Shown piece by piece: positions 1 to 64,000 of a DNA stretch of 64,000 bases. The stretch is from assembly GCF_001854805.1 (NCBI RefSeq), contig NZ_MBLO01000280.1, positions 1 to 64,000 on the forward strand, read 5' to 3'. The translations under genes and the position numbers were made by a program. The notes beneath the pieces are model-generated. The model was not told the origin of the DNA. It saw only the letters and a list, made by a program, of their open reading frames with translations, and did no database searches. The DNA comes from Pseudofrankia coriaricola. Its GTDB lineage: Bacteria; Actinomycetota; Actinomycetes; Frankiales; Frankiaceae. How positions within the stretch are numbered: the first letter of the stretch is position 1; each line of letters begins with the position of its first letter.

Positions 1-20
1 GGCCAGGTTCGGGAGGCGCC

Positions 21-884
21 TTGACGGACGGGGATGCCCCGCACTGGGCGGCGGCACAGGTCGCGGCGGTACGCGACTGCCCCGGGGACCGGTTGGCGCT
101 CTTGGCGCGTACTTACCTCGGGCCGTTCGGTCGAGCTCCCCGTCATCTCCCCTTCCGGCGGGCCGCCGTGTCGTTCATGCGGTGGCAGGTCGAGCGCGGG
201 GTGCTGAACCCGCCGGAGGCGGATGCTCCGGGAAGCCGCTGGTGGCGAGCCGTGAACGACCGGTTGCTCCGAGACGGCTGCGAGGCCGTGGCGCGCTCCG
301 GCGGGATGACGGGCGAACTGTCGTCACCGGCGGTCAAGGTGTGGCTGGAGTTCGTCGCGGCACCGACGGCCCAGAACTGGTACCGGGCCCACAACGCGAG
401 CATCGCCGCCGCCTACCTGGACCACCGTGATCTCGCGGTGGTGGAGTCCAGACCCGAGCGATTCTTCTTGAACGTCACCCTGCTGCGGGTTCTGTACACG
501 CATGCGCTGGTCGCGGCGCCCCGGTTGTCCCTCGGCCGGTTCGCCATCCTGGGTCGCCTCGTCGGTGACCCACGGCTCGGGGGCGTGGGGGCGTTCCTGT
601 CGCTGGGTCGTGTGCTGCCCAGCCGGTACCCGCTGGACGAGGAGCTGATGACCTATGTTCTCGACGAGCACCGGCTCGGCCGGATGCTCGACTACGGTGT
701 GATCCAACCACGCCTGCAGCGCCTGTACGAGTGGTCGGCGCTGGAACTCGACCTCCCCGGCCTGCGCGACCTCGTCCGCGACGGCAGCCCGGTCTACGCC
801 TGGCCCTACGAGGACCGGGATGTCTGGACCGCCGGCGGCTCCCTTCCGGAACGAGTCCTCGGACGCGCCACGTCACCTCGCTGA
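21..884 (+). CDS. Hypothetical protein
   Basis: A 287-residue protein of unrecognised function. I chose the TTG start because GGGAGG lies a few bases upstream and the reading frame is coherent from there. The sequence is soluble-looking, rich in Arg, Leu and Trp, without a signal peptide or clear membrane span. A Trp/Arg-rich stretch (SRWWRAVNDRLLRDG) lies near residue 75. The next 160 bp are empty before a decayed Rieske fragment on the other strand. It could be an actinobacterial accessory-region protein, but nothing in the sequence names a reaction. Confidence 0.6.
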   Translation: MTDGDAPHWAAAQVAAVRDCPGDRLALLARTYLGPFGRAPRHLPFRRAAVSFMRWQVERGVLNPPEADAPGSRWWRAVNDRLLRDGCEAVARSGGMTGELSSPAVKVWLEFVAAPTAQNWYRAHNASIAAAYLDHRDLAVVESRPERFFLNVTLLRVLYTHALVAAPRLSLGRFAILGRLVGDPRLGGVGAFLSLGRVLPSRYPLDEELMTYVLDEHRLGRMLDYGVIQPRLQRLYEWSALELDLPGLRDLVRDGSPVYAWPYEDRDVWTAGGSLPERVLGRATSPR

Positions 885-1046
885 GGCCGACGGGCGGACC
901 CTGGTTCCAGAGTCGTCCATCTTTGCAGCGTCGGGGTCGGAGAGCCCTTGCCGGTCTCGATATGCATGGCGGGGCCGCTCACATAACCAACGGCGGGACG
1001 GGTGCCGCCGCGCCGCGAGTGTGTCGCCGCAGGGCAGGGGCGATGG

Positions 1047-1564
1047 TCAGCCGGCGAAGCCGAGGACGTGCAGGGCCTTGCGGTAGGCGACGCCGAGGGC
1101 GTCGAAGGGGCGGTGGACCTCGGTGGCGGCGAAGACCCTGGCGGGTTGCTGGGATTCGACGATCTTCTTGTCGGGTGCCCAGATTCTGTCTTCGACGGCC
1201 TGTAGGCCCAGTCCGTCGACCGGGCCGTCGCCGTAGACGGCCGGGTCGAAGGCGGCCATCCAGTACAGCCGCAGCGTCGTGGCCGACGTCGGTGCGCGCA
1301 CGGAGAACAGCACGGTGCGCGGGCCGCTCGCGTCGCCGAGCCAGACCGCGAACGGCAGCTCGATCCGGTACTGGAAGAGCGTCTCGCCGACGGGGCGGCG
1401 CCCGTCCGGGCCCGGCTCGGCGACGGGGTTCACGCTCGGGTAGCGATAGTCCGCCTCCACCGTCCAGGCCGTGCGGCGCACCGGGTACGGCTCGACGGCG
1501 AGCGCCTCGCCATTGCCGAACGTGTCGGTGTGCAGGACCGAAAAATGCCCGATGGCGCAGAAGA
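1047..1564 (-). pseudogene. Rieske oxygenase C-terminal fragment
   Basis: This is the C-terminal part, about 170 residues, of a ring-hydroxylating oxygenase alpha subunit. It is a diverged paralogue of the intact protein at 12056-13219; both share VNPVAEPGPDGRRPVGET and end in LGFAG. The whole N-terminal Rieske [2Fe-2S] domain is missing. Homology starts at the iron-binding segment, where the intact copy reads FCDIGH and this one FCAIGH, so the metal-ligand Asp is lost at the breakpoint. The upstream neighbour is a flavodoxin fragment on the same strand. It is a non-functional relic. Confidence 0.8.
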
Positions 1565-1589
1565 AACATCAACAAGGGTGCATGACCCA

Positions 1590-1742
1590 TCAGAGGCTTG
1601 CCGCCACCGTGGCTCCCAGCTCCCAGCAGGCTGCACGGGAGGCCTGGTCCACCGGCCCCGTGACGAGAACGGGAGGCAGGACCTGCTTCCGCTTCAAGCC
1701 CCTTGCGGTGGTCTCGACGCCCCGGACCGCGCCGCCCCGTCA
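1590..1742 (-). pseudogene. Flavodoxin-family C-terminal fragment
   Basis: About 48 codons on the minus strand, around GAVRGVET and ACWELGATVAAS, match the same part of the flavodoxin-like fragment at 11354-11842, so this is the tail of a flavodoxin-type protein. It ends in TGA at 1592-1590. Upstream the frame breaks within a few codons and reaches a stop. It abuts the truncated Rieske gene, making this a patch of degraded redox genes. No function is expected. Confidence 0.6.
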
Positions 1743-1865
1743 GCGTAGGGGCGCGTCAACCGCGCCCCACGCGAGGCCATGCACCCGATTCTCGTCGAAC
1801 GAGTTCGGATCTCTAGAGTTCGGACGCAGGATCCGCATTCCCAGGTGTGCAGGAGGATGCTGACG

Positions 1866-4228
1866 GTGACGGCGACACCAGCGCGTGACCGGTTGGCCAG
1901 GACGTTGCGCGGTGACGCAGAGCCCGCGTTCGGCGCGGCGCTGACGGCGAGGACGGATGACCTGAGTCTTGAGGTCGAGGGCGTCGGCCCCGTCGCGTTC
2001 CCGGTGCGGCCCGCGCAGGCCCGCGAGCTGCTCCGCCTCGGTCACCCTGCCCGTTTCGGCCGCGGCGAGGAGACGCTGACCGACCGCGGCGTCCGGGACA
2101 CCTGGGAGATCCCGAAGGACCTTGTTCGCGCGAGGTGGGACGACGACGCGCTGAACGCCATCCTGACAACGGCGAAAGACGAGCTGGGCCTGCCGATCGC
2201 CGCCGAGCTGACGGCCGACCTTCATTCCCTTCTCGTGTATGAGCCGGGCCAGTTCTTCCGCGCCCATCAGGACAGCGAGAAGGACGACTCGATGATCGGC
2301 ACCCTGGTGGTGACGCTGCCGTCCAGTTACACCGGCGGCGAGCTGGTGGTGCGCCATCTCGAGGAGAAGAAGATCTACCGGGGCTCGAAGACGGCGCTGT
2401 CACTGGTCGCCTTCTACGCCGACTGCCGGCACGAGGTCCTCGAGGTGCGGTCGGGGTACCGGATCGCGCTCACCTTCAACCTCCTGCTTGGCGGTGATAC
2501 CGCCTTGCCGGAGGGCGACGAGGGAGCAGTCGCCGAGCTGGCCGCTTTCCTTGGCGAGCATTTCGGCACGCCCATGTCCAGCCGCTACGGCCCGCGCGCG
2601 GCCACCTCGCCAAGCCGGCTCGTCTACCTCCTCGACCACGAGTACACCCCCCGTGCGCTGGGCTGGAGCGGGCTGAAGGGGGCCGATGCCGCACGCGGGT
2701 CCCTGCTGCGGGCCGCGGCCGACCGGGCAGGGTGCGAAGCCTTCCTCGCGCTCGCCGACATCAAGACGACGCACAGCGCCTACGAGGCCGACGACGACTA
2801 CGAGTACCGAGGCTGGTACTGGGATGGCGATTCCGATGATGACGAGGTCGAGGACTCGGGCGGCCCGGGCGACTACGAGATCCAGGAGCTGATCGACTCC
2901 GAGGTAGCCCTCACGCACTGGACCGGCCCGGACGGTACCCGACTGGAGAAGACCTCGCTCTTTGTGGGGAGCGACGAGGTATGCGCGTCCATCGAGACCA
3001 ACGACTTCGAGCCCTACTCGTCGGAGTACGAGGGCTACATGGGCAACTGGGGAAACACGCTGGACCGCTGGTACCACCGGGCCGCGGTCGTCGTCTGGCC
3101 CCGGGAGCAGGCCTTCGCGAACCGCGCCGAAACCTCACCGTCTTGGGCTCTCGACGAACTCGCCGTGATGGCGGTCTCCGGTGATCTCTCAGGCGCCCGG
3201 GCCGCCGCAGCGACGCTCCAGCCGTTCTGGGACAGCTCGCTGGGCGCCCGGACGCCGGACGACAAGGAGAGGATCTCCGGACTCTTCGGTAAGGCGCTGC
3301 GGGCGGCAAGCGTCGTGGCGGACCCGGCGACAGCCACGATGCTGCTGGCCCCGTTCCGCGCGGAAAGCCTGACCACTGGCGACATCGACGCATTCGGAAG
3401 GCTCGTCAGCGGTTACGGCCAGCTGTGGACCGCCGGGCTGCTGCGGACTTGGTTCGCGGCGCAGCCGGGGTGGGCATACGCCGGCGGACCGGAACGGCAG
3501 CGGTGGGTGGCGGACGAGCTCCCTGGTCTGTGCGCGGGGCTGCACGCCGCGCACAGGCCGGCGCCGCGGCGGCACGGCAGCTCCTCGACTTGGTATGGAA
3601 GTGGGCCGCCAAGGACATCGACACAACGCTCGCGTCGTCGTCCCCCGGCTGCCGCGACAAGGCACTCGCCGCCCTGGCCAGACCGCTCGCCTCCGTACTG
3701 ACAGCCGCCGCCGCGATGACGGATATGGGCACTCGGGACGCGGTGGCCGGCCATCTCCGGCAGAAAGGCGATGCCGTCACCGGGCTGGAGATGCCGGCGC
3801 TGCGCGCCGCGGCGGAGCTGCCCCACGACGGCGCACACGGCGAGGCCGGCTTCACCGACCTGGCCGCCGACTGCGCGGCACGGCTGCGTGCCCGGCTGGC
3901 TCAACCGCCACGCGCGTCCGGTGACTGGTCGATGGAACCACCCGGGGGCGGCTGCTCCTGCGACCTGTGCGGCACCCTTCGGGCATTCCTGGCAGACCCG
4001 GACCGGCGCACGTTCGAGTGGCCGCTCGCAGAGAAACGCAGGCAGCACCTCCACTCCCGCATCGACGCCGCCGAACTACCCGTCAGCCACGTCACGAGGA
4101 GGCAGGGCCGCCCCTACACCCTCGTTCTCCGCAAGACCGACGCGCTGTTCACCGACGAGGCCGAGGCACGGGCCAGGGACCAGGAGAACCTGGAGTGGCT
4201 CGCGGCAGCATGGAATCTCGGCACTTGA
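1866..4228 (+). pseudogene. 2OG-Fe(II) oxygenase, frameshifted
   Basis: A large protein of about 787 residues if one frameshift is repaired. The N-terminal half is a prolyl-4-hydroxylase-like 2-oxoglutarate/Fe(II) domain. The HxD iron ligands lie in FFRAHQDSE and the distal His and Arg in CRHEVLEVRSGYRIAL. The C-terminal half is helical, with a CSCDLC cysteine pair. Frame 1 runs to about 3550; the coherent sequence then continues in another frame (AARQLLDLVWKWAAKD) to the stop at 4228. GTG 1866 is preferred, 9 nt after AGGAGG; ATG 1857 sits directly against that site. The shift may be a real mutation or a sequencing error. The metal site itself is intact. Confidence 0.65.
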
Positions 4229-4339
4229 TCCTCTGACGGTCTGACCAGCGCGGGCCGGTAGCAGCGCAGGCACCCGCGTCAGTCAGCTTCTCGCGGCACG
4301 CTGGCGAACCGCTCGACGTAGCGATGCACCGCCCGGGCA

Positions 4340-4530
4340 CCAGCTACGCCCCGCCCGCCGCTCGCCCAGGTGCTCGACAGCGAGCGCTATCCGCCGGCGA
4401 GCCGGGTCGGCACCGCCGCTGGCGAGGCTCGCGGCAGCGCGCGCAGTATCGCTTCGGCCTGGCCCGCGTTCTCGACGGTTTGGCCCTCCTCATCGAGCCC
4501 GCCAAGCCGCAGCAACCCGAAAACGCCTGA
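4340..4530 (+). pseudogene. TetR C-terminal remnant
   Basis: Two frames together resemble the end of a TetR-family ligand-binding domain. One reads VLDSERYPPASRVGTAAGEA; after a shift another reads FGLARVLDGLALLIEPA and stops at 4530. The helix-turn-helix half is absent. It lies in the 537-bp gap between the oxygenase relic and the mntA gene, which holds nothing else I can support. The assignment rests on pattern memory of TetR C-termini and is tentative. Confidence 0.4.
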
Positions 4531-4765
4531 TCCCGCTCCGCCGGCCGGATGTCGCTGGTCACCAATCGGCCATCAGCGATGCGGCAGCGGTGGCGCCGAG
4601 GTCCCAACAAGCTTGGCAGGCAGCGGCGTCGGCCTCGCCGACCATCGACAGCGGATCGCACAGGCGTCTCCCCCTTCAGCCCAGCCGATCGGCCACCGAG
4701 TGGTCCGATCCCGCTCAGGCGCACGGGCCGCGGGGTCGGGCACAATCTTCCCAGAGGAGGTGAGC

Positions 4766-5077
4766 ATGCATCCGTTGATCGAGGCCAGGCGGGCGGAGAT
4801 CCAAGGACTCTGCCGTCGCCTCGGCATCCGCCGCCTCGACCTCTTCGGCTCCGCGACCGGCGAAGCCTTCGACCTGGACAGCAGCGACGTCGACGTCCTC
4901 GTCGAGTTCGACGCGGACCGCGCCGGATTCGACTACTACGCCACCTACTTCGCCCTCAAGGAGGGACTCGAGCGCCTGCTGGGCCGCGCCGTTGACGTCG
5001 TCAGCGTGACCAGCATCCGCAACCCCTACTTCCGCGACCAGGTCATGCGCACCAGGCAGCCGCTGTATGCCGCCTGA
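4766..5077 (+). CDS. mntA: MntA-like nucleotidyltransferase antitoxin
   Basis: A 103-residue minimal nucleotidyltransferase. The active-site pattern is present as LFGSATGEAFD then SSDVDVLVEF, i.e. GSxxxG followed by DxD. In type VII MntA/HepT systems this enzyme adds AMP to the HepT RNase and silences it. ATG 4766 is preceded by AGAGGAGG with 5-nt spacing; the in-frame GTG at 4760 overlaps that site. The next gene begins 11 nt inside this one, the usual coupled arrangement. Its HepT partner is truncated, so the antitoxin now appears to lack a working local target. Confidence 0.85.
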   Translation: MHPLIEARRAEIQGLCRRLGIRRLDLFGSATGEAFDLDSSDVDVLVEFDADRAGFDYYATYFALKEGLERLLGRAVDVVSVTSIRNPYFRDQVMRTRQPLYAA

Positions 5078-5241
5078 CCCGCGCAAGTATCTCTGGGACG
5101 CCGCGAACGCGGCCGAACTCGCCAGAGGCTTCGCCCACGGCCAGACCTTCGTCGACTATCGGGCGAACGCGATGCTCCGCGCCGCCGTCGAGCGCGAGTT
5201 CGAGATTATCGGCGAGGCGTTCAACCAGCTCTCCAAGGTCG
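5067..5241 (+). pseudogene. hepT: HepT toxin, truncated (copy 1)
   Basis: The N-terminal 58 codons of a DUF86/HepT HEPN-family RNase, including MLRAAVEREFEIIGEAFNQL, which is typical of the family. The gene stops matching at 5241, where a 316-bp segment duplicated from 11843-12158 begins. HepT proteins are about 110-140 residues and carry the catalytic Rx4-6HxY motif near the C-terminus; that half is gone. It overlaps the upstream mntA by 11 nt. No toxin activity is expected. Confidence 0.8.
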
Positions 5242-5557
5242 CCCCTTACACCGTGCCGGCGACCTCAGTGACCGGACCCGTCGCGCTGAGATCGCGTTCG
5301 GGAGTATCTGCCCGGGCCGACGCGGGCCGCCGACGCGGCCGTGCGCCGTCAGGTGCGATTCCCTGCTCGGAGAACGACCCGGCTGCCGGATGACGCTGCC
5401 CGGCTACCGGCGGGAGCGCGTCGCGAGCCCGTCGCCGTGTGACAGCGACGATGGTCAGCCGGCGAAGCCGAGGTCGCGCAGGGCCTCGCGGTAGGCGACA
5501 CCAAGACCATCGAAGGCGCGGTGGACCTCGGTCGCGGCGAACACCCGGGCCGGGCGC
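5242..5557. repeat. 316-bp exact repeat, copy 1
   Basis: Base-by-base comparison shows this segment is identical to 11843-12158 in the same orientation. It contains the last 34 or so codons plus stop of the Rieske oxygenase gene (minus strand, to 5456) and about 210 bp that lie downstream of that gene in the other copy. Here it is wedged between two convergent hepT genes, each cut exactly at its edge. It has no transposase and no terminal inverted repeats. Confidence 0.92.
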
Positions 5558-5855
5558 GTTCCTGAAGCCGACCGCCTTGCGGAGCGACAGCGCGAGTGTC
5601 GAGGTCAGCCCTCCACGTTCGCCAAGGAGACGGACCGCGTCGCCATTGTCCGCCGGCGGTCCCCAACACTGCGTCGCACAGATGTGCTGCGCGACGTCGA
5701 CACAGGCCTCGATCGCTGTCACGAAGGTGTACTTCACCCGCGCAGCCAGATCGGGTCCGCGCGGCGCTCGTCGGCGGCGTCGACTCGGAGCGGAGCACGG
5801 ACAGGTCGTCGGTGATCGCGCGGAGCAGGCGTGGCACCCGTGCTTCATCGACCAC
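5558..5855 (-). pseudogene. hepT: HepT toxin, truncated and frameshifted (copy 2)
   Basis: A second DUF86/HepT gene on the minus strand. It starts at ATG 5855 (MVDEARVPRLLRAITDDLSV), shifts frame around 5750-5785, and continues as VKYTFVTAIEACVDVAQHI and LRKAVGFRN. It is cut at 5558 just as the catalytic R-N-x-L-V-H-x-Y motif would begin, and the 316-bp segment follows. Its start overlaps the end of the upstream nucleotidyltransferase gene by 11 nt, as in copy 1. With both a frameshift and a truncation it should be inactive. Confidence 0.75.
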
Positions 5856-6315
5856 CGGCTACGCTCCGGCCCAGAAGAGCCGCGGCGAACTCCCGGTGCG
5901 CCCGAGTGATCCGCGGAAGTTCGTCGAAGTAGATCTTTCTAGTCATCGCCTCCCAGCGCACCCGCGCGGCCCGGTCGTCCTCGAAGAGCAGCCGCCCACC
6001 GGCCGCGACCCTGCCCGTGAGCTCGAGCGGTGCGTTGTCAAGGACGAGGATGTCCACGCCGGGTGGCAGAAGTAGGTCGAAGGAGTTTGGAGGCCGCCGC
6101 ACGCCGAAGTAGGCGGCAAGGTCGATGTCCGATTCCGCCCGCTGACACCCAACGGCGCGACTGCCGTGCAGATAGGCGAACTGGGCGCCTGCCTGACGCA
6201 GCACGGCGACAGCCTCGCGCGTCACCTGGCCTGCCCGTGTCTCGTCTACGCCCCGATCTTCGCAGACGGAGCCAACGCGCGCGGCCCGACCTCGCGGCAG
6301 AGCGGATCGAGCCAC
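5845..6315 (-). CDS. mntA: MntA-like nucleotidyltransferase (copy 2)
   Basis: A 156-residue nucleotidyltransferase with YLHGSRAVG followed by ESDIDLAAYF, the GSx..DxD active site of MntA/MNT antitoxins. It is divergent in sequence from the copy at 4766, so this is a second family member rather than a recent duplicate. The GTG start at 6315 has no obvious ribosome-binding site, so the true start may be further inside. It precedes and overlaps the broken hepT copy 2. Probable role: AMPylating antitoxin, now apparently without its toxin. Confidence 0.75.
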   Translation of the reverse strand: MARSALPRGRAARVGSVCEDRGVDETRAGQVTREAVAVLRQAGAQFAYLHGSRAVGCQRAESDIDLAAYFGVRRPPNSFDLLLPPGVDILVLDNAPLELTGRVAAGGRLLFEDDRAARVRWEAMTRKIYFDELPRITRAHREFAAALLGRSVAGGR

Positions 6316-6527
6316 CGGGTATGGATTCGGCCGAGATCAGCTCTGCTGGGACGGTCCGCACGGCCGGCACTGCTGTTGCGTTGGCAGCAAATGCCTGACG
6401 ATGAGGCTACGGCGCCACCTCGCTGGCGAGGATCTCCTCCCTCCGCTCCGAGATGTCGTGCCGGCCGCTGCGTCCCGCGGCACGGGCACCGCGCACCCGC
6501 CGGCCGCCAGGCCCACCACCTCCAGGC

Positions 6528-8189
6528 TCACGAAGCTCGGCCAGACTCGCGGGAACGATCGCTATCAGCCGCCGGGCGGCGGGTGAGGCGGATCAGGAGG
6601 CCCTCGTAGGGGGCGAGGCTGACCTGGTCGGTAAGGGTCTGGTGGTCGCGGTGGCGGTCCGTGCCGATGAGCACCTCGCCGTCGGCCGTGTCCCGGGTGA
6701 CAACAGCAGGTGCCGGCCCCAGGTTGACGACAGCGAGGAAGTCGCCGTCGCCACGTTCCCACGCAAGGACACCCTCGGGCGCGGGGACGAAGCGCATCGC
6801 GCCGGACACCAACTCGTGGTGACGGCGCCTGATCGTAATCAGGTCTCTGCAGAACGACAGCACCGAGCCGGGGGCGGCGCGCTGCTCGACGACGGTCGGC
6901 GCGTCGGCCCCCGGCACGGGCAGCCACGGCCGGGGCGACGACGTGAACCCGGCGCCCGGCCCCGGCGCCCACTGCATCGGTGTGCGGCTCCGGTCGCGTG
7001 GTGCCGCGGTCTCGGCCGTGTCCCTGCGGCCGGAGCCCGGGGTGTCCACGGCGTCGGTCATTCCGATCTCGTCGCCGTAGTAAAGGATCGGTGTCCCCCG
7101 CAGGGTCAGCAGCAGCAACAGCGCGCAGCGCGCGGCGGCCGGATCCCCGTGACACCAGCGCGTCGCCGCGCGGCCTTCGCCGTCGTGGGTCGACATCGCC
7201 CACGCGGGCCACGCCGACGGGGGCAGCGCCGCCACGGTCCGCTCGACCACGGCGCGTAGTGACCGCGCGGTGAAGTCGCAGCCCAGGAAGGGCAGGTTCC
7301 AGGCCAGCCCCAGTTCGTCGGAACCGTCACCGTAGTACGGGGCGAGGTCGTCGACCGACGGTACCCAGGTCTCGCCGAACAGGAGTCTCGGCGGCGTGTA
7401 GGAGTCGGCGATCCGCCGCCAGCCGCGGATGAAGCCGTGTGTCTCCGGCTGGGCTCCGCTGCGCAGGAACCGCTGGCCGAGCCGCCGTTCCAGGGGCGTG
7501 TCGCGGTCGCCGGCCGCTGGATTCGGCCTCAGCGTCCGGTCGTGTACCAGGGTCTGGAGGGCGTCGATCCGCATTCCGCTGATGCCGCGGTCGAACCAGA
7601 ACCGCAGGATGCGCTCGAACTCCTCGGCGACCCGCGACGACCACCAGTTCAGTTTCGGCTGCTGCGGCAGGAAGGTGTGAAGATAGTATTCGCCGGTCCG
7701 CTCGTCGAGGGTCCAGGCGGGCTGGCCGAAGTAGCCGAGCCAGTTGTTGGGCGGCGCTCCATCGGTGCCCGGCGTCCGCCACACGTAGTATTCCCGGAAC
7801 GGGGAGCCGCGGTCGGACCGCGCGGCCCGGAACCACGGGTGCTCGTCGCTGGTGTGGCTCGGAACCAGGTCGAGGACCAGGCGGATTCTCCGCTGGCCAG
7901 CGGCCTCGACGAGCAGATCCAGGTCGGCCAGGGTCCCGAGGTCCGGGTGCACGGCCGTGTAGTCCGCGATGTCATAGCCCCAGTCGCGGTTCGGCGACGG
8001 CATGATCGGATTGAGCCAGATGGCGTCGACGCCGAGCCAGGCGAGATGGTCGAGCCGCTCGACGACGCCGGACAGGTCACCATGGCCGTCCCCGTTCGTG
8101 TCGCGCCACGAACGGGGATAAATGTTGTAGACGACCGCGTCCCGCCACCATTCTCCCCCAGAGGTGTCGCGGCTCGGGTCAGAATTCAT
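6528..8189 (-). CDS. GH13 alpha-glucosidase-type glycoside hydrolase
   Basis: A 553-residue alpha-amylase-superfamily enzyme. Conserved regions are visible in order: D107 and H112 in LVLDLVPSHTS, nucleophile D209 in GMRIDALQTL, acid/base E273 in LFGETW, and transition-state D336 in STHDGEGR. The N-terminus (WWRDAVVYNIYPRSW) is typical of oligo-1,6-glucosidase, alpha-glucosidase and trehalose-forming enzymes. There is no signal peptide, so it acts in the cytoplasm. ATG 8189 was chosen because the preceding frame is low complexity and this start overlaps the upstream gene by 11 nt. It is last in an operon with two glycosyltransferases, which suggests turnover or remodelling of a glucoside or glucan. 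The exact substrate cannot be read from sequence. Confidence 0.85.
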   Translation of the reverse strand: MNSDPSRDTSGGEWWRDAVVYNIYPRSWRDTNGDGHGDLSGVVERLDHLAWLGVDAIWLNPIMPSPNRDWGYDIADYTAVHPDLGTLADLDLLVEAAGQRRIRLVLDLVPSHTSDEHPWFRAARSDRGSPFREYYVWRTPGTDGAPPNNWLGYFGQPAWTLDERTGEYYLHTFLPQQPKLNWWSSRVAEEFERILRFWFDRGISGMRIDALQTLVHDRTLRPNPAAGDRDTPLERRLGQRFLRSGAQPETHGFIRGWRRIADSYTPPRLLFGETWVPSVDDLAPYYGDGSDELGLAWNLPFLGCDFTARSLRAVVERTVAALPPSAWPAWAMSTHDGEGRAATRWCHGDPAAARCALLLLLTLRGTPILYYGDEIGMTDAVDTPGSGRRDTAETAAPRDRSRTPMQWAPGPGAGFTSSPRPWLPVPGADAPTVVEQRAAPGSVLSFCRDLITIRRRHHELVSGAMRFVPAPEGVLAWERGDGDFLAVVNLGPAPAVVTRDTADGEVLIGTDRHRDHQTLTDQVSLAPYEGLLIRLTRRPAADSDRSRESGRAS

Positions 8190-9030
8190 GGCGACGGTAA
8201 TACGCGACGAGCTCAGACCGCTGGAACAGGACCTCGCTGACAGTGGCGGCGTACATCGGCCGGACAATACCGAAGGTCGCGCCCTCGACGGCAAGGAGCA
8301 CAACAGCGGGCGAGTCGCGGTCGATCCACCTGAGCACGTCGTCGAACTCCCGGTGGAGATAGCGCGCGGCGGCATAGGTCGCCTCGGCCCGGCAGCCGAA
8401 AATACCGATGACCCAGCCCTGCGGGCACGCCGGGTTGGGCAGCCGTGCGATCACGCCGATGGCGCGCTCGACGGTCACGCCGAGAATCAGCTCGTCCGGG
8501 AGCCTGACCGCGACTCGGTAGGTGTCCAGGGTGAGGGCCGGCCGGTCCCCGGTGATGTACGGCCCGTCCGGTCCGGCGGTCGCGTTGATCGCCTCAGCCA
8601 ACGCCGCGTTGACGAACGGCGAGCCGATGCACACGGCGCTCGGGTTGGCGGCCCACTGGCCGAGCACGTCGCTGTCCGCAACCAGCCGGCTCGACGGTAG
8701 GCGATGCTCCCGCAGCAGCTCTACAACCTCCTGGGAGGCCTGGTAGTCGTCGAGATGCAGGACGTTCCCATAGATCGGGAGCCTGGCCTGGCGCCCGTCC
8801 GGAAGAACCTTGAGCGCGGTCGTCTGCTCGGTCGTGGCGTCGAAGTTCGACCTGCCCAGGGGGTGCAGCACCTGGAGGACGACGCTGGCGCCGCGAGCGG
8901 AGACGTCGACGCCGAAGAACCGGCGGGCCCTCCGGTGCAGGATCCTGGTCCGGACCAGCCAGATTCCGCGGCTGAAGGCCAGACCGATCAGAAAGACGAC
9001 GCCCTGCTGCCACAGGAAGTCAACCTGCAT
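8179..9030 (-). CDS. Membrane-anchored protein of unknown function
   Basis: A 283-residue protein with one N-terminal hydrophobic segment (about residues 9-25, ending in Arg-rich RTRILHRRARR) and a long cytoplasmic domain. The domain contains AVCIGSPFVNAALAEAIN, then D-x-Y-R-V-A-V, then WVIGIFGCRAEATYAAARYL. This layout recalls uncharacterised proteins with a GGPxxN segment followed by NP and a Gly-rich ATxAAxYL stretch. I cannot assign a function. It overlaps genes on both sides by 11 nt, so it is translationally coupled to the glycosyltransferase and the GH13 enzyme. A role in organising or sensing their product at the membrane is only inference. Confidence 0.7.
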   Translation of the reverse strand: MQVDFLWQQGVVFLIGLAFSRGIWLVRTRILHRRARRFFGVDVSARGASVVLQVLHPLGRSNFDATTEQTTALKVLPDGRQARLPIYGNVLHLDDYQASQEVVELLREHRLPSSRLVADSDVLGQWAANPSAVCIGSPFVNAALAEAINATAGPDGPYITGDRPALTLDTYRVAVRLPDELILGVTVERAIGVIARLPNPACPQGWVIGIFGCRAEATYAAARYLHREFDDVLRWIDRDSPAVVLLAVEGATFGIVRPMYAATVSEVLFQRSELVAYYRRHEF

Positions 9031-10060
9031 CCGGCGCCTCCGCCCGTAGCAACGACTCGTAGCCGGCGCCCATGCGCTCCTGGCTGAAACGCTCGCGCGC
9101 ATACTCCCTGCACGTGGCTCGGTCGAGGCCTGCCACGTCCAGCAGCGCCGCGTCGATGTCCTTCTCGTCGTCGACGACGAAGCCGGTCACCCCGTCGGCG
9201 ACGACCTCCTCCGCGGCTCCCCTACGCAGCGCCACCACGGGTGTCCCGCAGGCCATCGCCTCGACGGCCGCGAGCCCGAAGGGCTCGTTCCAGCGCGACG
9301 GGTGGACGAGCGCGAGTGCCCCGCTCAGGAACTCTCCCTTGTCCGCCGCGCTCACCTCCCCCACGAGCTCGACCCCGCCGCGCCGGACCAGCGGCTCGAC
9401 AACGGCCGCGAACCAGTCGCGGTTGCCCTTGTCGAGTTTCGCTCCGATGCGCAGCGGGATACCCACCCGCTGGGCCGCGCGGATGGCGATGTCGACGCCC
9501 TTGTCGGGCGAGAATCGGCCCAGGAACACCAGGTACTGGCCAGCCGAGCCGCTGAACGGCAGAGCGTCGACGTCCACGCCGTTGTACACGTTGCCGACGA
9601 AACGCAGCCGGGGCGCCAAGCGCTGCTGCGACCGACTGACCGAGATGTAACGCGCCGCCGGGTAGCTCGCGAAGATATCCCGATACAGCGGCGTGTCGAC
9701 GGGGTAGTGGATGGTGGTCAACGTCGGGATTCCCGGGGCCGCGTGGTCAAGGTAGCGCCAGGTGTGGCACAACACCGCGTCGGGTCGCTCGTCCGCGATG
9801 GCCGCTGCCGCCGCCCGCGCGGCGGTCGTCTTCGCCGCTCCGTAGGAGGCGCTGTCCCGGTCCTGGTGGGGAGCCCCGAGCGGAGCGGAGACCAGTTCCA
9901 CGAGGCGCCCCGCCGCGCGCGACCCGCCGCTGGCGAGCAGCACCACGTCGTGGCCACGCCGGGTCAGGTCCTCGTCCAGGAGATGGACGACCTGTTCGAC
10001 GCCGCCATAGGCGGCCGGCGGCACCGCCTCCTCGACCGGAGCGACCAGGGCGATCTTCAC
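9020..10060 (-). CDS. GT4 glycosyltransferase
   Basis: A 346-residue retaining GT-B glycosyltransferase. The N-terminus AYGGVEQVVHLLDEDL is the GGxxR/E-type acceptor-domain loop. LVFLGRFSPDKGVDIAIRA opens the donor domain, and EPFGLAAVEAMACGTPVV is the EX7E motif that contacts the sugar nucleotide. GTG 10060 overlaps the upstream glycosyltransferase stop by 4 nt. The longer open frame upstream is Arg-rich shadow sequence. It probably transfers glucose or mannose from a nucleotide sugar to a small acceptor; the donor and acceptor are not determinable here. Confidence 0.85.
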   Translation of the reverse strand: MKIALVAPVEEAVPPAAYGGVEQVVHLLDEDLTRRGHDVVLLASGGSRAAGRLVELVSAPLGAPHQDRDSASYGAAKTTAARAAAAAIADERPDAVLCHTWRYLDHAAPGIPTLTTIHYPVDTPLYRDIFASYPAARYISVSRSQQRLAPRLRFVGNVYNGVDVDALPFSGSAGQYLVFLGRFSPDKGVDIAIRAAQRVGIPLRIGAKLDKGNRDWFAAVVEPLVRRGGVELVGEVSAADKGEFLSGALALVHPSRWNEPFGLAAVEAMACGTPVVALRRGAAEEVVADGVTGFVVDDEKDIDAALLDVAGLDRATCREYARERFSQERMGAGYESLLRAEAPDAG

Positions 10061-11262
10061 CGGTCCGCCGCGGAGTCGGGAACGCCGGCGACGGCGCCGG
10101 CCTGGGTCACGACCCGCTGGTAGACAGCCGCCGTGCGGTCCGCGATCTGGTCCCAACGGTAGTGCCTGACGGCCCTGGCCCGGCCGGCCTCGGCGAGGTC
10201 GCGCCGCAGCCTCTCGTCGCCGAGGAGCCGGACGACGGTGCCCGCAAGGCCCGCCGGGTCGCGCGGCGTGACCAGGAGGCCGCACCTGCCGTGCGCGACC
10301 GTCTCCACCAGGCCGCCGACCGCCGACACGACGACGGGCACCCCGCAGGCCATCGCCTCCAGCGGCGCGATGCCAAACGGCTCATACCAGGGAACGGCGA
10401 CGAACACGTCGGCCGACCGCATGAGCGGCGCCACGTCGCGGTGGCGCACGGGTCCCCGGAAGTCGACACGGTCCGCGACGCCGAGTCGGTCGGCGAGCGC
10501 GCGCAGCACGGCAATGCCGGGATCCCTGTCCGACTCGCCGCCCGCCACGACCAGTTCGGCGTCCGGAACCAGCGCGAGCGCGCGCACCGCGTCGCCGACG
10601 CCCTTGCGCTCCACGAGCCGCGAAACCGTCAGCAGACGTGGCCGGCGGCGCGGCTCCGCCGGCCTGCCCGGCCGGAACAGCTCCGTGTCGACGCCGCACG
10701 GGATCACCCGGGTCAGCCTCGGCCGCGCGCCGAGGCCACTCAGCTCGCGCAGTTCGGCGCGGCTGGTCGCGACGACGGCCGCCACGTCGCCGGCGAGCCG
10801 CGCCTCCGCGTCGGCGCGTTCGCCGAGGCCCGGGCTGTTCGGCTGGAACCGCTGCTTGACGTTCGCGAGCGCGTGAAACGTCTGTACCACCGGGATGGCG
10901 AGCGGCCGAGCGGCGGCCGACGCGGCCAGCCCTGACATCCAGAAATGCGCGTGGACCACGTCAGGTGGCCTGGCGCGCCACCGGCTGGCGAGCCCCGCGG
11001 CGAAGGCCCGCATGTGCGGCAGGAGCTCGTCGCGGGGGACGTGCCGCGCTGGCCCTGCGTCGACGAACTCGACAACGCCGCCGCCGAGGGAAACGCGCGC
11101 GGGCCGTGCGGGCGCCGTCCGACGGGTGTAGACGGTGACTTCGGCGCCGAGCCGGGCAAGCCCACGGGCGAGGGCCGCGACGTGGATGTTCTGACCGCCG
11201 GCCTCGGGCGCGCCGGGCGACACCAGGGGGCTCCCGTGCTCGGATACGAGCGCCACACGCAT
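10057..11262 (-). CDS. GT4 glycosyltransferase, MshA/sucrose-synthase-like
   Basis: A 401-residue GT4 enzyme and first gene of a four-gene minus-strand operon. SPGAPEAGGQNIHVAALARG resembles the N-terminal loop of D-inositol-3-phosphate glycosyltransferase and sucrose-phosphate-type enzymes. RLVERKGVGDAVRAL and EPFGIAPLEAMACG form the donor site with the EX7E glutamates. ATG 11262 follows a GTG codon directly, so either may initiate. The acceptor may be inositol phosphate, glycerate or a sugar. MshA itself is usually elsewhere with other mycothiol genes, so I give no symbol. Confidence 0.85.
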   Translation of the reverse strand: MRVALVSEHGSPLVSPGAPEAGGQNIHVAALARGLARLGAEVTVYTRRTAPARPARVSLGGGVVEFVDAGPARHVPRDELLPHMRAFAAGLASRWRARPPDVVHAHFWMSGLAASAAARPLAIPVVQTFHALANVKQRFQPNSPGLGERADAEARLAGDVAAVVATSRAELRELSGLGARPRLTRVIPCGVDTELFRPGRPAEPRRRPRLLTVSRLVERKGVGDAVRALALVPDAELVVAGGESDRDPGIAVLRALADRLGVADRVDFRGPVRHRDVAPLMRSADVFVAVPWYEPFGIAPLEAMACGVPVVVSAVGGLVETVAHGRCGLLVTPRDPAGLAGTVVRLLGDERLRRDLAEAGRARAVRHYRWDQIADRTAAVYQRVVTQAGAVAGVPDSAADR

Positions 11263-11353
11263 CACCACGGACCCGCCGCGTCGCCGACCATGGACCCCAG
11301 TATTCCGGGCGGCACGAACGCCGCGCCCCGCGTCGGCGGATCGGCCCCGCAAG

Positions 11354-11842
11354 CTACCCGAAAGGGTCACGCGCGGGGCTCCGGTCCTCGTCGGCCTCGA
11401 GTACCGGGTAGTAGATCTGGTCGCAGCGCGACGCCGAACCCCGGCCATGAAGAGTAGCTCTTGGCACCATCTCCGGTCCGACCCCGCACGCCACCGATCT
11501 ACCGCTCCATATCACCGCGCAGGGCCGCGATGAACCAGGTCCAGGTAGGGCCGCGGCGGCGGTGGCGCCCAGCTCCCAGCAAGCCTCCCGGTCTTTGGCG
11601 TCCAGCGTGCCGATCACCGTGACGGGCTCACGCAGGCGCTTCCACTTCAGGCCGGCGGCGATCGTCTCGACGCCGCGGACCGCGCCAGTGGTGTCGGAGT
11701 TGCCGTGGACGTACAGGGCGTACGGCCGACCGACGCTCGCTTCCAAGCAGGGGTAGTACGCCTGGTCGAAGAAGTGCTTGAGCGTGCCGCTTGTGTAGCG
11801 GATGTTGGCCCGGGTGTCGACCGCCTCGTCGACCAGACAGAC
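11354..11842 (-). pseudogene. Flavodoxin-family fragment, 5'-truncated
   Basis: Minus-strand codons from 11842 downward give LKHFFDQAYYPCLEAS, YALYVHGNSDTTGAVRG and CWELGAT, the middle and end of a flavodoxin-like protein. The N-terminal FMN-phosphate loop is missing because the frame starts abruptly at the edge of the 316-bp repeat. After about 11560 the frame continues to 11354 as non-conserved sequence that includes DQIYYPVLEA, a second small match to its own DQAYYPCLEA. The area looks like stacked flavodoxin debris. Confidence 0.6.
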
Positions 11843-12158
11843 CCCCTTACACCGTGCCGGCGACCTCAGTGACCGGACCCGTCGCGCTGAGATCGCGTTC
11901 GGGAGTATCTGCCCGGGCCGACGCGGGCCGCCGACGCGGCCGTGCGCCGTCAGGTGCGATTCCCTGCTCGGAGAACGACCCGGCTGCCGGATGACGCTGC
12001 CCGGCTACCGGCGGGAGCGCGTCGCGAGCCCGTCGCCGTGTGACAGCGACGATGGTCAGCCGGCGAAGCCGAGGTCGCGCAGGGCCTCGCGGTAGGCGAC
12101 ACCAAGACCATCGAAGGCGCGGTGGACCTCGGTCGCGGCGAACACCCGGGCCGGGCGC
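11843..12158. repeat. 316-bp exact repeat, copy 2
   Basis: Identical to 5242-5557. Here the right edge is continuous with the intact Rieske gene, so this copy contains the native 3' end of that gene. The left edge at 11843 is again the point where a neighbouring gene, the flavodoxin-like one, is cut. The same left boundary next to two unrelated broken genes suggests a defined end to whatever moved. Confidence 0.92.
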
Positions 12159-13219
12159 TGCGACTCGACAATCGCCTTGTCGGGTGCCCAGATCAGATCC
12201 TCGACGGCCTGCAGGCCGATGCCGTCGACCGGCTCGTCGCCGTGGACGGCCGGGTCGAACGCACTCATCCAGAACAGCCGCAGCGTCGTCGCGGACGTCG
12301 GTGCGCTGACCGAGAACATCACTGAGCCGGGGCCGTTGGCGCCACCGAGCCAGACGGCGAACGGCAGCTCGATGCGGTACTGGAAGAACGTCTCGCCCAC
12401 CGGGCGACGACCGTCCGGGCCCGGTTCGGCGACCGGGTTGACGCTGGGGTAGCGGTAGTCGGCCTCGATCGTCCACGCGGTGCGCCGGACCGCGTACGGC
12501 TCGACCGCCAGCGCCTCCGCGTTGCCGAACGTGTCCGTGTGCAGGACCGAAAAGTGCCCGATGTCGCAGAAGTTCTCGACCTGGCGGGCGGCCTGGCCGT
12601 TCCAGTCCTGGACCGTGCCGACGTAGTGCGGCCAGCCCAGGTCCTCGATCTCCGGGAAACGTGGCCGCGGCCGCGCCTCGTCCTCCTCGTCGACGAGGCA
12701 GGCCCAGACGAGTCCGGCCGCCTCGGCGACGCGTACCGGCTGGGCGGCGATGATGTCCGGGATGCGCTGGCCGGGCTGCTGGGGGATGTCGACGCACCGG
12801 CCGGCGCCGTCGAACCCCCAGGAGTGGTAGGGGCAGCGCAGCCGGCCGTCGGCGTCGACCTCGCCGCCGGACAGCGGCACGCTCCGGTGCGGGCACTGGT
12901 CCACCAGCGCGGCCACGGCGCCCGCGCCGGCCGTGCTCGCCGTGCCGGGCTCGCCGGACGCGGCGGCCGGGCCGGACGCGGGCCGGCGCCACAGGACCAG
13001 CTCGACGCCGAGCAGCACGGCGTGCACGGGGGCCGCGCCGACGTCCGACGACCGGGCCACGGGGTGCCAGTACCGCGCCGACGCCGCGAGGAACGCCGCG
13101 TCGAGCGCCGCACCCTGGTCGGGGCGCTGGGTGGCAGCGGCGGCGGCGACGAGGGCGGCGGGGGCGGCGGAGTCGACGACGGTCACCACCGGACCGTAGG
13201 CCGGGGGCATTGCGGGCAT
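12056..13219 (-). CDS. Rieske [2Fe-2S] ring-hydroxylating oxygenase
   Basis: A 387-residue Rieske non-haem iron oxygenase. The Rieske cluster ligands are C109/H111 in QCPHRS and C129/H132 in RCPYHSW. The mononuclear iron site is ENFCDIGHFSVLH, with H222, H227 and upstream D219 in the usual DxxHx4H spacing. The length suits a single-component or terminal oxygenase rather than a reductase fusion. ATG 13219 and ATG 13210 are both possible starts. It is divergent from a SigJ-like sigma factor gene 102 bp away. Its last 102 bp lie within the 316-bp repeat, and a diverged fragment lies at 1047-1564. Substrate unknown, likely an aromatic or polycyclic compound. Confidence 0.87.
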   Translation of the reverse strand: MPAMPPAYGPVVTVVDSAAPAALVAAAAATQRPDQGAALDAAFLAASARYWHPVARSSDVGAAPVHAVLLGVELVLWRRPASGPAAASGEPGTASTAGAGAVAALVDQCPHRSVPLSGGEVDADGRLRCPYHSWGFDGAGRCVDIPQQPGQRIPDIIAAQPVRVAEAAGLVWACLVDEEDEARPRPRFPEIEDLGWPHYVGTVQDWNGQAARQVENFCDIGHFSVLHTDTFGNAEALAVEPYAVRRTAWTIEADYRYPSVNPVAEPGPDGRRPVGETFFQYRIELPFAVWLGGANGPGSVMFSVSAPTSATTLRLFWMSAFDPAVHGDEPVDGIGLQAVEDLIWAPDKAIVESQRPARVFAATEVHRAFDGLGVAYREALRDLGFAG

Positions 13220-13321
13220 GTTGCCTGCGCGCAAGCGAACGGGCGCCCGCGGACCGGGCCGTTCGGCCCGGCGGTGACCGCCCCCCACGGTTTTGTCGGA
13301 CCCGGGGTGCATCATCGGGCT

Positions 13322-14473
13322 ATGACGCAGGGCACCTCTGGACCTACCGGCACACAGGTTGCCGGCACAGAGCCTGTCGGCACGCTCGTGGCCGGCACGC
13401 CGGTGGGGAGCCGCGCGGAGCTCGAGGAGCGGATGGCCGGCCACCGCGGCGAGCTCACCGGCTACTGCTACCGGATGCTCGGCTCCCCGTTCGAGGCGGA
13501 GGACGCCGTGCAGGAGACGATGATCCGGGCCTGGCGCAGCCTGGACCGGTTCGAGGGTCGCGCGTCGCTGCGGACCTGGCTGTACCGGATCGCGACCAAC
13601 GTCTGCTCGGACCATGCCGCCGGCAGGGCACGGCGGGCCCGGCCGATCGACCTCACCGGTCCGTCGGGCCCGGCGGACGCGCTGCCCGCGCCGCTGCCCG
13701 AGGCGACCTGGATCGTGCCGGCGCCCGACGCGGCGGTGTTCTCCGGTGGTGCGGTTGGCGCCGGCGGCCCGGCCGACCCGGCGGAGCTGGCCGTCGCGCG
13801 CGAGTCGGTGCGGCTCGCGCTCGTCGTCGCGCTGCAGCGGCTCGCGCCGCGCCAGCGGGCCGTGCTGATCCTGCGCGAGGTGCTCGGCTGGTCGGCGGCG
13901 GAGACCGCGGAGCTGCTCGACACCACCGTCGCCTCGGTCAACAGCGCCCTGCAGCGAGCCCGCGCCACCCTCGCGGCCTCGCCCGCCGCCGAGACCGACC
14001 AACTGCGCCCCTCGGACGAGGAGCAGCGTTCGCTGCTGGCCCGCTATGTCGCCGCGTTCGAGAGCTATGACATGGACGCGCTCACCGCGCTGCTGCACGA
14101 GGACGCGACGATGACCATGCCGCCGCTGGAGCTCTGGCTGCGCGGGCCGGTCGACATCGCCGAGTTCATGCTCGGGACGGGCTCCGTCTGTCGGGACTCC
14201 CGGCTGGTGCCGACCGTCGCGAACGGGAGCCCCGCCTTCGGCCAGTACCACCTGCTGCCGCCGGGCGAGGCCGAGCAGCACGCGGCGGTTCACGCGGCGG
14301 TCACTGGGGCGGAGGTCTCCCCAGTGCCGGACGGCATGGGCGAGGGCAGCTACGTCCCGTGGTCGCTGATCGTGCTCGAGCTCTCAGAAGGAAAGATCGT
14401 CGGGGTCAACCACTTCCTGGACACCGACCGGCTGTTCCCGCTGTTCGGCCTCCCGCCCTTCCTGGAGGGCTGA
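13322..14473 (+). CDS. SigJ-like ECF sigma factor with SnoaL-type tail
   Basis: A 383-residue ECF41/SigJ-type sigma factor. Region 2 is GYCYRMLGSPFEAEDAVQET followed by RAWRSL; region 4 is AVLILREVLGWSAAETAELL with VNSALQRARA. A C-terminal NTF2/SnoaL-like domain (YVAAFESYDMDALTALLHED onward) replaces a separate anti-sigma factor. The first 30 residues are a loose GT-V-AGT repeat. It lies opposite the Rieske oxygenase; ECF41 factors are commonly next to oxidoreductase genes they control, so regulation of that gene is plausible. The 3' end overlaps the convergent STAS gene by 90 bp. Confidence 0.87.
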   Translation: MTQGTSGPTGTQVAGTEPVGTLVAGTPVGSRAELEERMAGHRGELTGYCYRMLGSPFEAEDAVQETMIRAWRSLDRFEGRASLRTWLYRIATNVCSDHAAGRARRARPIDLTGPSGPADALPAPLPEATWIVPAPDAAVFSGGAVGAGGPADPAELAVARESVRLALVVALQRLAPRQRAVLILREVLGWSAAETAELLDTTVASVNSALQRARATLAASPAAETDQLRPSDEEQRSLLARYVAAFESYDMDALTALLHEDATMTMPPLELWLRGPVDIAEFMLGTGSVCRDSRLVPTVANGSPAFGQYHLLPPGEAEQHAAVHAAVTGAEVSPVPDGMGEGSYVPWSLIVLELSEGKIVGVNHFLDTDRLFPLFGLPPFLEG

Positions 14474-14863
14474 GCCGGCGGCGACGGGCCCGGCTGGCGC
14501 GCCGTCCGCGTCCAGCACGCCGGCCAGGCCCGTCAGCTCCAGCACGAGCGCCAGCCTCGGCTGGACCCCGTCCAGCTGGAAACCGCGGCCCAGCCGGCGG
14601 GCGGTGAGCCGCAGCCGCGCGAGGACGTTGACGGTCGCCAGCGTCGGGGTGCGCACGGCGGTGACGTCGCAGACCACCGTCCGCGCCCACGGGGCGGCGA
14701 CCAGGGCCGCGCTGAGGGACTTGCAGAGTTCCCCGGTGGCGCGCCGGTCCGCGGCGGGGTCGAACCGCCACCGGAGCTCGTCCGCCGGGGGAGCGGCGGT
14801 GGCCGCCGGCCGGGGTGTTCCCGCCGGCTGGGCCCCGCCCGCCAGTTCCTCGCACGTGCCCAC
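14384..14863 (-). CDS. STAS-domain protein
   Basis: A 159-residue protein with a STAS-like fold, the type found in anti-sigma-factor antagonists. The recognisable core is VVCDVTAVRTPTLATVNVLA, then LRLTARRLGRGFQL and LALVLELTGLAGVL. The usual phosphorylatable Ser position appears as RTPTLATVN, so a Thr may substitute or the protein may not be a phospho-switch. GTG 14863 has GGAGG about 8 nt upstream. It overlaps the 3' end of the sigma factor gene convergently, so a regulatory link is possible but unproven. Confidence 0.7.
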   Translation of the reverse strand: MGTCEELAGGAQPAGTPRPAATAAPPADELRWRFDPAADRRATGELCKSLSAALVAAPWARTVVCDVTAVRTPTLATVNVLARLRLTARRLGRGFQLDGVQPRLALVLELTGLAGVLDADGAPAGPVAAGSALQEGREAEQREQPVGVQEVVDPDDLSF

Positions 14864-15081
14864 GCATCGGCCTCCGGATCCCTGGGACACCGACAGTCGC
14901 GGCGGCCTGACGTACTGACTGCCCGGCGGGCCGCGACTCATCGCGGCCGTCTCCCGAGACCGCGGTGGCCGCCCGGGAGACCGCCCGAGCGGGCCGGCCG
15001 AGTGGGCCGGCCGGACGGCGGGTGGCCCGGGGTTGGTCAACCGGCGGCGGACGGGGAAGGCTCCGAGGAGGCAACAGTGAA

Positions 15082-15411
15082 GTGGCAGCGACGAAGGCGG
15101 TGAGCGCGATGACCGTGACGAAGACCAAGACCTGGACCGTGGACGTACAGCTGATCGAGGACGAGGGCAGGACCCGGGCCGAGGCCCGGCTGCACGGAAA
15201 CGACGCGGTACAGCTGGGCAAGCTCGGGACCGGCGAGGAGATACGTGCCGTAGGCCTGGCCCGTTGCCACCCGCACGACGCCGACGTGCCGACGATCGGC
15301 GACGAGGTCGCGGCCTCGCGGGCCCTGTCGGACCTAGCGCACCAGCTGCTCGACACCGCGGCCCGCAACATCGAGTCCCGCACCGGCAAGCGGGCGATCG
15401 TCCAGCCCTAG
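15082..15411 (+). CDS. DUF1876 domain protein
   Basis: A small protein of 100-109 residues with the actinobacterial DUF1876 pattern: KTWTVDVQLIEDEGRTRAEA near the start, and IGDEVAASRALSDLAHQLLD in the C-terminal half. The family has a dsRBD-like fold; its role is unknown. GTG 15082 is 10 nt after GAGGAGG. ATG 15109 begins at the conserved MTVTKTKTW but lacks its own binding site. Monocistronic. Confidence 0.82.
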   Translation: MAATKAVSAMTVTKTKTWTVDVQLIEDEGRTRAEARLHGNDAVQLGKLGTGEEIRAVGLARCHPHDADVPTIGDEVAASRALSDLAHQLLDTAARNIESRTGKRAIVQP

Positions 15412-15637
15412 AAACCAACGCCATGGAGTTCTCACAATGCGGCAGCGACCGACGTGAGAGCCGCGCCCTGGTAGCCGACCAGCCAGATCGCCGCTTCGAC
15501 GCGTATTGGGCCAGGCTCGTGGTTGTCTCCGCGCCGCGGAGACAATCCGGGCCTTCCCGGTCATGACCACGTGCCGGCCCCAATACCGGGCTATCTCCTG
15601 CCCGGCATCTGACGTGTCCGGCGAGACCGGGCCTAAG

Positions 15638-16216
15638 TCAGGTGCGGACGGGCAGTCCCACGCGGTCGGGGACGACGCGGTCAATGCCGTCGAGGAGGCG
15701 CTCCGCGGGTTCCGGCCACCAGCGGCCGGCGGGCAGGGCCACGAGGGCACGGCGTAGCTCGCGGGCGTCCGAGCGGACCGGTACCACCCGCGCCGGCGCG
15801 GCGGCGGCGAGCACACCGAGGTACCAGTGCCTTCGGGTCGGCGGCCAGCCGTCCGGATCGAGCAGCACCAGGCTGTCGGGCATATCGACCTCGCCGCGGC
15901 GGAACCGGGCGACGGCCGCGCTCACGGCGACCTCCAGGTCGCCCACCTGGCCGGCCTCGTCGTAGCGGGCGACCCAGGCGGCGGCGACCTCGGCGAGCGG
16001 GTCCGCGTCGTGCACCACGTAGGGCGTGGCGACGGCGCGGCACTCCTGCCAGGCCGCCGCGGCCCGCGCGCCGGGCGGCAGCGTGTCGTCAGGGAGCACG
16101 ACGGTCACGTTCGTGGCGCTGGCCAGCGGGGCCACGACCGAGCGGGTGATCTTGTCCGGCGCGGCCGCCGGGTCCGGCCCGACGACGCAGACCACAGTCG
16201 AGGAAAGCCGATGCAC
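15638..16216 (-). CDS. Hypothetical protein
   Basis: A 192-residue protein without a recognised domain. It opens MHRLSSTVVCVVGPDPAAAP with several hydrophobic beta-like stretches (TNVTVVLPDD, DSLVLLDPDG, ARVVPVRSDA), suggesting an alpha/beta fold. There is no signal peptide. It lies 27 bp downstream of the oxidoreductase at 16244 on the same strand, so the two are probably co-transcribed. Codon use is typical of the neighbourhood, which supports it being real. Confidence 0.6.
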   Translation of the reverse strand: MHRLSSTVVCVVGPDPAAAPDKITRSVVAPLASATNVTVVLPDDTLPPGARAAAAWQECRAVATPYVVHDADPLAEVAAAWVARYDEAGQVGDLEVAVSAAVARFRRGEVDMPDSLVLLDPDGWPPTRRHWYLGVLAAAAPARVVPVRSDARELRRALVALPAGRWWPEPAERLLDGIDRVVPDRVGLPVRT

Positions 16217-16243
16217 ACCGCGACGCTACGCCGCGGCGGCGCC

Positions 16244-17374
16244 TCAACGGGAGGTCTGTCCGCTGACCTGGCCAGATCGCGCGCGGGTCGCGATGTTCCG
16301 GCCCGCGATGTTCCGGCCGGCGACGAGCGACACGTCCGCCGCGCCGAGCAGCCCGGGTCCCGCCGCGCAGACGGTGGGGATCGCGTTGACGGCGCGTATC
16401 GCGGTCGCGGTCAGGCCGTTGTCGGACTCCGGCGGGTCGAAGACGAGCTCGCACCGCATGGTGGGACTGCCGATGATCTCCACGCGGTAGGTGAGGGTGT
16501 CGCCGGCGGTGCCGTGCGGCCATTGCGGCGCGACGTCGTCGGCCATGCGGTTGACGTGCTCAAGGACGACGAGGGGCCGGCCGTCGAGCATTCCGCGCAC
16601 CTCGAACCGGACCCCGGCCGTGCTGCCGGCCGGCAACGTGCCTATCGCCGTGTCCAGGTCGCGGTCGAGCACGGCGCGTTCGTAGTCGGTCTCGATCGCG
16701 TCGAGCCGCACCTGGAGCACGTCGGCGATCGCGTCGACCACGCCCCGCCAGGCGCCGGTGAGGATCGCCGGGTCGGCCAGGAAGCAGCCGAAGTCCGTCG
16801 CCTCGCCGAACCCGAACGCGTACCGCATGGTGTCGGCGGCCGGGTAGTCGGAGTAGTCCGCGATCTCCTGGATCCTGATCGACCTGATCTCATCGCAGGC
16901 CGTCAGCAGGGCCATCGGCAGAATGTCGCTGGCGAAGCCGGGCTCGATGCCGGTCGCGAAGAACGACGCCCCGCCGGTCGTCGCGGCGGCGGCCAGCGGG
17001 TCCCGCAGGGCAGGCTCGGCGGTAGGCGGATGCGTGAGCCCGGCGAAGGACGTGGTCACCACGTTCGTACCGGCCGAGAGGAAGGGCGCCACGTCGGCGA
17101 TACCGGCGCCGTCACGCGCCACCGGGCCGAAGTAGGCGAGACAGTCCGCGCCCGACGCGGCGAGGGCGGCCGCGTCATCGGTGGCGGTCACGCCGGTGGT
17201 TCCCGGCAGGCCGCACAGCGCGGCGGCGTCCTGACCGACCTTGTCCGCTGAGTGGACGTAGAGGCCCACCAGTTCCAGGCCGGGATGGTTGATGATGCCC
17301 CGAAGACCGAGGCGCCCGGTCGGACCGGTGCCCCAGTGCACGACCCTGATCGTCACGTATCGCAACTTCCGCAT
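16244..17374 (-). CDS. NAD(P)H-dependent amine-dehydrogenase-family oxidoreductase
   Basis: A 376-residue protein with an N-terminal Rossmann loop VVHWGTGPTGRLGLRGI like dihydrodipicolinate reductase and 2,4-diaminopentanoate dehydrogenase. The family is large in actinomycetes and mostly uncharacterised. ATG 17374 and GTG 17356 (VTIRVVHWGTG) are both plausible; the ATG at 17392 falls within an AT-rich palindrome-like promoter region. The C-terminus ends with a short duplicated GRNIA-GRNIA tail from a 15-bp direct repeat. Likely an oxidoreductase on an amino or keto substrate. Confidence 0.75.
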   Translation of the reverse strand: MRKLRYVTIRVVHWGTGPTGRLGLRGIINHPGLELVGLYVHSADKVGQDAAALCGLPGTTGVTATDDAAALAASGADCLAYFGPVARDGAGIADVAPFLSAGTNVVTTSFAGLTHPPTAEPALRDPLAAAATTGGASFFATGIEPGFASDILPMALLTACDEIRSIRIQEIADYSDYPAADTMRYAFGFGEATDFGCFLADPAILTGAWRGVVDAIADVLQVRLDAIETDYERAVLDRDLDTAIGTLPAGSTAGVRFEVRGMLDGRPLVVLEHVNRMADDVAPQWPHGTAGDTLTYRVEIIGSPTMRCELVFDPPESDNGLTATAIRAVNAIPTVCAAGPGLLGAADVSLVAGRNIAGRNIATRARSGQVSGQTSR

Positions 17375-17401
17375 AACTTCTGCATATTGCATATATTATG
17401 C
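17371..17401. promoter_or_regulatory. AT-rich repeat/palindrome upstream of oxidoreductase
   Basis: In otherwise GC-rich DNA this 31-bp island has GCATAA at 17371-17376 and its complement TTATGC at 17396-17401, with a tandem TGCATAT-TGCATAT at 17381-17394 between them. It overlaps the likely start region of the minus-strand oxidoreductase. A promoter/operator is the simplest reading. Confidence 0.5.
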
Positions 17402-17492
17402 GCCTCCGGGGGGAGGGGCAACGGGCGGGGACGCGAGGTCGTCCTTCGGCCGCACCCCTCCGGATGGCGCCGGTCCGGCGGCGCCGACAATG

Positions 17493-17526
17493 CCACCAGA
17501 TCATGGCCCGGCCCATGATCTGGTGG
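17493..17526. promoter_or_regulatory. 14-bp perfect inverted repeat
   Basis: CCACCAGATCATGG at 17493-17506 and its exact complement at 17513-17526 flank a 6-base loop. It is in the 400-bp region between the divergent oxidoreductase and DUF899 genes. There is no T-run after either arm, so it looks more like an operator or element end than an intrinsic terminator. The rest of this intergenic stretch shows nothing definite. Confidence 0.55.
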
Positions 17527-17775
17527 GATACCCGGGGTCTGGTGTGGACACACGCCGTACTGGCCGGTAGCTCCGTCCCACAGGTCACACATGGTTTCCG
17601 GCTGTCTGTGTGCCCACATGCTGCAGAAGTCGGGTAGCACTTTTCAGGCCGAGTTTCTCCTAGTCCAGAGGCACTTTCGCTCGTCTAGCGCCCCGACACG
17701 CCGCGAGCCTCATGAAGAGTCAGGATTAGGGTTGTGGTCGTTCATGAACCGCTCGACTGATAAGAGGAGACAGTC

Positions 17776-18633
17776 ATGAACGATGCATCAGCAAACCGCA
17801 GCGGGCCGACGTCGTCGACCTCCGGGTGCTGCGCGGCGGGCTCAGTCTCGTCGTCGACGCCGGCGGCGGCCAGCGTCATTAACCCACCGAGCCTGCCCGC
17901 GGCCGTCGACCGGGCCACCTTCCAGGCCGAACTGGACAGGCTGCGGGATCGGGAGAAGGCGCACACCCGGGAAGGCGACGCGATCGCCGCGGCCCGGCGG
18001 CGTCTACCCATGGTCGAGGTAGACGCCAACCTCGCACTGGCCGGGCCCCACGGGCCACTCACCATGCTCGAAGCGTTCGAAGGGCGCCGACAGCTCATCG
18101 CCTACTACTTCATGTGGAACCCCGGTCGACCTGCGCCCGAGCAGTGCGAAGGCTGCACGTGGGTCACCACCCAGGTCGCGGAGCTGTCCTACCTTCATTC
18201 GCGCGACATCACCTACGCGGTCTTGTGTCAGGGTCCCTACGACGAAAGCATCCGCTACCGCGACTTCATGGGCTGGGACATGCCGTGGTACTCAGCACAG
18301 GCCTCCCTCGACGCGCTCTTCGCCGGGCGCCAAGTTGGCCTGTTTCACCTGATGTGCTACCTACGGGACGGCGACCGCGTCTTCGAGACCTACTGGACGA
18401 GCCGCCGCGGCGCAGAGGTGATGGACTACAGCTACGCGCTCATGGACCTCACCGTGTACGGACGCCAGGAGCCGTGGGAGGACTCGCCCCCCGCCTGGCC
18501 ACAACAGTGCACCTACACGCGGACTAGCAGTGGCTCGCCCACTTGGCAACCAGTGTGGCCAGGCGGACGCCCCATCGCCCAGTGGTCGCGACTAGAAGAT
18601 GGACGCTCTGACGACCTCACTGTTGGGTCCTGA
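17776..18633 (+). CDS. DUF899 thioredoxin-like protein
   Basis: A 285-residue DUF899 protein. The core LPMVEVDANLALAGPHGPLT, then QLIAYYFMWNPG and CEGCTWVTTQVAELSYLHSR, matches this thioredoxin-fold family. The family's Cys pair is present as CEGC. The N-terminal 40 residues are Ser/Ala-rich and unconserved. ATG 17776 follows AAGAGGAGA with 7-9 nt spacing. Members are often annotated as predicted dithiol-disulphide oxidoreductases; the physiological substrate is unknown. Confidence 0.82.
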   Translation: MNDASANRSGPTSSTSGCCAAGSVSSSTPAAASVINPPSLPAAVDRATFQAELDRLRDREKAHTREGDAIAAARRRLPMVEVDANLALAGPHGPLTMLEAFEGRRQLIAYYFMWNPGRPAPEQCEGCTWVTTQVAELSYLHSRDITYAVLCQGPYDESIRYRDFMGWDMPWYSAQASLDALFAGRQVGLFHLMCYLRDGDRVFETYWTSRRGAEVMDYSYALMDLTVYGRQEPWEDSPPAWPQQCTYTRTSSGSPTWQPVWPGGRPIAQWSRLEDGRSDDLTVGS

Positions 18634-18824
18634 TCGACAATTACACACCGGGCGAGCGCCTGCGCGAGCCCCCAATGGCTGTCGCAGAAAATCTGTATCC
18701 CTTCGAGGCGTGGATGCGATCCAGGCCAGGGCGATGGTCAGCGGCGTCGTCACCTACCGCGACGGCGAGCCGACGGGTGCGCTCCCAGGAAGGCTGGTGC
18801 GCAATCCCGCTACCGTCACCTGAC

Positions 18825-19486
18825 GTGGCCGAACGCCGAGCAGACCCCGAAGTCGGAGCGGACCTCGAAGCCAGCGCCAGCGGGGTCGAGCCGGCGTCGC
18901 CTGGCAGGCGCGGCCGCCCGCGCAAGGTGACGGTCGACGACATCATCGACGCCGCCCTCGAGATCGGGCTCGACCAGGTGACCATCCGCAAGGTGGCCGA
19001 CGCGCTCGGCATGACCGTGCCGGGCGTCTCTTACCACGTGCGGACCCGCGAGGAGCTCCTCGCGCTGGTCATGGCTCGGGCCGTCGACACGTTGTACGCG
19101 CCTGGCCCTGAGCCGGCCGCGTCGTTCGAGGAGACGGTCACGCGGTTCGCCGAGGGCCTGTTCGCGTGGTTCCGCGAGCATCCGATCCTGGTCATGCAGG
19201 TCGCGCAGGGCCGCATCCTGGAAGAGAACGTCGAACGGCATCTCGGGCGGCTGCTGCGGGCCGCGGGCCCGACCGAGACGGACCGGGCCCGAGCCCTGGA
19301 CGTCGTGTCCCAGGTGACGGCCGCCGTCATCGGCGCGGCCGTCCTGGAGGCGGCGCAGGACTCGCGTCGGCCGGCTGGAGGCGCGGCCGGGGACTCCGCC
19401 GGGAACGCCGGGAACGCCGGGAACGGAAGCCGCCGCGTCCGGACCACTACGCGACGGTTCGGACCGTGCTTACGGCGCTGCTGTGA
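18825..19486 (+). pseudogene. TetR-family regulator, probable frameshift near C-terminus
   Basis: A TetR/AcrR regulator. The helix-turn-helix lies at VTVDDIIDAALEIGLDQVTI and VADALGMTVPGVSYHVRTRE, followed by a C-terminal dimer domain. From GTG 18825 the frame is coherent to about residue 200, then meets a short repeat (GNAGNAGNG) and runs on as Arg-rich nonsense to 19640. A second frame supplies a natural ending, DHYATVRTVLTALL, with TGA at 19486. One indel near 19390-19440 would join them. The DNA-binding half is intact, so the protein may still act. Confidence 0.65.
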
Positions 19487-19636
19487 CCTGCCCCGGCGCG
19501 GCCCGGCCCTGGGTGATCCGACCCTGGACGGTCTCCGTGGGACGGACCTGGCAAGGCACCCCGGCGCGGCGCGTACCAACACGGCGGTGAGTTACACCGG
19601 AAAGCTCCGATGGGGGAGGGCCTTTGGAGGAGGGCC

Positions 19637-20305
19637 TTAGGCGGGACGGGCGCCGGTGGCTGCGGCGAAGCGCTCGACCTCGTCGGTGCGGCCGGTCACG
19701 ATGATCAGGTCGTCGTGGCCGAGGACCGTGTCGGCCACGACGTGGGTGAACTCGGTTCCGGGGCGCTTCACCCCGACGACCGTCACGCCGAACCGGGTGC
19801 GGGGCCTGACGACGTCCATCGTCGCCCCGCAGATCGACCCGGGAGCGCGCAGCTTCGCGACCGCGAACCCCTTGTCGAACTCGACGAAGTCGATGAGCCG
19901 CCCGGAGAGCAGGTGCGCGACCCGCTCGCCGGCGTCGCGCTCGGGGTAGACGACATGCGACGCGCCGATGCGTTCCAGGATCCGGCCGTGCTGGCGGGTG
20001 ATCGCCTTCGCCCAGACCTCCGGGACGCCCAGGTCGAGCAGGGTTCCGGTGGCCAGCAGGCTCGCCTCGATATCAACGCCGATCGAGACCACGGCCCGGT
20101 CGAAGCCGTCGGCGCCCAGCTGGCGCAGCGCCGCCTCGCTGGTCGCGTCCGCCTCGACGACGTGGGACAGCGTCCCCGACCACTCCTGGACGAGGTCGCG
20201 GTCCGTGTCGACGGCGACGACGTCGTGCCCGAGCCGCTGCAACGACTCGGCGAGTGTGCTGCCGAACCGGCCCAGCCCGATGACCAGTACCGCGTTCGGG
20301 TGCAT
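19637..20305 (-). CDS. ktrA: KtrA/TrkA potassium-uptake regulatory subunit
   Basis: A 222-residue RCK protein. The N-terminal Rossmann motif VLVIGLGRFGSTLAESL binds a nucleotide (ATP/ADP or NAD in this family), with acidic D at AVDTDRD. The RCK-C domain covers about residues 140-215. Such rings gate the KtrB channel-like subunit at the inner face of the membrane. ATG 20305 was chosen because MHPNAVLVIG is the usual start. The partner gene ends 62 bp upstream on the same strand. Confidence 0.88.
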   Translation of the reverse strand: MHPNAVLVIGLGRFGSTLAESLQRLGHDVVAVDTDRDLVQEWSGTLSHVVEADATSEAALRQLGADGFDRAVVSIGVDIEASLLATGTLLDLGVPEVWAKAITRQHGRILERIGASHVVYPERDAGERVAHLLSGRLIDFVEFDKGFAVAKLRAPGSICGATMDVVRPRTRFGVTVVGVKRPGTEFTHVVADTVLGHDDLIIVTGRTDEVERFAAATGARPA

Positions 20306-20367
20306 GTCCCGGCCCACGCCAGCCCCGCCTCCCCTCTTGCCGTCACACGACCCGCGCACAGGTCCGG

Positions 20368-21936
20368 TCAGCCGACGATCGGCCGTTCCTCGGGCAGCCG
20401 GTACAGCCGGCGCCGTTCCCGCAGCGCCAGCGCCGACGCCAGCGTAATCGGGCCGATTCGGCCTATCAGCATCAGAGCGATCAGGACGTACTGGTCAAAG
20501 GCCGGCAGCCCGCCAGTGATCCCGGTGGACAGCCCCACGGTGCCGAAGGCCGATGTCACCTCGAACAGGGTCTGGTCGAGGGTGTGGTGGCTGGAGATGA
20601 GCAGGCACAGCGTCCCGGCGACGACGAGCGCGACCCCCAGCAGCGCCACCGCGATCGCCTGGCGCAGCGCCGCCGGCGACACCTGCCGGCCGAACGCGTC
20701 GACGGTGTCGTCGCCGCGCGCCTCGGCGACGATCGCGAAGAACAGGATCAGGAACGTCGTCACCTTGATGCCGCCGGCGGTGCTTGCGCTGCCACCACCG
20801 ATGAACATGAGGATGTCGGTGACGACCAGCGTCGCCGGCTGGGCCGCGCCGTAGTCGAACGTGTTGAACCCGGCGGTGCGGGCCGTGACGCTGCCGAAGA
20901 ACCCGCCGAGCAGCTTGTCGCCGGCGCCGAGCGGGCCGAGGGTCGCCGGGTTGCGCCATTCCAGCGCGAGAACGGCGGCGGCCCCGCCGACGAGCAGGAC
21001 TCCGTAGCCCAGCAGCGTCACCTTGGTGTGCATCGACCAGAGCCGGGGCTTGCGCAGCTCATGGCGCAGCTCGAACAACACCGGGAACCCCAGCCCGCCG
21101 AGAATCGCGGCCAGCCCGATCGTCATCACGACCACCGGGTCGTCGGCGAAGGACACCAGGTTGTCGCTGTACAGCGCGTAGCCAGCGTTGTTGAACCCGG
21201 TGACCGCGTGGAAGACGCCGTGGTAGGCGGCGCGTCCCGCTGGCAGCCCATGCCCCAGCCACAGCCGGGCGAACAGCACCAGCGCCGCGGCGCCCTCGAT
21301 CGCCAGCGTGATCAGGGCGACCCCTCGGACTACCCGCCGGACGTCGCCGATCCCGACCGACTGGGTCTCGGTGGCGGCAAGCAGCCGGATCCGTACGCCG
21401 AGCCGGCGCGACACCAGCAGGCCCAGCAGCGACGCCGTCGTCATGAACCCCAGCCCGCCCAGCTGGACCGCGAACATGATCACGACCTCGCCGAACGTCG
21501 ACCAGTGGGTGGGGGTGTCGACGTTCGCGAGCGCCCCGCAGCTCGCGCCGGTCGCGGTGAACAGCGCCTGCAGGAACGTCGTGTGCTGCCCGGGCTCGGC
21601 CGACAGCGGCAGGCGCAGCAGCAGCGTGATCACGCCGACGGTCGTCAGGAACGCCGCCGCCGTGAGCTTCAGCGGATGGCCGAGACGCGTCGCGAGCACC
21701 TGCCCAAGCCGACGTCCTCGCCGCCGCCGCGGCTCCGGCGTCACCAGCGACGACTCGTCGCCGCCCACGCGGGGGGCGGGAGGAACCCAGGCGGGTGCCA
21801 GGCGGTCGACCGGACGGCGTGGGATGTCCGGTGGCCGCGCGCCGGGCGACTGGTCGTTGGGCAGCCGGTTGTCGGGCAGGTGGTCGTCGGGCAGGTGGTC
21901 GTCGGTGGGTCCCGGCGGCGGCCCGCTCACCGTCAC
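20368..21936 (-). CDS. ktrB: KtrB/TrkH potassium transporter
   Basis: A 522-residue Trk/Ktr membrane protein with four M1-P-M2 repeats. Filter loops 2-4 are recognisable: AVTGFNNAGY, VTARTAGFNTFD and SAFGTVGLSTGI. Loop 1 is unusual (see findings), reading SCGALANVDTPTHWS instead of the normal xVTGL pattern. The cytoplasmic N-terminus begins with a tandem DDHLP-DDHLP-DNRLP repeat encoded by 15-bp units. It is followed by ktrA, so the two form a potassium-uptake operon, probably important in osmotic adaptation. Confidence 0.87.
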   Translation of the reverse strand: MTVSGPPPGPTDDHLPDDHLPDNRLPNDQSPGARPPDIPRRPVDRLAPAWVPPAPRVGGDESSLVTPEPRRRRGRRLGQVLATRLGHPLKLTAAAFLTTVGVITLLLRLPLSAEPGQHTTFLQALFTATGASCGALANVDTPTHWSTFGEVVIMFAVQLGGLGFMTTASLLGLLVSRRLGVRIRLLAATETQSVGIGDVRRVVRGVALITLAIEGAAALVLFARLWLGHGLPAGRAAYHGVFHAVTGFNNAGYALYSDNLVSFADDPVVVMTIGLAAILGGLGFPVLFELRHELRKPRLWSMHTKVTLLGYGVLLVGGAAAVLALEWRNPATLGPLGAGDKLLGGFFGSVTARTAGFNTFDYGAAQPATLVVTDILMFIGGGSASTAGGIKVTTFLILFFAIVAEARGDDTVDAFGRQVSPAALRQAIAVALLGVALVVAGTLCLLISSHHTLDQTLFEVTSAFGTVGLSTGITGGLPAFDQYVLIALMLIGRIGPITLASALALRERRRLYRLPEERPIVG

Positions 21937-22015
21937 CCCAGCTCCTCACGCCCGCGCCACGCCTGCCTGGCCCCTCGCATCCTGCCAGGCCGCCAGAACC
22001 TGGCATCGTCGTCCT

Positions 22016-22495
22016 ATGTCCGCTGATTCGGCCGCCTACAACCACGCGGTGGTCGTGGACGTCTTCGGCGACCTGAGCGCCGATGCCCTGCGCGGCGCGC
22101 TCGCGGAGGTGACCGCGCGCCACGAGGCGCTGCGTACCCTCGTCGAGGTCGCCGACGGCCGCCCGCACCCGCGGGTCGTCCCCACCGCGGCGCCCACGAT
22201 CGAATGGGCCGACACGACCGATCTCGCGCGGATGGACGGGCTGGACGGCCAAGGCATGACCTACGCGGTCCGGAGCAGGGTTGGCCGTCCGTTCGACCTG
22301 GCCGGCGAGTGGCCACCCCGGATGACGGTCTTCCGGATCGATGGCGGCTACCACCGGATACTCCTGGTGCTGCAGCGGGTCTCCGCGGACGGGCGGTCCG
22401 ACGCGCCGCTGCTCGCCGAGCTCGCGGCGGCCTACGCCGTGCGTGCCGCGCCGGGCGACGCGGTCAGCTGGTCCACTCGCGGAGTTGCTCGATGA
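22016..22495 (+). CDS. Orphan condensation-domain-like stub
   Basis: A 159-residue protein resembling only the N-terminal half of an NRPS condensation or acyltransferase domain: NHAVVVDVFGDLSADALRGA and LAEVTARHEALRTLVEV. The position of the catalytic HHxxxDG motif reads LQRVSADGRSD, so both histidines are absent. No adenylation or carrier domain is nearby. Its 3' end overlaps the convergent LLM oxidoreductase gene by 32 bp. It could be a decayed fragment or a non-catalytic binding protein. Confidence 0.6.
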   Translation: MSADSAAYNHAVVVDVFGDLSADALRGALAEVTARHEALRTLVEVADGRPHPRVVPTAAPTIEWADTTDLARMDGLDGQGMTYAVRSRVGRPFDLAGEWPPRMTVFRIDGGYHRILLVLQRVSADGRSDAPLLAELAAAYAVRAAPGDAVSWSTRGVAR

Positions 22496-23504
22496 GCGCC
22501 AGTCGAGAACGGTGGTCGCCGGCGAGCGGGGTGACGGTGAGGGTGGTCGCGCCGGCCTCGGCATAGGCGGCGAGGCGCTCGCGGACGTGGCCCTCGGGGC
22601 CGATCAGGGCGTTGGCGCGCAGCAGCTCTTCGGGGACCGCGGCCTCGGCTTCCTTCTTCTTCCCGGCGAGGTAGAGGTCCTGGATGAGCGCTGCCTCCTT
22701 CTCGTAGCCGTAGCGCTGAGCGAGGCTGTTGTAGAAGTTGCGGCCCTTGGCGCCCATCCCGCCGATGTAGAGCGCGAACATCGGCCGCATCAAGTCGAGC
22801 AGTTCCTCGGTGCCCTCACCGATGGCCAGCGGCGCGCCGACGACGACGTCGAGCGGGCCGAGCGCCGGGTCGCGCCGCGCCCCGCCCGCGGCGAGCGGCG
22901 CGCCCCAGACGTCACGCGCCCGCTCCGGGTGGAAGAAGAACGGCTGCCAGCCCTCGGCGAGCTCCGCGGCCAGTTCCACGTTCTTCGGGCCGATAGCGGC
23001 GATGAAGATCGGGATGCGTTCGCGTACCGGATGGTTGATGAGCTTCAGCGGCTTCCCGAGGCCGGTACCCTGGTCGGCCGGCAGCGGCAGTGTGTAGTGC
23101 TTCCCCTGGTACTCGACCCGCTCGCGGCGCCAAACCGCCCGGCAGATCTCGATGATCTCGCGGGTGCGGCCCAGGGGAGCGTCGTAGGGGACACCGTGGA
23201 AGCCCTCGATGACCTGCGGGCCGGAGGAGCCAAGCCCGAGGGTGAACCGGCCGCCGGAGACGTAGTCCAGCCCCGCGGCCGTCATCGCGGTCAGCGTCGG
23301 CGTGCGGGTGTAGATCGGCAGGATGCCGGAGGCGAGCTGGACACGCTCGGTCCGCGCGGCGAGGAAGCCGAGCTGGCTCACCGCGTCGAACGAGTACGCC
23401 TCGGGCACGAAGACGATGTCCAGCCCGGCCTTCTCGTAGTCACCGAGTTCCGCGGCCGTCTCGGTGAACCCGCCGCTGTAGGCCAGCTGCATCCCGATCC
23501 GCAT
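22464..23504 (-). CDS. LLM-class F420-dependent oxidoreductase
   Basis: A 346-residue luciferase-like (TIM-barrel) flavin/F420 oxidoreductase. MRIGMQLAYSGGFTETAAEL begins the barrel, with LGFLAARTERVQLASGILPI and GGRFTLGLGSSGPQVIEGFH typical of actinobacterial F420-dependent members. ATG 23504 was chosen over the longer frame because it begins this conserved block. It probably oxidises or reduces a small organic substrate with F420; the substrate is unknown. Confidence 0.87.
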   Translation of the reverse strand: MRIGMQLAYSGGFTETAAELGDYEKAGLDIVFVPEAYSFDAVSQLGFLAARTERVQLASGILPIYTRTPTLTAMTAAGLDYVSGGRFTLGLGSSGPQVIEGFHGVPYDAPLGRTREIIEICRAVWRRERVEYQGKHYTLPLPADQGTGLGKPLKLINHPVRERIPIFIAAIGPKNVELAAELAEGWQPFFFHPERARDVWGAPLAAGGARRDPALGPLDVVVGAPLAIGEGTEELLDLMRPMFALYIGGMGAKGRNFYNSLAQRYGYEKEAALIQDLYLAGKKKEAEAAVPEELLRANALIGPEGHVRERLAAYAEAGATTLTVTPLAGDHRSRLALIEQLREWTS

Positions 23505-23691
23505 CCGCCCCGCCTCCCGCCCTCGCCGCCGCACGCCGTGCGCCCCACGTCGTGTCGTTGGTCACCGTACCGGCCAGGCCCGGCGCCATCTTGGGGTGAA
23601 GCCCCGCAGGAACGCCATGAAGTAGGCGAAGCTGTGCCATAACTGAGGTGGTCCGACTGGGGTGTTGCCATGGAAGCGAGGCGAGTCTGGC

Positions 23692-24315
23692 GTGGCAGAC
23701 GGTGTGCCGCCGCAACCCGCGGATCTCGCGCCAGTTGTTGATCCTGAGACGTCCGCGGCCGGTCCGCCGGCGGTCGCCGGCGGGGCCGCGCCGCGGGGGC
23801 CGGTCGTCATCCGGATCCGGACCGCCGAGCCGTTGGATGCCCCGAGCTCGTTCGCGCTGCCCACCCGGCGGTCGGTCAGACTCCGACCCCCGCCCAGCGA
23901 TCTGGTCCTTTTGACGGTGCTGACGATCGTCGGTCTGGTCGCGCTCGTCGTCCAGCTACGCGCGGCCTGGCACGACCACGAGCTGCTTGCGGACCTGTCG
24001 GCCCATGGCACACCTGCTATGGCGCAGGTGGTCGCGGTTGAGTCGAACCGTGGGCTAGACCACGCCACCGTCCGGTACACCGTCGGCCAGCACGTCGAAC
24101 AGCGCAGGCTCGGCTTCTGGGTGACCTCGTCCGTAGATGAGGGCGACGCCGTCCGGATCATCTACGACCCGGAGCAGCCCGGACGCGTGGCGCTGGCGAG
24201 CTGGGTGAACGGTGAGCCGATGTGGTGGGACCTGGCGGGCGCCGCCACCGGGGCGGTGTGCGCCGTCGTCGGCGTGATCGGCCTGGCTCGGCGGCGGCCA
24301 GGGGCTAGGTTGTGA
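23692..24315 (+). CDS. DUF3592-like membrane protein
   Basis: A 207-residue protein with two hydrophobic segments (LVLLTVLTIVGLVALVVQL and the C-terminal AAATGAVCAVVGVIGLA) enclosing an extracytoplasmic beta-rich domain. AHGTPAMAQVVAVES, VRYTVGQHVEQRR and DEGDAVRIIYDPEQPGRV are the usual DUF3592 signatures. A proline/alanine-rich cytoplasmic N-terminus precedes the first helix. GTG 23692 or the in-frame GTG 23662 may be used. The 3' end overlaps a short minus-strand frame. Confidence 0.65.
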   Translation: MADGVPPQPADLAPVVDPETSAAGPPAVAGGAAPRGPVVIRIRTAEPLDAPSSFALPTRRSVRLRPPPSDLVLLTVLTIVGLVALVVQLRAAWHDHELLADLSAHGTPAMAQVVAVESNRGLDHATVRYTVGQHVEQRRLGFWVTSSVDEGDAVRIIYDPEQPGRVALASWVNGEPMWWDLAGAATGAVCAVVGVIGLARRRPGARL

Positions 24316-24607
24316 TCTTGTAGTTCTCCAGCGGCAGCGTGAGCGCGGCCCCGTCCCGCCCGTGCACGGTGATCGTCCCATCCTCGGCGAACGTCACGGA
24401 CTTCTCGAACGCGCCCGGGAGGTCGTACCTGACGTCGGTGAACGGGCTGGCGTAGACCGTCACCCGAGGGCCAGTGGACGCGTCCTTCCGGTGGAGCACC
24501 CGTCGACCCCGCGACGGACCGGGCATCGGCCATCCAGCGCATGATCGGGCCGGGCAGGGTGAGCAGTCTGACGACCGATGGAGCCCGATCAGGATCGGGG
24601 CGATCAC
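24305..24607 (-). pseudogene. Short hypothetical, likely broken gene
   Basis: The last 55 codons look like real protein: VTVYASPFTDVRYDLPGAFE, SVTFAEDGTITVHGRDG and a conserved-looking LENYKITT end. The first 45 codons of this frame are Cys/Pro/Arg-rich and implausible, while another frame gives MRWMADARSVAGSTG just upstream. A frameshift near 24490 would join the two. I do not recognise the family. Confidence 0.4.
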
Positions 24608-24673
24608 GTGCCCGTCGGCTGGTGACCGCGTGACTCCGTCTGGCGCGAACCTGGCTGGCTGACTGGAGACGGC

Positions 24674-25291
24674 TCAGGGCTCGACGGCGAGGCGGACGCC
24701 GAAGGCGATCAGGACGAGGCCGGTGACGCGGTCCACCCAGCGCCGGACCGGGCCGTCGGACAGCCAGCGCCTCACCGGTCCCGACAGGGCGAGCAGTGCG
24801 AGGTAGTAGAGGGCCGCCAGCGCGACGAAGATCCCGCCCAGCAGCAGTGACGTCGCGGCCACCGGGGCGCCCTCGGGGATGAAGCCTGGCATGAAGGTCA
24901 TAAAGAAGACCCCGACTTTGGGGTTCAGCAGGTCGGTCAGCAGGCCGGAGGTGAAGCCGCTCCCGATCAGGCCCCGGCGAGGCTCGGCCGCCGCGCCGGG
25001 GTCACCGTGGGACCTTGCCCGCAGCGTGGTCAGACCCATCCAGCCGAGGTAGACCGCGCCGACGATGCGCAGTGCGAGGTACCCGTCGTGGCTCGCCGTC
25101 AGCAGCGCGGACAGCCCCAGCGACGCGGCGACCACCCAGATGGACAGGCCTGTCATGGCGCCGAGCGAAGCCCGCAGGCCGAGCCGGCGCCCACCATTCA
25201 TCAGGTTGCGCACCACGACCAGTGTGTCCGGCCCCGGCAGCAGCACGACGAGCACGGACGCGACCGTGAAGGTGGTAACCGCGACAAGCAC
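24674..25291 (-). CDS. LysE/RhtB-family exporter
   Basis: A 205-residue membrane protein with about six helices and the LysE-family sequence LLPGPDTLVVVRNLMNGGRR near the N-terminus, followed by LGAMTGLSIWVVAASLGL. The family exports amino acids or related small molecules. The GTG start at 25291 is the only reasonable one. The upstream TIGR03086 gene on the same strand ends 41 bp away, so it could be the distal gene of the ArsR operon. Confidence 0.85.
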   Translation of the reverse strand: MLVAVTTFTVASVLVVLLPGPDTLVVVRNLMNGGRRLGLRASLGAMTGLSIWVVAASLGLSALLTASHDGYLALRIVGAVYLGWMGLTTLRARSHGDPGAAAEPRRGLIGSGFTSGLLTDLLNPKVGVFFMTFMPGFIPEGAPVAATSLLLGGIFVALAALYYLALLALSGPVRRWLSDGPVRRWVDRVTGLVLIAFGVRLAVEP

Positions 25292-25332
25292 CTATCGAGA
25301 TTAGGACGCCGGCGTGCCTGGCGAAACCGCGT

Positions 25333-26025
25333 TTACGGCGCCGTGCCCGACGGCGCGAAGAGCGGGTATCGGCCGATGAACCCGAGCATCCGGGTCTGGA
25401 CGTCGGACCCGTCCGGGACTGGCACGCGCGGCCCGTACTGCCCGGAGGCCCGGATCGCGTCCTCCATGCCCGCCATCCCCTCCAGCAGGACGGCGCACAG
25501 CCCGGGGTCGAGACGGTCGTCCTGGCCGGTGGCCCGGGCCAGGTCCCATGTGTGCATGAAGATGTCGACCGTGTAGAACTGGTCGACCGCCGCCGGGAGC
25601 GGGATTTCGCCGATGTGGGGGTTGCGCAGCACCCGGTCCGCCGTCGCCGGGTCGTCGAGCAGGGCCTGCACGGCGTCCGCGTGTACCCGCCAGGCCTCGA
25701 CCGGGTCGGCGTCGGCCGACGGTCCGCGGGCGAGCTCGATCCCCGTCCCGGCTTCGAGGAAGCTTGGGAACCACTCGCACAGGTGGCGGACGACGTCGCG
25801 TGCCCCCCACTCGGCCACAGGGGACTGCGTGTCCCAGTCGCGGGTGCCGAGTACCCGGTCGGTGAACGTCGCCGCGACGTGCCGGTGGCGCTCGGCCGGC
25901 TGGCCGGCGAGCGCGACGAGGTCGACAGGTTCGATGGGGTCCCTGAGGTCGGCGAGCACGCCGCCGGCGCCCCGGTCGCCCTGGAACGACGGCGACGGCG
26001 ACTGCTCGCGGGTTGTCTCAGGCAT
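25333..26025 (-). CDS. TIGR03086/maleylpyruvate-isomerase-family protein
   Basis: A 230-residue DinB-fold protein of the mycothiol-dependent isomerase N-terminal family. The metal-binding pattern is split over WGARDVVRHLCEW and VDIFMHTWDLARATG (helical His residues). Such proteins bind a divalent metal and often use mycothiol, consistent with an actinomycete. The start overlaps the end of the SRPBCC gene by 8 nt, and together with ArsR they form a three-gene operon. The reaction is unknown. Confidence 0.8.
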   Translation of the reverse strand: MPETTREQSPSPSFQGDRGAGGVLADLRDPIEPVDLVALAGQPAERHRHVAATFTDRVLGTRDWDTQSPVAEWGARDVVRHLCEWFPSFLEAGTGIELARGPSADADPVEAWRVHADAVQALLDDPATADRVLRNPHIGEIPLPAAVDQFYTVDIFMHTWDLARATGQDDRLDPGLCAVLLEGMAGMEDAIRASGQYGPRVPVPDGSDVQTRMLGFIGRYPLFAPSGTAP

Positions 26026-26512
26026 CGTCGGCGGCCAGGACCGCGTCCAGGACCGCGTCCAGCTTCACGTAGCCCTGCTCGATGCCGACCTCCATGCCGC
26101 TGTTCACGAAGGCGTCGCGGCCCTCGAAGCTGTCGACGAGGGACTGGGCGTGCAGGCGGGTACGGCCGTCGCCGAGGTCCTCGAACCACAGGGTCTCCAG
26201 CGCGACGCTGTCGGGCGCGCCCTCGTAGGTGAACGTCTGCACGAGCCGGTCGGGGCGGATCTCGTGGAACGAACCGTGGAAGGCGAACTCGGCGCCGTCC
26301 CGGTGGGCGACGTAGCGCCAGCTACCGCCGGTACGGGCGTCCCAGTAGTCGATGCGGTTGTCCATGCCGTCGGGGCCGGCCCAGCGAGCGAACAGCTCCG
26401 GGTCGGTGTGTGCCCGGAACAGCTGCGCCGGGGTCGCGGCGAAGTCACGGATGATCCGGACCAACGGCACGTTCGGGTCGGCTTCGATGCTGACAGTCTT
26501 CGTGGTGGTCAT
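26018..26512 (-). CDS. SRPBCC/AHSA1-domain protein
   Basis: A 164-residue START-like (AHSA1) protein. LVRIIRDFAATPAQLFRAHT, ELFARWAGPDGMD and GGSWRYVAHRDG mark the fold, with the C-terminal helix DAFVNSGMEVGIEQGYVKLD. It begins at ATG 26512, overlapping the ArsR stop. ArsR plus AHSA1 pairs are widespread; the AHSA1 protein is believed to bind a hydrophobic ligand. Likely co-regulated with and functionally tied to the adjacent ArsR. Confidence 0.87.
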   Translation of the reverse strand: MTTTKTVSIEADPNVPLVRIIRDFAATPAQLFRAHTDPELFARWAGPDGMDNRIDYWDARTGGSWRYVAHRDGAEFAFHGSFHEIRPDRLVQTFTYEGAPDSVALETLWFEDLGDGRTRLHAQSLVDSFEGRDAFVNSGMEVGIEQGYVKLDAVLDAVLAADDA

Positions 26513-26940
26513 CAGGCGCTCTCTCTGCTCTCGGCCGCGTTGCGTGCGCGGGCGTTGTTCTTGCTCGGGTTCTTGGTACCGGGGTGGTTCGCCGGGTGGT
26601 GGGCGTTCTCGTTGTTCTCGTCGTCGTTCATGGCGGCGAGGACGGCGTCGAGACGGCGGTAGCGCTGCTCGGCCTGGCGGCGGTACCGCTCCAGCCAGGC
26701 CGTCGCCAGGTCGAAGACCTGCGCCTCCAGGTGCACCGGGCTGCGGTGACCGCCGTCGGTGCGGCTGACGAGGCCCGCCTGCTCGAGCACCTTGAGGTGC
26801 TTGGACACCGCCTGGACGGAGACCGAGTATGGCGCCGCCAGCTCGCCGACCGTGGCGTCCCCGTCCGTCAGCCGCGCGACCAGGTCGCGCCGCGTCGGGT
26901 CGGCGAGCGCCGCGAACACCTGGGAGAGCTGGTCCACCAT
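26512..26940 (-). CDS. ArsR-family transcriptional regulator
   Basis: A 142-residue winged-helix regulator. The N-terminus VFAALADPTRRDLVARLTDG and the recognition helix VSVQAVSKHLKVLEQAGLV are typical. There is no metal-binding Cys box, so it belongs to the non-metal, AHSA1-linked subgroup. The last 35 residues form an Asn/Asp/His-rich tail. Two matching palindromes upstream (26953-26968 and 26999-27014) are probable operators, implying autoregulation and perhaps control of the divergent reductase. Confidence 0.87.
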   Translation of the reverse strand: MVDQLSQVFAALADPTRRDLVARLTDGDATVGELAAPYSVSVQAVSKHLKVLEQAGLVSRTDGGHRSPVHLEAQVFDLATAWLERYRRQAEQRYRRLDAVLAAMNDDENNENAHHPANHPGTKNPSKNNARARNAAESRESA

Positions 26941-26952
26941 TCCCTCGACTCC

Positions 26953-26968
26953 TCAACCAACCGGTTGA
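26953..26968. promoter_or_regulatory. Probable ArsR operator 1
   Basis: TCAACC-AACC-GGTTGA is a perfect palindrome 12 bp upstream of the arsR-type start. It shares both half-sites with the second copy at 26999. The centres are 46 bp apart, on the two promoter-proximal sides of the divergent region. Confidence 0.7.
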
Positions 26969-26998
26969 TGAGAAGGCTAGAGTGGCTGGCGTCAGACG

Positions 26999-27014
26999 TC
27001 AACCGTCTGGTTGA
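26999..27014. promoter_or_regulatory. Probable ArsR operator 2
   Basis: TCAACC-GTCT-GGTTGA has the same half-sites as operator 1 with a different 4-bp centre. It overlaps a second palindrome, CAGACG-TCAAC-CGTCTG, at 26993-27009. It lies between the ArsR operon and the divergent reductase gene. Confidence 0.7.
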
Positions 27015-27129
27015 GAATGGCAAGGGACCGGAGCGTGTGGACCAGGCGGGCGGGTACGTGCGCCCGCGGCGCGCCGGCGTCTCCGGCAGCCCCACCCACA
27101 TTGAGAGAAGCGGAGAGGAGCAGCACTTC

Positions 27130-27771
27130 ATGGCCAAGGTGATCGTGGCTCTCACGATGTCCCTGGACGGTTTCATCGCTGGCAGGAGCGATGCCGAGCA
27201 TCCGGACGGCGAGGGCGAGGGCGTCAGGCGCATCTTCGACTGGTACTTCGACGGCGACACCCCCATTCGCCCCTACCAGGAGGCCGAGCGTCGAGGCGTG
27301 CCGGTACCACCGTTCAAACTCGCCGCCGCCAGCGCCAAGGTGTTCGAAGAGCTGGTGGACAGCGGCGGGGCGGTCGTGACCGGTCGGCGGACCTACGACA
27401 TCAGCGGTGCGTGGGGCGGGAACGGGCCGCTGCCCGGGCTGCCGCTCTTCGTCGTGACCCACCGTGTGCCGGACCAGGTGCCGCAAGGCGAGAGCCGCTA
27501 CACATTCGTCACGGACGGCATCGAGAGCGCCGTCAAGCAGGCGAAGGCGGCGGCCGGGGACCGCTGGGTGAGCCTGATGGGATCGAGCGTCCCGCAGCAG
27601 TGCCTTCAGGCGGGGCTGGTCGACGAGATACAGATCCACCTCGTCCCGGTGCTGCTCGGCACCGGTATCCGCCTGTTCGACCACCTTGGGCCGGACGGCA
27701 TCGATCTGGAGCTTCTCAGGGTCGTCGAGGCCCCTGGAGTGACCCACCTGCGATACCGCGTCGTCAGGTAG
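27130..27771 (+). CDS. RibD-C/dihydrofolate-reductase-family protein
   Basis: A 213-residue protein of the RibD C-terminal (DHFR-like) family. MAKVIVALTMSLDGFIAG is the canonical opening; GAVVTGRRTYD and the end VEAPGVTHLRYRVVR also match. The DHFR fold binds NADPH, but the substrate in these stand-alone proteins is unknown. ATG 27130 has GAGAGGAG about 11 nt upstream. It is transcribed away from the ArsR operon across two shared palindromes. The 288 bp after it hold nothing I can support. Confidence 0.85.
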   Translation: MAKVIVALTMSLDGFIAGRSDAEHPDGEGEGVRRIFDWYFDGDTPIRPYQEAERRGVPVPPFKLAAASAKVFEELVDSGGAVVTGRRTYDISGAWGGNGPLPGLPLFVVTHRVPDQVPQGESRYTFVTDGIESAVKQAKAAAGDRWVSLMGSSVPQQCLQAGLVDEIQIHLVPVLLGTGIRLFDHLGPDGIDLELLRVVEAPGVTHLRYRVVR

Positions 27772-28059
27772 TCGCAGCGGCGGGACGGCGAGCTGGCTGC
27801 GCGTTGAGCGGTGACCGGACCGTATCTGGTGGGGCCTTGCGGTGGCTGTTGAGGCTTGGCTCCCGGCGCTTTCCCGTGGAGATTGGGGGGACTGGCCGTC
27901 GATGGCCGGCCGGACATGATCGCCAACTCGAACCATCCCTGCCACTCCTGCCGGCCCGCGATTCCCAGACCTGTCGGCGCTGGCGCGACGCCGACGTCAG
28001 CCACCCGACGTGCTGACCGCCCGACGCCGTGAACGCAACTCGAGCGCGCTGAGGTTGCC

Positions 28060-29298
28060 GTGGGTTATCGCGAGCTTGCCACCCGCCCTGTCCTCGTCTG
28101 GGCTCTCGTCGCCGTCGGCGCCCGGCTGCCCGTCGCGATGGCACCGCTAGCACTCGTCTTTCTCGTGCGCGAGCGCCCCGGTGGGTATGCGGTGGGCGCC
28201 GGGCTCGCCGCGGCCTATGTGATCGGCGAGGTGGTCGGGGCCGCGGTGCTCGGCCCGTGGCTGAAGCCAGAGCGGGCCCGCGGCCACCTGGCGGTTGGGT
28301 TGGCCGTCGGGGCTTGTGCGTTCGCCGGGCTCGGGTTCCTGCTCGACGCGCACGTCCTGGTGCTCGGAGCCCTCGCCGTGCTTGCCGGCGCCGCGCCCGC
28401 CGCGGCACCCGGAGGGTTGCGCACCCTGTTGACCTCGCAGCTTCCGGAGGCCCTCGTCGTCGAGGCGCTCAGTGCCGAGTCCGTCCTTACCTCCGTGGTC
28501 TGGGCCGCTGCCCCCGCGCTCGCCGGGGTACTCGCGCTGAGCCTTGCCCCATCCCTGCCGCTCCTTCTCGCCGCGGTACTGATGGCCGCCGCCGCGGCAG
28601 GACTGTGGGCACAGCCCGCTGGCTGGATGGTGGACGCGGATGATCGGGAGGGCGTTTCCATGGCGCGGACACTCGTCCGCGCATGGCCCATCTACGTCAC
28701 CGGTGGTGCCGCGATGTCCCTGCTGGCACTGGCCGAACTCGTCCTGCCCGCGCTGCTGGAACAGCGGGCGATCGGCGTCGGCTGGGCAGGCCCTCTCCTC
28801 GCGGGATTCTCGATCGCCTCGGCCGCCGGTGCCGCTCTGTATGGCCTGCGGGGCACCTGGCCCGGCTCGCTGCGTACGCAGAGCCTGGTTCTCCTCCTGG
28901 CCGTCGCCGGGTGCGTGGCCGTCGTCGCTGCGGCAGATTCGCTGCCCTGGATCGCCGGCGCTCTACTCGTCGCAGGCCAGCTGGCGGCCGGTGTTCAGGT
29001 AACCCGCGCCCTGTCACTGCGCGAGGCTTTGCCGCCCAGCGCGTACGCGGCGGCGTACTCGGTGATGTATGCGGCGACCGGTGTCGGCTACGCGGCCAGT
29101 GCCACGCTCGTTGGCGCTGTGCAGAGCGTGGCCTCGCCGTCCGTTGCCGTCCTCGCAGGCGTGGCGTTCGCTCTTCTGCTGATCGCAACCAGCGCCTTGG
29201 GCGAGCTGAGGGCCCTACGCCAGGCCAAGGATCTGAGCGCTGTGGCCAAAGGGGATGCCGTCAGTGAACCTGAGGCTGCCGACTTTGAGCGGCTTTAG
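28060..29298 (+). CDS. MFS-type transporter
   Basis: A 412-residue integral membrane protein with about 12 predicted helices, Ala/Leu/Gly-rich throughout, with a central cytoplasmic loop around WMVDADDREGVSMARTLVRA. It resembles actinobacterial major-facilitator efflux proteins. The start is GTG 28060. The substrate is unknown. It is convergent with proline iminopeptidase, only 30 bp apart. Confidence 0.8.
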   Translation: MGYRELATRPVLVWALVAVGARLPVAMAPLALVFLVRERPGGYAVGAGLAAAYVIGEVVGAAVLGPWLKPERARGHLAVGLAVGACAFAGLGFLLDAHVLVLGALAVLAGAAPAAAPGGLRTLLTSQLPEALVVEALSAESVLTSVVWAAAPALAGVLALSLAPSLPLLLAAVLMAAAAAGLWAQPAGWMVDADDREGVSMARTLVRAWPIYVTGGAAMSLLALAELVLPALLEQRAIGVGWAGPLLAGFSIASAAGAALYGLRGTWPGSLRTQSLVLLLAVAGCVAVVAAADSLPWIAGALLVAGQLAAGVQVTRALSLREALPPSAYAAAYSVMYAATGVGYAASATLVGAVQSVASPSVAVLAGVAFALLLIATSALGELRALRQAKDLSAVAKGDAVSEPEAADFERL

Positions 29299-29328
29299 CC
29301 GCACAGCGGCGCGCCATGCGGTCGACCA

Positions 29329-30423
29329 TTAGCCGCGGCGAAACGGCGGACTACATACCGAACGGCGGCCTGGATCACGTCGGATGGGGCTGTCGGCGGC
29401 TGCCGACGGTGCCACTGCTGACGGAGTTAACGTTGATTGGCTGGACGAGGGCTGTGGGCCAGCGTCAGCTTGGCTGAACCGTTCGATCGCTTCCATGATC
29501 GCTTCCTTGGTGGCGGGGCTGCCGGTGTGGCCGGACTCGGCGATGACCTTCAGTTCCGCGTCGGGCCAGGCTGCGGCGAGGTCCCAGGCGGTCCTGAGCG
29601 GGCTGGCGAGGTCGAGCCGGCCGTGGATCAGCGCCGCCGGGATGCCGGCCAGCCGGTGGGCGTCGCGTAGCAGCTGGCCGTCCTCGAGCCAGGCGCTGTG
29701 GGCGAAGTAGTGCGTACAGATACGGACGAATGCCAGGAGCGCATCGTCGGGTTTGCCGCTGTACTGGCCCGGGGCGCCGAGCGTCTCGTGGGCGATGACG
29801 GCGTCTTCCCAAGCACACCAGGCTCGCGCTGCGTTCATCCGGACCGTCGGGTCCGGGCTGTTGCACAGCCGGTTGTAGGCGGCGACGAGATCGCCGTCCC
29901 GGTCCGCCGTCGGCAAGGCCTCGTGGAATGCTTCCCACTCGGCTGGCAGGAGGCGGCCGACACCGCGGTAGAGCCAGTCGATTTCCTCGGGCCTGGTCAT
30001 GGTGACGCCGACAAGGATGATCTCCGAGACCCGGTCGGGGTGGCGCTCGGCATAGGCGAGGATCAGCGTCGAGCCCCACGAGCCGCCGTAGAGGAGCCAC
30101 CGCTCGATGCCCAGGTGCTCGCGCAGCCGCTCCATGTCGGCGATCAGGTGCTCGGTGGTGTTGTGCTCCAGGCTGACGGCCGGGTCGCAGGCATGGGGCC
30201 GGCTCTGGCCGCAACCGCGCTGGTCGAACAGGATGATCCGATAGACCTCGGGGTCGAACATCCGGCGGCTGCCACGGCGTCCGCCGCTGCCAGGGCCGCC
30301 GTGCACCCACAACGCGGGCTTGCCGCCCGCGTTGCCGCTGGTCTCCCAGTAGATCTGGTTGTCCTCGCCGACATCGAGAAAGCCATGGGCGTACGGCTCG
30401 ATGGCCGGGAACAACTCCCTCAT
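29329..30423 (-). CDS. pip: Proline iminopeptidase
   Basis: A 364-residue alpha/beta hydrolase of the S33 family that releases N-terminal proline. The oxyanion HGGPGSGGR, nucleophile elbow GGSWGST, Asp in GRLDLASP and His in ESGHTG are all visible. RIILFDQRGCGQSRPHACDP is characteristic of Pip. GGAAGGAAACAG precedes ATG 30423, deciding the start. The 45-residue Ser/Pro/Arg-rich tail beyond the normal end looks like read-through into unrelated sequence and includes part of a 32-bp repeat also seen at 34988. Confidence 0.87.
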   Translation of the reverse strand: MRELFPAIEPYAHGFLDVGEDNQIYWETSGNAGGKPALWVHGGPGSGGRRGSRRMFDPEVYRIILFDQRGCGQSRPHACDPAVSLEHNTTEHLIADMERLREHLGIERWLLYGGSWGSTLILAYAERHPDRVSEIILVGVTMTRPEEIDWLYRGVGRLLPAEWEAFHEALPTADRDGDLVAAYNRLCNSPDPTVRMNAARAWCAWEDAVIAHETLGAPGQYSGKPDDALLAFVRICTHYFAHSAWLEDGQLLRDAHRLAGIPAALIHGRLDLASPLRTAWDLAAAWPDAELKVIAESGHTGSPATKEAIMEAIERFSQADAGPQPSSSQSTLTPSAVAPSAAADSPIRRDPGRRSVCSPPFRRG

Positions 30424-30492
30424 CTGTTTCCTTCCGTGGCCGGCCCTGGCTGCAACGGCGATGTGGTCCATACGGAGGGCCGGCGAGGCTGT

Positions 30493-31164
30493 CTATGGGG
30501 CGCCCGGGTGGATGAGCCCGGACTCGTAGGCGGTAATGACGGCCTGGGTACGGTCACGAGCCGCAAGCTTGGCGAGGATGCTGCTGACGTGTGTCTTCAC
30601 GGTCTCGTTGGCGATGTAGAGCCGGGCGGCGATCTCGGGGTTGGAATGGCCGGCGGCGAGCAGGCGCAGGACGTCGGTCTCACGCGCTGTGAGCTGGGCG
30701 AGCCGGTCGGGCCGGACGCGGGGCCGGAGGCGGACGAACTCGTCGATGAGGCGTCGGGTGATGTCAGGGGTGAGGAGGGCGTCACCGCGGGCAACGACGC
30801 GTACAGCGTCGAACAGGGTCGTCGCCGGTAGGTCCTTCAAGAGGAACCCACTGGCTCCCGCGACGAGTGCGTCATAGACATACTCGTCGAGGTCGAACGT
30901 CGTGAGAACGATCACCCGGGGTGCGGGTGCGAGCGTGGTCGTGATGGCGCGGGTCGCGGCGATGCCGTCGAGGACGGGCATGCGGACGTCCATCAGGACT
31001 ACGTCGGGGCGATGTGCCGTCGCGGCTCGGATCGCGTCCTGTCCGTCGCGTGCGGTACCGACGACGACGATGTCGTCCCGGGTCGCCAGCAAGGCGGAGA
31101 AACCGGCCCGGACGATTCCATCGTCGTCGGCGATTGTCACCCGGATCGGTGCTGGCGCGGTCAT
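30493..31164 (-). CDS. NarL-family response regulator
   Basis: A 223-residue receiver plus LuxR-type output protein. The phosphoacceptor Asp lies in VVLMDVRMPVLDG, the conserved Thr in VIVLTTFDLDEYVYDA and the Lys in FLLKDLPA. The C-terminal HTH is LTARETDVLRLLAAGHSNPE and ANETVKTHVSSILAKL. It overlaps the cognate kinase gene by 4 nt. The pair is divergent from an ABC exporter operon, its probable target. Confidence 0.9.
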   Translation of the reverse strand: MTAPAPIRVTIADDDGIVRAGFSALLATRDDIVVVGTARDGQDAIRAATAHRPDVVLMDVRMPVLDGIAATRAITTTLAPAPRVIVLTTFDLDEYVYDALVAGASGFLLKDLPATTLFDAVRVVARGDALLTPDITRRLIDEFVRLRPRVRPDRLAQLTARETDVLRLLAAGHSNPEIAARLYIANETVKTHVSSILAKLAARDRTQAVITAYESGLIHPGAP

Positions 31165-32342
31165 CGGTTCCGTCGGAGGGGAAGCTCCGCGACGACCTCG
31201 AACCCACCGTCGGTCCTGTGCCCGTGGCGCAGGGTCCCGCCCACCGCGTCGACCCGTTCACGCATGCCGACCAGACCGAGTCCGGCGCTGTCGGCGGGCA
31301 AGGCCAGGTCCGGGGCGCCGTTGTTGATCATCAGGCGGAGCAGGCACGGCGTGTAGTCAACCGCGATGTCGACGTCGGCGCCGGGAGCGTGGCGACGGGC
31401 GTTCGTGAGGGCTTCCTGGATCACCCGGTAGGAGACGAGGTCGGTGCCGGCGGGGAGCGGGGCTGGGCTTCCGCTCACGGTGACGGTGACCACGGTGCCC
31501 AGGACGCGGGTGGCCTCGATCAGCGCGGAGAGCTGGTCGAGGCCCGGGCGGGGTGCGCGAGCCGATTCGGGCTGGCTGACCGCTGCGCCGCCGCGGGGTG
31601 GGGCGGGGGAACGGATCACCGTAAGGATGCGTCGCATTTCGGCGAGCGCGTCGCGGGCGGACTCGCCGATCGCGGCGAGTCGCGTGCCGGCGAGCTCGGG
31701 CAGGTCAGGCGTCGTGTAGCGGGCGGTCTCAGCCTGGATCGCAATGTGCGAGATGTGGTGGGCGACGACATCGTGCAGCTCCCGTGCGATGGCCGCGCGG
31801 TCGACCAGGATCGAGCGCTCGCGCAGCGTCGACGTATGGGCGACGGCGAGTGCCTCGTGTTCCGCGATGATCGCGTTCCGGCTCCGTAGGAGCCGGCCGA
31901 GACCGAGTGCCGCGGTCACGACGGCGAGCAACAGGTAGCCGGCGGCTCCCGGTTCGGCGGAGTTGAACGGCGTCACGGCGTTGACGAGGAACAACGCGCC
32001 GATCACACAGGTGTCGATCGCCGTCAGCCGGTAGGCGGCCACCGCGCACACGATCATGAGGCCTGCCCCGGCGCCGACCGGGATTGGCTGGGCCCGCGGG
32101 AAAAGCCAGCCCAACGCCGCGACCACGGCGACCGCTGCCGCCGCGCGCGGGAGGCGAACGACGAAGGCGAGGGGCACGGCGATCGCGATGGATGTCAGGA
32201 ACCGGTCGTCGAGGCCCACCTGGGCCACCGCCGCGATCAGGAGCGTTCCCGCGGCGCCGATCCACGGCCATGGCATCGCCAGAATGTCGACCAGCGTGCC
32301 CTCGACGCGACCAACGATCGCCGGGCGGACTTGTGCGCTCAT
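31161..32342 (-). CDS. Sensor histidine kinase, DesK/HisKA_3 type
   Basis: A 393-residue kinase with four to five N-terminal helices serving as the membrane sensor and no large periplasmic domain. The DHp helix IARELHDVVAHHISHIAIQA contains the phosphorylated His. The ATPase domain is seen at YRVIQEALTNARRHAPGA and LVGMRERVDAVGGTL. ATG 32342 was chosen; the longer frame is implausible. Such kinases sense membrane stress or drugs, fitting the divergent ABC exporter. Confidence 0.88.
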   Translation of the reverse strand: MSAQVRPAIVGRVEGTLVDILAMPWPWIGAAGTLLIAAVAQVGLDDRFLTSIAIAVPLAFVVRLPRAAAAVAVVAALGWLFPRAQPIPVGAGAGLMIVCAVAAYRLTAIDTCVIGALFLVNAVTPFNSAEPGAAGYLLLAVVTAALGLGRLLRSRNAIIAEHEALAVAHTSTLRERSILVDRAAIARELHDVVAHHISHIAIQAETARYTTPDLPELAGTRLAAIGESARDALAEMRRILTVIRSPAPPRGGAAVSQPESARAPRPGLDQLSALIEATRVLGTVVTVTVSGSPAPLPAGTDLVSYRVIQEALTNARRHAPGADVDIAVDYTPCLLRLMINNGAPDLALPADSAGLGLVGMRERVDAVGGTLRHGHRTDGGFEVVAELPLRRNR

Positions 32343-32456
32343 CGCCGACCAGTCTGTCTGGCCGGCCGGTGATCCCGCATCGCTCGCTCGGGGGAGGCCG
32401 ACAACCGCTCCCGCGGGGGATCCGCCGCCGACGTGGCCGTCCCTACCGTCCCAGCC

Positions 32457-33212
32457 ATGCGATCGAACCTTCCACAACCCGGCCTGACATTTGAGGCGCT
32501 GACGAAACGGTTCGGCACCGTGGTCGCGCTCGACGACGTCACGTTCACGGTGCCACCAGGCACGGTCACCGCCCTCGTCGGCCCGAACGGCTCCGGCAAG
32601 ACGACCTCGATGCGCATCGCGCTCGGGCTGGCCAGCCCGAGCGCGGGCCGGGTACTGGTCGCGGGCCAGCTCTACCGGCACCTCGATGCCCCGCTCACCC
32701 GGATCGGCTCGCTGCTTGATGCCACCGCCGTGAACCCTGGGCTGACCGGCCGCACCCATCTGCGCTGGCTGGCCGCGGCAGGCGGCATCCGCGCGGCCCG
32801 CGTCGACGCGCTCCTCGAACAGGTCGGCCTCGGCACCGCCGCTCGACGCCGGGTCGGCGGATACTCGCTCGGCATGAAGCAGCGGCTCGGCGTTGCCGCG
32901 GCCCTACTTGGCGACCCACCGATTCTCATACTCGACGAACCGATGAACGGACTCGACCCCGAAGGCATGGTCTGGTTTCGCCGGCTGGCGAGGAACCTCC
33001 GCGACGAAGGCCGGGCTGTCCTCGTCTCCTCGCACCTGATGCGCGAACTTGAAGGCATCGCCGACCGCGTCGTCGTGATCCACCGCGGCCGGATCGCCGC
33101 CGACGCCAGCATCGCATCGCTGCTGATGGGCAGCCCCGACGCCGCCGACCGTCCCAGTCTCGAAGACGTCTACCTGCGAGTCGTCACCTCACCCGAGGAA
33201 GTCCGTCCATGA
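32457..33212 (+). CDS. ABC transporter ATP-binding protein
   Basis: A 251-residue ATPase. Walker A GPNGSGKTTS, signature YSLGMKQRLGVAAALL, Walker B ILILDEPMNGLDPEG, and H-loop SSHLM are all present. It is close to the bacitracin/lantibiotic-type exporter group. ATG 32457 or the upstream in-frame GTG 32433 may start it. It overlaps the permease gene by 4 nt and faces the histidine kinase across 114 bp. Confidence 0.9.
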   Translation: MRSNLPQPGLTFEALTKRFGTVVALDDVTFTVPPGTVTALVGPNGSGKTTSMRIALGLASPSAGRVLVAGQLYRHLDAPLTRIGSLLDATAVNPGLTGRTHLRWLAAAGGIRAARVDALLEQVGLGTAARRRVGGYSLGMKQRLGVAAALLGDPPILILDEPMNGLDPEGMVWFRRLARNLRDEGRAVLVSSHLMRELEGIADRVVVIHRGRIAADASIASLLMGSPDAADRPSLEDVYLRVVTSPEEVRP

Positions 33213-34015
33213 CCCCGAACTCCAGGCCGCATCCTCGCCTCAGGACCGTCCGGGCAGAATGGATCAAGACCGTCGGCAGCCGCGGCACGCTCACCGCGAT
33301 GGGCCTGCTTGCCACCCTCCCTGTCGGGTTCTCCGCGCTCGTCGTCGCCAACACCCCCTCCACCGACCCGCCCGGCGCACCCGGTGACGACGACATCGTC
33401 GCCAACACCCTCGTGGGCGTGCTCATCGGCGTCGTCATCGCCGCGGTCGTCGGCGCGACAGCGATCGGCAACGAGGAACGCTCAGGCATGATCTCGACCA
33501 GCTACACCGCGACCCCGCGCCGCCACCGGGTGATTCTCGCCAAGGCGTCCGTCGCCGCTGCAAGCACCCTCATCATCGGCATCGCCTCGTCCTGGGCCTC
33601 CTATCTCGTGGCCCGCCCGCTCCAACGAGGCCAGGGCTATGTCGCCCCCAGCTACCCCGAACCCGACCTGTTCAGCGGGCCATTCCTACGCGCGATCGTC
33701 GGCACCGGACTACTGACCACCTTGATCGCCGTCTACGCCGTCGGCATCACGACGATCGTGCGGCGTACCTCGATCGCGATCCCGGTCGTCGTCGCGACGC
33801 TCCTGCTGCCTGGCCTGCTCGCCACCAGCGACCGCATACAGCAGTTCACTCAACGCTGGACACCGTTCGCCGGCTTCTCCATCCAACACACCGTCCAACG
33901 CCCCGACTACTTTGCCGGGCCCTGGCACGGCTTCGTCGTCACCGCGGCTTACACCACCGTCGCCCTCGTGGCCGCCATCTCACTTGCTCATCGCCGCGAC
34001 ATCCGTCCGGCGTGA
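33209..34015 (+). CDS. ABC-2-type permease
   Basis: A 268-residue permease with about six helices. RTVRAEWIKTVGSRGTLTAM at the N-terminus and GNEERSGMISTSYTATPRRH in the first loop match ABC-2 lantibiotic-immunity-like permeases. It forms a two-gene exporter with the preceding ATPase. The probable role is resistance to an envelope-active peptide or drug, controlled by the divergent two-component system. Confidence 0.85.
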   Translation: MTPNSRPHPRLRTVRAEWIKTVGSRGTLTAMGLLATLPVGFSALVVANTPSTDPPGAPGDDDIVANTLVGVLIGVVIAAVVGATAIGNEERSGMISTSYTATPRRHRVILAKASVAAASTLIIGIASSWASYLVARPLQRGQGYVAPSYPEPDLFSGPFLRAIVGTGLLTTLIAVYAVGITTIVRRTSIAIPVVVATLLLPGLLATSDRIQQFTQRWTPFAGFSIQHTVQRPDYFAGPWHGFVVTAAYTTVALVAAISLAHRRDIRPA

Positions 34016-34205
34016 ACGCCCTCGAGCGCACGGCGGCGGTGTGGCCGGTGAGTCACACCACGAGCTGGACCGGACTCGGCGCGGCGCACACGACCGGATG
34101 CCATCCCGACGCCCTGTCGGCGCGGGGCTCCGCGACGCCTGGCACCATGCCACCGGCCTCCCGTCGCGTCCCGTGGGCCGCGACTCGAGCCCGACCGCCA
34201 CAGGA

Positions 34206-34436
34206 CTATGAAGGAAGAAACGATATCCCTACGCACAATGCAAGTATGATCATCAAGAAGAATGTGCCGAACAGTAGGTCGGACAAGAGTTCGGGTATCA
34301 TCGCGCGGCGCTCGCCTGGCGGAACGGCAATTGTGACAGCAAGGATAACGATAACCGCTGTGCCGACCGACATTGCGAGGACTATTAGGGCTCCTCCAGG
34401 GGTGAGCCTCGGCGTAACTATCCGGTCGTCTGACAT
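34206..34436 (-). CDS. Small two-helix membrane protein, AT-rich
   Basis: A 76-residue protein with two hydrophobic helices: GALIVLAMSVGTAVIVILAV and LFGTFFLMIILALCVGISFL. GGGAGAAG precedes ATG 34436, giving a convincing start. The coding region is noticeably poorer in G+C than its neighbours and uses codons such as ATA and AAT that are rare elsewhere in the window, a sign of foreign origin. No family is recognised. Confidence 0.6.
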   Translation of the reverse strand: MSDDRIVTPRLTPGGALIVLAMSVGTAVIVILAVTIAVPPGERRAMIPELLSDLLFGTFFLMIILALCVGISFLPS

Positions 34437-35200
34437 TCGACGCTTCTCCCAAAACGGCGACGGCGGCACCTCAAAAGGGGTACGAAAACTCCGCGACGCG
34501 ATCATGCCCGATATGTCTGTCCGGGTCGGCCGGTGGCGGGCTCCCTGACGGGTGCGAGCGGTTGCTCGGGCTGTCGAGCCAGAACATCCGGCCGGTCGTG
34601 GTGGAGGCAGGGCCGTGGGCGCTGGGCAGGTCGCGGCGATGCGTCGGGTCACCTCCTCGCCGGGGGTAGCGGCGGTGCGTCCATTGTCACCCGTCGCGGG
34701 AGCGAGGCTGTCTCATCCCGGGTGGTGAGGGGCCGGTCACGGTCTCCGGGGCCGAACAGGCTGTGGGCTTCGGTGTCAACGTGGCTTCTGCCGCCTGCAT
34801 CGCTGTGCGGATGGCTGTCGGCTTGGGGGAGCCGATCTGGCCGTTGAGGCTGACAGCGTGGGCGGCCGGGACGGTAGGGCTCGGCGGGTCTGTGTGCGGC
34901 CCGGATCCCGACGTTGACGCTGACTGCCCGGGTTATCGGGGTGGCCGGAGGCCGTGGTCAGTGTGAGTGGGTCGGTTTCGGACCACAGCGAAACGGCGAA
35001 CTACATAGCAAATGGTGGCGCGCGTCACATGCTGGCCGGTGGCCGCCGGGAGTCGTCACCGCAGCCGCCTCGCTCCAGCCGCCACGGTGCGCCGCAGCGG
35101 CCAATGATCGCCGTTTCTGCTCCCCGGCGGTTGTCCGCGGAGCCGAATCTCGACCACGAGGGGGCGTAGGTAGCAATCACCTGTCTGCGGGCTGGCGGCG
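34437..35200. other. Gene-free stretch
   Basis: About 760 bp without a convincing gene on either strand; all open frames are Arg/Gly/Ser-rich shadows. The only structure I can support is a 32-nt imperfect repeat at 34988-35019 shared with 29338-29369 (27 of 32 positions). Confidence 0.5.
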
Positions 35201-36259
35201 GTGTCGGAATCTGTCGGTGCTTGTCGTCATGATCGGGCTGTGGCTGACGAGGGTGTGGTCGAGGGCGTTGGGGACGACTGGGGACTCCGCCGGCAGGTGA
35301 TGGAGGGGCTCGGCGAGTACCGGTGGTTACGTGATGTTCGCCGTGTGCTGCCGGAGCTGCGGGCCAGCGGCAGGCTTGCGGTCGATGCTGTGCCGTGGCG
35401 GCGATATCACCATGCGTTCGGAAGGGCCGGGGACGTGCCTGACTCGCTGCGTGCGCTTTCCGACGGCGATCCGGATGTCGTGTCGCGTGAGCTCGGCGGC
35501 CTGTGGGGCAGGATTCGTCACCAGGGTGGCACCTCCGCCCCGGCGGCTTTGGCGGTGCCGTTCCTGATCCGGCTCGCTGCCCACCCGGCCGCGCACTGCC
35601 GCGCCGGTCTGCTGTTGCTGGCGGCCGAGGCGGGCCATCGCGACCATTTCGGGGGCGATCTGCGCCAGGACCTGCTCCGGGTGGATTATCCACCCGAGGA
35701 TCTGCGGTTCGATGTCTCCGGGTACCCCGTCCAGTTGACGTTGGAGGCGGCGCGCGAGGCGATCACCGCGGACGTCTCGCTGCTGATCCCGCTGCTTGAT
35801 GACGCCGACGCGGCGGTGCGTGCGGCCGCCGCCTACGCGCTGGCCACCGTGCCAGGAGCGCCACCTGTGGTGTCGCAGGCGCTGCGGGCACGGCTGGCGT
35901 TGGAGGATGACGAGCCGGTGCGGATCAGCCTGGTGCTCGCGCTCACCCAGCTCGCGCTCGAACGATCTGAGGCGGCAGTAGCCGTGGCATGGGCCGAGCA
36001 GCTGTGGACGGACGAGGACAGCTCGATCGATCTCCGTCTCGCCGGGGCGCTGGCGTGGCTGTGCGCGACCGTGGCGCCGCCTCCGCGGCGCCTGCTTGAC
36101 CTGCTCGCAACGGCCACCACGCCGGAGATGGAGCAGTGGATGCTGCAGGTGCCGTGGCAGGATGACCTCGCCTGGGCCGGCAGCCTCGCCGTATGGCTCG
36201 CCGCGTTCCTCAACAACTCACCGGCCCAGGACCCCGAAAACCCCTTCGCGTCCCTGTAA
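35201..36259 (+). CDS. HEAT-repeat protein
   Basis: A helical repeat protein of 320-352 residues. Repeated helix pairs include LLIPLLDDADAAVRAAAAYALATV and LRARLALEDDEPVRISLVLALTQL, the alternating pattern of HEAT/PBS-lyase-like repeats. ATG 35300 (MEGLGEYRWLRDV) is the first start with sensible downstream protein, although GTG 35201 is open. HEAT proteins usually scaffold partners. No enzyme domain is present, and no operon partner is evident. Confidence 0.7.
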   Translation: MSESVGACRHDRAVADEGVVEGVGDDWGLRRQVMEGLGEYRWLRDVRRVLPELRASGRLAVDAVPWRRYHHAFGRAGDVPDSLRALSDGDPDVVSRELGGLWGRIRHQGGTSAPAALAVPFLIRLAAHPAAHCRAGLLLLAAEAGHRDHFGGDLRQDLLRVDYPPEDLRFDVSGYPVQLTLEAAREAITADVSLLIPLLDDADAAVRAAAAYALATVPGAPPVVSQALRARLALEDDEPVRISLVLALTQLALERSEAAVAVAWAEQLWTDEDSSIDLRLAGALAWLCATVAPPPRRLLDLLATATTPEMEQWMLQVPWQDDLAWAGSLAVWLAAFLNNSPAQDPENPFASL

Positions 36260-36275
36260 GCGGCCGGCACCGCTA

Positions 36276-36305
36276 GCCGGATCGTGACGCGCTGGCTGAT
36301 CCGGC
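36276..36305. terminator. Weak hairpin between convergent genes
   Basis: GCCGGATC at 36276-36283 and its complement GATCCGGC at 36298-36305 bracket a 14-nt loop, between the convergent HEAT and VWA genes. No T-run, so termination is only likely from position. Confidence 0.35.
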
Positions 36306-36445
36306 GGCCCTCGGCTGATGGGCACTCTCATGGGTGGGTTGCCGCAGTTGCTCACCGTGTGCAAGGTTCGGCCTTGGCGGCTGGCGCGCTCGGGTCGATC
36401 CTGTCGACGGTCGCGGCGCCACTCGGCCGCCGAATATCCGCGGGC

Positions 36446-37144
36446 CTACAGCCGGTGGGCGATCGTCGAGATGATCTCCTCGATGTAGATGTCGTCGAGG
36501 CCATGCCCGGCCCGGGATCGAGCGTGCAGGGTGTTGTCCCAGGTCTCGGAGATGCCGGTCCAGGGGGTCTGGTCGGGCGCGAACAGCACCAGATGCTTCG
36601 CCGAGGGGTCCATGCGCGCGGAAGTGCTGTTCTCATGGCCCCACTGGTCGAACAGCGTGTCGAAGTCCTTGGCGATGTTCTTGGGGTAGTAGGTGCGAGC
36701 CTTGGAGCGGTGCTTGCCGAGCGGGTGCGCCGCCGCGTCGGTGAACATGACGATGACGTGGTGGGTGCGGGGTAGCTCGCGCTCCCAGGGCGCCTGGATC
36801 GCCAGTGCCAGCGCCTCCAGCGCCGACTCCGGCGCGTCGCCACCGCCGGTGGCCCGCAGTCCCCGCACGAACTTCTCGAACTGTCTCGCCTCCGCTGGGA
36901 GCTGGAAGAACTCCGACTCCTGAATGGCGTCATCTGCCCGGTCCCCGAAGTCCCGAAAGGCTATGACCTTCAGCCGTAGCTGGCCCAAGGACTTGCCTTT
37001 TCCCGCGACCTTGTCCGCGAGGCGGTTGTGGAAGGTCAGGGCGTCTTTCTTCACCGTCTCGATGATCGAGGACATGCTGCCGGTCACGTCGATGCACAAC
37101 ACGATGTCGACGGCGTGCGGTGGGTTTTCCTTGGGGTGGCTCAT
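36446..37144 (-). CDS. VWA-domain protein
   Basis: A 232-residue von Willebrand factor A protein. The MIDAS metal motif is VLCIDVTGSMSS, with the second site at RATGGGDAPESALEAL and the third at VIVMFTDAAAHP. No signal peptide or membrane helix, so it is cytoplasmic. GAGGAGGAAG upstream of ATG 37144 decides the start. Stand-alone VWA proteins often work with AAA+ ATPases, but none is nearby. Confidence 0.8.
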   Translation of the reverse strand: MSHPKENPPHAVDIVLCIDVTGSMSSIIETVKKDALTFHNRLADKVAGKGKSLGQLRLKVIAFRDFGDRADDAIQESEFFQLPAEARQFEKFVRGLRATGGGDAPESALEALALAIQAPWERELPRTHHVIVMFTDAAAHPLGKHRSKARTYYPKNIAKDFDTLFDQWGHENSTSARMDPSAKHLVLFAPDQTPWTGISETWDNTLHARSRAGHGLDDIYIEEIISTIAHRL

Positions 37145-37719
37145 GTTCCGGGCTTCCTCCTCGTCGGACGGTGGTCCGGGGAAAGGGAGATGGATGGCGG
37201 ACGACGCCGGATGTGAGCGCGTAAGCGGCCAGCCAGTTCTCTGTGGCGGGCGACGCCTCGCCCGGCCGGGGCGGGGGAGGAGAGTTCGCGATGACCAGCC
37301 GACTCCGCGCTGGGCGGAACCGTCGAGATCCGCCCGCAGACCATGTTGACCATGCGGGGACATCGCCCCGCGCCGAGTGTCGCGAAGTTGATGCGCCGCG
37401 CCGCGCCGCGTTGGGCCGGGGCGGTGCTGGGCGGGGAGAACCGCGACGTGTCCGGGTCGTTCCCACGGCGGCGATGGACGGTGACTGGACGCCAGTTCGC
37501 ATACTCGGCTGGCGATCACCGGCGCTCGGCTGTGCGGAAGATCGCCAGGACTGTATCCGGATCCGAACGCCGGGCCCTTCGCCCATTCGGATCCGGATAC
37601 AGAACCGGTGATCAAGCTCACGGCGCGGCGATGTTATCGGGGCAACCTTGGCTGAAGCCGCACTGGCGGGCCGTCGTCGGGCAGGATGGCCTGGCCGGTG
37701 CGATTCAAGAGGCGGGTGA
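37145..37719. other. Divergent intergenic stretch with palindromic element
   Basis: 575 bp between the VWA gene and the CoA-transferase operon. It contains no convincing gene. An 82-bp palindromic element at 37538-37619 is the one clear structure (listed separately). Confidence 0.5.
37538..37619. repeat. 82-bp palindromic dispersed element, copy A
   Basis: The core is a 17-bp perfect stem, 37551-37567 pairing with 37586-37602 (CTGTATCCGGATCCGAA and complement), with an 18-nt loop containing GGGCCC. On its reverse strand it aligns over 82 bp with 58819-58900, from GAGCTTGATC to GGCGATCTT. Small size, hairpin shape and intergenic location fit a REP- or MITE-like element. Confidence 0.8.
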
Positions 37720-38469
37720 GTGGTGGACAAGGTGGTGGCGGCCGCGGCTGATGCGGTGGCGGACGTCGGCGACGGCGCGTCGCTGGCGGTCGGCGGCTTC
37801 GGGCTGTGCGGCATCCCGAGCGCGCTGATCGAGGCCCTTCTGGACGCCGGTGTGTCCGGGCTGCGGACGGTCAGCAACAACTGCGGCGTGGACGGCTGGG
37901 GCCTGGGCATGCTGCTGCGCGCCGGTCGGATAGCGCGGACCACCGGCTCCTATGTCGGGGAGAACAAGGAGTTCGAGCGGCAGTTCCTCGCCGGTGAGCT
38001 CGAGGTCGAGCTCGTCCCGCAGGGGACGCTCGCCGAGCGGCTGCGCGCCGGCGGCGCTGGCATCCCTGCCTTCTACACCCCGGCCGGTGTTGGCACCCAG
38101 GTCGCCGAAGGCGGCCTTCCGCTGCGTTACGACGGCAAGGGCGGTGTCGCGCTCGCCTCCGAGCCCAAGGAGACCCGCGTCTTCGACGGCGAGGAGTACG
38201 TGCTGGAGCGAGCGATCGCCTGCGACTTCGCGCTGGTCCACGCCTGGAAGGGCGACCGGCACGGCAACCTGGTCTACCGGGAGAGCGCGGCGAACTTCAA
38301 CCCGCTGTGCGCCGCCGCCGGCAGGATCACCATCGCCGAGGTCGAGGAGCTCTACGAGCCGGGCGAGCTCGACCCGGCCGAGGTGCACACCCCCGGCATC
38401 TTCGTGCAGCGCGTCCTGCACACGCCCGGCGTCGAGAAGCGCATCGAGAAGAGGACGGTGACGGCATGA
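37720..38469 (+). CDS. scoA: 3-oxoacid CoA-transferase subunit A
   Basis: A 249-residue class I CoA-transferase alpha subunit. [20 protein letters not shown] and [17 protein letters not shown] are characteristic, with [20 protein letters not shown] downstream. It activates acetoacetate or another 3-oxoacid using succinyl-CoA or acetyl-CoA. GTG 37720 starts it. It overlaps scoB by 4 nt. Confidence 0.9.
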
Positions 38470-39107
38470 GCCGCACGCGCGCGGAGCTTGCCGCCCGGGT
38501 CGCCCAGGAGCTGGCCGACGGCCAGTATGTGAACCTCGGGATCGGCCTGCCGACGCTCGTGCCGAACTACCTTCCGCCGGGCGTCACCGTCGTCCTGCAC
38601 AGCGAGAACGGCGTGCTCGGCGTCGGCCCGTACCCGACGGAGGACGCCGTCGACCCGGATCTCATCAATGCCGGCAAGGAGACGGTCACCGTCCTGCCCG
38701 GCGCGGCGTACTTCGACTCGGCGGCCTCGTTCTCGATGATCCGCGGTGGCCACGTCGACGTGGCCGTGCTCGGCGCGATGCAGGTCGCGGCCAGCGGCGA
38801 CCTGGCCAACTGGATGATCCCCGGCAAGATGGTCAAGGGCATGGGCGGCGCGATGGACCTCGTCCACGGCGCCCGCCGGGTCATCGTCATGATGGAACAC
38901 ACGGCCAAGGACGGCAGTCACAAACTGGTCGAGGCCTGCACACTTCCGCTCACCGGCAAGGCCTGCGTCCACCGCGTCATCACCGACCTCGCCGTCCTCG
39001 ACGTCGTCCCCGGCACCGGTTTCGTCCTGCGCGAGCTCGCCCCCGACGTGACGGTCGACGAGGTCCGCAAGGCCACTGGCCCGGACCTCACCGTCGCCCT
39101 GGACTGA
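38466..39107 (+). CDS. scoB: 3-oxoacid CoA-transferase subunit B
   Basis: A 213-residue beta subunit. The catalytic Glu is in [15 protein letters not shown], and [13 protein letters not shown] and [17 protein letters not shown] are family signatures. ATG 38466 overlaps the scoA stop. Together they form the heteromeric CoA-transferase of ketone-body or beta-ketoacid use. The stop is followed by a GACT-GACT-GACT tandem giving several further in-frame or near-frame TGA codons. Confidence 0.9.
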
Positions 39108-39210
39108 CCGACTGACTGACTGACCCGTGCGCCGACCGGCCCGAGTCCAGCGGTGGCCGGCCGACATCTTTCACAGGCAGGCTTTGGCCGCGTATTCGAT
39201 GTGACCTGGG

Positions 39211-39417
39211 CTATGTGGACGGGGCCTGGTTCGGGCGATGCCTCGCGATCCAGTCCTCCACCCGGTCGGCGCGCCAGAAGCGGATGTGCTTGGCGGCGCC
39301 GACGGGTTCGGGGAACTCGGCGCGGTGGGTGAGCTGGCGGGCCCGCTCGGTGCTGATTCCCAGCCGTGCGGCGATGTCTCCGGTTGTCCACAACTCGACA
39401 TCAGCCATGGCCGCCAT
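39211..39417 (-). CDS. AlpA-like helix-turn-helix protein
   Basis: A 65-68-residue DNA-binding protein: LWTTGDIAARLGISTERARQ followed by PVGAAKHIRFWRADRVEDW, the excisionase/HTH-17 pattern. ATG 39417 or 39408 may start it. Proteins of this kind often regulate excision or an adjacent element gene. A perfect 12-bp inverted repeat lies just upstream at 39423-39466. No integrase is in the window, so this may be the remnant of an integrated element. Confidence 0.75.
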   Translation of the reverse strand: MAAMADVELWTTGDIAARLGISTERARQLTHRAEFPEPVGAAKHIRFWRADRVEDWIARHRPNQAPST

Positions 39418-39422
39418 CGTAG

Positions 39423-39466
39423 TGGGCAACCCCAAATCTGGGTACGATGATCGGTGGGGTTGCCCA
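39423..39466. promoter_or_regulatory. 12-bp inverted repeat upstream of AlpA-like gene
   Basis: TGGGCAACCCCA at 39423-39434 and its exact complement at 39455-39466 are separated by 20 bp that include GGTACGAT, a possible -10. The position between the AlpA-like gene and the divergent gene at 39558 suggests a shared operator. Confidence 0.6.
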
Positions 39467-39557
39467 ACCCCACGAGATGGGCCGAACGGTTCGGGGCGGT
39501 GTCCTACCACCGCCCCGAACCTTGGCCACTCGCTGTGACCTAGACAGGAGTGACCCA

Positions 39558-40112
39558 ATGGGCAGTATCCCCGCTCCCCACGACCAACCCGGCTGGCCGC
39601 GGCGCCGCGAGCCCGCGCGGCTCGTCGCGCTGGGCGGAGGCCGGCTCGGGCTGGCGCTGCACACCGGCGCGCGGGGCCGTGACCTGACGGAGCTGGCCCG
39701 GCTGATCGATGACGCGCTCTACGTCGACCACGCCCGGCCGGAACACGGCGGCACCTCGGTCGTCCTGATCTTCCAGGACCAGGCTCCCGAAGTCTCGCCG
39801 CCATCGCCGGTGCACAGCCGGTCGGGCGTGGCTCCGACGGCGAGCGCGGAGGCGGCGACCATTCCCGGTGGCTGGGTACCGGACGTCGGCACGGCAGTCG
39901 GTCCCGACCGCGGCATCTCCCCGCACCAGCTCGCGGTCTGGGAACTGCTGACGGCCGCGCCGGACGGCGCCAGCGGCGCGCGGCTGGTCGACGCGGTGAC
40001 ACGCCTCCTCCCGCCGGAGACGGTCGTCGTCCTGGCGGACCTGCTCCGCGACCGGCGCGACGGGCGCGACGGGCGCGACGGGCGCGGCGAGTGCTGCGAC
40101 CGCCGAGCCTGA
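39558..40112 (+). CDS. Hypothetical protein
   Basis: A 184-residue protein with no recognised domain. CAGGAG lies 7 nt before ATG 39558. The N-terminal half (LVALGGGRLGLALHTGARGR and LTELARLIDDALYVDH) looks folded. The C-terminus carries a DGR-DGR-DGR repeat encoded by 9-bp units. It is divergent from the AlpA-like regulator and may belong to the same former mobile element. Confidence 0.55.
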   Translation: MGSIPAPHDQPGWPRRREPARLVALGGGRLGLALHTGARGRDLTELARLIDDALYVDHARPEHGGTSVVLIFQDQAPEVSPPSPVHSRSGVAPTASAEAATIPGGWVPDVGTAVGPDRGISPHQLAVWELLTAAPDGASGARLVDAVTRLLPPETVVVLADLLRDRRDGRDGRDGRGECCDRRA

Positions 40113-40148
40113 CCTCGACCTTGGCCTTCACCCTCCGGTCCCGCGGCG

Positions 40149-40177
40149 GCCGGTGGCCCTTTCGCGGGGCCACCGGC
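40149..40177. terminator. Terminator-like hairpin between convergent genes
   Basis: GCCGGTGGCCC at 40149-40159 pairs perfectly with 40167-40177 around a 7-nt loop containing TTT. It lies between the convergent hypothetical and kinase genes, so it may terminate both. Confidence 0.6.
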
Positions 40178-40194
40178 AAGCCCGGGAGCCGGGG

Positions 40195-42381
<2,187 letters not shown>

Positions 42382-42519
42382 CGTGGCCCCCCTGTCCCAC
42401 GGCGTGATTCTTCCACATGTCGCATCCGCGGGGATCTGTGTCGCGACGCCTGTGCCCGAGCGTCGGGGGTGGCGGGGCCGTAGTGTCGCCTCGGGAGCTG
42501 GGATCTTTCAGGAGGGCGC

Positions 42520-43458
42520 ATGCGGACGCGACCACTGGGCACGACGGGCCCCGCCGTGTCCGTCGTCGGGCTGGGCTGCAACAACTTCGGGATGCGCATC
42601 GACGCCGAGGCGAGCGCGGTCGTCGTGCGCGCCGCGCTCGACGCCGGGATCACCCACTTCGACACCGCCGAGATGTACGGCGGGGGCCATTCCGAGGAGT
42701 TCCTGGGTGCCGCGCTCGGCGCGCGCCGCGACGAGGTCGTCATCGCGACCAAGGCGATGCGGCGCCCGAAGGACGAGCCCTACACGCCGGGCATCCTGCG
42801 CACGCGGATCCTGGAAGGCTGCGAGATCAGCCTGCGCCGGCTCGGCACCGACCGGATCGACGTCTACTACCAGCACTTCGTCGACGCCGAGGGCTCGAAC
42901 GCCGAGGCGATGGAGGCCCTCGACGACCTGGTCCGCGCCGGCAAGGTGCTCCACGTGGCGTGCTCGAACGTGACCGCCGCCGAGATCGAGGAGCGGGCGG
43001 CGTTCGCCGAGGAGCGCAAGGTCGCGGCGTTCACCGCGGCGCAGGTCGAGTGGAGCCTGCTGAACCGCGCTGTCGAGGCGGAGATCGTGCCGGCGGCGGT
43101 CAAGGCGGGCATGGGGATCATCCCCTACTTCCCGCTCGCCTCCGGCCTGCTGTCCGGCAAGTACGCGGCCGGCCAGCCGTTCCCGGTCGGTAGCCGCCTG
43201 GCGGCGGCGCCGTACTTCGCCCAGGCGGCAACCCCCGAGAACTTCGCCTACATCGACGAGCTGACCACGTTCGCCCGCGAGCGCGGCCACACGATCCTGG
43301 AGCTCGCGATCGCCTGGCTCGCGGCCCAGACCGGCGTCGCGTCCGTCATCGCCGGCGCGACCAGGCCGGAGCAGGTCGCCGCCAACGCCGAGGCCGTCGG
43401 CTGGGAGCTCACCTCCGACGACCTGGCAACCCTGCCTCGCCCGGCGGCAGCGGCGTAG
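42520..43458 (+). CDS. Aldo/keto reductase
   Basis: A 312-residue NADPH-dependent reductase. The tetrad is present: Asp and Tyr in ITHFDTAEMYGGGHSEEF, Lys in VVIATKAMRR and the His position in DVYYQHFVD. VASVIAGATRPEQVAANAEA is the C-terminal NADPH site. GGAGG precedes ATG 42520. The substrate is unknown. Divergent from the kinase gene. Confidence 0.9.
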   Translation: MRTRPLGTTGPAVSVVGLGCNNFGMRIDAEASAVVVRAALDAGITHFDTAEMYGGGHSEEFLGAALGARRDEVVIATKAMRRPKDEPYTPGILRTRILEGCEISLRRLGTDRIDVYYQHFVDAEGSNAEAMEALDDLVRAGKVLHVACSNVTAAEIEERAAFAEERKVAAFTAAQVEWSLLNRAVEAEIVPAAVKAGMGIIPYFPLASGLLSGKYAAGQPFPVGSRLAAAPYFAQAATPENFAYIDELTTFARERGHTILELAIAWLAAQTGVASVIAGATRPEQVAANAEAVGWELTSDDLATLPRPAAAA

Positions 43459-43508
43459 CCGGCGCGGGCAGGCAGGTCGCGTCGTCCACCCGGCGTGGTC
43501 TCGGGCGT

Positions 43509-43994
43509 TCAGCCCGGAGGTACAGGAAGGGCGGCGAGCAGCGCGGGCACGAGACCGTCCCGGTGGGCGACCTCGGTGAACCCGGCCGGCCGCGTCGGGT
43601 GCGGTGCCTGGACCGCCCAGGTGCGCAGGCCGAGGACGGGCTTGCCGGCGCGCAGCGCGAGGGCGATCTCGGAGAGCGTGCCCCAGCCGCCGCCGATGGC
43701 GACCAGGGCGTCGCTCGCGCGGACCACCAGGCCGTTGCGCAGCTCGCCCAGGCCGGTCGGGATGCTCACCGTCAGGTTGGCGTTGCCCTCGGCCCGGTCC
43801 AGGCCGGGCAGCAGCCCGATGGTCACGCCGCCGGCACCCGCGGCGCCCCGGCAGACCGAGGCCATTACGCCGCCGAGGCCGCCGCACACCACGTACCAGC
43901 CCTGTTCCGCGAGCCGCGCGCCGACGTGCTCGGCGTCCGCCAGCTCCTGGCCCGACGCGTCACCTGGGCCGACGACACCGATGTAGATCGGCAC
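43509..43994 (-). CDS. LOG-like/TIGR00725 Rossmann protein
   Basis: A 161-residue protein of the lysine-decarboxylase-like/LOG superfamily. VVGPGDASGQELADAEHVG, VVCGGLGGVMASVCRGA and VAIGGGWGTLSEIALAL are the nucleotide-binding segments; the last corresponds to the PGGxGT-xxE catalytic motif of LOG enzymes. These hydrolyse nucleoside monophosphates to base plus ribose phosphate, or bind a nucleotide as SLOG sensors. GTG 43994 follows AGGAAGGGA. Confidence 0.8.
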   Translation of the reverse strand: MPIYIGVVGPGDASGQELADAEHVGARLAEQGWYVVCGGLGGVMASVCRGAAGAGGVTIGLLPGLDRAEGNANLTVSIPTGLGELRNGLVVRASDALVAIGGGWGTLSEIALALRAGKPVLGLRTWAVQAPHPTRPAGFTEVAHRDGLVPALLAALPVPPG

Positions 43995-44189
43995 CCGGCG
44001 TCCCTTCCTCGGCTTCTGTCCGTTCTTTCCACACGTGTGTGGCGGAACGCCGGGCGAGCCTAGGATCTCAACGAGAGCGCATCGCACCCCACTTGTGGGT
44101 AGTTGCGCCCGGCCGCGGCGGTCCACTGCCCACCATCGGGCGGCGCCCGGTGGCCCTTCCGCCGGGAGAAGAGAATAGGTCGTTCGGAC

Positions 44190-44347
44190 ACGTGTCTGCG
44201 TCAGGTCGGCGAGAAGCTCTTCCTAGGCCACCGCACGATCAGCGCCCACCTGTACCGGATCTTCCCAAGCTCGGGATCACCTCCCGGGCCGCCCTGCGCG
44301 ACGCCCTCGACGCCTACGCCGCCGACCTCGCGGACTCCGCGGAGTAG
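44190..44347 (+). pseudogene. LuxR-type HTH fragment, frameshifted
   Basis: One frame reads QVGEKLFLGHRTISAHLYRI and then a second frame continues KLGITSRAALRDALDAYAAD with TAG at 44345-44347. Joined, they form a LuxR-family C-terminal helix-turn-helix. The rest of the regulator is missing. Confidence 0.55.
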
Positions 44348-44443
44348 GTGGGCGAGCCGCGGGGCAGCCGCGGGCGCGGTGCGGAACCGAGCCCTCCGCC
44401 GGAGTGGCGCGGTTCCGCACGCGTGGCCACACGCTTTGCGCGT

Positions 44444-44989
44444 CTAGTCCTGGTGGGTCTGGGCTCCTTCCGTCGCGCAGACGAAGCCCTTGTCGCCGGT
44501 GCCAGTGCCGGTGCCACCGCCCACGCGCGTCAGGAGCGGCCCCTTGGCGTCACCCGGCTTCGGCAGCGCCTCGGCGTCCGCACCGGTGTAGACCTTGCCG
44601 TCCTTCACCACCATCGGGACGCCGGGCTTGGCCTCGCCGACCAGCTTCCCGTTGAGGTAGACCTTGCCGTCCTTCATCTGGAGGTCCTGGGCGCCCGGCG
44701 GCTTCGGCAGCGCCTCGGCGTCCGCGCCGACGTAGACCTTGCCGTCCTTCACCGCCACCGGCTCGCCGGGCTTGGCCGTGCCGACCAGCTTCCCGTTGTG
44801 GTAGATCTTGCCGTCCTTCACCTGGACGTTGTCGACGCCCGCGCCGCCCGGGGGAGCGGGGCAGGTCGACGGCTGGCCCGAGGGGCCCTCGGAGCCGGGC
44901 AGGGCCCCGGCGGCGTTGGCGGCCGCGGCGCCCGTGCCGGCGAGCCCCAGGGTGATCGCGCTGACGAGGACGATCCGACGGATGCGCAT
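44444..44989 (-). CDS. Secreted protein with tandem 48-residue repeat
   Basis: A 181-residue exported protein. A Sec signal peptide (RRIVLVSAITLGLAGTGAAA, cleavage near ANA-AG) is followed by two tandem repeats of 48 residues at about 57-97 and 105-145, each with KDGK-x-Y-x-NGKLVG, then VKDGKVY, then GADAEALPKP. Two cysteines (43 and 171) may form a disulphide. AGAGGAGGTGCACC precedes ATG 44989. It is divergent from an OmpR-type two-component system. The function is unknown; the repeats look like a small beta-rich binding module. Confidence 0.78.
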   Translation of the reverse strand: MRIRRIVLVSAITLGLAGTGAAAANAAGALPGSEGPSGQPSTCPAPPGGAGVDNVQVKDGKIYHNGKLVGTAKPGEPVAVKDGKVYVGADAEALPKPPGAQDLQMKDGKVYLNGKLVGEAKPGVPMVVKDGKVYTGADAEALPKPGDAKGPLLTRVGGGTGTGTGDKGFVCATEGAQTHQD

Positions 44990-45063
44990 GGTGCACCTCC
45001 TCTTTCTCGATGGCCCCCTCGTTGGGGCCGGGGCCAGACTCCCGTGCGCAGGCTGAGGCGCTC

Positions 45064-45089
45064 CTGAAGCCGGCTGAAGCGATCTTCAG
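45064..45089. promoter_or_regulatory. Three phased CTGAAG half-sites
   Basis: CTGAAG occurs at 45064 and 45074, and its complement CTTCAG at 45084, exactly 10 bp apart, i.e. one helical turn each. They are 35-60 bp upstream of the response regulator start, a typical place for OmpR-family autoregulation. Confidence 0.65.
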
Positions 45090-45123
45090 GTCGCCTATAG
45101 GTCGGATCCGTCAGGCTGTAGTC

Positions 45124-45798
45124 ATGCGAGTGCTGCTGGTGGAGGATGAGGAGCGGCTGGCCGGACTGCTGCGTGGTGGGCTGGCGGAGGAGGGTTTCGC
45201 GGTCGACGTCGCGCACAACGGCCGCGAGGGCCTGTGGATGGCGACCGAGCACCGGTACGACGCGATCGTGCTCGACGTGATGCTGCCCCTGCTCAACGGA
45301 TATGCCGTGTGCCGCCGCCTGCGGGAGGCCGGCAACTGGACGCCGATCATGATGCTGACGGCGAAGGACGGCGAGTACGACGAGGCCGAGGCGCTGGACA
45401 CCGGCGCGGACGACTTCCTGTCCAAGCCGTTCTCGTACGTGGTGCTGCTGGCCCGGCTGCGCGCGCTGGTCCGGCGCGGTGGGCGGGAGCGGCCGGTCGT
45501 CCTGACCGCGGGCGACCTGTCGGTGGATCCGGCAGGCCTGCGCTGCCGGCGCGGCGAGACGGAGATCGCGCTCACCGCGAAGGAGTTCGCCGTGCTGCAC
45601 GCGCTCGCCCGGCGCCCGGGCGAGGTGGTCTCCAAGGCGGAGCTGCTCGAGCAGGCCTGGGACTTCGCCTACGACGGCGATCCGAGCATCGTCGAGGTCT
45701 ACATCAGCGCACTGCGCCGCAAGATCGACGCACCGTTCGGCCGGGCGAGCCTGGTGACGGTGCGGGGCGCGGGATACCGGCTGGACGGGGGCTCCTGA
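45124..45798 (+). CDS. OmpR/PhoB-family response regulator
   Basis: A 224-residue regulator. The receiver has acidic pair EDEER, phosphoacceptor Asp in IVLDVMLPLLNG, Thr in MMLTAKDG and Lys in FLSKPFSYV. The winged-helix domain ends in VTVRGAGYRLDGGS. ATG 45124. It overlaps the kinase gene by one base. Phased CTGAAG sites upstream are probable self-binding sites that could also act on the divergent secreted-protein gene. Confidence 0.92.
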   Translation: MRVLLVEDEERLAGLLRGGLAEEGFAVDVAHNGREGLWMATEHRYDAIVLDVMLPLLNGYAVCRRLREAGNWTPIMMLTAKDGEYDEAEALDTGADDFLSKPFSYVVLLARLRALVRRGGRERPVVLTAGDLSVDPAGLRCRRGETEIALTAKEFAVLHALARRPGEVVSKAELLEQAWDFAYDGDPSIVEVYISALRRKIDAPFGRASLVTVRGAGYRLDGGS

Positions 45799-47228
45799 TG
45801 CGCTGGTCCGTGCGGCTGCGCGCGACCGTGGTGGCGACGGTGACGGTCGCGCTGGCTCTCGGAGCGGCGGGCCTCGTCCTGGTCCTGACGCTGAAGGGGA
45901 GCCTCGAGTCGGGCGCCGACCAGGAGGCGGGGCGGCGAGCGGACGAGGCCGCCGCCAGTCTCACGCAGGTCAGCGCGGGCGGGAACCCCGGCGAGCCCGG
46001 ACAGGTCGTCACCAACTTCGTCGCGCCCGACCCTGACGTACGGGTCGAGGGCCGCGCCGGCGGTCCGGCCCTGTCGGGGAGCTTCGGAAGTGGCGAAGGG
46101 GCCGGGGTGTCCTGGGGGTCCGGCTACGCCACCGCCCAGCGCCTGGTCACCACCTCGGCCGGGCCGGTGACCGTGTCCGCGCGCGTCTCGCTCGGCCCGG
46201 CCCGCGCGGCCCTGACGATGCTGCGCAACCTGCTTCTCGTGGGCCTGCCCGTCCTGCTGCTGCTCGTCGCCGGGCTGACCTGGCTGCTGACCGGGCGGGC
46301 GCTCGCCCCGGTGTCGGCGATCCGCGCGACGTTCGCCGACATCACGGCCACCGACCTGCACCGGCGCGTGCCGGTGCCCCGGTCGGGCGACGAGATCGCC
46401 CGGCTGGCGCGGGCGATGAACACGACCCTCGACCGGCTGGAACGGGCGGTCGAGCGGCACAAGCGGTTCGTCGCGGACGCGGCGCACGAGTTGCGCAGCC
46501 CGCTGGCGATCCTGCGCACGCGCCTGGAGCTGGGCCGGTATGAGGCGCCCGGCCTGGTGGGGGAGTCGCTCACGGACGTGGGCCGGCTCCAGGCGCTGGC
46601 CGCGGACCTGCTCCTGCTCGCCAGGCTGGACGCCGGCGAGCCGCTGCGGGCGGACGAGGTGGACCTGGGCGAGGTGGCCGCCGAGGAGGCGTCGCGGCCC
46701 CGGCGGGAGGACGTCCGGATAGCGCTGGACATCTCCCCCGACGTGGTCGTGGCCGGGTCAGCGTCGCACCTGCGCCGGATGGTCGGGAACCTCGTCGACA
46801 ACGCCGTGCGGCACGCCGAGTCGACGGTGACCGTGCGCGTGGCGGCGCCAGCGACCGTGCAGGTGTCCGACGACGGCGCGGGCATTCCCGCGGAGCACCG
46901 CGAGTCGGTGTTCGGCCGGTTCACCCGGCTCGACGAGACGCGGGGGCGCGACGGCGGTGGCAGCGGGCTCGGCCTGGCCATCGCCCGGGACATCGCGCGT
47001 GCCCATGGCGGCACGCTGACGGCGGTCGAGCCGGACGGCCAGCCGGGCGGGGGCGCGACGGGAGCGTGCCTGCGGGCCGAGCTCCCGAGCGCGGCGGGCG
47101 TTGCGGGTGTCGCGGGCGGCGGGGCGCGTGCGCTGGCCGCGGCGGGCGCCGCCATGCCCGGCGGGGTTCCGCCGCCGACCGCCGGAAGGTCCGTGTTTCC
47201 CGGGCGACGGCGCCGGTCGGGGACGTGA
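45798..47228 (+). CDS. Sensor histidine kinase, HisKA type
   Basis: A 476-residue membrane kinase. Helix 1 spans about residues 10-30, an extracytoplasmic region follows, helix 2 is LLLVGLPVLLLLVAGLTWLL, then HAMP. The DHp box is FVADAAHELRSPLAILRTRL, N box VGNLVDNAVRHAE, and G box GSGLGLAIARDIARAHGG. About 60 residues of Ala/Gly/Pro-rich tail follow the ATPase domain. Cognate to the preceding regulator. Confidence 0.9.
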   Translation: MRWSVRLRATVVATVTVALALGAAGLVLVLTLKGSLESGADQEAGRRADEAAASLTQVSAGGNPGEPGQVVTNFVAPDPDVRVEGRAGGPALSGSFGSGEGAGVSWGSGYATAQRLVTTSAGPVTVSARVSLGPARAALTMLRNLLLVGLPVLLLLVAGLTWLLTGRALAPVSAIRATFADITATDLHRRVPVPRSGDEIARLARAMNTTLDRLERAVERHKRFVADAAHELRSPLAILRTRLELGRYEAPGLVGESLTDVGRLQALAADLLLLARLDAGEPLRADEVDLGEVAAEEASRPRREDVRIALDISPDVVVAGSASHLRRMVGNLVDNAVRHAESTVTVRVAAPATVQVSDDGAGIPAEHRESVFGRFTRLDETRGRDGGGSGLGLAIARDIARAHGGTLTAVEPDGQPGGGATGACLRAELPSAAGVAGVAGGGARALAAAGAAMPGGVPPPTAGRSVFPGRRRRSGT

Positions 47229-47531
47229 CGACGGGCTGGCATCGGACCGGGCGGCCGCGCCTCGCCGGGAAGCCCGCGGGCGGGAGTCAGGCCGCGAGGG
47301 CCCGGCGGAGGAAGAAGGCCGAGGAGCGTGCCGCCCGACGGGGGAGCGGCCCGGCGAGGGACACACAAGTCCGACGGGACTCCGGCGTGCATGGGACAGT
47401 CGACTGACTGAAGGCAGGCCGTTGCCCCAGGGCCCATCGTTGTGCGCACAATCCTGTTCCGGCCTGGACACCCAGCCTTGGCGACAAGGCACGGGGAGTG
47501 GCCGCGGCGGCCGAAGCTAAGGGGCACAGCA
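47229..47531. other. Intergenic stretch
   Basis: About 300 bp between the histidine kinase and hydrolase genes. I see no gene, repeat or strong hairpin in it. Confidence 0.4.
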
Positions 47532-48356
47532 ATGACCGATCCCACCCGCATCCCCATCGTGTTCGTGCACGGGCTGTGGATGCACTCGTCGAGCTGGGAC
47601 AGCTGGATCGACCTGGTCGACGAGCTTGGCTACAGCGGTGTCGCGCCGGGCTGGCCGGGCGACGCGGCGACCACCGAGGCGAGCCGCGAGAACCCGGGAC
47701 CGCTCGCGAACCGCGGCATCGCCGAGATCACCGACCACTACGCCGCCGCGATCCGCGAGCTGCCGCAGGTCCCGATCGTCATCGGGCACTCGTTCGGCGG
47801 GCTGATCGCCCAGCGCCTGCTGGGGATGAACCTCGCCCGCGGCGGCGTCGTCATCTCGCCGGCGCAGTTCAGGGGCAACCGCAAACTGCCGCTCGCGCAG
47901 CTCCAGTCCGGCTTCCCGGTGCTCGGCAACCCGGCGAACAAGAAGAAGACGGTCCTGCTGACCCAGGCGCAGTTCCACAAGGGGTTCGCGAACGGGGTCT
48001 CCCGCGAGGAGTCCGACGACCTGTGGAACCGCTACGCCATCCCGGGGCCCGGGCTGCCGCTGTTCCAGGCCGCCACCGCCAACTTCTCGAGCAAGACCGA
48101 GGCGACCGTCGACGTGGCCAGTGAGCGCGGCCCGTTGCTGATCATCGCCGGTGGCAAGGACCGGACCGTGCCGGCGGTGACGTCGAAGGCCGCCTACGGC
48201 CAGTACGCGAAGAACCCGTCCGTCACCGAGTACCACCTGTTCGAGGACCGGGCCCACTCGATGGCGATCGACCAGGGCTGGCGCGAGGTCGCCGACGTCG
48301 CGATGGACTTCCTGACCCGCCACGGGCTGGCCGCCGCGCCCCAGCAGGTTGGCTGA
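47532..48356 (+). CDS. Alpha/beta hydrolase
   Basis: A 274-residue hydrolase. The HG oxyanion box is VFVHGLWMHSSSW; the nucleophile elbow is IGHSFGGLIAQRL; the Asp is in IAGGKDRTVPA and the His in FEDRAHSMAIDQGW. A well-defined catalytic triad, substrate unknown; the family includes esterases and haloalkane-type enzymes. ATG 47532. Convergent with the MMPL transporter, with a terminator-like hairpin between. Confidence 0.87.
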   Translation: MTDPTRIPIVFVHGLWMHSSSWDSWIDLVDELGYSGVAPGWPGDAATTEASRENPGPLANRGIAEITDHYAAAIRELPQVPIVIGHSFGGLIAQRLLGMNLARGGVVISPAQFRGNRKLPLAQLQSGFPVLGNPANKKKTVLLTQAQFHKGFANGVSREESDDLWNRYAIPGPGLPLFQAATANFSSKTEATVDVASERGPLLIIAGGKDRTVPAVTSKAAYGQYAKNPSVTEYHLFEDRAHSMAIDQGWREVADVAMDFLTRHGLAAAPQQVG

Positions 48357-48373
48357 CCGGTCGGCCCCGCGCG

Positions 48374-48412
48374 CGAGGTGCCTTCCAGGCGGACCTGCCA
48401 GGAGGCACCTCG
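48374..48412. terminator. Bidirectional terminator-like hairpin
   Basis: A 10-bp perfect stem (CGAGGTGCCT with 48403-48412), extended to 12 with one G-U pair, around a 15-nt loop. It lies between the convergent hydrolase and MMPL genes, 17 bp after the hydrolase stop. Confidence 0.6.
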
Positions 48413-48507
48413 CCGCGCGCCCGGCGGCCGCCCCGCGGTCCGGGCCTTGCTCGCCGCTTTCCTCGCCTCCCCCGGGGATCGCGGCCCGCTGGCTGGTCCT
48501 GCCCGGG

Positions 48508-50688
48508 TCAGCCGCGCCGGGACACGCTGGCTGGCGCTGGCTGGTGCTGCCGTGGCACGTCCGCGCCGCCGGCGCCGCCGGCATCGTCGGTGCCCAGGTG
48601 GGGCAGCCGGCGCTCGAGCCACCGGGGCAGCCACCAGTTCGCGCTGCCCAGCAGCGCCATGGCCGCGGGGACCAGCACCATGCGGACGATCGTCGCGTCG
48701 AGCACGATCGCCGACGCCAGCCCGAGGCCCATCATCTTGACCAGCGGTGAGGGGTTGGCGACGAAGCTGAGGAACACCACCATCATGATCAGCGCCGCGG
48801 AGGTGATCACGCGGCCGGTGCCGGCCATCCCGCGTGCCACCGAGTCGGCGTTGTCACCGGTCGCGTCGTACTCCTCTCGGATTCGGGAGAGGAGGAACAC
48901 CTCGTAGTCGATGGACAGGCCGAAGAGGACCGCGAAGAAGATCGTGGGCAGCGGGGACGCGATCGGGTAGGTCCCTTCGAGGTTGAACAGGCCTCCAAGC
49001 CACCCCCACTGGAACACGGCGACGACGATGCCGTACGCGCCGCTGATCGACAGCAGGTTCAGCACAACGGCCTTCAGCGGCACCGCGATGGAGCGGAACA
49101 CCACGACCAGCAGCAGGAACGACGCGGCCAGGATCGCGGCGATGAAGATCGGCAGGGTGTCGGCGAGCTGCCTGGTGAGATCGTCGGTCAGGGCGGTGAG
49201 GCCCGACACCGCGACGTTGCCGGGGACGGCGTCGCGGATGCGTTCGAGGGTTTCGGACGTCGCCGCGTCCGCGGGTGCCGTGGTGGGGACTGCGCGCAGC
49301 ACGGCGGTGTCCCCGGCCGGCGAGATCCACGGCTGGCCGACCGTGGCGATACCGGGGTCGGCGGCGACGCGCTCGGACAGCGCGGGAAGCTCGCCGAGGT
49401 CGACGCCGGGGCCGCGCAGGTCGGCGACGAGCAGCAGGGGACCGTTGATGCCCGAGCCGAAACCCTCCGCCAGCAGGTCGTAGGCGCGGCGGTGGGTGGT
49501 GTTCGTCGAGTCGTCGCCGGCGTCGGGGAAGCCCGTCTTCATCTGCAGCGCGGGCGCGGCCAGCGTGAGCAGCACCGTCGCGGCCAGGACCAGGTACAGT
49601 CGCGGACGGCCGCAGACGTGGTGGGCGAAGCGCCACCAGATGGAGTCCTGAGCGCGCCTGGGGGAGCGCCGGCGGCCCAGGACCCGGCCCGCGTCGACGC
49701 GGTCGCCGAGCAGCGAGAGCAGCGCGGGCAGCAGGGTGAGCGCGCTCGCGACAGCGAACAGCACCACGAGCGACGTGCCGAGACCGATCGAGGCCAGGAA
49801 GCCCAGGCCGGTCAGCACGAGGGCGGCCATCGCGACGACGACGGTGCCGCCGGCGACCAGGACGGCGGAGCCCGACGACGCCATCGCGTTCGAGAGCGCG
49901 GTGGGGTTGTCCTCACCGGCGGCGCGGCGCTCGCGGTAGCGGGCCATGACGAACAGGGCGTAGTCGATCCCGACTCCCAGGCCGATCATCGCGCCGATCG
50001 TCGGCGCCGCCGAGGAGACATCCATGACGGCCGCGAGCAGCACGATGCCGCCTATGCCGGCGGCGACGGTCAGCAGGGCGAGCGCGATGGGGACGAGAGC
50101 GGCCACGATCGTGCCGAACGCGACGACCAGCACGACCAGCGCGGCCAACAGGCCGGCCGCCTCCGCCCCCGACGTCGCCGTCTCGGCATTGATGAAGGCG
50201 GCGTCACCGCCGAGCTCCGCGGTGAGGCCGGCGTCCCTGACCGGCCGCATCGCGTCCGTGATGGCGGCGAGCGCACCCGGGCCGAGGTCGGTCGCGGGCA
50301 CGTCGAAGGCGATCTCGGCGAAGCCGATGTGCCCGTCGGGCGACACCGTGCCGGCGGTGAACGGATCGGTGACGCCGGCGACGTGCTCCACCCCCGCGAT
50401 CCGGGCGGCCGCGGCGACGACGGCGGGCCGCTGGAGCTCGAGCCGCTGTCCCTCCGGCGCGGCGAACACCGCCATGGCGCTGCCGCCCGCCGCTTCGGGG
50501 AAACGCTCCTCGAGCAGCTCCATCGCCTTCTCGCTCTGGCTGCCGGGATCGACGAGGTCGTCGACGAACGAGCCGCCGACCGTGCCGGCCAGGGCCAGCA
50601 CGAGGGCGGCGACGAGCACCCAGGCGGCAATCGTGATCCTCGGCCTGCGGGCGCACGCGTCTCCAATATGGCGAGTGAGCTGTTTCAT
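48508..50688 (-). CDS. MMPL/RND-family transporter
   Basis: A 726-residue membrane transporter with the two-fold MMPL layout: one helix, a large external loop, five helices (GVGIDYALFVMARYRE in the centre), and the same again (LSIDYEVFLLSRIREEYDAT). The first Asp-Tyr pair is the proton-relay signature of MmpL proteins. Probable exporter of a lipid or small molecule. ATG 50688 has AGGAGA 7 nt upstream. Divergent from a NarL-type two-component system. Confidence 0.9.
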   Translation of the reverse strand: MKQLTRHIGDACARRPRITIAAWVLVAALVLALAGTVGGSFVDDLVDPGSQSEKAMELLEERFPEAAGGSAMAVFAAPEGQRLELQRPAVVAAAARIAGVEHVAGVTDPFTAGTVSPDGHIGFAEIAFDVPATDLGPGALAAITDAMRPVRDAGLTAELGGDAAFINAETATSGAEAAGLLAALVVLVVAFGTIVAALVPIALALLTVAAGIGGIVLLAAVMDVSSAAPTIGAMIGLGVGIDYALFVMARYRERRAAGEDNPTALSNAMASSGSAVLVAGGTVVVAMAALVLTGLGFLASIGLGTSLVVLFAVASALTLLPALLSLLGDRVDAGRVLGRRRSPRRAQDSIWWRFAHHVCGRPRLYLVLAATVLLTLAAPALQMKTGFPDAGDDSTNTTHRRAYDLLAEGFGSGINGPLLLVADLRGPGVDLGELPALSERVAADPGIATVGQPWISPAGDTAVLRAVPTTAPADAATSETLERIRDAVPGNVAVSGLTALTDDLTRQLADTLPIFIAAILAASFLLLVVVFRSIAVPLKAVVLNLLSISGAYGIVVAVFQWGWLGGLFNLEGTYPIASPLPTIFFAVLFGLSIDYEVFLLSRIREEYDATGDNADSVARGMAGTGRVITSAALIMMVVFLSFVANPSPLVKMMGLGLASAIVLDATIVRMVLVPAAMALLGSANWWLPRWLERRLPHLGTDDAGGAGGADVPRQHQPAPASVSRRG

Positions 50689-51058
50689 GGCGGGGTTCTC
50701 CTGAGAAAGGTGCGCGCGATCCGGCCGGCGGGCTCGATGACGGGACAGGGCGCGACCGCCCCGGCAATGCGGTGCGCACGGCGCGGCTGCGCACAGAGGT
50801 GGAATCGGGCCGTGCCCTGGGCGGCGGGCCGTGGTCTGACTGTGCTTGCCGGCGGCCGTTGCCGTCTCCCGCCGCCAGAGGGGTATCGCGCCCCGCCGCG
50901 GGAAGGTTGCGCGGCGCGGACAGGGCGCGGCCCTCCCCCTGACGGGGGAGACCGGAATACGGCTGGAGACGGGCGACCGCTCCTTCTCTCTCGCATACCG
51001 TGAGCCGGTGCCCGCTGACGAAGCCGCGGCCGACCGCCGCATGTCTCGCTGAGAAGCG
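50689..51058. promoter_or_regulatory. Divergent promoter region, MMPL and two-component system
   Basis: 370 bp separating two divergent starts. It includes a 7-bp hairpin CTCCCCC-TGAC-GGGGGAG at 50933-50950. I see no repeated site strong enough to name an operator. Confidence 0.4.
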
Positions 51059-52279
51059 ATGGCGAACCGCACGACGCCGCCCCCGTGGACGCCGCCAGGA
51101 AACGCGCCGAAAAGATTTCGAGGCCCGTTCGCCCGCTGGCCCCGCGCCGCGGACGCCGTTCTCACCCTCGCGGCCTTCTTCATGACGGTGTTCGTGGTCG
51201 ACGGCCCCGGCGACTCGATGTCGGTCCGCCCCATCGGCGACGTTCCGTTTCCTGTCCTGCTGGTCGTCGCCGTGGCCGGCCCGGTGCTGTACTGGCGCAG
51301 GCGCGCGCCGCTGATCGTGCTGGGAGTGGCGCTGACCGCCTGGGCCGTGTTGCTCGCCAGCCACGACGCCGCGCCCGGCTGGCACACGATCCTCGCCCTG
51401 TATGCCACCGGGCGCTACGCCGCGGCGGACTGGCGCGGCCCCGCGGGAATCGCGGCGGGCACCGCCCTGGCCAGCGTCGACGGCCTCGACGATCCAGGCC
51501 CGTGGTGGCAGGTGCCCGTGATCGGCAGCGTCGTCATGTTCGGGGCGTGGTACATCGGGCGTCGGGTTCGGCTGCGCCAGGACCGCGTCGTCCAGCTCCA
51601 GCGGGACCGGGCCGCGGAGACCCGCCGGATCGTCGCCGAGGAGCGCACCCGTATCGCCCGGGAACTGCACGACGTCGTCGCCCATCGGGTGAGCCTCATG
51701 ACGATCCAGGCGAGCGGAGCGCGGGCGGTCGCCGTCGAGGACCCGCAGGCCGCCCTGCGGGCGATGGGCGCGGTGGAGGAGGCGGGGCGCCAGGCCCTGG
51801 ACGAGCTGCGCCACCTGCTCGGCGTCCTGCGGCCGGAGTCCGACCTCGGCGAGCTGAGGCCCCAGCCCAGCCTCGCCGATCTTCCCCGGCTGATCGAGCA
51901 GGTCCGCCGAGCGGGCGCGGACGTCACGCTCGCGACGGGCGGGCTGCCGGCCGGGCTTCCGGCCCGCACGGACCTTTTCGCGTACCGCATCATTCAGGAG
52001 GCGCTCACCAACGTGCTCAAGCACGCCGGTCCCGGCGCTCCGACGAAGGTGTGGCTGCGCACCGACCGGAACAGAGTCGTCATCGAGGTTCACGACGACG
52101 GCCACGGCACCGCCGCCATGCCCGGGCAGGACGTCGTCCAGGACGGCTCGGGAGGTCACGGCATCATCGGGATGCGGGAGAGGGCGCTGCTGCTGGGCGG
52201 GAGCCTCGAAGCGGGGCCGTACGCGGGCGGAGGGTTCCGGGTGGTTGCCCACCTGCCGATCGGAGGGGAACCCGCGTGA
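51059..52279 (+). CDS. Sensor histidine kinase, HisKA_3 type
   Basis: A 406-residue kinase with about four N-terminal membrane helices, a coiled stretch (LRQDRVVQLQRDRAAETRRI), the phosphoacceptor box IARELHDVVAHRVSLMTIQA, and an ATPase domain with FRIIQEALTN-type sequence (YRIIQEALTNVLKHAGPG) and GIIGMRERALLLGGSLEAG. Paired by 4-nt overlap with the response regulator. A DesK-like envelope sensor is likely. Confidence 0.9.
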   Translation: MANRTTPPPWTPPGNAPKRFRGPFARWPRAADAVLTLAAFFMTVFVVDGPGDSMSVRPIGDVPFPVLLVVAVAGPVLYWRRRAPLIVLGVALTAWAVLLASHDAAPGWHTILALYATGRYAAADWRGPAGIAAGTALASVDGLDDPGPWWQVPVIGSVVMFGAWYIGRRVRLRQDRVVQLQRDRAAETRRIVAEERTRIARELHDVVAHRVSLMTIQASGARAVAVEDPQAALRAMGAVEEAGRQALDELRHLLGVLRPESDLGELRPQPSLADLPRLIEQVRRAGADVTLATGGLPAGLPARTDLFAYRIIQEALTNVLKHAGPGAPTKVWLRTDRNRVVIEVHDDGHGTAAMPGQDVVQDGSGGHGIIGMRERALLLGGSLEAGPYAGGGFRVVAHLPIGGEPA

Positions 52280-52953
52280 GCATCCGCGTCCTGATCGTCG
52301 ACGACCAGGCACTGGTCCGCGGGGGCCTGGCGATGGTGCTGCGGGTACACGGCGACATCGACGTCGTCGCCGAGGCCGGGACCGGGCTTGAGGCGATCGA
52401 GGCGACCCGGCGGCACCGTCCAGATGTGATCCTCATGGATATCCGGATGCCGGAGATGGACGGCCTTGAGGCGACGTCGAGAATTCTCGCCGAGGCGGAC
52501 TGGGACGTGCGGGTACTGATCCTGACCACGTTCGATCCGGACGAATATGTCTACGAGGCGTTGCGGGCCGGCGCCAGCGCCTTCGTGCTCAAGGACATTC
52601 CCGCCGACCAGCTCGCCGGGGCCGTCCGGACCGTGGCCGACGGCGGCGCGCTGCTGGCGCCGTCGATCACCCGGCGCCTCATCGGGCGGTTTGCCGAGCG
52701 CCAGACTCTCGGCTCCGGGGCCTCGCGTCGCGTGGAGCGCCTGACCGAGCGGGAACGGGACGTGGTGGTCGCCGTCGCGCGGGGGTCCAGCAACTCGGAG
52801 ATCGCCAAGGAACTCTTCATCGGGCCCGCGACCGTCAAGTCGCACGTGTCGAGCGTTCTCACCAAGCTGGGCCTGCGTGACCGCGCCCAGGTGGTGGTCT
52901 TCGCATACGAGAGCGGACTCGTCGAGGCCGGCGACCATGACATCGGCAGCTGA
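52276..52953 (+). CDS. NarL-family response regulator
   Basis: A 225-residue receiver-LuxR protein. Phosphoacceptor Asp in VILMDIRMPEMDG; Thr in LILTTFDPDEYVYEA; Lys in FVLKDIPADQL. Output HTH is LTERERDVVVAVARGSSNSE and GPATVKSHVSSVLTKLGL. GTG 52276 overlaps the kinase gene. Its probable targets include the divergent MMPL transporter. Confidence 0.9.
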   Translation: MSIRVLIVDDQALVRGGLAMVLRVHGDIDVVAEAGTGLEAIEATRRHRPDVILMDIRMPEMDGLEATSRILAEADWDVRVLILTTFDPDEYVYEALRAGASAFVLKDIPADQLAGAVRTVADGGALLAPSITRRLIGRFAERQTLGSGASRRVERLTERERDVVVAVARGSSNSEIAKELFIGPATVKSHVSSVLTKLGLRDRAQVVVFAYESGLVEAGDHDIGS

Positions 52954-53013
52954 GCCCGAGCTCACCGTCGACAGCCGGCATCGACTCGCGACGGGGTCGT
53001 CGCGATCCTGGAA

Positions 53014-53048
53014 CCGCCGACCGCCGACCGCCGACCGCCGACCGCCGA
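53014..53048. repeat. CCGCCGA heptamer tandem repeat
   Basis: Five uninterrupted copies of CCGCCGA (35 bp) plus a partial sixth lie in the 343-bp gap between the response regulator and metallophosphoesterase genes. Nothing else in this gap can be supported. Confidence 0.75.
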
Positions 53049-53296
53049 CCGCGTCGCGTCGGCTGGTCGGCTGGTCATCGCGCATACCGCGGGCGGCGCT
53101 CGACGGGCGTTGACGGGTATTCGGGCGGATGTGATGCTTGAGCTGGTTCGGTCGTCGAGACGGCGGTGGAGCGCTGGGATGTGAGTCACCGGTTCCGAAG
53201 TTCAGAGGTTCAGGGCCGGTGGTTGACACCACATCGTTGCGCCGCTTGACCGCGCAGAGCCATGTCCTTATGGCTCTTTCGAAAGGTCGAGAGGCG

Positions 53297-54175
53297 ATGA
53301 AGATCGCTTTCGTGGGCGATGTCCACGGTTGTGTGCTGCATGCCCTGGGCGCGGCGGTGCTGCTCCAGGACCGCCGCGGGGTCCGGCTCGACGCCGTGAT
53401 CCAGGTCGGGGACCTGGGCGCGTTCCCGACGGTCGAGCGGTACGACGAGTCCAGCCGCCGGTTCGGGCGGGACCATCCCGCCCAGGGTGACTTCGTCCGG
53501 CTGCTGGACCCGTCGCCGTCGTTCGCCGAGGGCGTGCGGCTCGCCCTCGGCCTGGTACCGCCGGTGCTGTTCGTCAGCGGCAACCACGAGGACCATGAAT
53601 GGCTGGCCGCCCTGCACGAGGCGGCCGGCACCGAGATCGTGCCGGTGGACCCGCTCGGTGCCTACCGTCATGTGGCGTGCGGAAGCGTGGTGGAGATCGC
53701 CGGACAGCGGGTGGCGTTCCTCGGGCTGATCGAGGTCGAGGGCAAGATGGACCTGGACGAGCACGCCTACGCGCTGCTGATGGGCGCCGAGCCGGGCAGC
53801 GCCGATATCCTCGTCACCCACGACGGTCCGTACGGGATGTCCCGCGACTTCAGCGGGAGCGTGCAGGGCTCGGCGAAGCTGTCCCGGCTCCTTGAGCACC
53901 TGCAGCCGCCCCTGCACGTCAGCGGCCACTACCACCACCCCAACGGCCCGCGGGTCTACGGCCGCACCACCTCCTACGCGCTCGCCCAGCTGGTGCGCCC
54001 CAGGGCCATCCGCTGGGAGTCGGCGTCGGCCAACCCCGAACAGCGGGTGACGGCCGGGAGCGTCGGCCTGCTCGACACCGAGACCGGCGACTTCACATAC
54101 CTCGACGACGCATGGCTGGCCGAGGTGCGTGGGGACGCGCTCGACCTCGCCGAACTGGTCGCCACCACCGGCTGA
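53297..54175 (+). CDS. Calcineurin-like metallophosphoesterase
   Basis: A 292-residue phosphoesterase. Metal-binding motifs: FVGDVHGCVLHAL (DxH), VIQVGDLGAFP (GD), FVSGNHEDHEW (GNHE), ILVTHDGPYG (H) and VSGHYHHPNG (GHxH). Two divalent metals are expected. Substrate could be a nucleotide or phosphoprotein. ATG 53297 is set by the conserved MKIAFVGDVHG beginning. Confidence 0.87.
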   Translation: MKIAFVGDVHGCVLHALGAAVLLQDRRGVRLDAVIQVGDLGAFPTVERYDESSRRFGRDHPAQGDFVRLLDPSPSFAEGVRLALGLVPPVLFVSGNHEDHEWLAALHEAAGTEIVPVDPLGAYRHVACGSVVEIAGQRVAFLGLIEVEGKMDLDEHAYALLMGAEPGSADILVTHDGPYGMSRDFSGSVQGSAKLSRLLEHLQPPLHVSGHYHHPNGPRVYGRTTSYALAQLVRPRAIRWESASANPEQRVTAGSVGLLDTETGDFTYLDDAWLAEVRGDALDLAELVATTG

Positions 54176-54208
54176 CGGCGTTCGGATCGTCCATTCGGTA
54201 CATCCGTC

Positions 54209-55540
54209 ATGACCTCGTCGCCCCGTGGATCGGGTGGCGGCGAAGCGATGGCCAGGGCAACCTCCGGGTATCCCGCTGGCGAGGGGGTGGCCACGACGAA
54301 TGACGCGACATTCGGGCCGGCCGGAGAGGTGCTCGAACCAGATCAGAAGGTGACAGAACTCCTTGACGTTCTGCGGCACCACCTCGCCATGGATGTCGCG
54401 GTGCTCAGCATGTGGGACGGTGACCTTCTGGTAACTCAGGTCGTCAGCGGCGACGGTGACAGCTTCGGCCTCGCCCCCGGTGTGACCATCAGGCGAGGCA
54501 AAGATCTAGGCCGAAAAATGGAGGCCGGGGAGGTTCCGACCGTGGTCGGCGACACCCATGAGGACGCCCGCATGGCCGACTCCCCACTGCTCCGGCGTCT
54601 ACGCGCCCGTGCCTATGTGACCACATGTCTGACAGACACCACTGGCGCACCCTATGGGCTGCTGATGGCGCTTGCGCACCACCCGCGACCAGCGCTCCAG
54701 GACCGCGAGAGCCGCTTCCTCTCGGAAGTAGCGGACTTCATCCGCGACTCACTCATCGACCTTCGTCGCATCTGGGAAGAGCGAAGCCGGGTGTGGCACG
54801 CCATCTGCGATCTCGTCGACAACGAGGGACCTGGAATCGTCTACCAGCCGATCAGGCGCATGACCACCAACGCGGTCGTCGGAATCGAGGCCCTATCCCG
54901 GTTCCCGGCCCGCTGCTGCGACCGGATTCGTGATCCGCAGGGATGGTTCGCGGATGCCGCACTGGTCGGCCTCGGAGCCGAGCTGGAACTTGCCTCGATC
55001 CAGCGCGCCATCACGGTTCTGCCGCACCTACCGGCCGGAGTGAAACTAGCCGTCAATGCCTCGCCAAAGACAGTTACCGCCGGTCTTGTCGCGATCGCCT
55101 GTGACCTGCCCGAACGCGATCGACTCGTCGTCGAGGTGACCGAGCACGAGAACTACACTGGCTGCGCCGAGGTGATGCGCGCCGTCGACTGTCTGCGGGA
55201 CCACGGCATCCACATCGCGGTCGACGACGCGGGCGCGGGCTACTCCGACCTCGAACAGCTCCTGCGGCTGCGGCCCGACGTCGTCAAGCTCGACTGCGTC
55301 ATCACACGCGGCATCGACCAGGACCCCGCTCGTCGCGCGGTAGCCGCTGGCATCGTCCGCCTCGCGGAAGAGATCGACGGAAAGGTGATCGCGGAAGGCA
55401 TCGAGACCACCGCTGAGCGAGACTCCGCGATCGGCGTTGGTGTCCACTACGGCCAGGGCTATCTCCTCGGAAAGCCAACACCGGAGCTGGCCGTCGCTTG
55501 CTCGGTCTCACCCGGGGTCGGCGAGGGAGGTCGCGCCTAG
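54209..55540 (+). CDS. GAF-EAL domain protein
   Basis: A 443-residue protein: an N-terminal GAF-like sensor (about residues 45-190, FGLAPGVTIRRGKDLG, RARAYVTTCLTDTTGAPYGL) and a C-terminal EAL domain. EAL motifs: GIEALSRF, LAVNASPKT, VVEVTEHE, VDDAGAGYSDL, VVKLDCVIT and IAEGIET. All metal ligands and the general base Lys appear present, so c-di-GMP hydrolysis to pGpG is plausible. There is no GGDEF domain. ATG 54209 or GTG 54287 may start. Confidence 0.85.
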   Translation: MTSSPRGSGGGEAMARATSGYPAGEGVATTNDATFGPAGEVLEPDQKVTELLDVLRHHLAMDVAVLSMWDGDLLVTQVVSGDGDSFGLAPGVTIRRGKDLGRKMEAGEVPTVVGDTHEDARMADSPLLRRLRARAYVTTCLTDTTGAPYGLLMALAHHPRPALQDRESRFLSEVADFIRDSLIDLRRIWEERSRVWHAICDLVDNEGPGIVYQPIRRMTTNAVVGIEALSRFPARCCDRIRDPQGWFADAALVGLGAELELASIQRAITVLPHLPAGVKLAVNASPKTVTAGLVAIACDLPERDRLVVEVTEHENYTGCAEVMRAVDCLRDHGIHIAVDDAGAGYSDLEQLLRLRPDVVKLDCVITRGIDQDPARRAVAAGIVRLAEEIDGKVIAEGIETTAERDSAIGVGVHYGQGYLLGKPTPELAVACSVSPGVGEGGRA

Positions 55541-55690
55541 CCGTTCCCTGGCTGCCGCCAGGGTGAGCCGGACCGTGCGGGGTGTGAGGAACAGCGCCTC
55601 GGCGATCTCGCGTTCGCCGGCCCCGGCGACATGCCTGGTCACGATCTGGCGCTCCAGGGTGTAGAGGCCCGGTCCACACACCCAGCCGGC
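55508..55690 (-). pseudogene. LuxR HTH C-terminal fragment
   Basis: On the minus strand TLERQIVTRHVAGAGEREIA then LFLTPRTVRLTLAAARERLG form a LuxR-type helix-turn-helix, ending with TGA at 55510. The upstream part is missing because the ABC permease gene ends at 55709. It overlaps the end of the EAL gene. A broken regulator remnant. Confidence 0.5.
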
Positions 55691-55708
55691 GATCTTCGGT
55701 TGGCGGCC

Positions 55709-56656
55709 TCAGCGGCCGTGCGTCGCGAACGCGCGTACCGCCAGCGGGATGAACACCGCGAGCAGCAGGGCGGACCAGGCCAGTGCCGCCGCGACCGGAT
55801 GCGCCAGCGGCCAGGCGACGGCGGCGGTCCCGGGCACCTCGTTGCCGAAGAGGTGGCGGGCCGCCGCGGCGACGGCACTGATCGGGTTCCATTCGGCGAT
55901 CACCCGGAGCCAGGCGGGCATCCCGTCGGTGGGTACGAACACGTTCGTGACCATGGCGAGCGGAAAGACCAGCACGGACAGCTGCGCGGCGGTGTCCTCC
56001 CGGCCGATGGCCAGCCCGAGGCCGACGCCGATCCAGTTCGTCACGAACCGGAAGAGCAGGAGCAGCGCGACCCCGGCCGCCGCGCGGGACAGGCCGTCGT
56101 GCGCGCGCCACCCGAGAGCGAGCCCCAGTCCCAACAGCATCGCCAGGACGGCGGCGCTGACCACCAGGTCGGCCACGGTCTGCCCGAACAGCGCGGCGGA
56201 GCGGGAGATCGGCATCGTCCGCAGCCGGTCGGTGACGCCGCGCCCCGCGTCGCGGGCGGCACCGGTCATGCTCGGCATGATGCCGTTCGCGGCGATCAGC
56301 GTGAACAGGCCGGGCATCAGGTACTCGCGGTAGCCCGCGTCTCCGGGCACCCGGATCGCGCTGCCGAAGATGTAGCCGAAAATGAGGAGCATCGTCAGGG
56401 GCGCCAGCAGCGAGGCCACGATCAGCCCCGGCGAGTGCCGGTAATAGAGCAGCACACGCAGCGCGAGAGCCCATGCGTCGGAGATCGCGAACCTCGCCCG
56501 TCCGGCGCGAGATACCGGCGGGAGGCTGCCCAGGGGCGCGCCGGTGGCTCCGGGCGCCGTCCCGCTCGGGCCACCGTCCCCGCTCGGGCCAGCCGCGTCG
56601 CTCGGGCCACCAGCGTCGCCGGGACGGCTGCGGCCGCTCGGGACGAGGGTGCTCAT
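55709..56656 (-). CDS. DrrB-type ABC-2 permease
   Basis: A 315-residue ABC-2 permease with a 55-residue Gly/Ser/Pro-rich cytoplasmic N-terminus and six helices. Signatures: FGYIFGSAIRVPG, YLMPGLFTLIAANGIM, GVTDRLRTMPISRSAALFGQ and FVTNWIGVGLGLAIGREDTA, typical of daunorubicin-resistance permeases. It overlaps the ATPase gene by 4 nt. Confidence 0.9.
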   Translation of the reverse strand: MSTLVPSGRSRPGDAGGPSDAAGPSGDGGPSGTAPGATGAPLGSLPPVSRAGRARFAISDAWALALRVLLYYRHSPGLIVASLLAPLTMLLIFGYIFGSAIRVPGDAGYREYLMPGLFTLIAANGIMPSMTGAARDAGRGVTDRLRTMPISRSAALFGQTVADLVVSAAVLAMLLGLGLALGWRAHDGLSRAAAGVALLLLFRFVTNWIGVGLGLAIGREDTAAQLSVLVFPLAMVTNVFVPTDGMPAWLRVIAEWNPISAVAAAARHLFGNEVPGTAAVAWPLAHPVAAALAWSALLLAVFIPLAVRAFATHGR

Positions 56657-57666
56657 GGCGCCACCGCCGCCGCGGCGAGGCCGAGACCGGCCGCCGGCCC
56701 GTCGGACGCCGCGCGTCCGGTCAGGGCGAGGAAGACGTCGTCCAGCGACGGATGTCCCAGCGCGACGTCCAGAGCCTGCACGCCGGCGGCGTCGAGATCC
56801 CGGACCAGCCCGGGCAGCGCGACCGGGCGACCGGGATCGCTGACCGCGACGATCCGGCGCTCGGGCTCGTCGCGGACAGGCTCGCCGCCGGTGAGCGCGG
56901 CGAGCACCGCGGCGGCCGCGCCGAGCTGGTCGGCGTCCGCCAGGGTCACCTCGACCCTGGTGCCGATGGCGGCCTTCAGCTCGGCCGGCGACCCGGCGGC
57001 GATGAGGCGGCCATGGTCGAGCACGGCGATGTCGTCGGCGAGGCGGTCGGCTTCGTCGAGGTACTGCGTGGTGAGCAGCACCGTGGTGCCCTCCGAGACG
57101 AGCTCCCGCACGATCGTCCAGATGTCGTTCCGGCTGCGCGGGTCCAGCCCGGTGGTGGGCTCGTCCAGGAACAGCACGGCGGGGCGGACGACGAGGCTCG
57201 CGATCACGTCGAGACGCCGCCGCATGCCGCCGGAGTAGGCCCGGACCAGCCTGTCGGCGGCGTCGAGGAGCCCGAAGCGTTCCAGCAGTTCGTCCGCCCG
57301 CCGGCGGGCTCCGCGGGCGCCGAGGTGGTGCAGCCGCCCGATCAGACGCAGGTTCTCCCGGCCGGTGATGCCCTCCTCCACGGCCGCGTGCTGGCCGGCG
57401 AACCCGATCCGGCGGCGCACCTCGTCGGGATGGCGGACGACATCGAAGCCGGCGACATGGGCGCGACCGGCGTCCGGGCGGGTCAGGGTTGCCAGGATCC
57501 GCACCGCGGTGGTCTTGCCCGCGCCGTTGGGCCCGAGCAGCCCGCACACGGTGCCGGTGGGAACCACCAGATCCAGGTCGCTGAGGGCGAGCGTGTCACC
57601 GAACCGCTTGTGGATGCCCCGGACCTCGATGGCCGGGTGGTGAGGCGGACTGGCGGGTGGGCTCAT
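56653..57666 (-). CDS. DrrA-type ABC transporter ATPase
   Basis: A 337-residue ATPase: Walker A GPNGAGKTTAVRI, signature RAYSGGMRRRLDVIASLV, Walker B AVLFLDEPTTGLDPRSR, H-loop TTQYLDEADRLAD. The C-terminal extension (HPSLDDVFLALTGRAA) is characteristic of DrrA. GGAAAGC precedes ATG 57666. Forms an exporter with the permease; probably controlled by the divergent TetR at 57772. Confidence 0.9.
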   Translation of the reverse strand: MSPPASPPHHPAIEVRGIHKRFGDTLALSDLDLVVPTGTVCGLLGPNGAGKTTAVRILATLTRPDAGRAHVAGFDVVRHPDEVRRRIGFAGQHAAVEEGITGRENLRLIGRLHHLGARGARRRADELLERFGLLDAADRLVRAYSGGMRRRLDVIASLVVRPAVLFLDEPTTGLDPRSRNDIWTIVRELVSEGTTVLLTTQYLDEADRLADDIAVLDHGRLIAAGSPAELKAAIGTRVEVTLADADQLGAAAAVLAALTGGEPVRDEPERRIVAVSDPGRPVALPGLVRDLDAAGVQALDVALGHPSLDDVFLALTGRAASDGPAAGLGLAAAAVAP

Positions 57667-57682
57667 GGGCTTTCCTTTCTAG

Positions 57683-57693
57683 GTACGTCGTAC
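57683..57693. promoter_or_regulatory. Probable TetR operator 1
   Basis: GTACG-T-CGTAC, a perfect short palindrome overlapping the presumed DrrA promoter. Related in half-site to the second palindrome at 57728-57740. Confidence 0.55.
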
Positions 57694-57727
57694 GTAGAAG
57701 AGGCGCCCACCGTACCACGGGCAACGG

Positions 57728-57740
57728 CGTACGCTGTACG
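57728..57740. promoter_or_regulatory. Probable TetR operator 2
   Basis: CGTAC-GCT-GTACG is a perfect palindrome 32 bp upstream of the TetR start. It shares the CGTAC/GTACG half-site with operator 1; the centres are 46 bp apart. Confidence 0.6.
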
Positions 57741-57771
57741 GCGCCAGCAGTCCGAACCGAGGTGATCGCAG

Positions 57772-58650
57772 ATGCCGTCCGGCCACTCCGGGCCCGGTCG
57801 TCGCAGGTCAGGCGGCGCCGACGCCGCCCGATCCGTCCCCGAGGACTCGGCTGCCGGCTCTGCCGCCGCCGGCGCGGGTGCCGGCACTGACGCCGACTCG
57901 CGCCTCGCCGGTTCCAGGCCCGCCCGGACCGCTTCGGCGAAGGCCGCGCCGGGGATGATCTGGCTTCGCCCGGAACGCAGCGGCCGTGGCCCGGAGCCGG
58001 CGCACAGCCGGGCCGAGATCGCCGCCGCCGCGATCGGTCTGGCGGACGCCGCCGGCCTGGAGGCGGTGTCGATGCGCAAGGTCGCCGCGGTCCTCGGCGC
58101 GGGCACGATGTCGCTCTACAACTACGTGCCGAAGAAGGAGCATCTGTTCGATCTGATGCTCGACGCGGCCGCGGGCGAGATCATGCTGCCCGACGGGCCG
58201 TCAGGCGACCCGCGCGCCGACCTGACCCGGCTGGCCCGCGAGACGCTGGCCGCGATGCGCCGGCACCCCTGGGTGGCCGGCCTGACGGCCACCCGCCCGT
58301 CGATGGGGCCGAACGCCCTGCGCTGCACCGAGTTCTTCCTCGGAGCCCTGGCCGGCTCACCGCTGGACGGCGCGACCAAGATGGAGATGTTCGCGCTGCT
58401 CAACGGGTTCATCATCCAGTTCGCGGAATGGGAACGCACCGCGGCGGGCAGCGCCGTCGAGCAGTGGCAGGCCGATCTGGTCGCCTACCTGGGCACGGTG
58501 ATCGCCACCGGCCGGTACCCACATCTCGCCGCGGCTCTGACCAGCGGCGCGGGCACGCCGCCGGCGGACGCGGAAACAATCTTCACGCGGTCGCTGGCCC
58601 GCCTGCTGTCGGTGATCCTCGACCCGCCGGTGGATCAACCGCCGTCATGA
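57772..58650 (+). CDS. TetR-family regulator (TetR C-terminal class 1-like)
   Basis: A 292-residue regulator. An 80-residue Ala/Gly-rich N-terminal extension precedes the HTH (HSRAEIAAAAIGLADAAGLE, VSMRKVAAVLGAGTMSLYNY). The C-terminal domain has the MALLNGFI-like helices of tetracycline-type TetR (KMEMFALLNGFIIQFAEWER). Divergent from drrAB across two palindromes; likely a drug-responsive repressor of the exporter. Confidence 0.87.
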   Translation: MPSGHSGPGRRRSGGADAARSVPEDSAAGSAAAGAGAGTDADSRLAGSRPARTASAKAAPGMIWLRPERSGRGPEPAHSRAEIAAAAIGLADAAGLEAVSMRKVAAVLGAGTMSLYNYVPKKEHLFDLMLDAAAGEIMLPDGPSGDPRADLTRLARETLAAMRRHPWVAGLTATRPSMGPNALRCTEFFLGALAGSPLDGATKMEMFALLNGFIIQFAEWERTAAGSAVEQWQADLVAYLGTVIATGRYPHLAAALTSGAGTPPADAETIFTRSLARLLSVILDPPVDQPPS

Positions 58651-58818
58651 CCGGCGCTCCCGCCCTGGGCGCCGACTCCAGCGCGGCGTTCGCAAGATGG
58701 GCCGGTGGCAGGATGGGGCCATGGCAATCCTGCCGTATATGCACCCGTTCGTCCTTACCGTGGAACCTGTGGGACGGCACCGCCAGTCAGAGTTGGCCCG
58801 GCCGCGTCCTCGCGTCGC

Positions 58819-58900
58819 GAGCTTGATCGGCGGATCTGTATCCGGATCCGAACTGGCGAGGGCCCACGAGTTCGGATCCGAATACCGTCGTGGCGATCTT
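58819..58900. repeat. 82-bp palindromic dispersed element, copy B
   Basis: Aligns with the reverse strand of 37538-37619 over 82 bp. Its core hairpin (GTATCCGGATCCGAAC with its near-complement ending GAATAC) has one mismatch, against a perfect stem in copy A. It lies between convergent TetR and helicase genes, where it could also serve as a terminator. Confidence 0.78.
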
Positions 58901-58937
58901 TCGTTGCGAGAGCCGGGCGATGCCTCGGCGTTCTCCA

Positions 58938-61361
58938 TCATCCGGACGAGCCGCCCTGCGCCGGCAGCTCGCGAATCCCGGCCCAGACGCTGTCACGCGC
59001 TCTCGTGATGGCGACGTACAGCTGCCGGCGTTCCAGCTGGCTCCGCTCGCGGAACGCGTCGGCGGACTCGGACGGCTGCCGCGGCCTCGGGAAGAGGTTG
59101 CGGTCGGGAATGCAGACGTGGGCGAAGTCAAGGCTCTTGACCCGGTGGTACGTGCCGACCTTCACCGCCTCGCGGCTGGTCCCGTCGTATTCCCTGAGGG
59201 AGACGGCCGGAATCCGCCGCTCGGTGAGGACGCGCAGCCAGCGCGCGGCCGCGGCGTTCGTCGGCACGAGCACAGCCATGTCGCCGTAACGAAGGTTCCG
59301 GTCGCCGTGGAACTCCACGAGGTGCTCGCAGAGTGCCGCGTCCTGCGAGACGGTGCTGGGCACCGTGACCTCGTGGACCTCACCTCCTGGCCGGTCGATG
59401 TCGACCTCGCGCCGTCCCTGTTCCGGTATGCCGTCGAGGTCGTCGAAGCTGTCGTCCGCGATCACCGCCTGGGCGTAGCGCAGGATCTTCTCGCGATTGC
59501 GGTAGTTCGTGGTGAGCACGGTGGAACGTCCGACGACGGAGACGCCGGCCTCGGCGAGGGTGAAACCGCCCGGATAGATGGACTGCTGGCCGTCGCCGAC
59601 GACGAACAGCCCGTCCGGCCTGTCGCCGACGAAGGCGTGCAGGAGCTGTAGGCCGACGCACGTCAGGTCCTGCACCTCGTCAACGATCACCGCGTCGTAC
59701 CGGGTGCCGGAGCTTTCGCGCACAAGGTCCCGGGCCAGCAGCAGCGCGTCGTCCCGATCGAGGACGCCGCGCTCCGTCCGGAGCTGCTCGTACCGCTCGT
59801 ACAGCTCCCACACCGCGCGTCGGTGATTCTGCTGCAGGGGAGTGCTGCGCCCGACGCGCGCCAGCCTGGCGTACTGCTCGAAGGCCGTCAGGCCTCTGCC
59901 CTTGATGACCGTCGAGATCTCGTCCTGCCAGTACCGGGGGGCCAGTCCGACCCCGGGAAGAGTCGAGAACTGCCCGACCTGCGCCCAGGCGCGCCAGAAG
60001 CAGGTCTCGGCGACCTCCTGCTGGTGGCGGTCCGCCAGGCCATGATCACGAAGACAACGGGCGGCGACGGCATGGACCGTGGCGAACTCGATCCGGTCGA
60101 CCTGGTCGGGCGCCATCCGGGTCAGCAGGGCACGGTAGACCGGCCCCAACGTGCGCACTAGTGAGGTGAACAGCACCCGTTCCCCTCGTGCCGCCAGGTA
60201 TTTGGCGCGGTGCAGCGCGACGACCGTCTTGCCGGTGCCGGCCGCGCCGCGCACGCGGGCCGGACCCGACCAGCGCCGACCGGACAAGCGGGCCTGCGTC
60301 GGATGCAGCCAGGTCATCCACGTCTCGATCGGCTCCCGCGCGGCGGCGTCGAGGAGCTCCCGCCACAGCTCCTCGCGGCTCAGCAGGGCTTCCTGATCTG
60401 GGCCGCCGCGCGCAGGGGCCTCAGACCCGCCCGACCTGGTTGACCCTCCCGACCCGGTTGCCCCGGACGACCCCGCCGACCCGGTTGCCCCGGCGGGTCT
60501 GGCCGGTGGCCGCGGGGCGGCGGCCGCCCTGGCGCCGTGCGCGACCGAGCGGCCTGGCGGAACCGGCGGTGGATCGGTCAGGCCGGCCCGGTGCGTGACC
60601 GGATGGCGGGCGGACCGCGCGGGCGGCACCGCGGCGACCGTGGCGCGGGGCATCGGCGGGCAACCGTCCGCCAGGCAGCTCAGCAGGCGTTCGACCAGGC
60701 CCGGTGCCAGCCGGGGGCTCCGGCGTCCGAGGTTGAGGGCCAGGTCCTGCTCGCCGATGACGGTCACTCGGTCGAGCTGCGCCAGGACGTTCCTGCGCCC
60801 GCCCAGCACGAGCAGCGGAACCACCTCGGCCGGCGGCAGGCCCGCGTCCGTCAGCACCTGCTCCACCGCGACGGTCTGGTCCACGAGCTTGCGGAGGTCG
60901 TCCTCGGCGTCGGCGTCTCCCCGGAACAGCCGGCCGCCTTCGATGGTGACGTCCCGCCAGTTCTTCACATCGAGCACGAAGACGCCGCCGGGGCCGACGA
61001 CGAGGGCGTCGATGTTGGCCCGGCGGGTTCCGGGCCACTGCCGGTCCGACAGGAAGTGCCATCCGGCGTCGTCCATGCCGATCAGTACCCGGACGACGCT
61101 CTGCTCGGCCCGGCCGCCGGCCTCCCAGCGCTCGCGGTGCCGGCGTAGCTGGCGCAGCACGTCGTTCAGGTGCTGGACCTGCCGCTGGACACCGTCGATC
61201 TCCAGGCCAAGCTGGACGGCCTGGCCAAAGGCCGACGGTTCCGCGGGCGGGTCGACGTCTCGGGCCGGCGGCGCGTCGGAGGCAGCCAGGCCCGCGGTCG
61301 GCGCGGTGGTGGCGGTCGCGGCGGTGGTGGGGAGGCCCGCTGGCCGCTCACGCGAAAGCAC
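58938..61361 (-). CDS. NERD-domain UvrD-like helicase
   Basis: An 807-residue fusion. The N-terminal NERD nuclease-related domain is about residues 85-200, with D118 in ANIDALVVG and the D-x-K pair in LDVKNW. A Gly/Ser/Thr-rich linker spans about residues 290-320. The superfamily 1 helicase follows: Walker A GAAGTGKT at 372-379, Walker B VIVDEVQDL, motif III VVGDGQQSIY and motif VI YVAITRARD. The start codon is GTG. NERD-helicases may process foreign or damaged DNA, and some act in phage defence; neither role is shown here. Confidence 0.87.
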   Translation of the reverse strand: MLSRERPAGLPTTAATATTAPTAGLAASDAPPARDVDPPAEPSAFGQAVQLGLEIDGVQRQVQHLNDVLRQLRRHRERWEAGGRAEQSVVRVLIGMDDAGWHFLSDRQWPGTRRANIDALVVGPGGVFVLDVKNWRDVTIEGGRLFRGDADAEDDLRKLVDQTVAVEQVLTDAGLPPAEVVPLLVLGGRRNVLAQLDRVTVIGEQDLALNLGRRSPRLAPGLVERLLSCLADGCPPMPRATVAAVPPARSARHPVTHRAGLTDPPPVPPGRSVAHGARAAAAPRPPARPAGATGSAGSSGATGSGGSTRSGGSEAPARGGPDQEALLSREELWRELLDAAAREPIETWMTWLHPTQARLSGRRWSGPARVRGAAGTGKTVVALHRAKYLAARGERVLFTSLVRTLGPVYRALLTRMAPDQVDRIEFATVHAVAARCLRDHGLADRHQQEVAETCFWRAWAQVGQFSTLPGVGLAPRYWQDEISTVIKGRGLTAFEQYARLARVGRSTPLQQNHRRAVWELYERYEQLRTERGVLDRDDALLLARDLVRESSGTRYDAVIVDEVQDLTCVGLQLLHAFVGDRPDGLFVVGDGQQSIYPGGFTLAEAGVSVVGRSTVLTTNYRNREKILRYAQAVIADDSFDDLDGIPEQGRREVDIDRPGGEVHEVTVPSTVSQDAALCEHLVEFHGDRNLRYGDMAVLVPTNAAAARWLRVLTERRIPAVSLREYDGTSREAVKVGTYHRVKSLDFAHVCIPDRNLFPRPRQPSESADAFRERSQLERRQLYVAITRARDSVWAGIRELPAQGGSSG

Positions 61362-61713
61362 GTCACTGCCCCCTCACCTTGTGTCACAGGTGAGAGTACG
61401 GCAATGAGTTGTCGTTTGCCTATGTTTGCGAATGGCTGTGGTCTATCGACCCCAAGGGGAGTGGTTGTCGCTGGGGGCGCGAGTCCGCTTTCGAATACTT
61501 GTTCGAACTTGCTGGTCCCTTTGGGTGGGCGGGATCGGATGCCGCTACTGGGCACCATGATCGGGCACCGCGATCGGGCGACCGTGGTACCGCGACTGGG
61601 CGCGAGGACGGGCGCGTCGCCGTTGGCGCGCCCCGCCTCTCTCTGCGTGCCCCTTGCGGTGCTTTGGGCCATCCGCTAGAAAAATTCGGTTCGACATCGC
61701 CTTCGGGCCCGGC

Positions 61714-61770
61714 CTGACGACGGAGGCCGCGCTCGTGCGCTTCTGACAGGCTGACGACGGAGGCCGCGCT
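61714..61770. repeat. 20-bp direct repeat
   Basis: CTGACGACGGAGGCCGCGCT occurs at 61714-61733 and again at 61751-61770. Found upstream of two hairpins in the large intergenic region. Confidence 0.75.
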
Positions 61771-61872
61771 GCTGCGTTCCGATCCGGCTTGCGACAGGAA
61801 CCGCGCTGTCGCGGTTCTGACCCGGCAACCGGCCAAGGCGTTTCACCGACCGGTGGTCCTCGTCGGCGAGGA

Positions 61873-61912
61873 CGCTGTCTCGGACCTCCCCCCGCTGAGG
61901 TCCGAGACAGCG
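61873..61912. terminator. 15-bp perfect hairpin
   Basis: CGCTGTCTCGGACCT at 61873-61887 pairs perfectly with 61898-61912 around a 10-nt loop. No T-run follows on either strand, so it may be a regulatory RNA structure or a Rho-independent signal of the GC-rich kind. Confidence 0.5.
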
Positions 61913-62161
61913 CCCTCGACGACTTTCCTCCGGGGTGCCCCCGCCCCCAGGACGCCGGGGAAGGCCCCCACTCCCAGCGCCGAAGCCCAAGCGTGGCCTA
62001 GTCCGATTGACGTAGCCAGCCTCGGAGATCTGTCCTCCACCGTCCGGCCTCGTGAGTCCGACCTCGCACGTTCGAGGATGTTTGGCCATGCGTGGACGGA
62101 TCTCTTGCTACGCTGTCGATCTCCGTGGTAAAGCGAAGCGTCTCGCGCAAGGGGAACGACC

Positions 62162-63046
62162 TTGACGGATGTGCCGGCCGAGGATCTGTCCAAGCTGCTG
62201 TCCGGCCTGATGCGCGCTGCTAGGCGCAAGACCGACACCGGGCGGCAGGCGCTCGCCAACGACGAGCTGACCCGCGAGTACCTGGAGGCCGGGCTGCGGC
62301 TGATCGACGCGCAGCTGAGCCCCGGCGACGATGTCGATCCCGAGGACCGGCCGCTGTTTCGCTGGCTGTCGCAGCGCGCCGTCATCGACGAGGTCTGCGA
62401 GGGCGGCCGGCTGCGCGGCTCGGAGGGCAGCTTCCGTGATCGCTGGCCCTACCAGGCTGACTTCATCCGCGATGTGCTCGCGTACAGCCTGCGCGGCGCG
62501 CACTGGCAGGGCTTCCTGGACAGCACCGCGAACGCCCGCAACCGGCTCGCCGACGCCGAGGACGTGGTCCGCGCCGTCCACGACGCCGGCTACGACGACC
62601 TGACCGCCACGCGGCGCACCCCCGCGCTGCGCGCGCAGCTGATCGGCGCCGCGATGGCGGAGCGCGACGAGATCGCCCGCTCGACGCTGCAGGAGATGTA
62701 CCGGATCAGCACGCAGGCGTGGCTGGAGGCCTACGAGAAGACGGTCGCGGTCCGCGGCCTGCGCATCCGCCCCGGGCTGACGCTCGAGGACATCAACTTC
62801 ATCATGACCGCGACCGCCGAGGGGATGCAGCTGCGCCTCATGGTCGAGCCGGACGACGGCGTCATCGACCACGAGAAGCGCACCTCGCTGCTCGGCACCG
62901 CGGCCCTCGCCCTGATCGTCGCCTGTTTCGACCACCTGGGCGACGGCCTGAGCCTGGAGGAGGTCGTCGCCCTCGCCACCAGCCCCGCTCCGACGGCCGA
63001 GGCCGAACCGGGCGACAGGACCCAGAACGCCGCCGACACCGGCTGA
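62162..63046 (+). CDS. Hypothetical helical protein, TTG start
   Basis: A 294-residue protein, mostly alpha-helical and charged (SKLLSGLMRAARRKTDTGRQ, YRISTQAWLEAYEKTVAVRG, LTLEDINFIMTATAEGMQLR). The last part resembles the ligand-binding helices of TetR-like regulators, but no helix-turn-helix is visible. TTG 62162 is supported by AAGGGGAA 7 nt upstream. A standalone sensor domain or a regulator with an unrecognised DNA-binding part are both possible. Confidence 0.65.
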   Translation: MTDVPAEDLSKLLSGLMRAARRKTDTGRQALANDELTREYLEAGLRLIDAQLSPGDDVDPEDRPLFRWLSQRAVIDEVCEGGRLRGSEGSFRDRWPYQADFIRDVLAYSLRGAHWQGFLDSTANARNRLADAEDVVRAVHDAGYDDLTATRRTPALRAQLIGAAMAERDEIARSTLQEMYRISTQAWLEAYEKTVAVRGLRIRPGLTLEDINFIMTATAEGMQLRLMVEPDDGVIDHEKRTSLLGTAALALIVACFDHLGDGLSLEEVVALATSPAPTAEAEPGDRTQNAADTG

Positions 63047-63099
63047 CCGGGTTCCCGGAGCGGGACTCCCACGCGAATCCAGCCGGTGCTGCCGGAGGG

Positions 63100-63714
63100 T
63101 TAGCCGGTCGCGCCGGGCAGGGGGTCGTGCTGGTCGAGCTGGCGGGTGGCCGCCTGGCAGGCGGACTCGACCTGCGTGGGGTCGAGGACGACGAGGTGCT
63201 CGACGACCCGGCTGGCCATCGCCGTGAAGGCCGCCCGCTCGCTGGCGGACAGCGGGGCGAGCACATGGTCCTCGACGAGGCGCAGCCGAGTCTGCGCGTC
63301 CTCGTAGGCGACGCGGCCACGCTCGGTGCCGACGATCCTGCGGGCGCGCCGGTCGGCGGGGTCCGGCCGGCGCTCGACGAGGCCCGCCTTCTCCATGTCA
63401 TCGATGAGGCGGACCATGACCGTCCGGTCGATGCCGAACCGGCGGGCGACCTCGATCTGGTTCGGCGCGTTGCCGCGGATCGCGTCCCCGAGGACGCGCA
63501 GCCCGCGCAGCCCGCCGGGCACCGAGTCGATCGCGGCCGAAGCGGTGATCAGGTAGCCGTGCTGGATCTGGCCGACCAGCCAGCCGACGTCCTTCGTGAC
63601 GTCGTCATCGCCTGCCGCGTCGCAGGCCGAGCTGTCCGCGGGGACGCAGGAGTCCAGGGCGCCGGGAGCGTCCGGGCGCGGCGCGTCCGGCTGGGCTCCC
63701 GTTAGCTGCGTCAC
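63100..63714 (-). CDS. MarR-family regulator
   Basis: A 204-residue winged-helix regulator. The recognition region is PNQIEVARRFGIDRTVMVRL, with the wing VERRPDPADRRARRIVGTER. The N-terminal 40 residues are acidic and Ala-rich. GTG 63714 starts it. The protein faces an azoreductase-type gene across three regularly spaced repeats (63790-63829). Confidence 0.87.
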   Translation of the reverse strand: MTQLTGAQPDAPRPDAPGALDSCVPADSSACDAAGDDDVTKDVGWLVGQIQHGYLITASAAIDSVPGGLRGLRVLGDAIRGNAPNQIEVARRFGIDRTVMVRLIDDMEKAGLVERRPDPADRRARRIVGTERGRVAYEDAQTRLRLVEDHVLAPLSASERAAFTAMASRVVEHLVVLDPTQVESACQAATRQLDQHDPLPGATG

Positions 63715-63789
63715 CGGGTCACCATACCCCGGAACACGATCCGATCGTCTGTGTTTAAGATGAGCGCCACAGCAGCTAATCTACTCGAG

Positions 63790-63829
63790 AGACGATCTGG
63801 AGACAGATGATCTGCTGGTAGATGATCTG
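63790..63829. promoter_or_regulatory. Three 15-bp-spaced AGAtGATCTG repeats
   Basis: AGACGATCTG at 63790, AGATGATCTG at 63805 and AGATGATCTG at 63820, each exactly 15 bp from the next. The centre copy reads CAGAT-G-ATCTG, a perfect 11-bp palindrome. They sit between the MarR gene and the azoreductase gene, a probable operator array. Confidence 0.7.
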
Positions 63830-63881
63830 TCCGATAGCTGACCGGACCTCCGGTCCCAAGACGCCCTCCAAGGAGAGCCCG

Positions 63882-64000
63882 ATGGCCCACCTGCTGCACC
63901 TCGACTCGAGCATCGCCGGCGACAACTCGGTGTCACGCGCGGTGGCGCGCGAGTACGTCGCGGCCTGGCAGGAGAACAACCCCGCCGGCGCGGTGACCCA
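63882..64000 (+). CDS. FMN-dependent NADH-azoreductase (partial)
   Basis: Only the first 39 codons are in the window. MAHLLHLDSSIAGDNSVSRA is the flavodoxin-like FMN phosphate-binding start of AzoR/quinone-reductase-family enzymes, which reduce quinones and azo compounds with NAD(P)H. AAGGAGAG lies 4 nt before ATG 63882. MarR/AzoR divergent pairs often respond to electrophiles; the operator array upstream agrees. Confidence 0.78.
   Translation, partial: MAHLLHLDSSIAGDNSVSRAVAREYVAAWQENNPAGAVT

Follow-up and report, generated by a model that had tools for sequence, protein, structure and literature searches.

The window analysed here, a 64,000-nucleotide stretch of the 11.2-Mb genome of Pseudofrankia coriaricola (G000), carries two 82-bp palindromes in opposite orientation, at positions 37538-37619 and 58819-58900, which align with 84% identity (genome-wide search, E = 5e-19) and confirm the pair picked out from the letters in an earlier note. 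The nearest gene downstream of the first, and outside the element to which it belongs, encodes a 3-oxoacid CoA-transferase subunit A (37720-38469, + strand; TIGR02429, E=6.8e-74; PF01144, E=1.6e-75), while the second is followed by a NERD/UvrD-type helicase gene (58938-61361, - strand; PF00580, PF08378 and PF13361) whose 3' end falls just past the element. A family HMM, trained on family members that include both window copies, recognises exactly two elements in the window. Copy 1 has an HMM-supported extent of 37513-37663 on the - strand (model positions 4-149 of 167; nhmmer E = 9.5e-39), and copy 2 occupies 58783-58920 on the + strand (model positions 12-146 of 167; E = 3.2e-34); both are also read on the opposite strand at a lower score because the core is palindromic. 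The palindromes described earlier are therefore real, but the 82-bp limit set on them, with the remark that the outside bases differ, does not hold, since homology extends well past the palindromic core. By BLAST, copy 1 matches the 170-bp consensus with E=1.2e-45 and 91% identity over 37535-37663; its left terminal inverted repeat (TIR) lies at 37644-37666 and its opposite end is decayed, as are both ends of copy 2. A weak third trace that had been suspected near 1800-1835 is not a family member, there being no HMM match to it even at E <= 10, whereas in the window the palindromes indeed have no transposase associated with them, as the earlier note said.

Each copy is centred on a hairpin that we assign to neither strand. 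In copy 1 it spans 37551-37602, with arms at 37551-37568 (CTGTATCCGGATCCGAAC) and 37585-37602 (ATTCGGATCCGGATACAG), as defined by the sequence, pattern matches and stem covariation over 35 copies; in copy 2 it spans 58836-58887, with arms at 58836-58853 (CTGTATCCGGATCCGAAC) and 58870-58887 (GTTCGGATCCGAATACCG), on the basis of sequence, pattern matches and stem covariation. The stem, previously put at 16-17 bp, measures 17-18 bp in the window copies, and the GGGCCC loop that had been called conserved is common to these two, whereas most family copies read GGGCTC. A known RNA family or tRNA was rejected as the identity of the palindromes, the window giving no Rfam match at gathering thresholds and no ARAGORN tRNA match. 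Next to copy 2, an ORF (MAILPYMHPFVL...) begins within window positions 58700-58783; in two congeners (G005 and G006) the homologous sequence runs on, whereas in the window it is interrupted at copy 2, so that the ORF is apparently a decayed gene.

Roughly 27 copies and fragments of the palindromic repeat are present in the window genome, contrary to the possibility, entertained in the earlier note, that no further copies exist. The retrieved loci comprise 46 distinct elements, nearly all of them from three carriers, which are related soil actinobacteria: among 40 relatives searched, strong matches came from G005, which is P. asymbiotica, and from another congener, G006, while five other congeners, the other sampled Frankiaceae genera and the genomes of other families had no family copies, with only a 29-base end match in G004. 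A scan of 84,980 species with the exact core pattern, which misses diverged copies and may leave out the window genome's own or very near records, matched one named species, Pseudofrankia asymbiotica NRRL B-16386. The full element is ~167 bp long and ends in CTGGTGCCGCTTCAGCCAAGGTTGGCCC and, read from the opposite strand, TGGTGCCGTCCCCGGCGACGTTCGCCC; its centre reads CTGTAyCCGGATCCGAAC, a loop of ~15 bases and GTTCGGATCCGGrTACAG, and past its ends the flanks of the copies cease to align. Its multiple dispersed, short and non-coding copies are as expected of a MITE, and so are its terminal inverted repeats (CTGGTGCCG...CGGCACCAG), which are imperfect. The copies are intergenic and, where both neighbours were called (by a simple heuristic rule of codon composition), lie between convergent (11), tandem (22) or divergent (5) genes. 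Several have a stop codon only a few bases from their start; in copies such as L249, L264, L251, L126 and L093 the edge reaches 3-4 bases into the end of a predicted gene, which looks as though the CTAG/TAG junction had supplied the stop codon.

The insertion polymorphism that the earlier note had thought worth looking for was found at copy 1, which P. asymbiotica shares at the orthologous position, whereas in G006 the flanks are joined, GGTTAGCGGGCGCTA running directly into ACTGGTGGGCTG. This is a presence/absence difference at one site, for which precise loss in G006 is a possible alternative; of the sites examined one by one, that of copy 1 gave the only clean empty site. The left flank of copy 2 aligns with G005 and G006 to about 58784-58786 and then stops, and in both genomes the locus is rearranged and without the element. 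In all, eight orthologous insertions were recognised. Copies L005 and L011 are common to all three carriers, and at these loci G001-G004 gave no element match. Since copies are shared at orthologous sites in the carriers, a good part of the family probably spread before the three species split and would have been inherited since; most copies have the appearance of old intergenic sequences passed down vertically.

IS630-type transposases are Tc1/mariner-like DDE enzymes that insert at TA. When the terminal sequence was searched by itself, isolated family ends came up in the window genome; one of them, an IS end at C69:58348, matches the MITE consensus by BLAST (E=1.3e-4 against the genome). It is the 3' end of an 89-aa remnant of an IS630-type transposase, and this broken gene contains a diverged relative of the element. 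The sister genus g2 provides a complete IS of about 1.24 kb (L155:1621-2860) with the ends of the MITE, TTAGTGCCGCATCAGGCAACGTTGGCCC...GCGGCATTAG, and the 396-aa product of the ORF in this IS matches the NF033545 IS630 transposase (NCBIfam; E = 1e-44) and Pfam DDE_3. The left end of the MITE agrees with IS630 ends at 19-26 of 28 positions and the right end at 17-21 of 28; over the examined IS ends and those of a second MITE family the range is 17-26 of 28, with p <= 0.0004 for each in base shuffles of the IS end. The MITE thus has its ends in common with an autonomous element, represented by the IS630-family IS in the sister genus and the remnant in the window genome. The second, MITE-like family lies in the window genome outside the window and combines the same IS630-type ends with a different central palindrome (TCAGACGTnrCGCG...GCGTCTGA); its copies are at C234:102850-103005 (L109), C204:2039-2189 (L113) and C269:16650-16804 (L104), with partial copies on C114 and C235.

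The central stem evolves in pairs. Over its 18 pairs in 35 copies, 28 cells are changed on both sides as against 11 in shuffles, and the covariation score is 0.193 versus 0.134 +/- 0.009 in shuffles, with no slid structure coming close. Because paralogues share ancestry, orthologous pairs at fixed sites make a stronger test, and in eight such pairs we counted nine compensatory double changes where between 1.1 (random matching) and 2.0 (generous matching) were expected, an expectation that allows for hot spots. Nine such changes were reached in 0 of 20,000 simulations, and with certain matching P = 0.00045; stem changes at orthologous sites are matched in pairs beyond chance. Element bases outside the stem vary freely in most of these pairs.

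As both of its ends match the ~28-bp TIRs of Frankiaceae IS630-family ISs, the element is a MITE, and it is best read as one that is IS630-derived or IS630-captured and whose partner has decayed. Our preferred account, to which we give a probability of about 0.82, is that the palindromes are the centres of this ~167-bp MITE, that an IS630 element mobilised it in trans before decaying, and that the paired changes in its stem most likely come from template switching. An IS630-type transposase would once have moved the element, mostly in the common ancestor of the three Pseudofrankia species; the partner IS would then have decayed, leaving most copies as presumably immobile intergenic relics passed on vertically. 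Against this account, a search of the carrier genomes with the C-terminal 89 aa (E<=1e-20) turned up no intact partner transposase, and the left and right ends of the MITE are identical to one another at just 19 of 28 positions. The end dinucleotides also fit imperfectly and give no clean sign of a two-base target duplication: most copies have TA or its one-step derivatives TG and CA, a mix that likely comes from decay of TA, but none was found to combine an intact TA at both ends with a TA at the empty site, and the empty site of copy 1 reads TG where TA is expected. The dinucleotide is mostly TG at left ends, and at right ends it is CA or TA; the changed base thus adjoins the element on both sides, a pattern that may reflect loss of CTAG sites or the true terminal base of the element. 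The earlier note had left the choice between a REP-like and a MITE-like element, and its second half stands, given the dispersed copies, the inverted ends shared with IS630 and the presence/absence difference between species. A REP/BIME-type element moved by a RAYT (Y1 tyrosine) transposase would equally be short, palindromic, intergenic and dispersed, yet this identity was rejected and is very improbable: a search for the RAYT family (PF01797) was negative in all three carriers but positive in control genomes and in the element-free G007, and the IS630-like terminal inverted repeats of the element are a feature that REPs are not known to have. That two unrelated palindromes resemble one another by chance, as simple palindromes with BamHI-like GGATCC cores might, is a negligible prospect given the E=5e-19 between the copies, the many further copies and the homology outside the palindrome.

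With regard to the cause of the paired stem changes, we favour template switching over selection for the hairpin. Template switching during replication at a quasi-palindrome, in which one arm is copied onto the other, is the most likely source of the matched changes and has been proposed for RNA hairpins (PMC8794818), although selection could give the same pattern. A hairpin co-opted at the RNA or DNA level, for instance as a bidirectional terminator-like or mRNA 3'-end structure, and held paired by purifying selection is a possibility of limited weight. It would account for a stem covariation exceeding all shuffles and all slid structures, for compensatory changes at fixed insertion sites, and for intergenic copies that seldom lie between divergent genes and in several cases sit directly at gene 3' ends. 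It fits less well with the many unpaired stem cells that are tolerated (14% are not Watson-Crick) and with the lack of a clear preference for wobble intermediates on either strand (43 GT versus 26 AC cells, which are not independent, and about 6 versus 5 in the ortholog events). Copy 1 and its ortholog in G005 differ in the stem by five one-sided changes and no compensatory one, the copy-1 site in G006 does without the element altogether, and the orientation of the copies to their neighbours is not fixed. The broader version, in which the hairpin core was domesticated, relic MITEs provide the host with gene-end hairpins, and selection rather than mutation bias pairs the stem across the three species, appears doubtful. 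Gene conversion between dispersed copies could also swap both arms at once, and each genome does hold many paralogues with alternative stem variants; we nevertheless consider it unlikely because L064 and L098 are identical in the loop (15/15) and in the bases flanking the stem (36/36) and differ in one stem pair altered on both sides, which a conversion tract would not readily produce.

The IS630-related MITE family in Frankiaceae is apparently undescribed so far. A 2009 survey of Frankia insertion sequences counted IS630 elements, and its main text makes no mention of MITEs or palindromic repeats (PMC2770080); in the literature searched we found no published report of the Pseudofrankia family. 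Its stem gives an uncommonly clear example of evolution in matched pairs. As in template-switched hairpins (PMC8794818), matched changes occur in both stem arms with the loop unchanged, but those hairpins are in RNA genes whereas the Pseudofrankia stem sits in mostly decayed intergenic MITE copies, on which selection may act weakly or not at all. With orthologous copies in three species, most of them relics, these palindromes offer a way to tell template switching apart from selection on structure, since many of the hairpins occupy places of little expected function.

Several known repeats are comparable. The Correia/NEMIS and ERIC elements are likewise dispersed and palindromic with TA at their termini, but they belong to other hosts and have no recognised IS partner in the review that describes them (PMC2229807). 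The cyanobacterial Nezha MITE, as far as its citation in PMC3049150 goes, has a proposed IS partner (ISNpu3-like) recognised by common terminal inverted repeats; its host is of another phylum, and we liken it to the Pseudofrankia MITE by description, not sequence. The closest described element is RUP, the repeat unit of pneumococcus in S. pneumoniae, for which IS630-Spn1 has been proposed as the mover from shared inverted repeats and TA targets (PMC2229807, PMC3049150). Both are short, non-autonomous intergenic repeats with TA-type termini and inverted ends like those of IS630-family ISs, and one diverged Pseudofrankia copy lies inside an IS630 transposase gene, just as RUPs lie in ISs. On the other hand, RUP is 107 bp long and the Pseudofrankia MITE ~167 bp with ends of about 28 bp; the latter resides in a GC-rich actinobacterial host, its copies are old and diverged, its partner IS is decayed, and it has a strong, separate central hairpin with covariation. 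By description, the two have no evident sequence relation. In the IS630 remnant that is interrupted by the diverged relative (L127, G000:C69:58348-58990), the inserted sequence has ends of its own resembling CAGTGCCCGC and a perfectly paired outer stem (GATCGCCAGATCTGTA...TACAGATCTGGCGATC), and L097 of P. asymbiotica is similar.

Follow-up and report, generated by a model that had tools for sequence, protein, structure and literature searches.

A predicted three-component signaling system with an exported repeat protein of an unnamed family

A gene for an exported repeat protein stands divergently opposite the genes of a response regulator and a sensor histidine kinase in the 64,000-nucleotide stretch of DNA analyzed here (the window). 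We favor, with moderate confidence, a three-component system that is self-contained: the regulator would have the exported protein as its main product, and this protein would probably act back on the kinase as a feedback ligand. Judged by sequence comparison, the exported partner would belong to a family that has no name.

Results

The exported protein carries hairpin modules between two cysteines

A sequence-only reading had placed a secreted tandem-repeat protein at 44444-44989, and we found the open reading frame and two 48-residue modules as described, together with a Sec-type signal. The gene (44444..44989, minus strand) encodes 181 residues and is preceded by a Shine-Dalgarno-like GAGGAGG (44996..45002, minus strand) read from the sequence. 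The signal peptide covers approximately residues 1-26 (44912..44989, minus strand), with a hydrophobic stretch behind MRIRR that is typical of Sec signals (hydropathy maximum 1.93) and is kept in the orthologs. Its cleavage site was judged by eye, and the mature part was counted after residue 27 (154 residues).

When the protein is aligned with itself, an offset of 48 residues gives a score of 195, compared with a best score of 58 in 500 shuffles. Module 1 (residues 52-99; 44693..44836, minus strand) and module 2 (residues 100-147; 44549..44692, minus strand) agree at 34 of their 48 residues and at 123 of the 144 underlying bases. The earlier wording that the mature protein is "essentially two modules" was slightly strong in that the modules make up 96 of its 154 residues. 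Four of the six orthologs in the genus have two modules and two have only one, so that module copy number changes, and across all exported proteins described below one, two or three copies occur. At an offset of 23 residues the self-alignment score is 61, indicating that each module is itself a weaker pair of half-repeats. These half-repeats, a level of organization beyond that described earlier, are of the KDG(K)xY type, occur twice per module and read roughly VQVKDGKIYHNGKLVGTAKPGEP and VAVKDGKVYVGADAEALPKPPG.

The only cysteines of the protein flank the modules, Cys43 in front (codon 44861..44863, minus strand) and Cys171 behind (codon 44477..44479, minus strand), and both are invariant in all six orthologs. 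The disulphide proposed earlier is likely, with C43 and C171, the lone conserved pair, as its predicted partners.

The adjacent genes encode an OmpR/PhoB-type two-component system

The divergent placement beside a two-component system was likewise borne out. Opposite the exported-protein gene lie a regulator of 224 residues (45124..45798, plus strand; PF00072 93.9 bits, PF00486 84.8 bits) and a sensor histidine kinase (45795..47228, plus strand) whose reading frame overlaps that of the regulator by 4 bases. Response_reg and Trans_reg_C domains in the regulator and HAMP, HisKA and HATPase_c domains in the kinase identify the pair as an OmpR/PhoB-type system, and hydropathy of the kinase indicates an outer loop at about residues 35-140 with a membrane segment on each side.

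Whereas the exported-protein gene has its GAGGAGG, no clear Shine-Dalgarno-like stretch precedes the regulator start (45090-45123), and by sequence the regulator mRNA may be leaderless. On the other side of the exported-protein gene (44018-44453), an orthologous locus (L008, genome G006) carries a LuxR-type AAA regulator of ∼2.9 kb between stretches that abut in the window. The flanks of this gene are 84-86% identical to the window and overlap near 44202-44207. The window keeps only the tail of the gene with a GerE-like helix-turn-helix, so the gene was either lost in the window or gained in G006.

The three genes occur together in the genus

The exported protein has orthologs in six of the eight genomes of the genus, which include the 11.2-Mb genome of the window. 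A search of the 27 other genomes of the family found none. An ortholog of the kinase sensor region, 73-82% identical to that of the window, is present in exactly the same six genomes, and both are absent from G002 and G007; G001 holds a second, weak kinase-sensor match at 32%. The exported-protein gene is adjacent to and divergent from the regulator gene in all six positive genomes. In the ∼20-kb stretches from G001, G003 and G004 we did not find the Ser/Thr-kinase and AKR genes that are its flanking neighbors in the window, yet the three-gene unit is still together there.

A profile of the exported protein (A1) searched against 393 genomes of the class detected nothing beyond the genus except one weak match of 24.6 bits, located beside a masked stretch in G337, which we set aside as signal-peptide-like. 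A scan of genome contigs found no relative.

A second actinobacterial family shares the arrangement

A regulator search of 246 genomes of the class showed that, beyond the genus, the closest relatives belong to one family (f17), where 25 of 120 genomes encode a regulator at E ≤ 1e-100 that is 75-91% identical to that of the window. We read all 25 loci, and in 24 of them a divergent exported protein of 121-229 residues with paired cysteines faces the regulator; the exception (L109) has a 287-residue lipoprotein-like reading frame instead. The KDGKVYVNGKEV hairpin is recognizable in 12 of these 24 proteins (11 by pattern and the three copies of L070 by eye) and absent in the other 12. Because half of the proteins are without a recognizable hairpin, homology across the whole set would rest on position, signal peptide and cysteines. 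Clear one-module homologs are found at L091 (regulator 91% identical) and, from a later profile search, at L124 (regulator 94% identical). The exported proteins of L070, L143, L145 and L146 have repeated KVFVDGKE modules and six cysteines, apparently a case in which another genus multiplied the hairpin independently.

We also performed the reverse test, in which 200 f17 genomes were searched with a profile built solely on the exported protein (A2); some of its 11 rows came from the f17 loci. The best 30 of 61 matches were examined, namely 25 at E ≤ 5.4e-6 and 5 weaker ones. An intact orthologous regulator is faced by 23 of the 25, and in genomes that had not been chosen via the regulator 13 of 14 matches face it. 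Among the weaker matches L149 and L151 face the regulator while L148, L150 and L152 do not. Co-occurrence with the two-component system, whose absence would have counted against the sequence-only reading, is strong in the genus, in the second family and in the reverse profile search.

The other two of the 25 matches depart from the common arrangement. At L141 (1866-2198) the orthologous regulator gene is without the middle of its receiver domain, with 110 residues left, and the divergent exported-protein gene is intact. At L137 (1312-1770; G422) a lone remnant of the exported protein has no signal peptide in frame and no regulator or kinase within the 11.5 kb read, which is perhaps decay following loss of the two-component system.

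Beside more distant regulators, 64-69% identical to that of the window, PepSY-domain exported proteins occupy the same divergent position (L053 at 2091-2477, L078 and L085). This suggests that the slot opposite the regulator is one for exported partners of differing make.

A predicted operator array lies in the divergent spacer

The spacer between the divergent genes contains a five-site array, CTGAG-N6-CTGAA-N5-CTGAA-N6-TTCAG-N6-TATAG (45053..45100, no strand assigned), whose end lies 23 bp ahead of the start codon of the regulator. The consensus across loci is CTGAA-N6-CTGAA-N5-C(T/C)GAA-N6-TTCAG-N6-TTTAG with a fixed spacing of 11/10/11/11 bp, and the predicted response-regulator sites of the window match it at 23 of 25 positions; the other places in the window that score 17 or more merely overlap the array. 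For 31 loci (6 from the genus, 25 from f17) the mean score is 22.2 of 25, with a maximum of 16 in shuffled sequences (n=1240); 28 loci score 19 or more, and in 30 the array sits 23-24 bp before the regulator start. The three lowest loci (L093, L097 and L098; scores 13-15) retain two plus two sites and not the third. OmpR-family regulators bind direct repeats about one helical turn apart, and we infer that the response regulator binds the array at 45053-45100.

Each of the six positive genomes of the genus has a single exact match to the 26-bp core of the array, and neither of the two negative ones has any; G004 has one additional site with a mismatch, and a reversed-pattern control gave none. 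The right half of the array has 28 matches in the 120 f17 genomes. All 16 exact matches fall inside the spacer between regulator and exported protein when coordinates are compared with those of the regulator loci, and of the 12 one-mismatch sites 2 are in the spacer and 10 elsewhere, compared with 10 matches of the reversed-pattern control. A regulon search of the window's own genome, allowing up to 2 mismatches, returned 12 sites compared with 38 for the control, and its best site (1 mismatch) is this spacer. By these pattern searches the operator array appears essentially unique to the spacer in the genome. Similar repeats are often present beside the more distant regulators (63-73% identical), three of which face PepSY proteins.

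The exported protein co-varies with the outer loop of the kinase

We compared similarities at 28 of 43 loci, leaving out L109 because of its different protein, L065 and L009 because the start of the kinase was misread, and 12 loci with a kinase frame shorter than 400 residues in the fetched stretch. Relative similarity has a median of 0.85 in the regulator and 0.62 in the kinase core; in the outer loop it is 0.17, and in the mature exported protein 0.09. The exported protein varies more closely with the outer loop than with the core of the kinase. Once kinase core and regulator were controlled for to fourth order, the partial correlation between exported protein and outer loop is 0.34 (0/1000 permutations), and the rank-based value is 0.23 (1/1000). 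In distant pairs only, the corresponding values are 0.23 (1/1000) and 0.16 (36/1000). The C-terminal tail of the kinase, which also changes fairly fast (0.32), served as a control and gives -0.12 with the exported protein. A linear partial correlation of 0.74 was inflated by saturation and was replaced by the fourth-order-controlled values. The co-variation is moderate, tree structure and composition could contribute to it and signal-peptide trimming is imperfect; it supports contact of the exported protein with this loop of the kinase, short of proof.

Domain and structure searches

The sequence-only reading did not recognize the module, and no known domain matches it robustly in domain-profile searches either: Pfam and NCBIfam gave no match to the exported protein at their cut-offs, save that the ortholog at L008 crosses the Pfam cut-off for CopK. 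The window protein has no match at E ≤ 10 to PepSY (PF03413), which the neighbors at L053, L078 and L085 do match, nor to the HbpS-family domain in Pfam. Literature searches found no description of the exported protein or of the three-gene unit.

Structure prediction of one module, also suggested earlier, yielded a model (with 14 native module sequences) of five short strands and one short helix (mean pLDDT 82.9, pTM 0.56) that matches nothing among PDB and viral structures at E ≤ 0.001 (best VIA Z 2.4). On this model the module may be a small hairpin unlike any other, or its size may be insufficient for a structure search to decide. The full-length model was unusable (mean pLDDT 42.2), and Foldseek with it returned nothing at E ≤ 0.001. 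PDB sequence matches to designed 'Cake' propellers led us to consider a beta-propeller, which we set aside as doubtful: the match at E 7e-10 is a sum of short motif matches of 5-9 bits per blade, and a PQQ-like propeller would have several four-stranded blades, compared with the five short strands and one helix of the module model.

Against the CopK profile (PF11525, cut-off 23.8 bits) the window protein scores 23.2, the L008 ortholog 26.9, L009 18.5 and L010 18.3, and L011 and L012 have no match. Single modules reach only 14.6 and 15.9 bits, which means that the full score adds up two weak matches, and the NCBIfam CopK model gives 16.1 of 123 bits. The reversed sequence and four shuffles have no match, indicating that the weak resemblance depends on the actual sequence. 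When 296 genomes of the class, six of the genus among them, were searched for CopK, none passed the cut-off. CopK also did not appear in the structure searches with the module model, where absence is no proof either way. We dropped CopK membership, as single modules are weak and the match is sequence-specific but not strong enough.

Discussion

Read from the sequence, the unit consists of a conserved regulator and kinase and, divergent from them, an exported protein that has two cysteines and between one and three hairpin modules. We propose that the phosphorylated regulator would bind the spacer array and set both divergent promoters, which would make the exported protein its main product besides the regulator and the kinase themselves. 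Held by one disulphide, the protein would act outside the membrane, where we infer contact with the outer loop of the kinase, some 105 residues long; as a feedback ligand it would tune kinase activity. Among the three roles offered by the sequence-only reading, that of a sensor accessory is the best supported; we found nothing for a surface ligand of another partner, nor for a protein that binds small molecules, and we identified no binding site.

The linkage and the operator array need no feedback, and both would look no different if the product had no effect back on the system. The exported protein could be output only, namely a structural or protective protein of the envelope that the two-component system switches on and that has no effect on the kinase. 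Fast change, gain and loss of modules and low-complexity linkers suit such a surface protein. However, the co-variation with the outer loop goes beyond kinase core and regulator and is absent for the kinase tail, and a single visible target besides itself is unusual for the regulator of a protective regulon. We therefore regard a pure output role as rather unlikely, though it deserves serious consideration. A quorum-like private signal, in which a fast-changing ligand of the lineage's own and a co-changing outer loop report self density or kin and drive only their own expression, seems improbable to us.

Slightly more doubtful still is a reading in which the cysteine pair is a redox or disulphide sensor that reports the redox state of the envelope to the kinase in the manner of HbpS-SenS-SenR. 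That precedent (PMC4991794) speaks for it, as do the cysteine counts (33 of 43 exported proteins have exactly two cysteines, and another 4 have two in their mature part) and the placement of the pair before and after the variable part; yet a pair spanning most of the chain also looks like a plain structural disulphide, and the window protein has no CxxC motif. A CopK-like copper binder under a copper-type two-component system is very improbable, for although the L008 ortholog passes the CopK cut-off and regulator and kinase score best against heavy-metal models, those scores are under the curated cut-offs (TIGR01387/TIGR01386; regulator 219.7 of 279.2 bits, kinase 192.2 of 292.55 bits) and the only methionines of the mature part, at 105 and 126, are not conserved in the six orthologs, leaving no conserved counterpart to the methionines that bind Cu(I) in CopK.

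The favored reading, an exported feedback ligand of its own kinase, would bear on a class of proteins, the exported accessories of sensor kinases, whose function is poorly understood. Nature offers many variants of this one circuit of three genes, in which the operator can be read, only one target is visible and the number of modules differs among sister species. The three-gene unit makes ligand-kinase specificity and closed-loop signaling in actinobacteria directly testable, and the exported protein family, which has no robust Pfam or NCBIfam match, merits a name.

Several known systems invite comparison. CopK (PF11525), a periplasmic copper protein of Cupriavidus, is matched weakly across the KDGK hairpins, above the cut-off in one ortholog; single modules are far under the cut-off, however, and the ligand methionines are not conserved among the six orthologs. 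CseA-CseB-CseC and CpxP-type systems include an exported accessory of an envelope kinase, and this is the likeness to the window protein; no sequence relation was seen. The divergent PepSY proteins are exported from the same divergent position, beside regulators 64-69% identical and with CTGAA/TTCAG repeats in the spacer, but the window protein differs from them in having no PepSY match, a different repeat and a cysteine pair. In the HbpS-SenS-SenR system of Streptomyces, the exported protein interacts with the sensing domain of the kinase and modulates its autophosphorylation, and it is encoded beside sensor kinase and regulator, as at the window locus (PMC4991794). The regulator of that system was tested on upstream regions of several genes (PMC4991794), whereas for the window no further operator stands above background. 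By sequence the window protein is no member of the HbpS family, but in working manner HbpS-SenS-SenR is the closest precedent.
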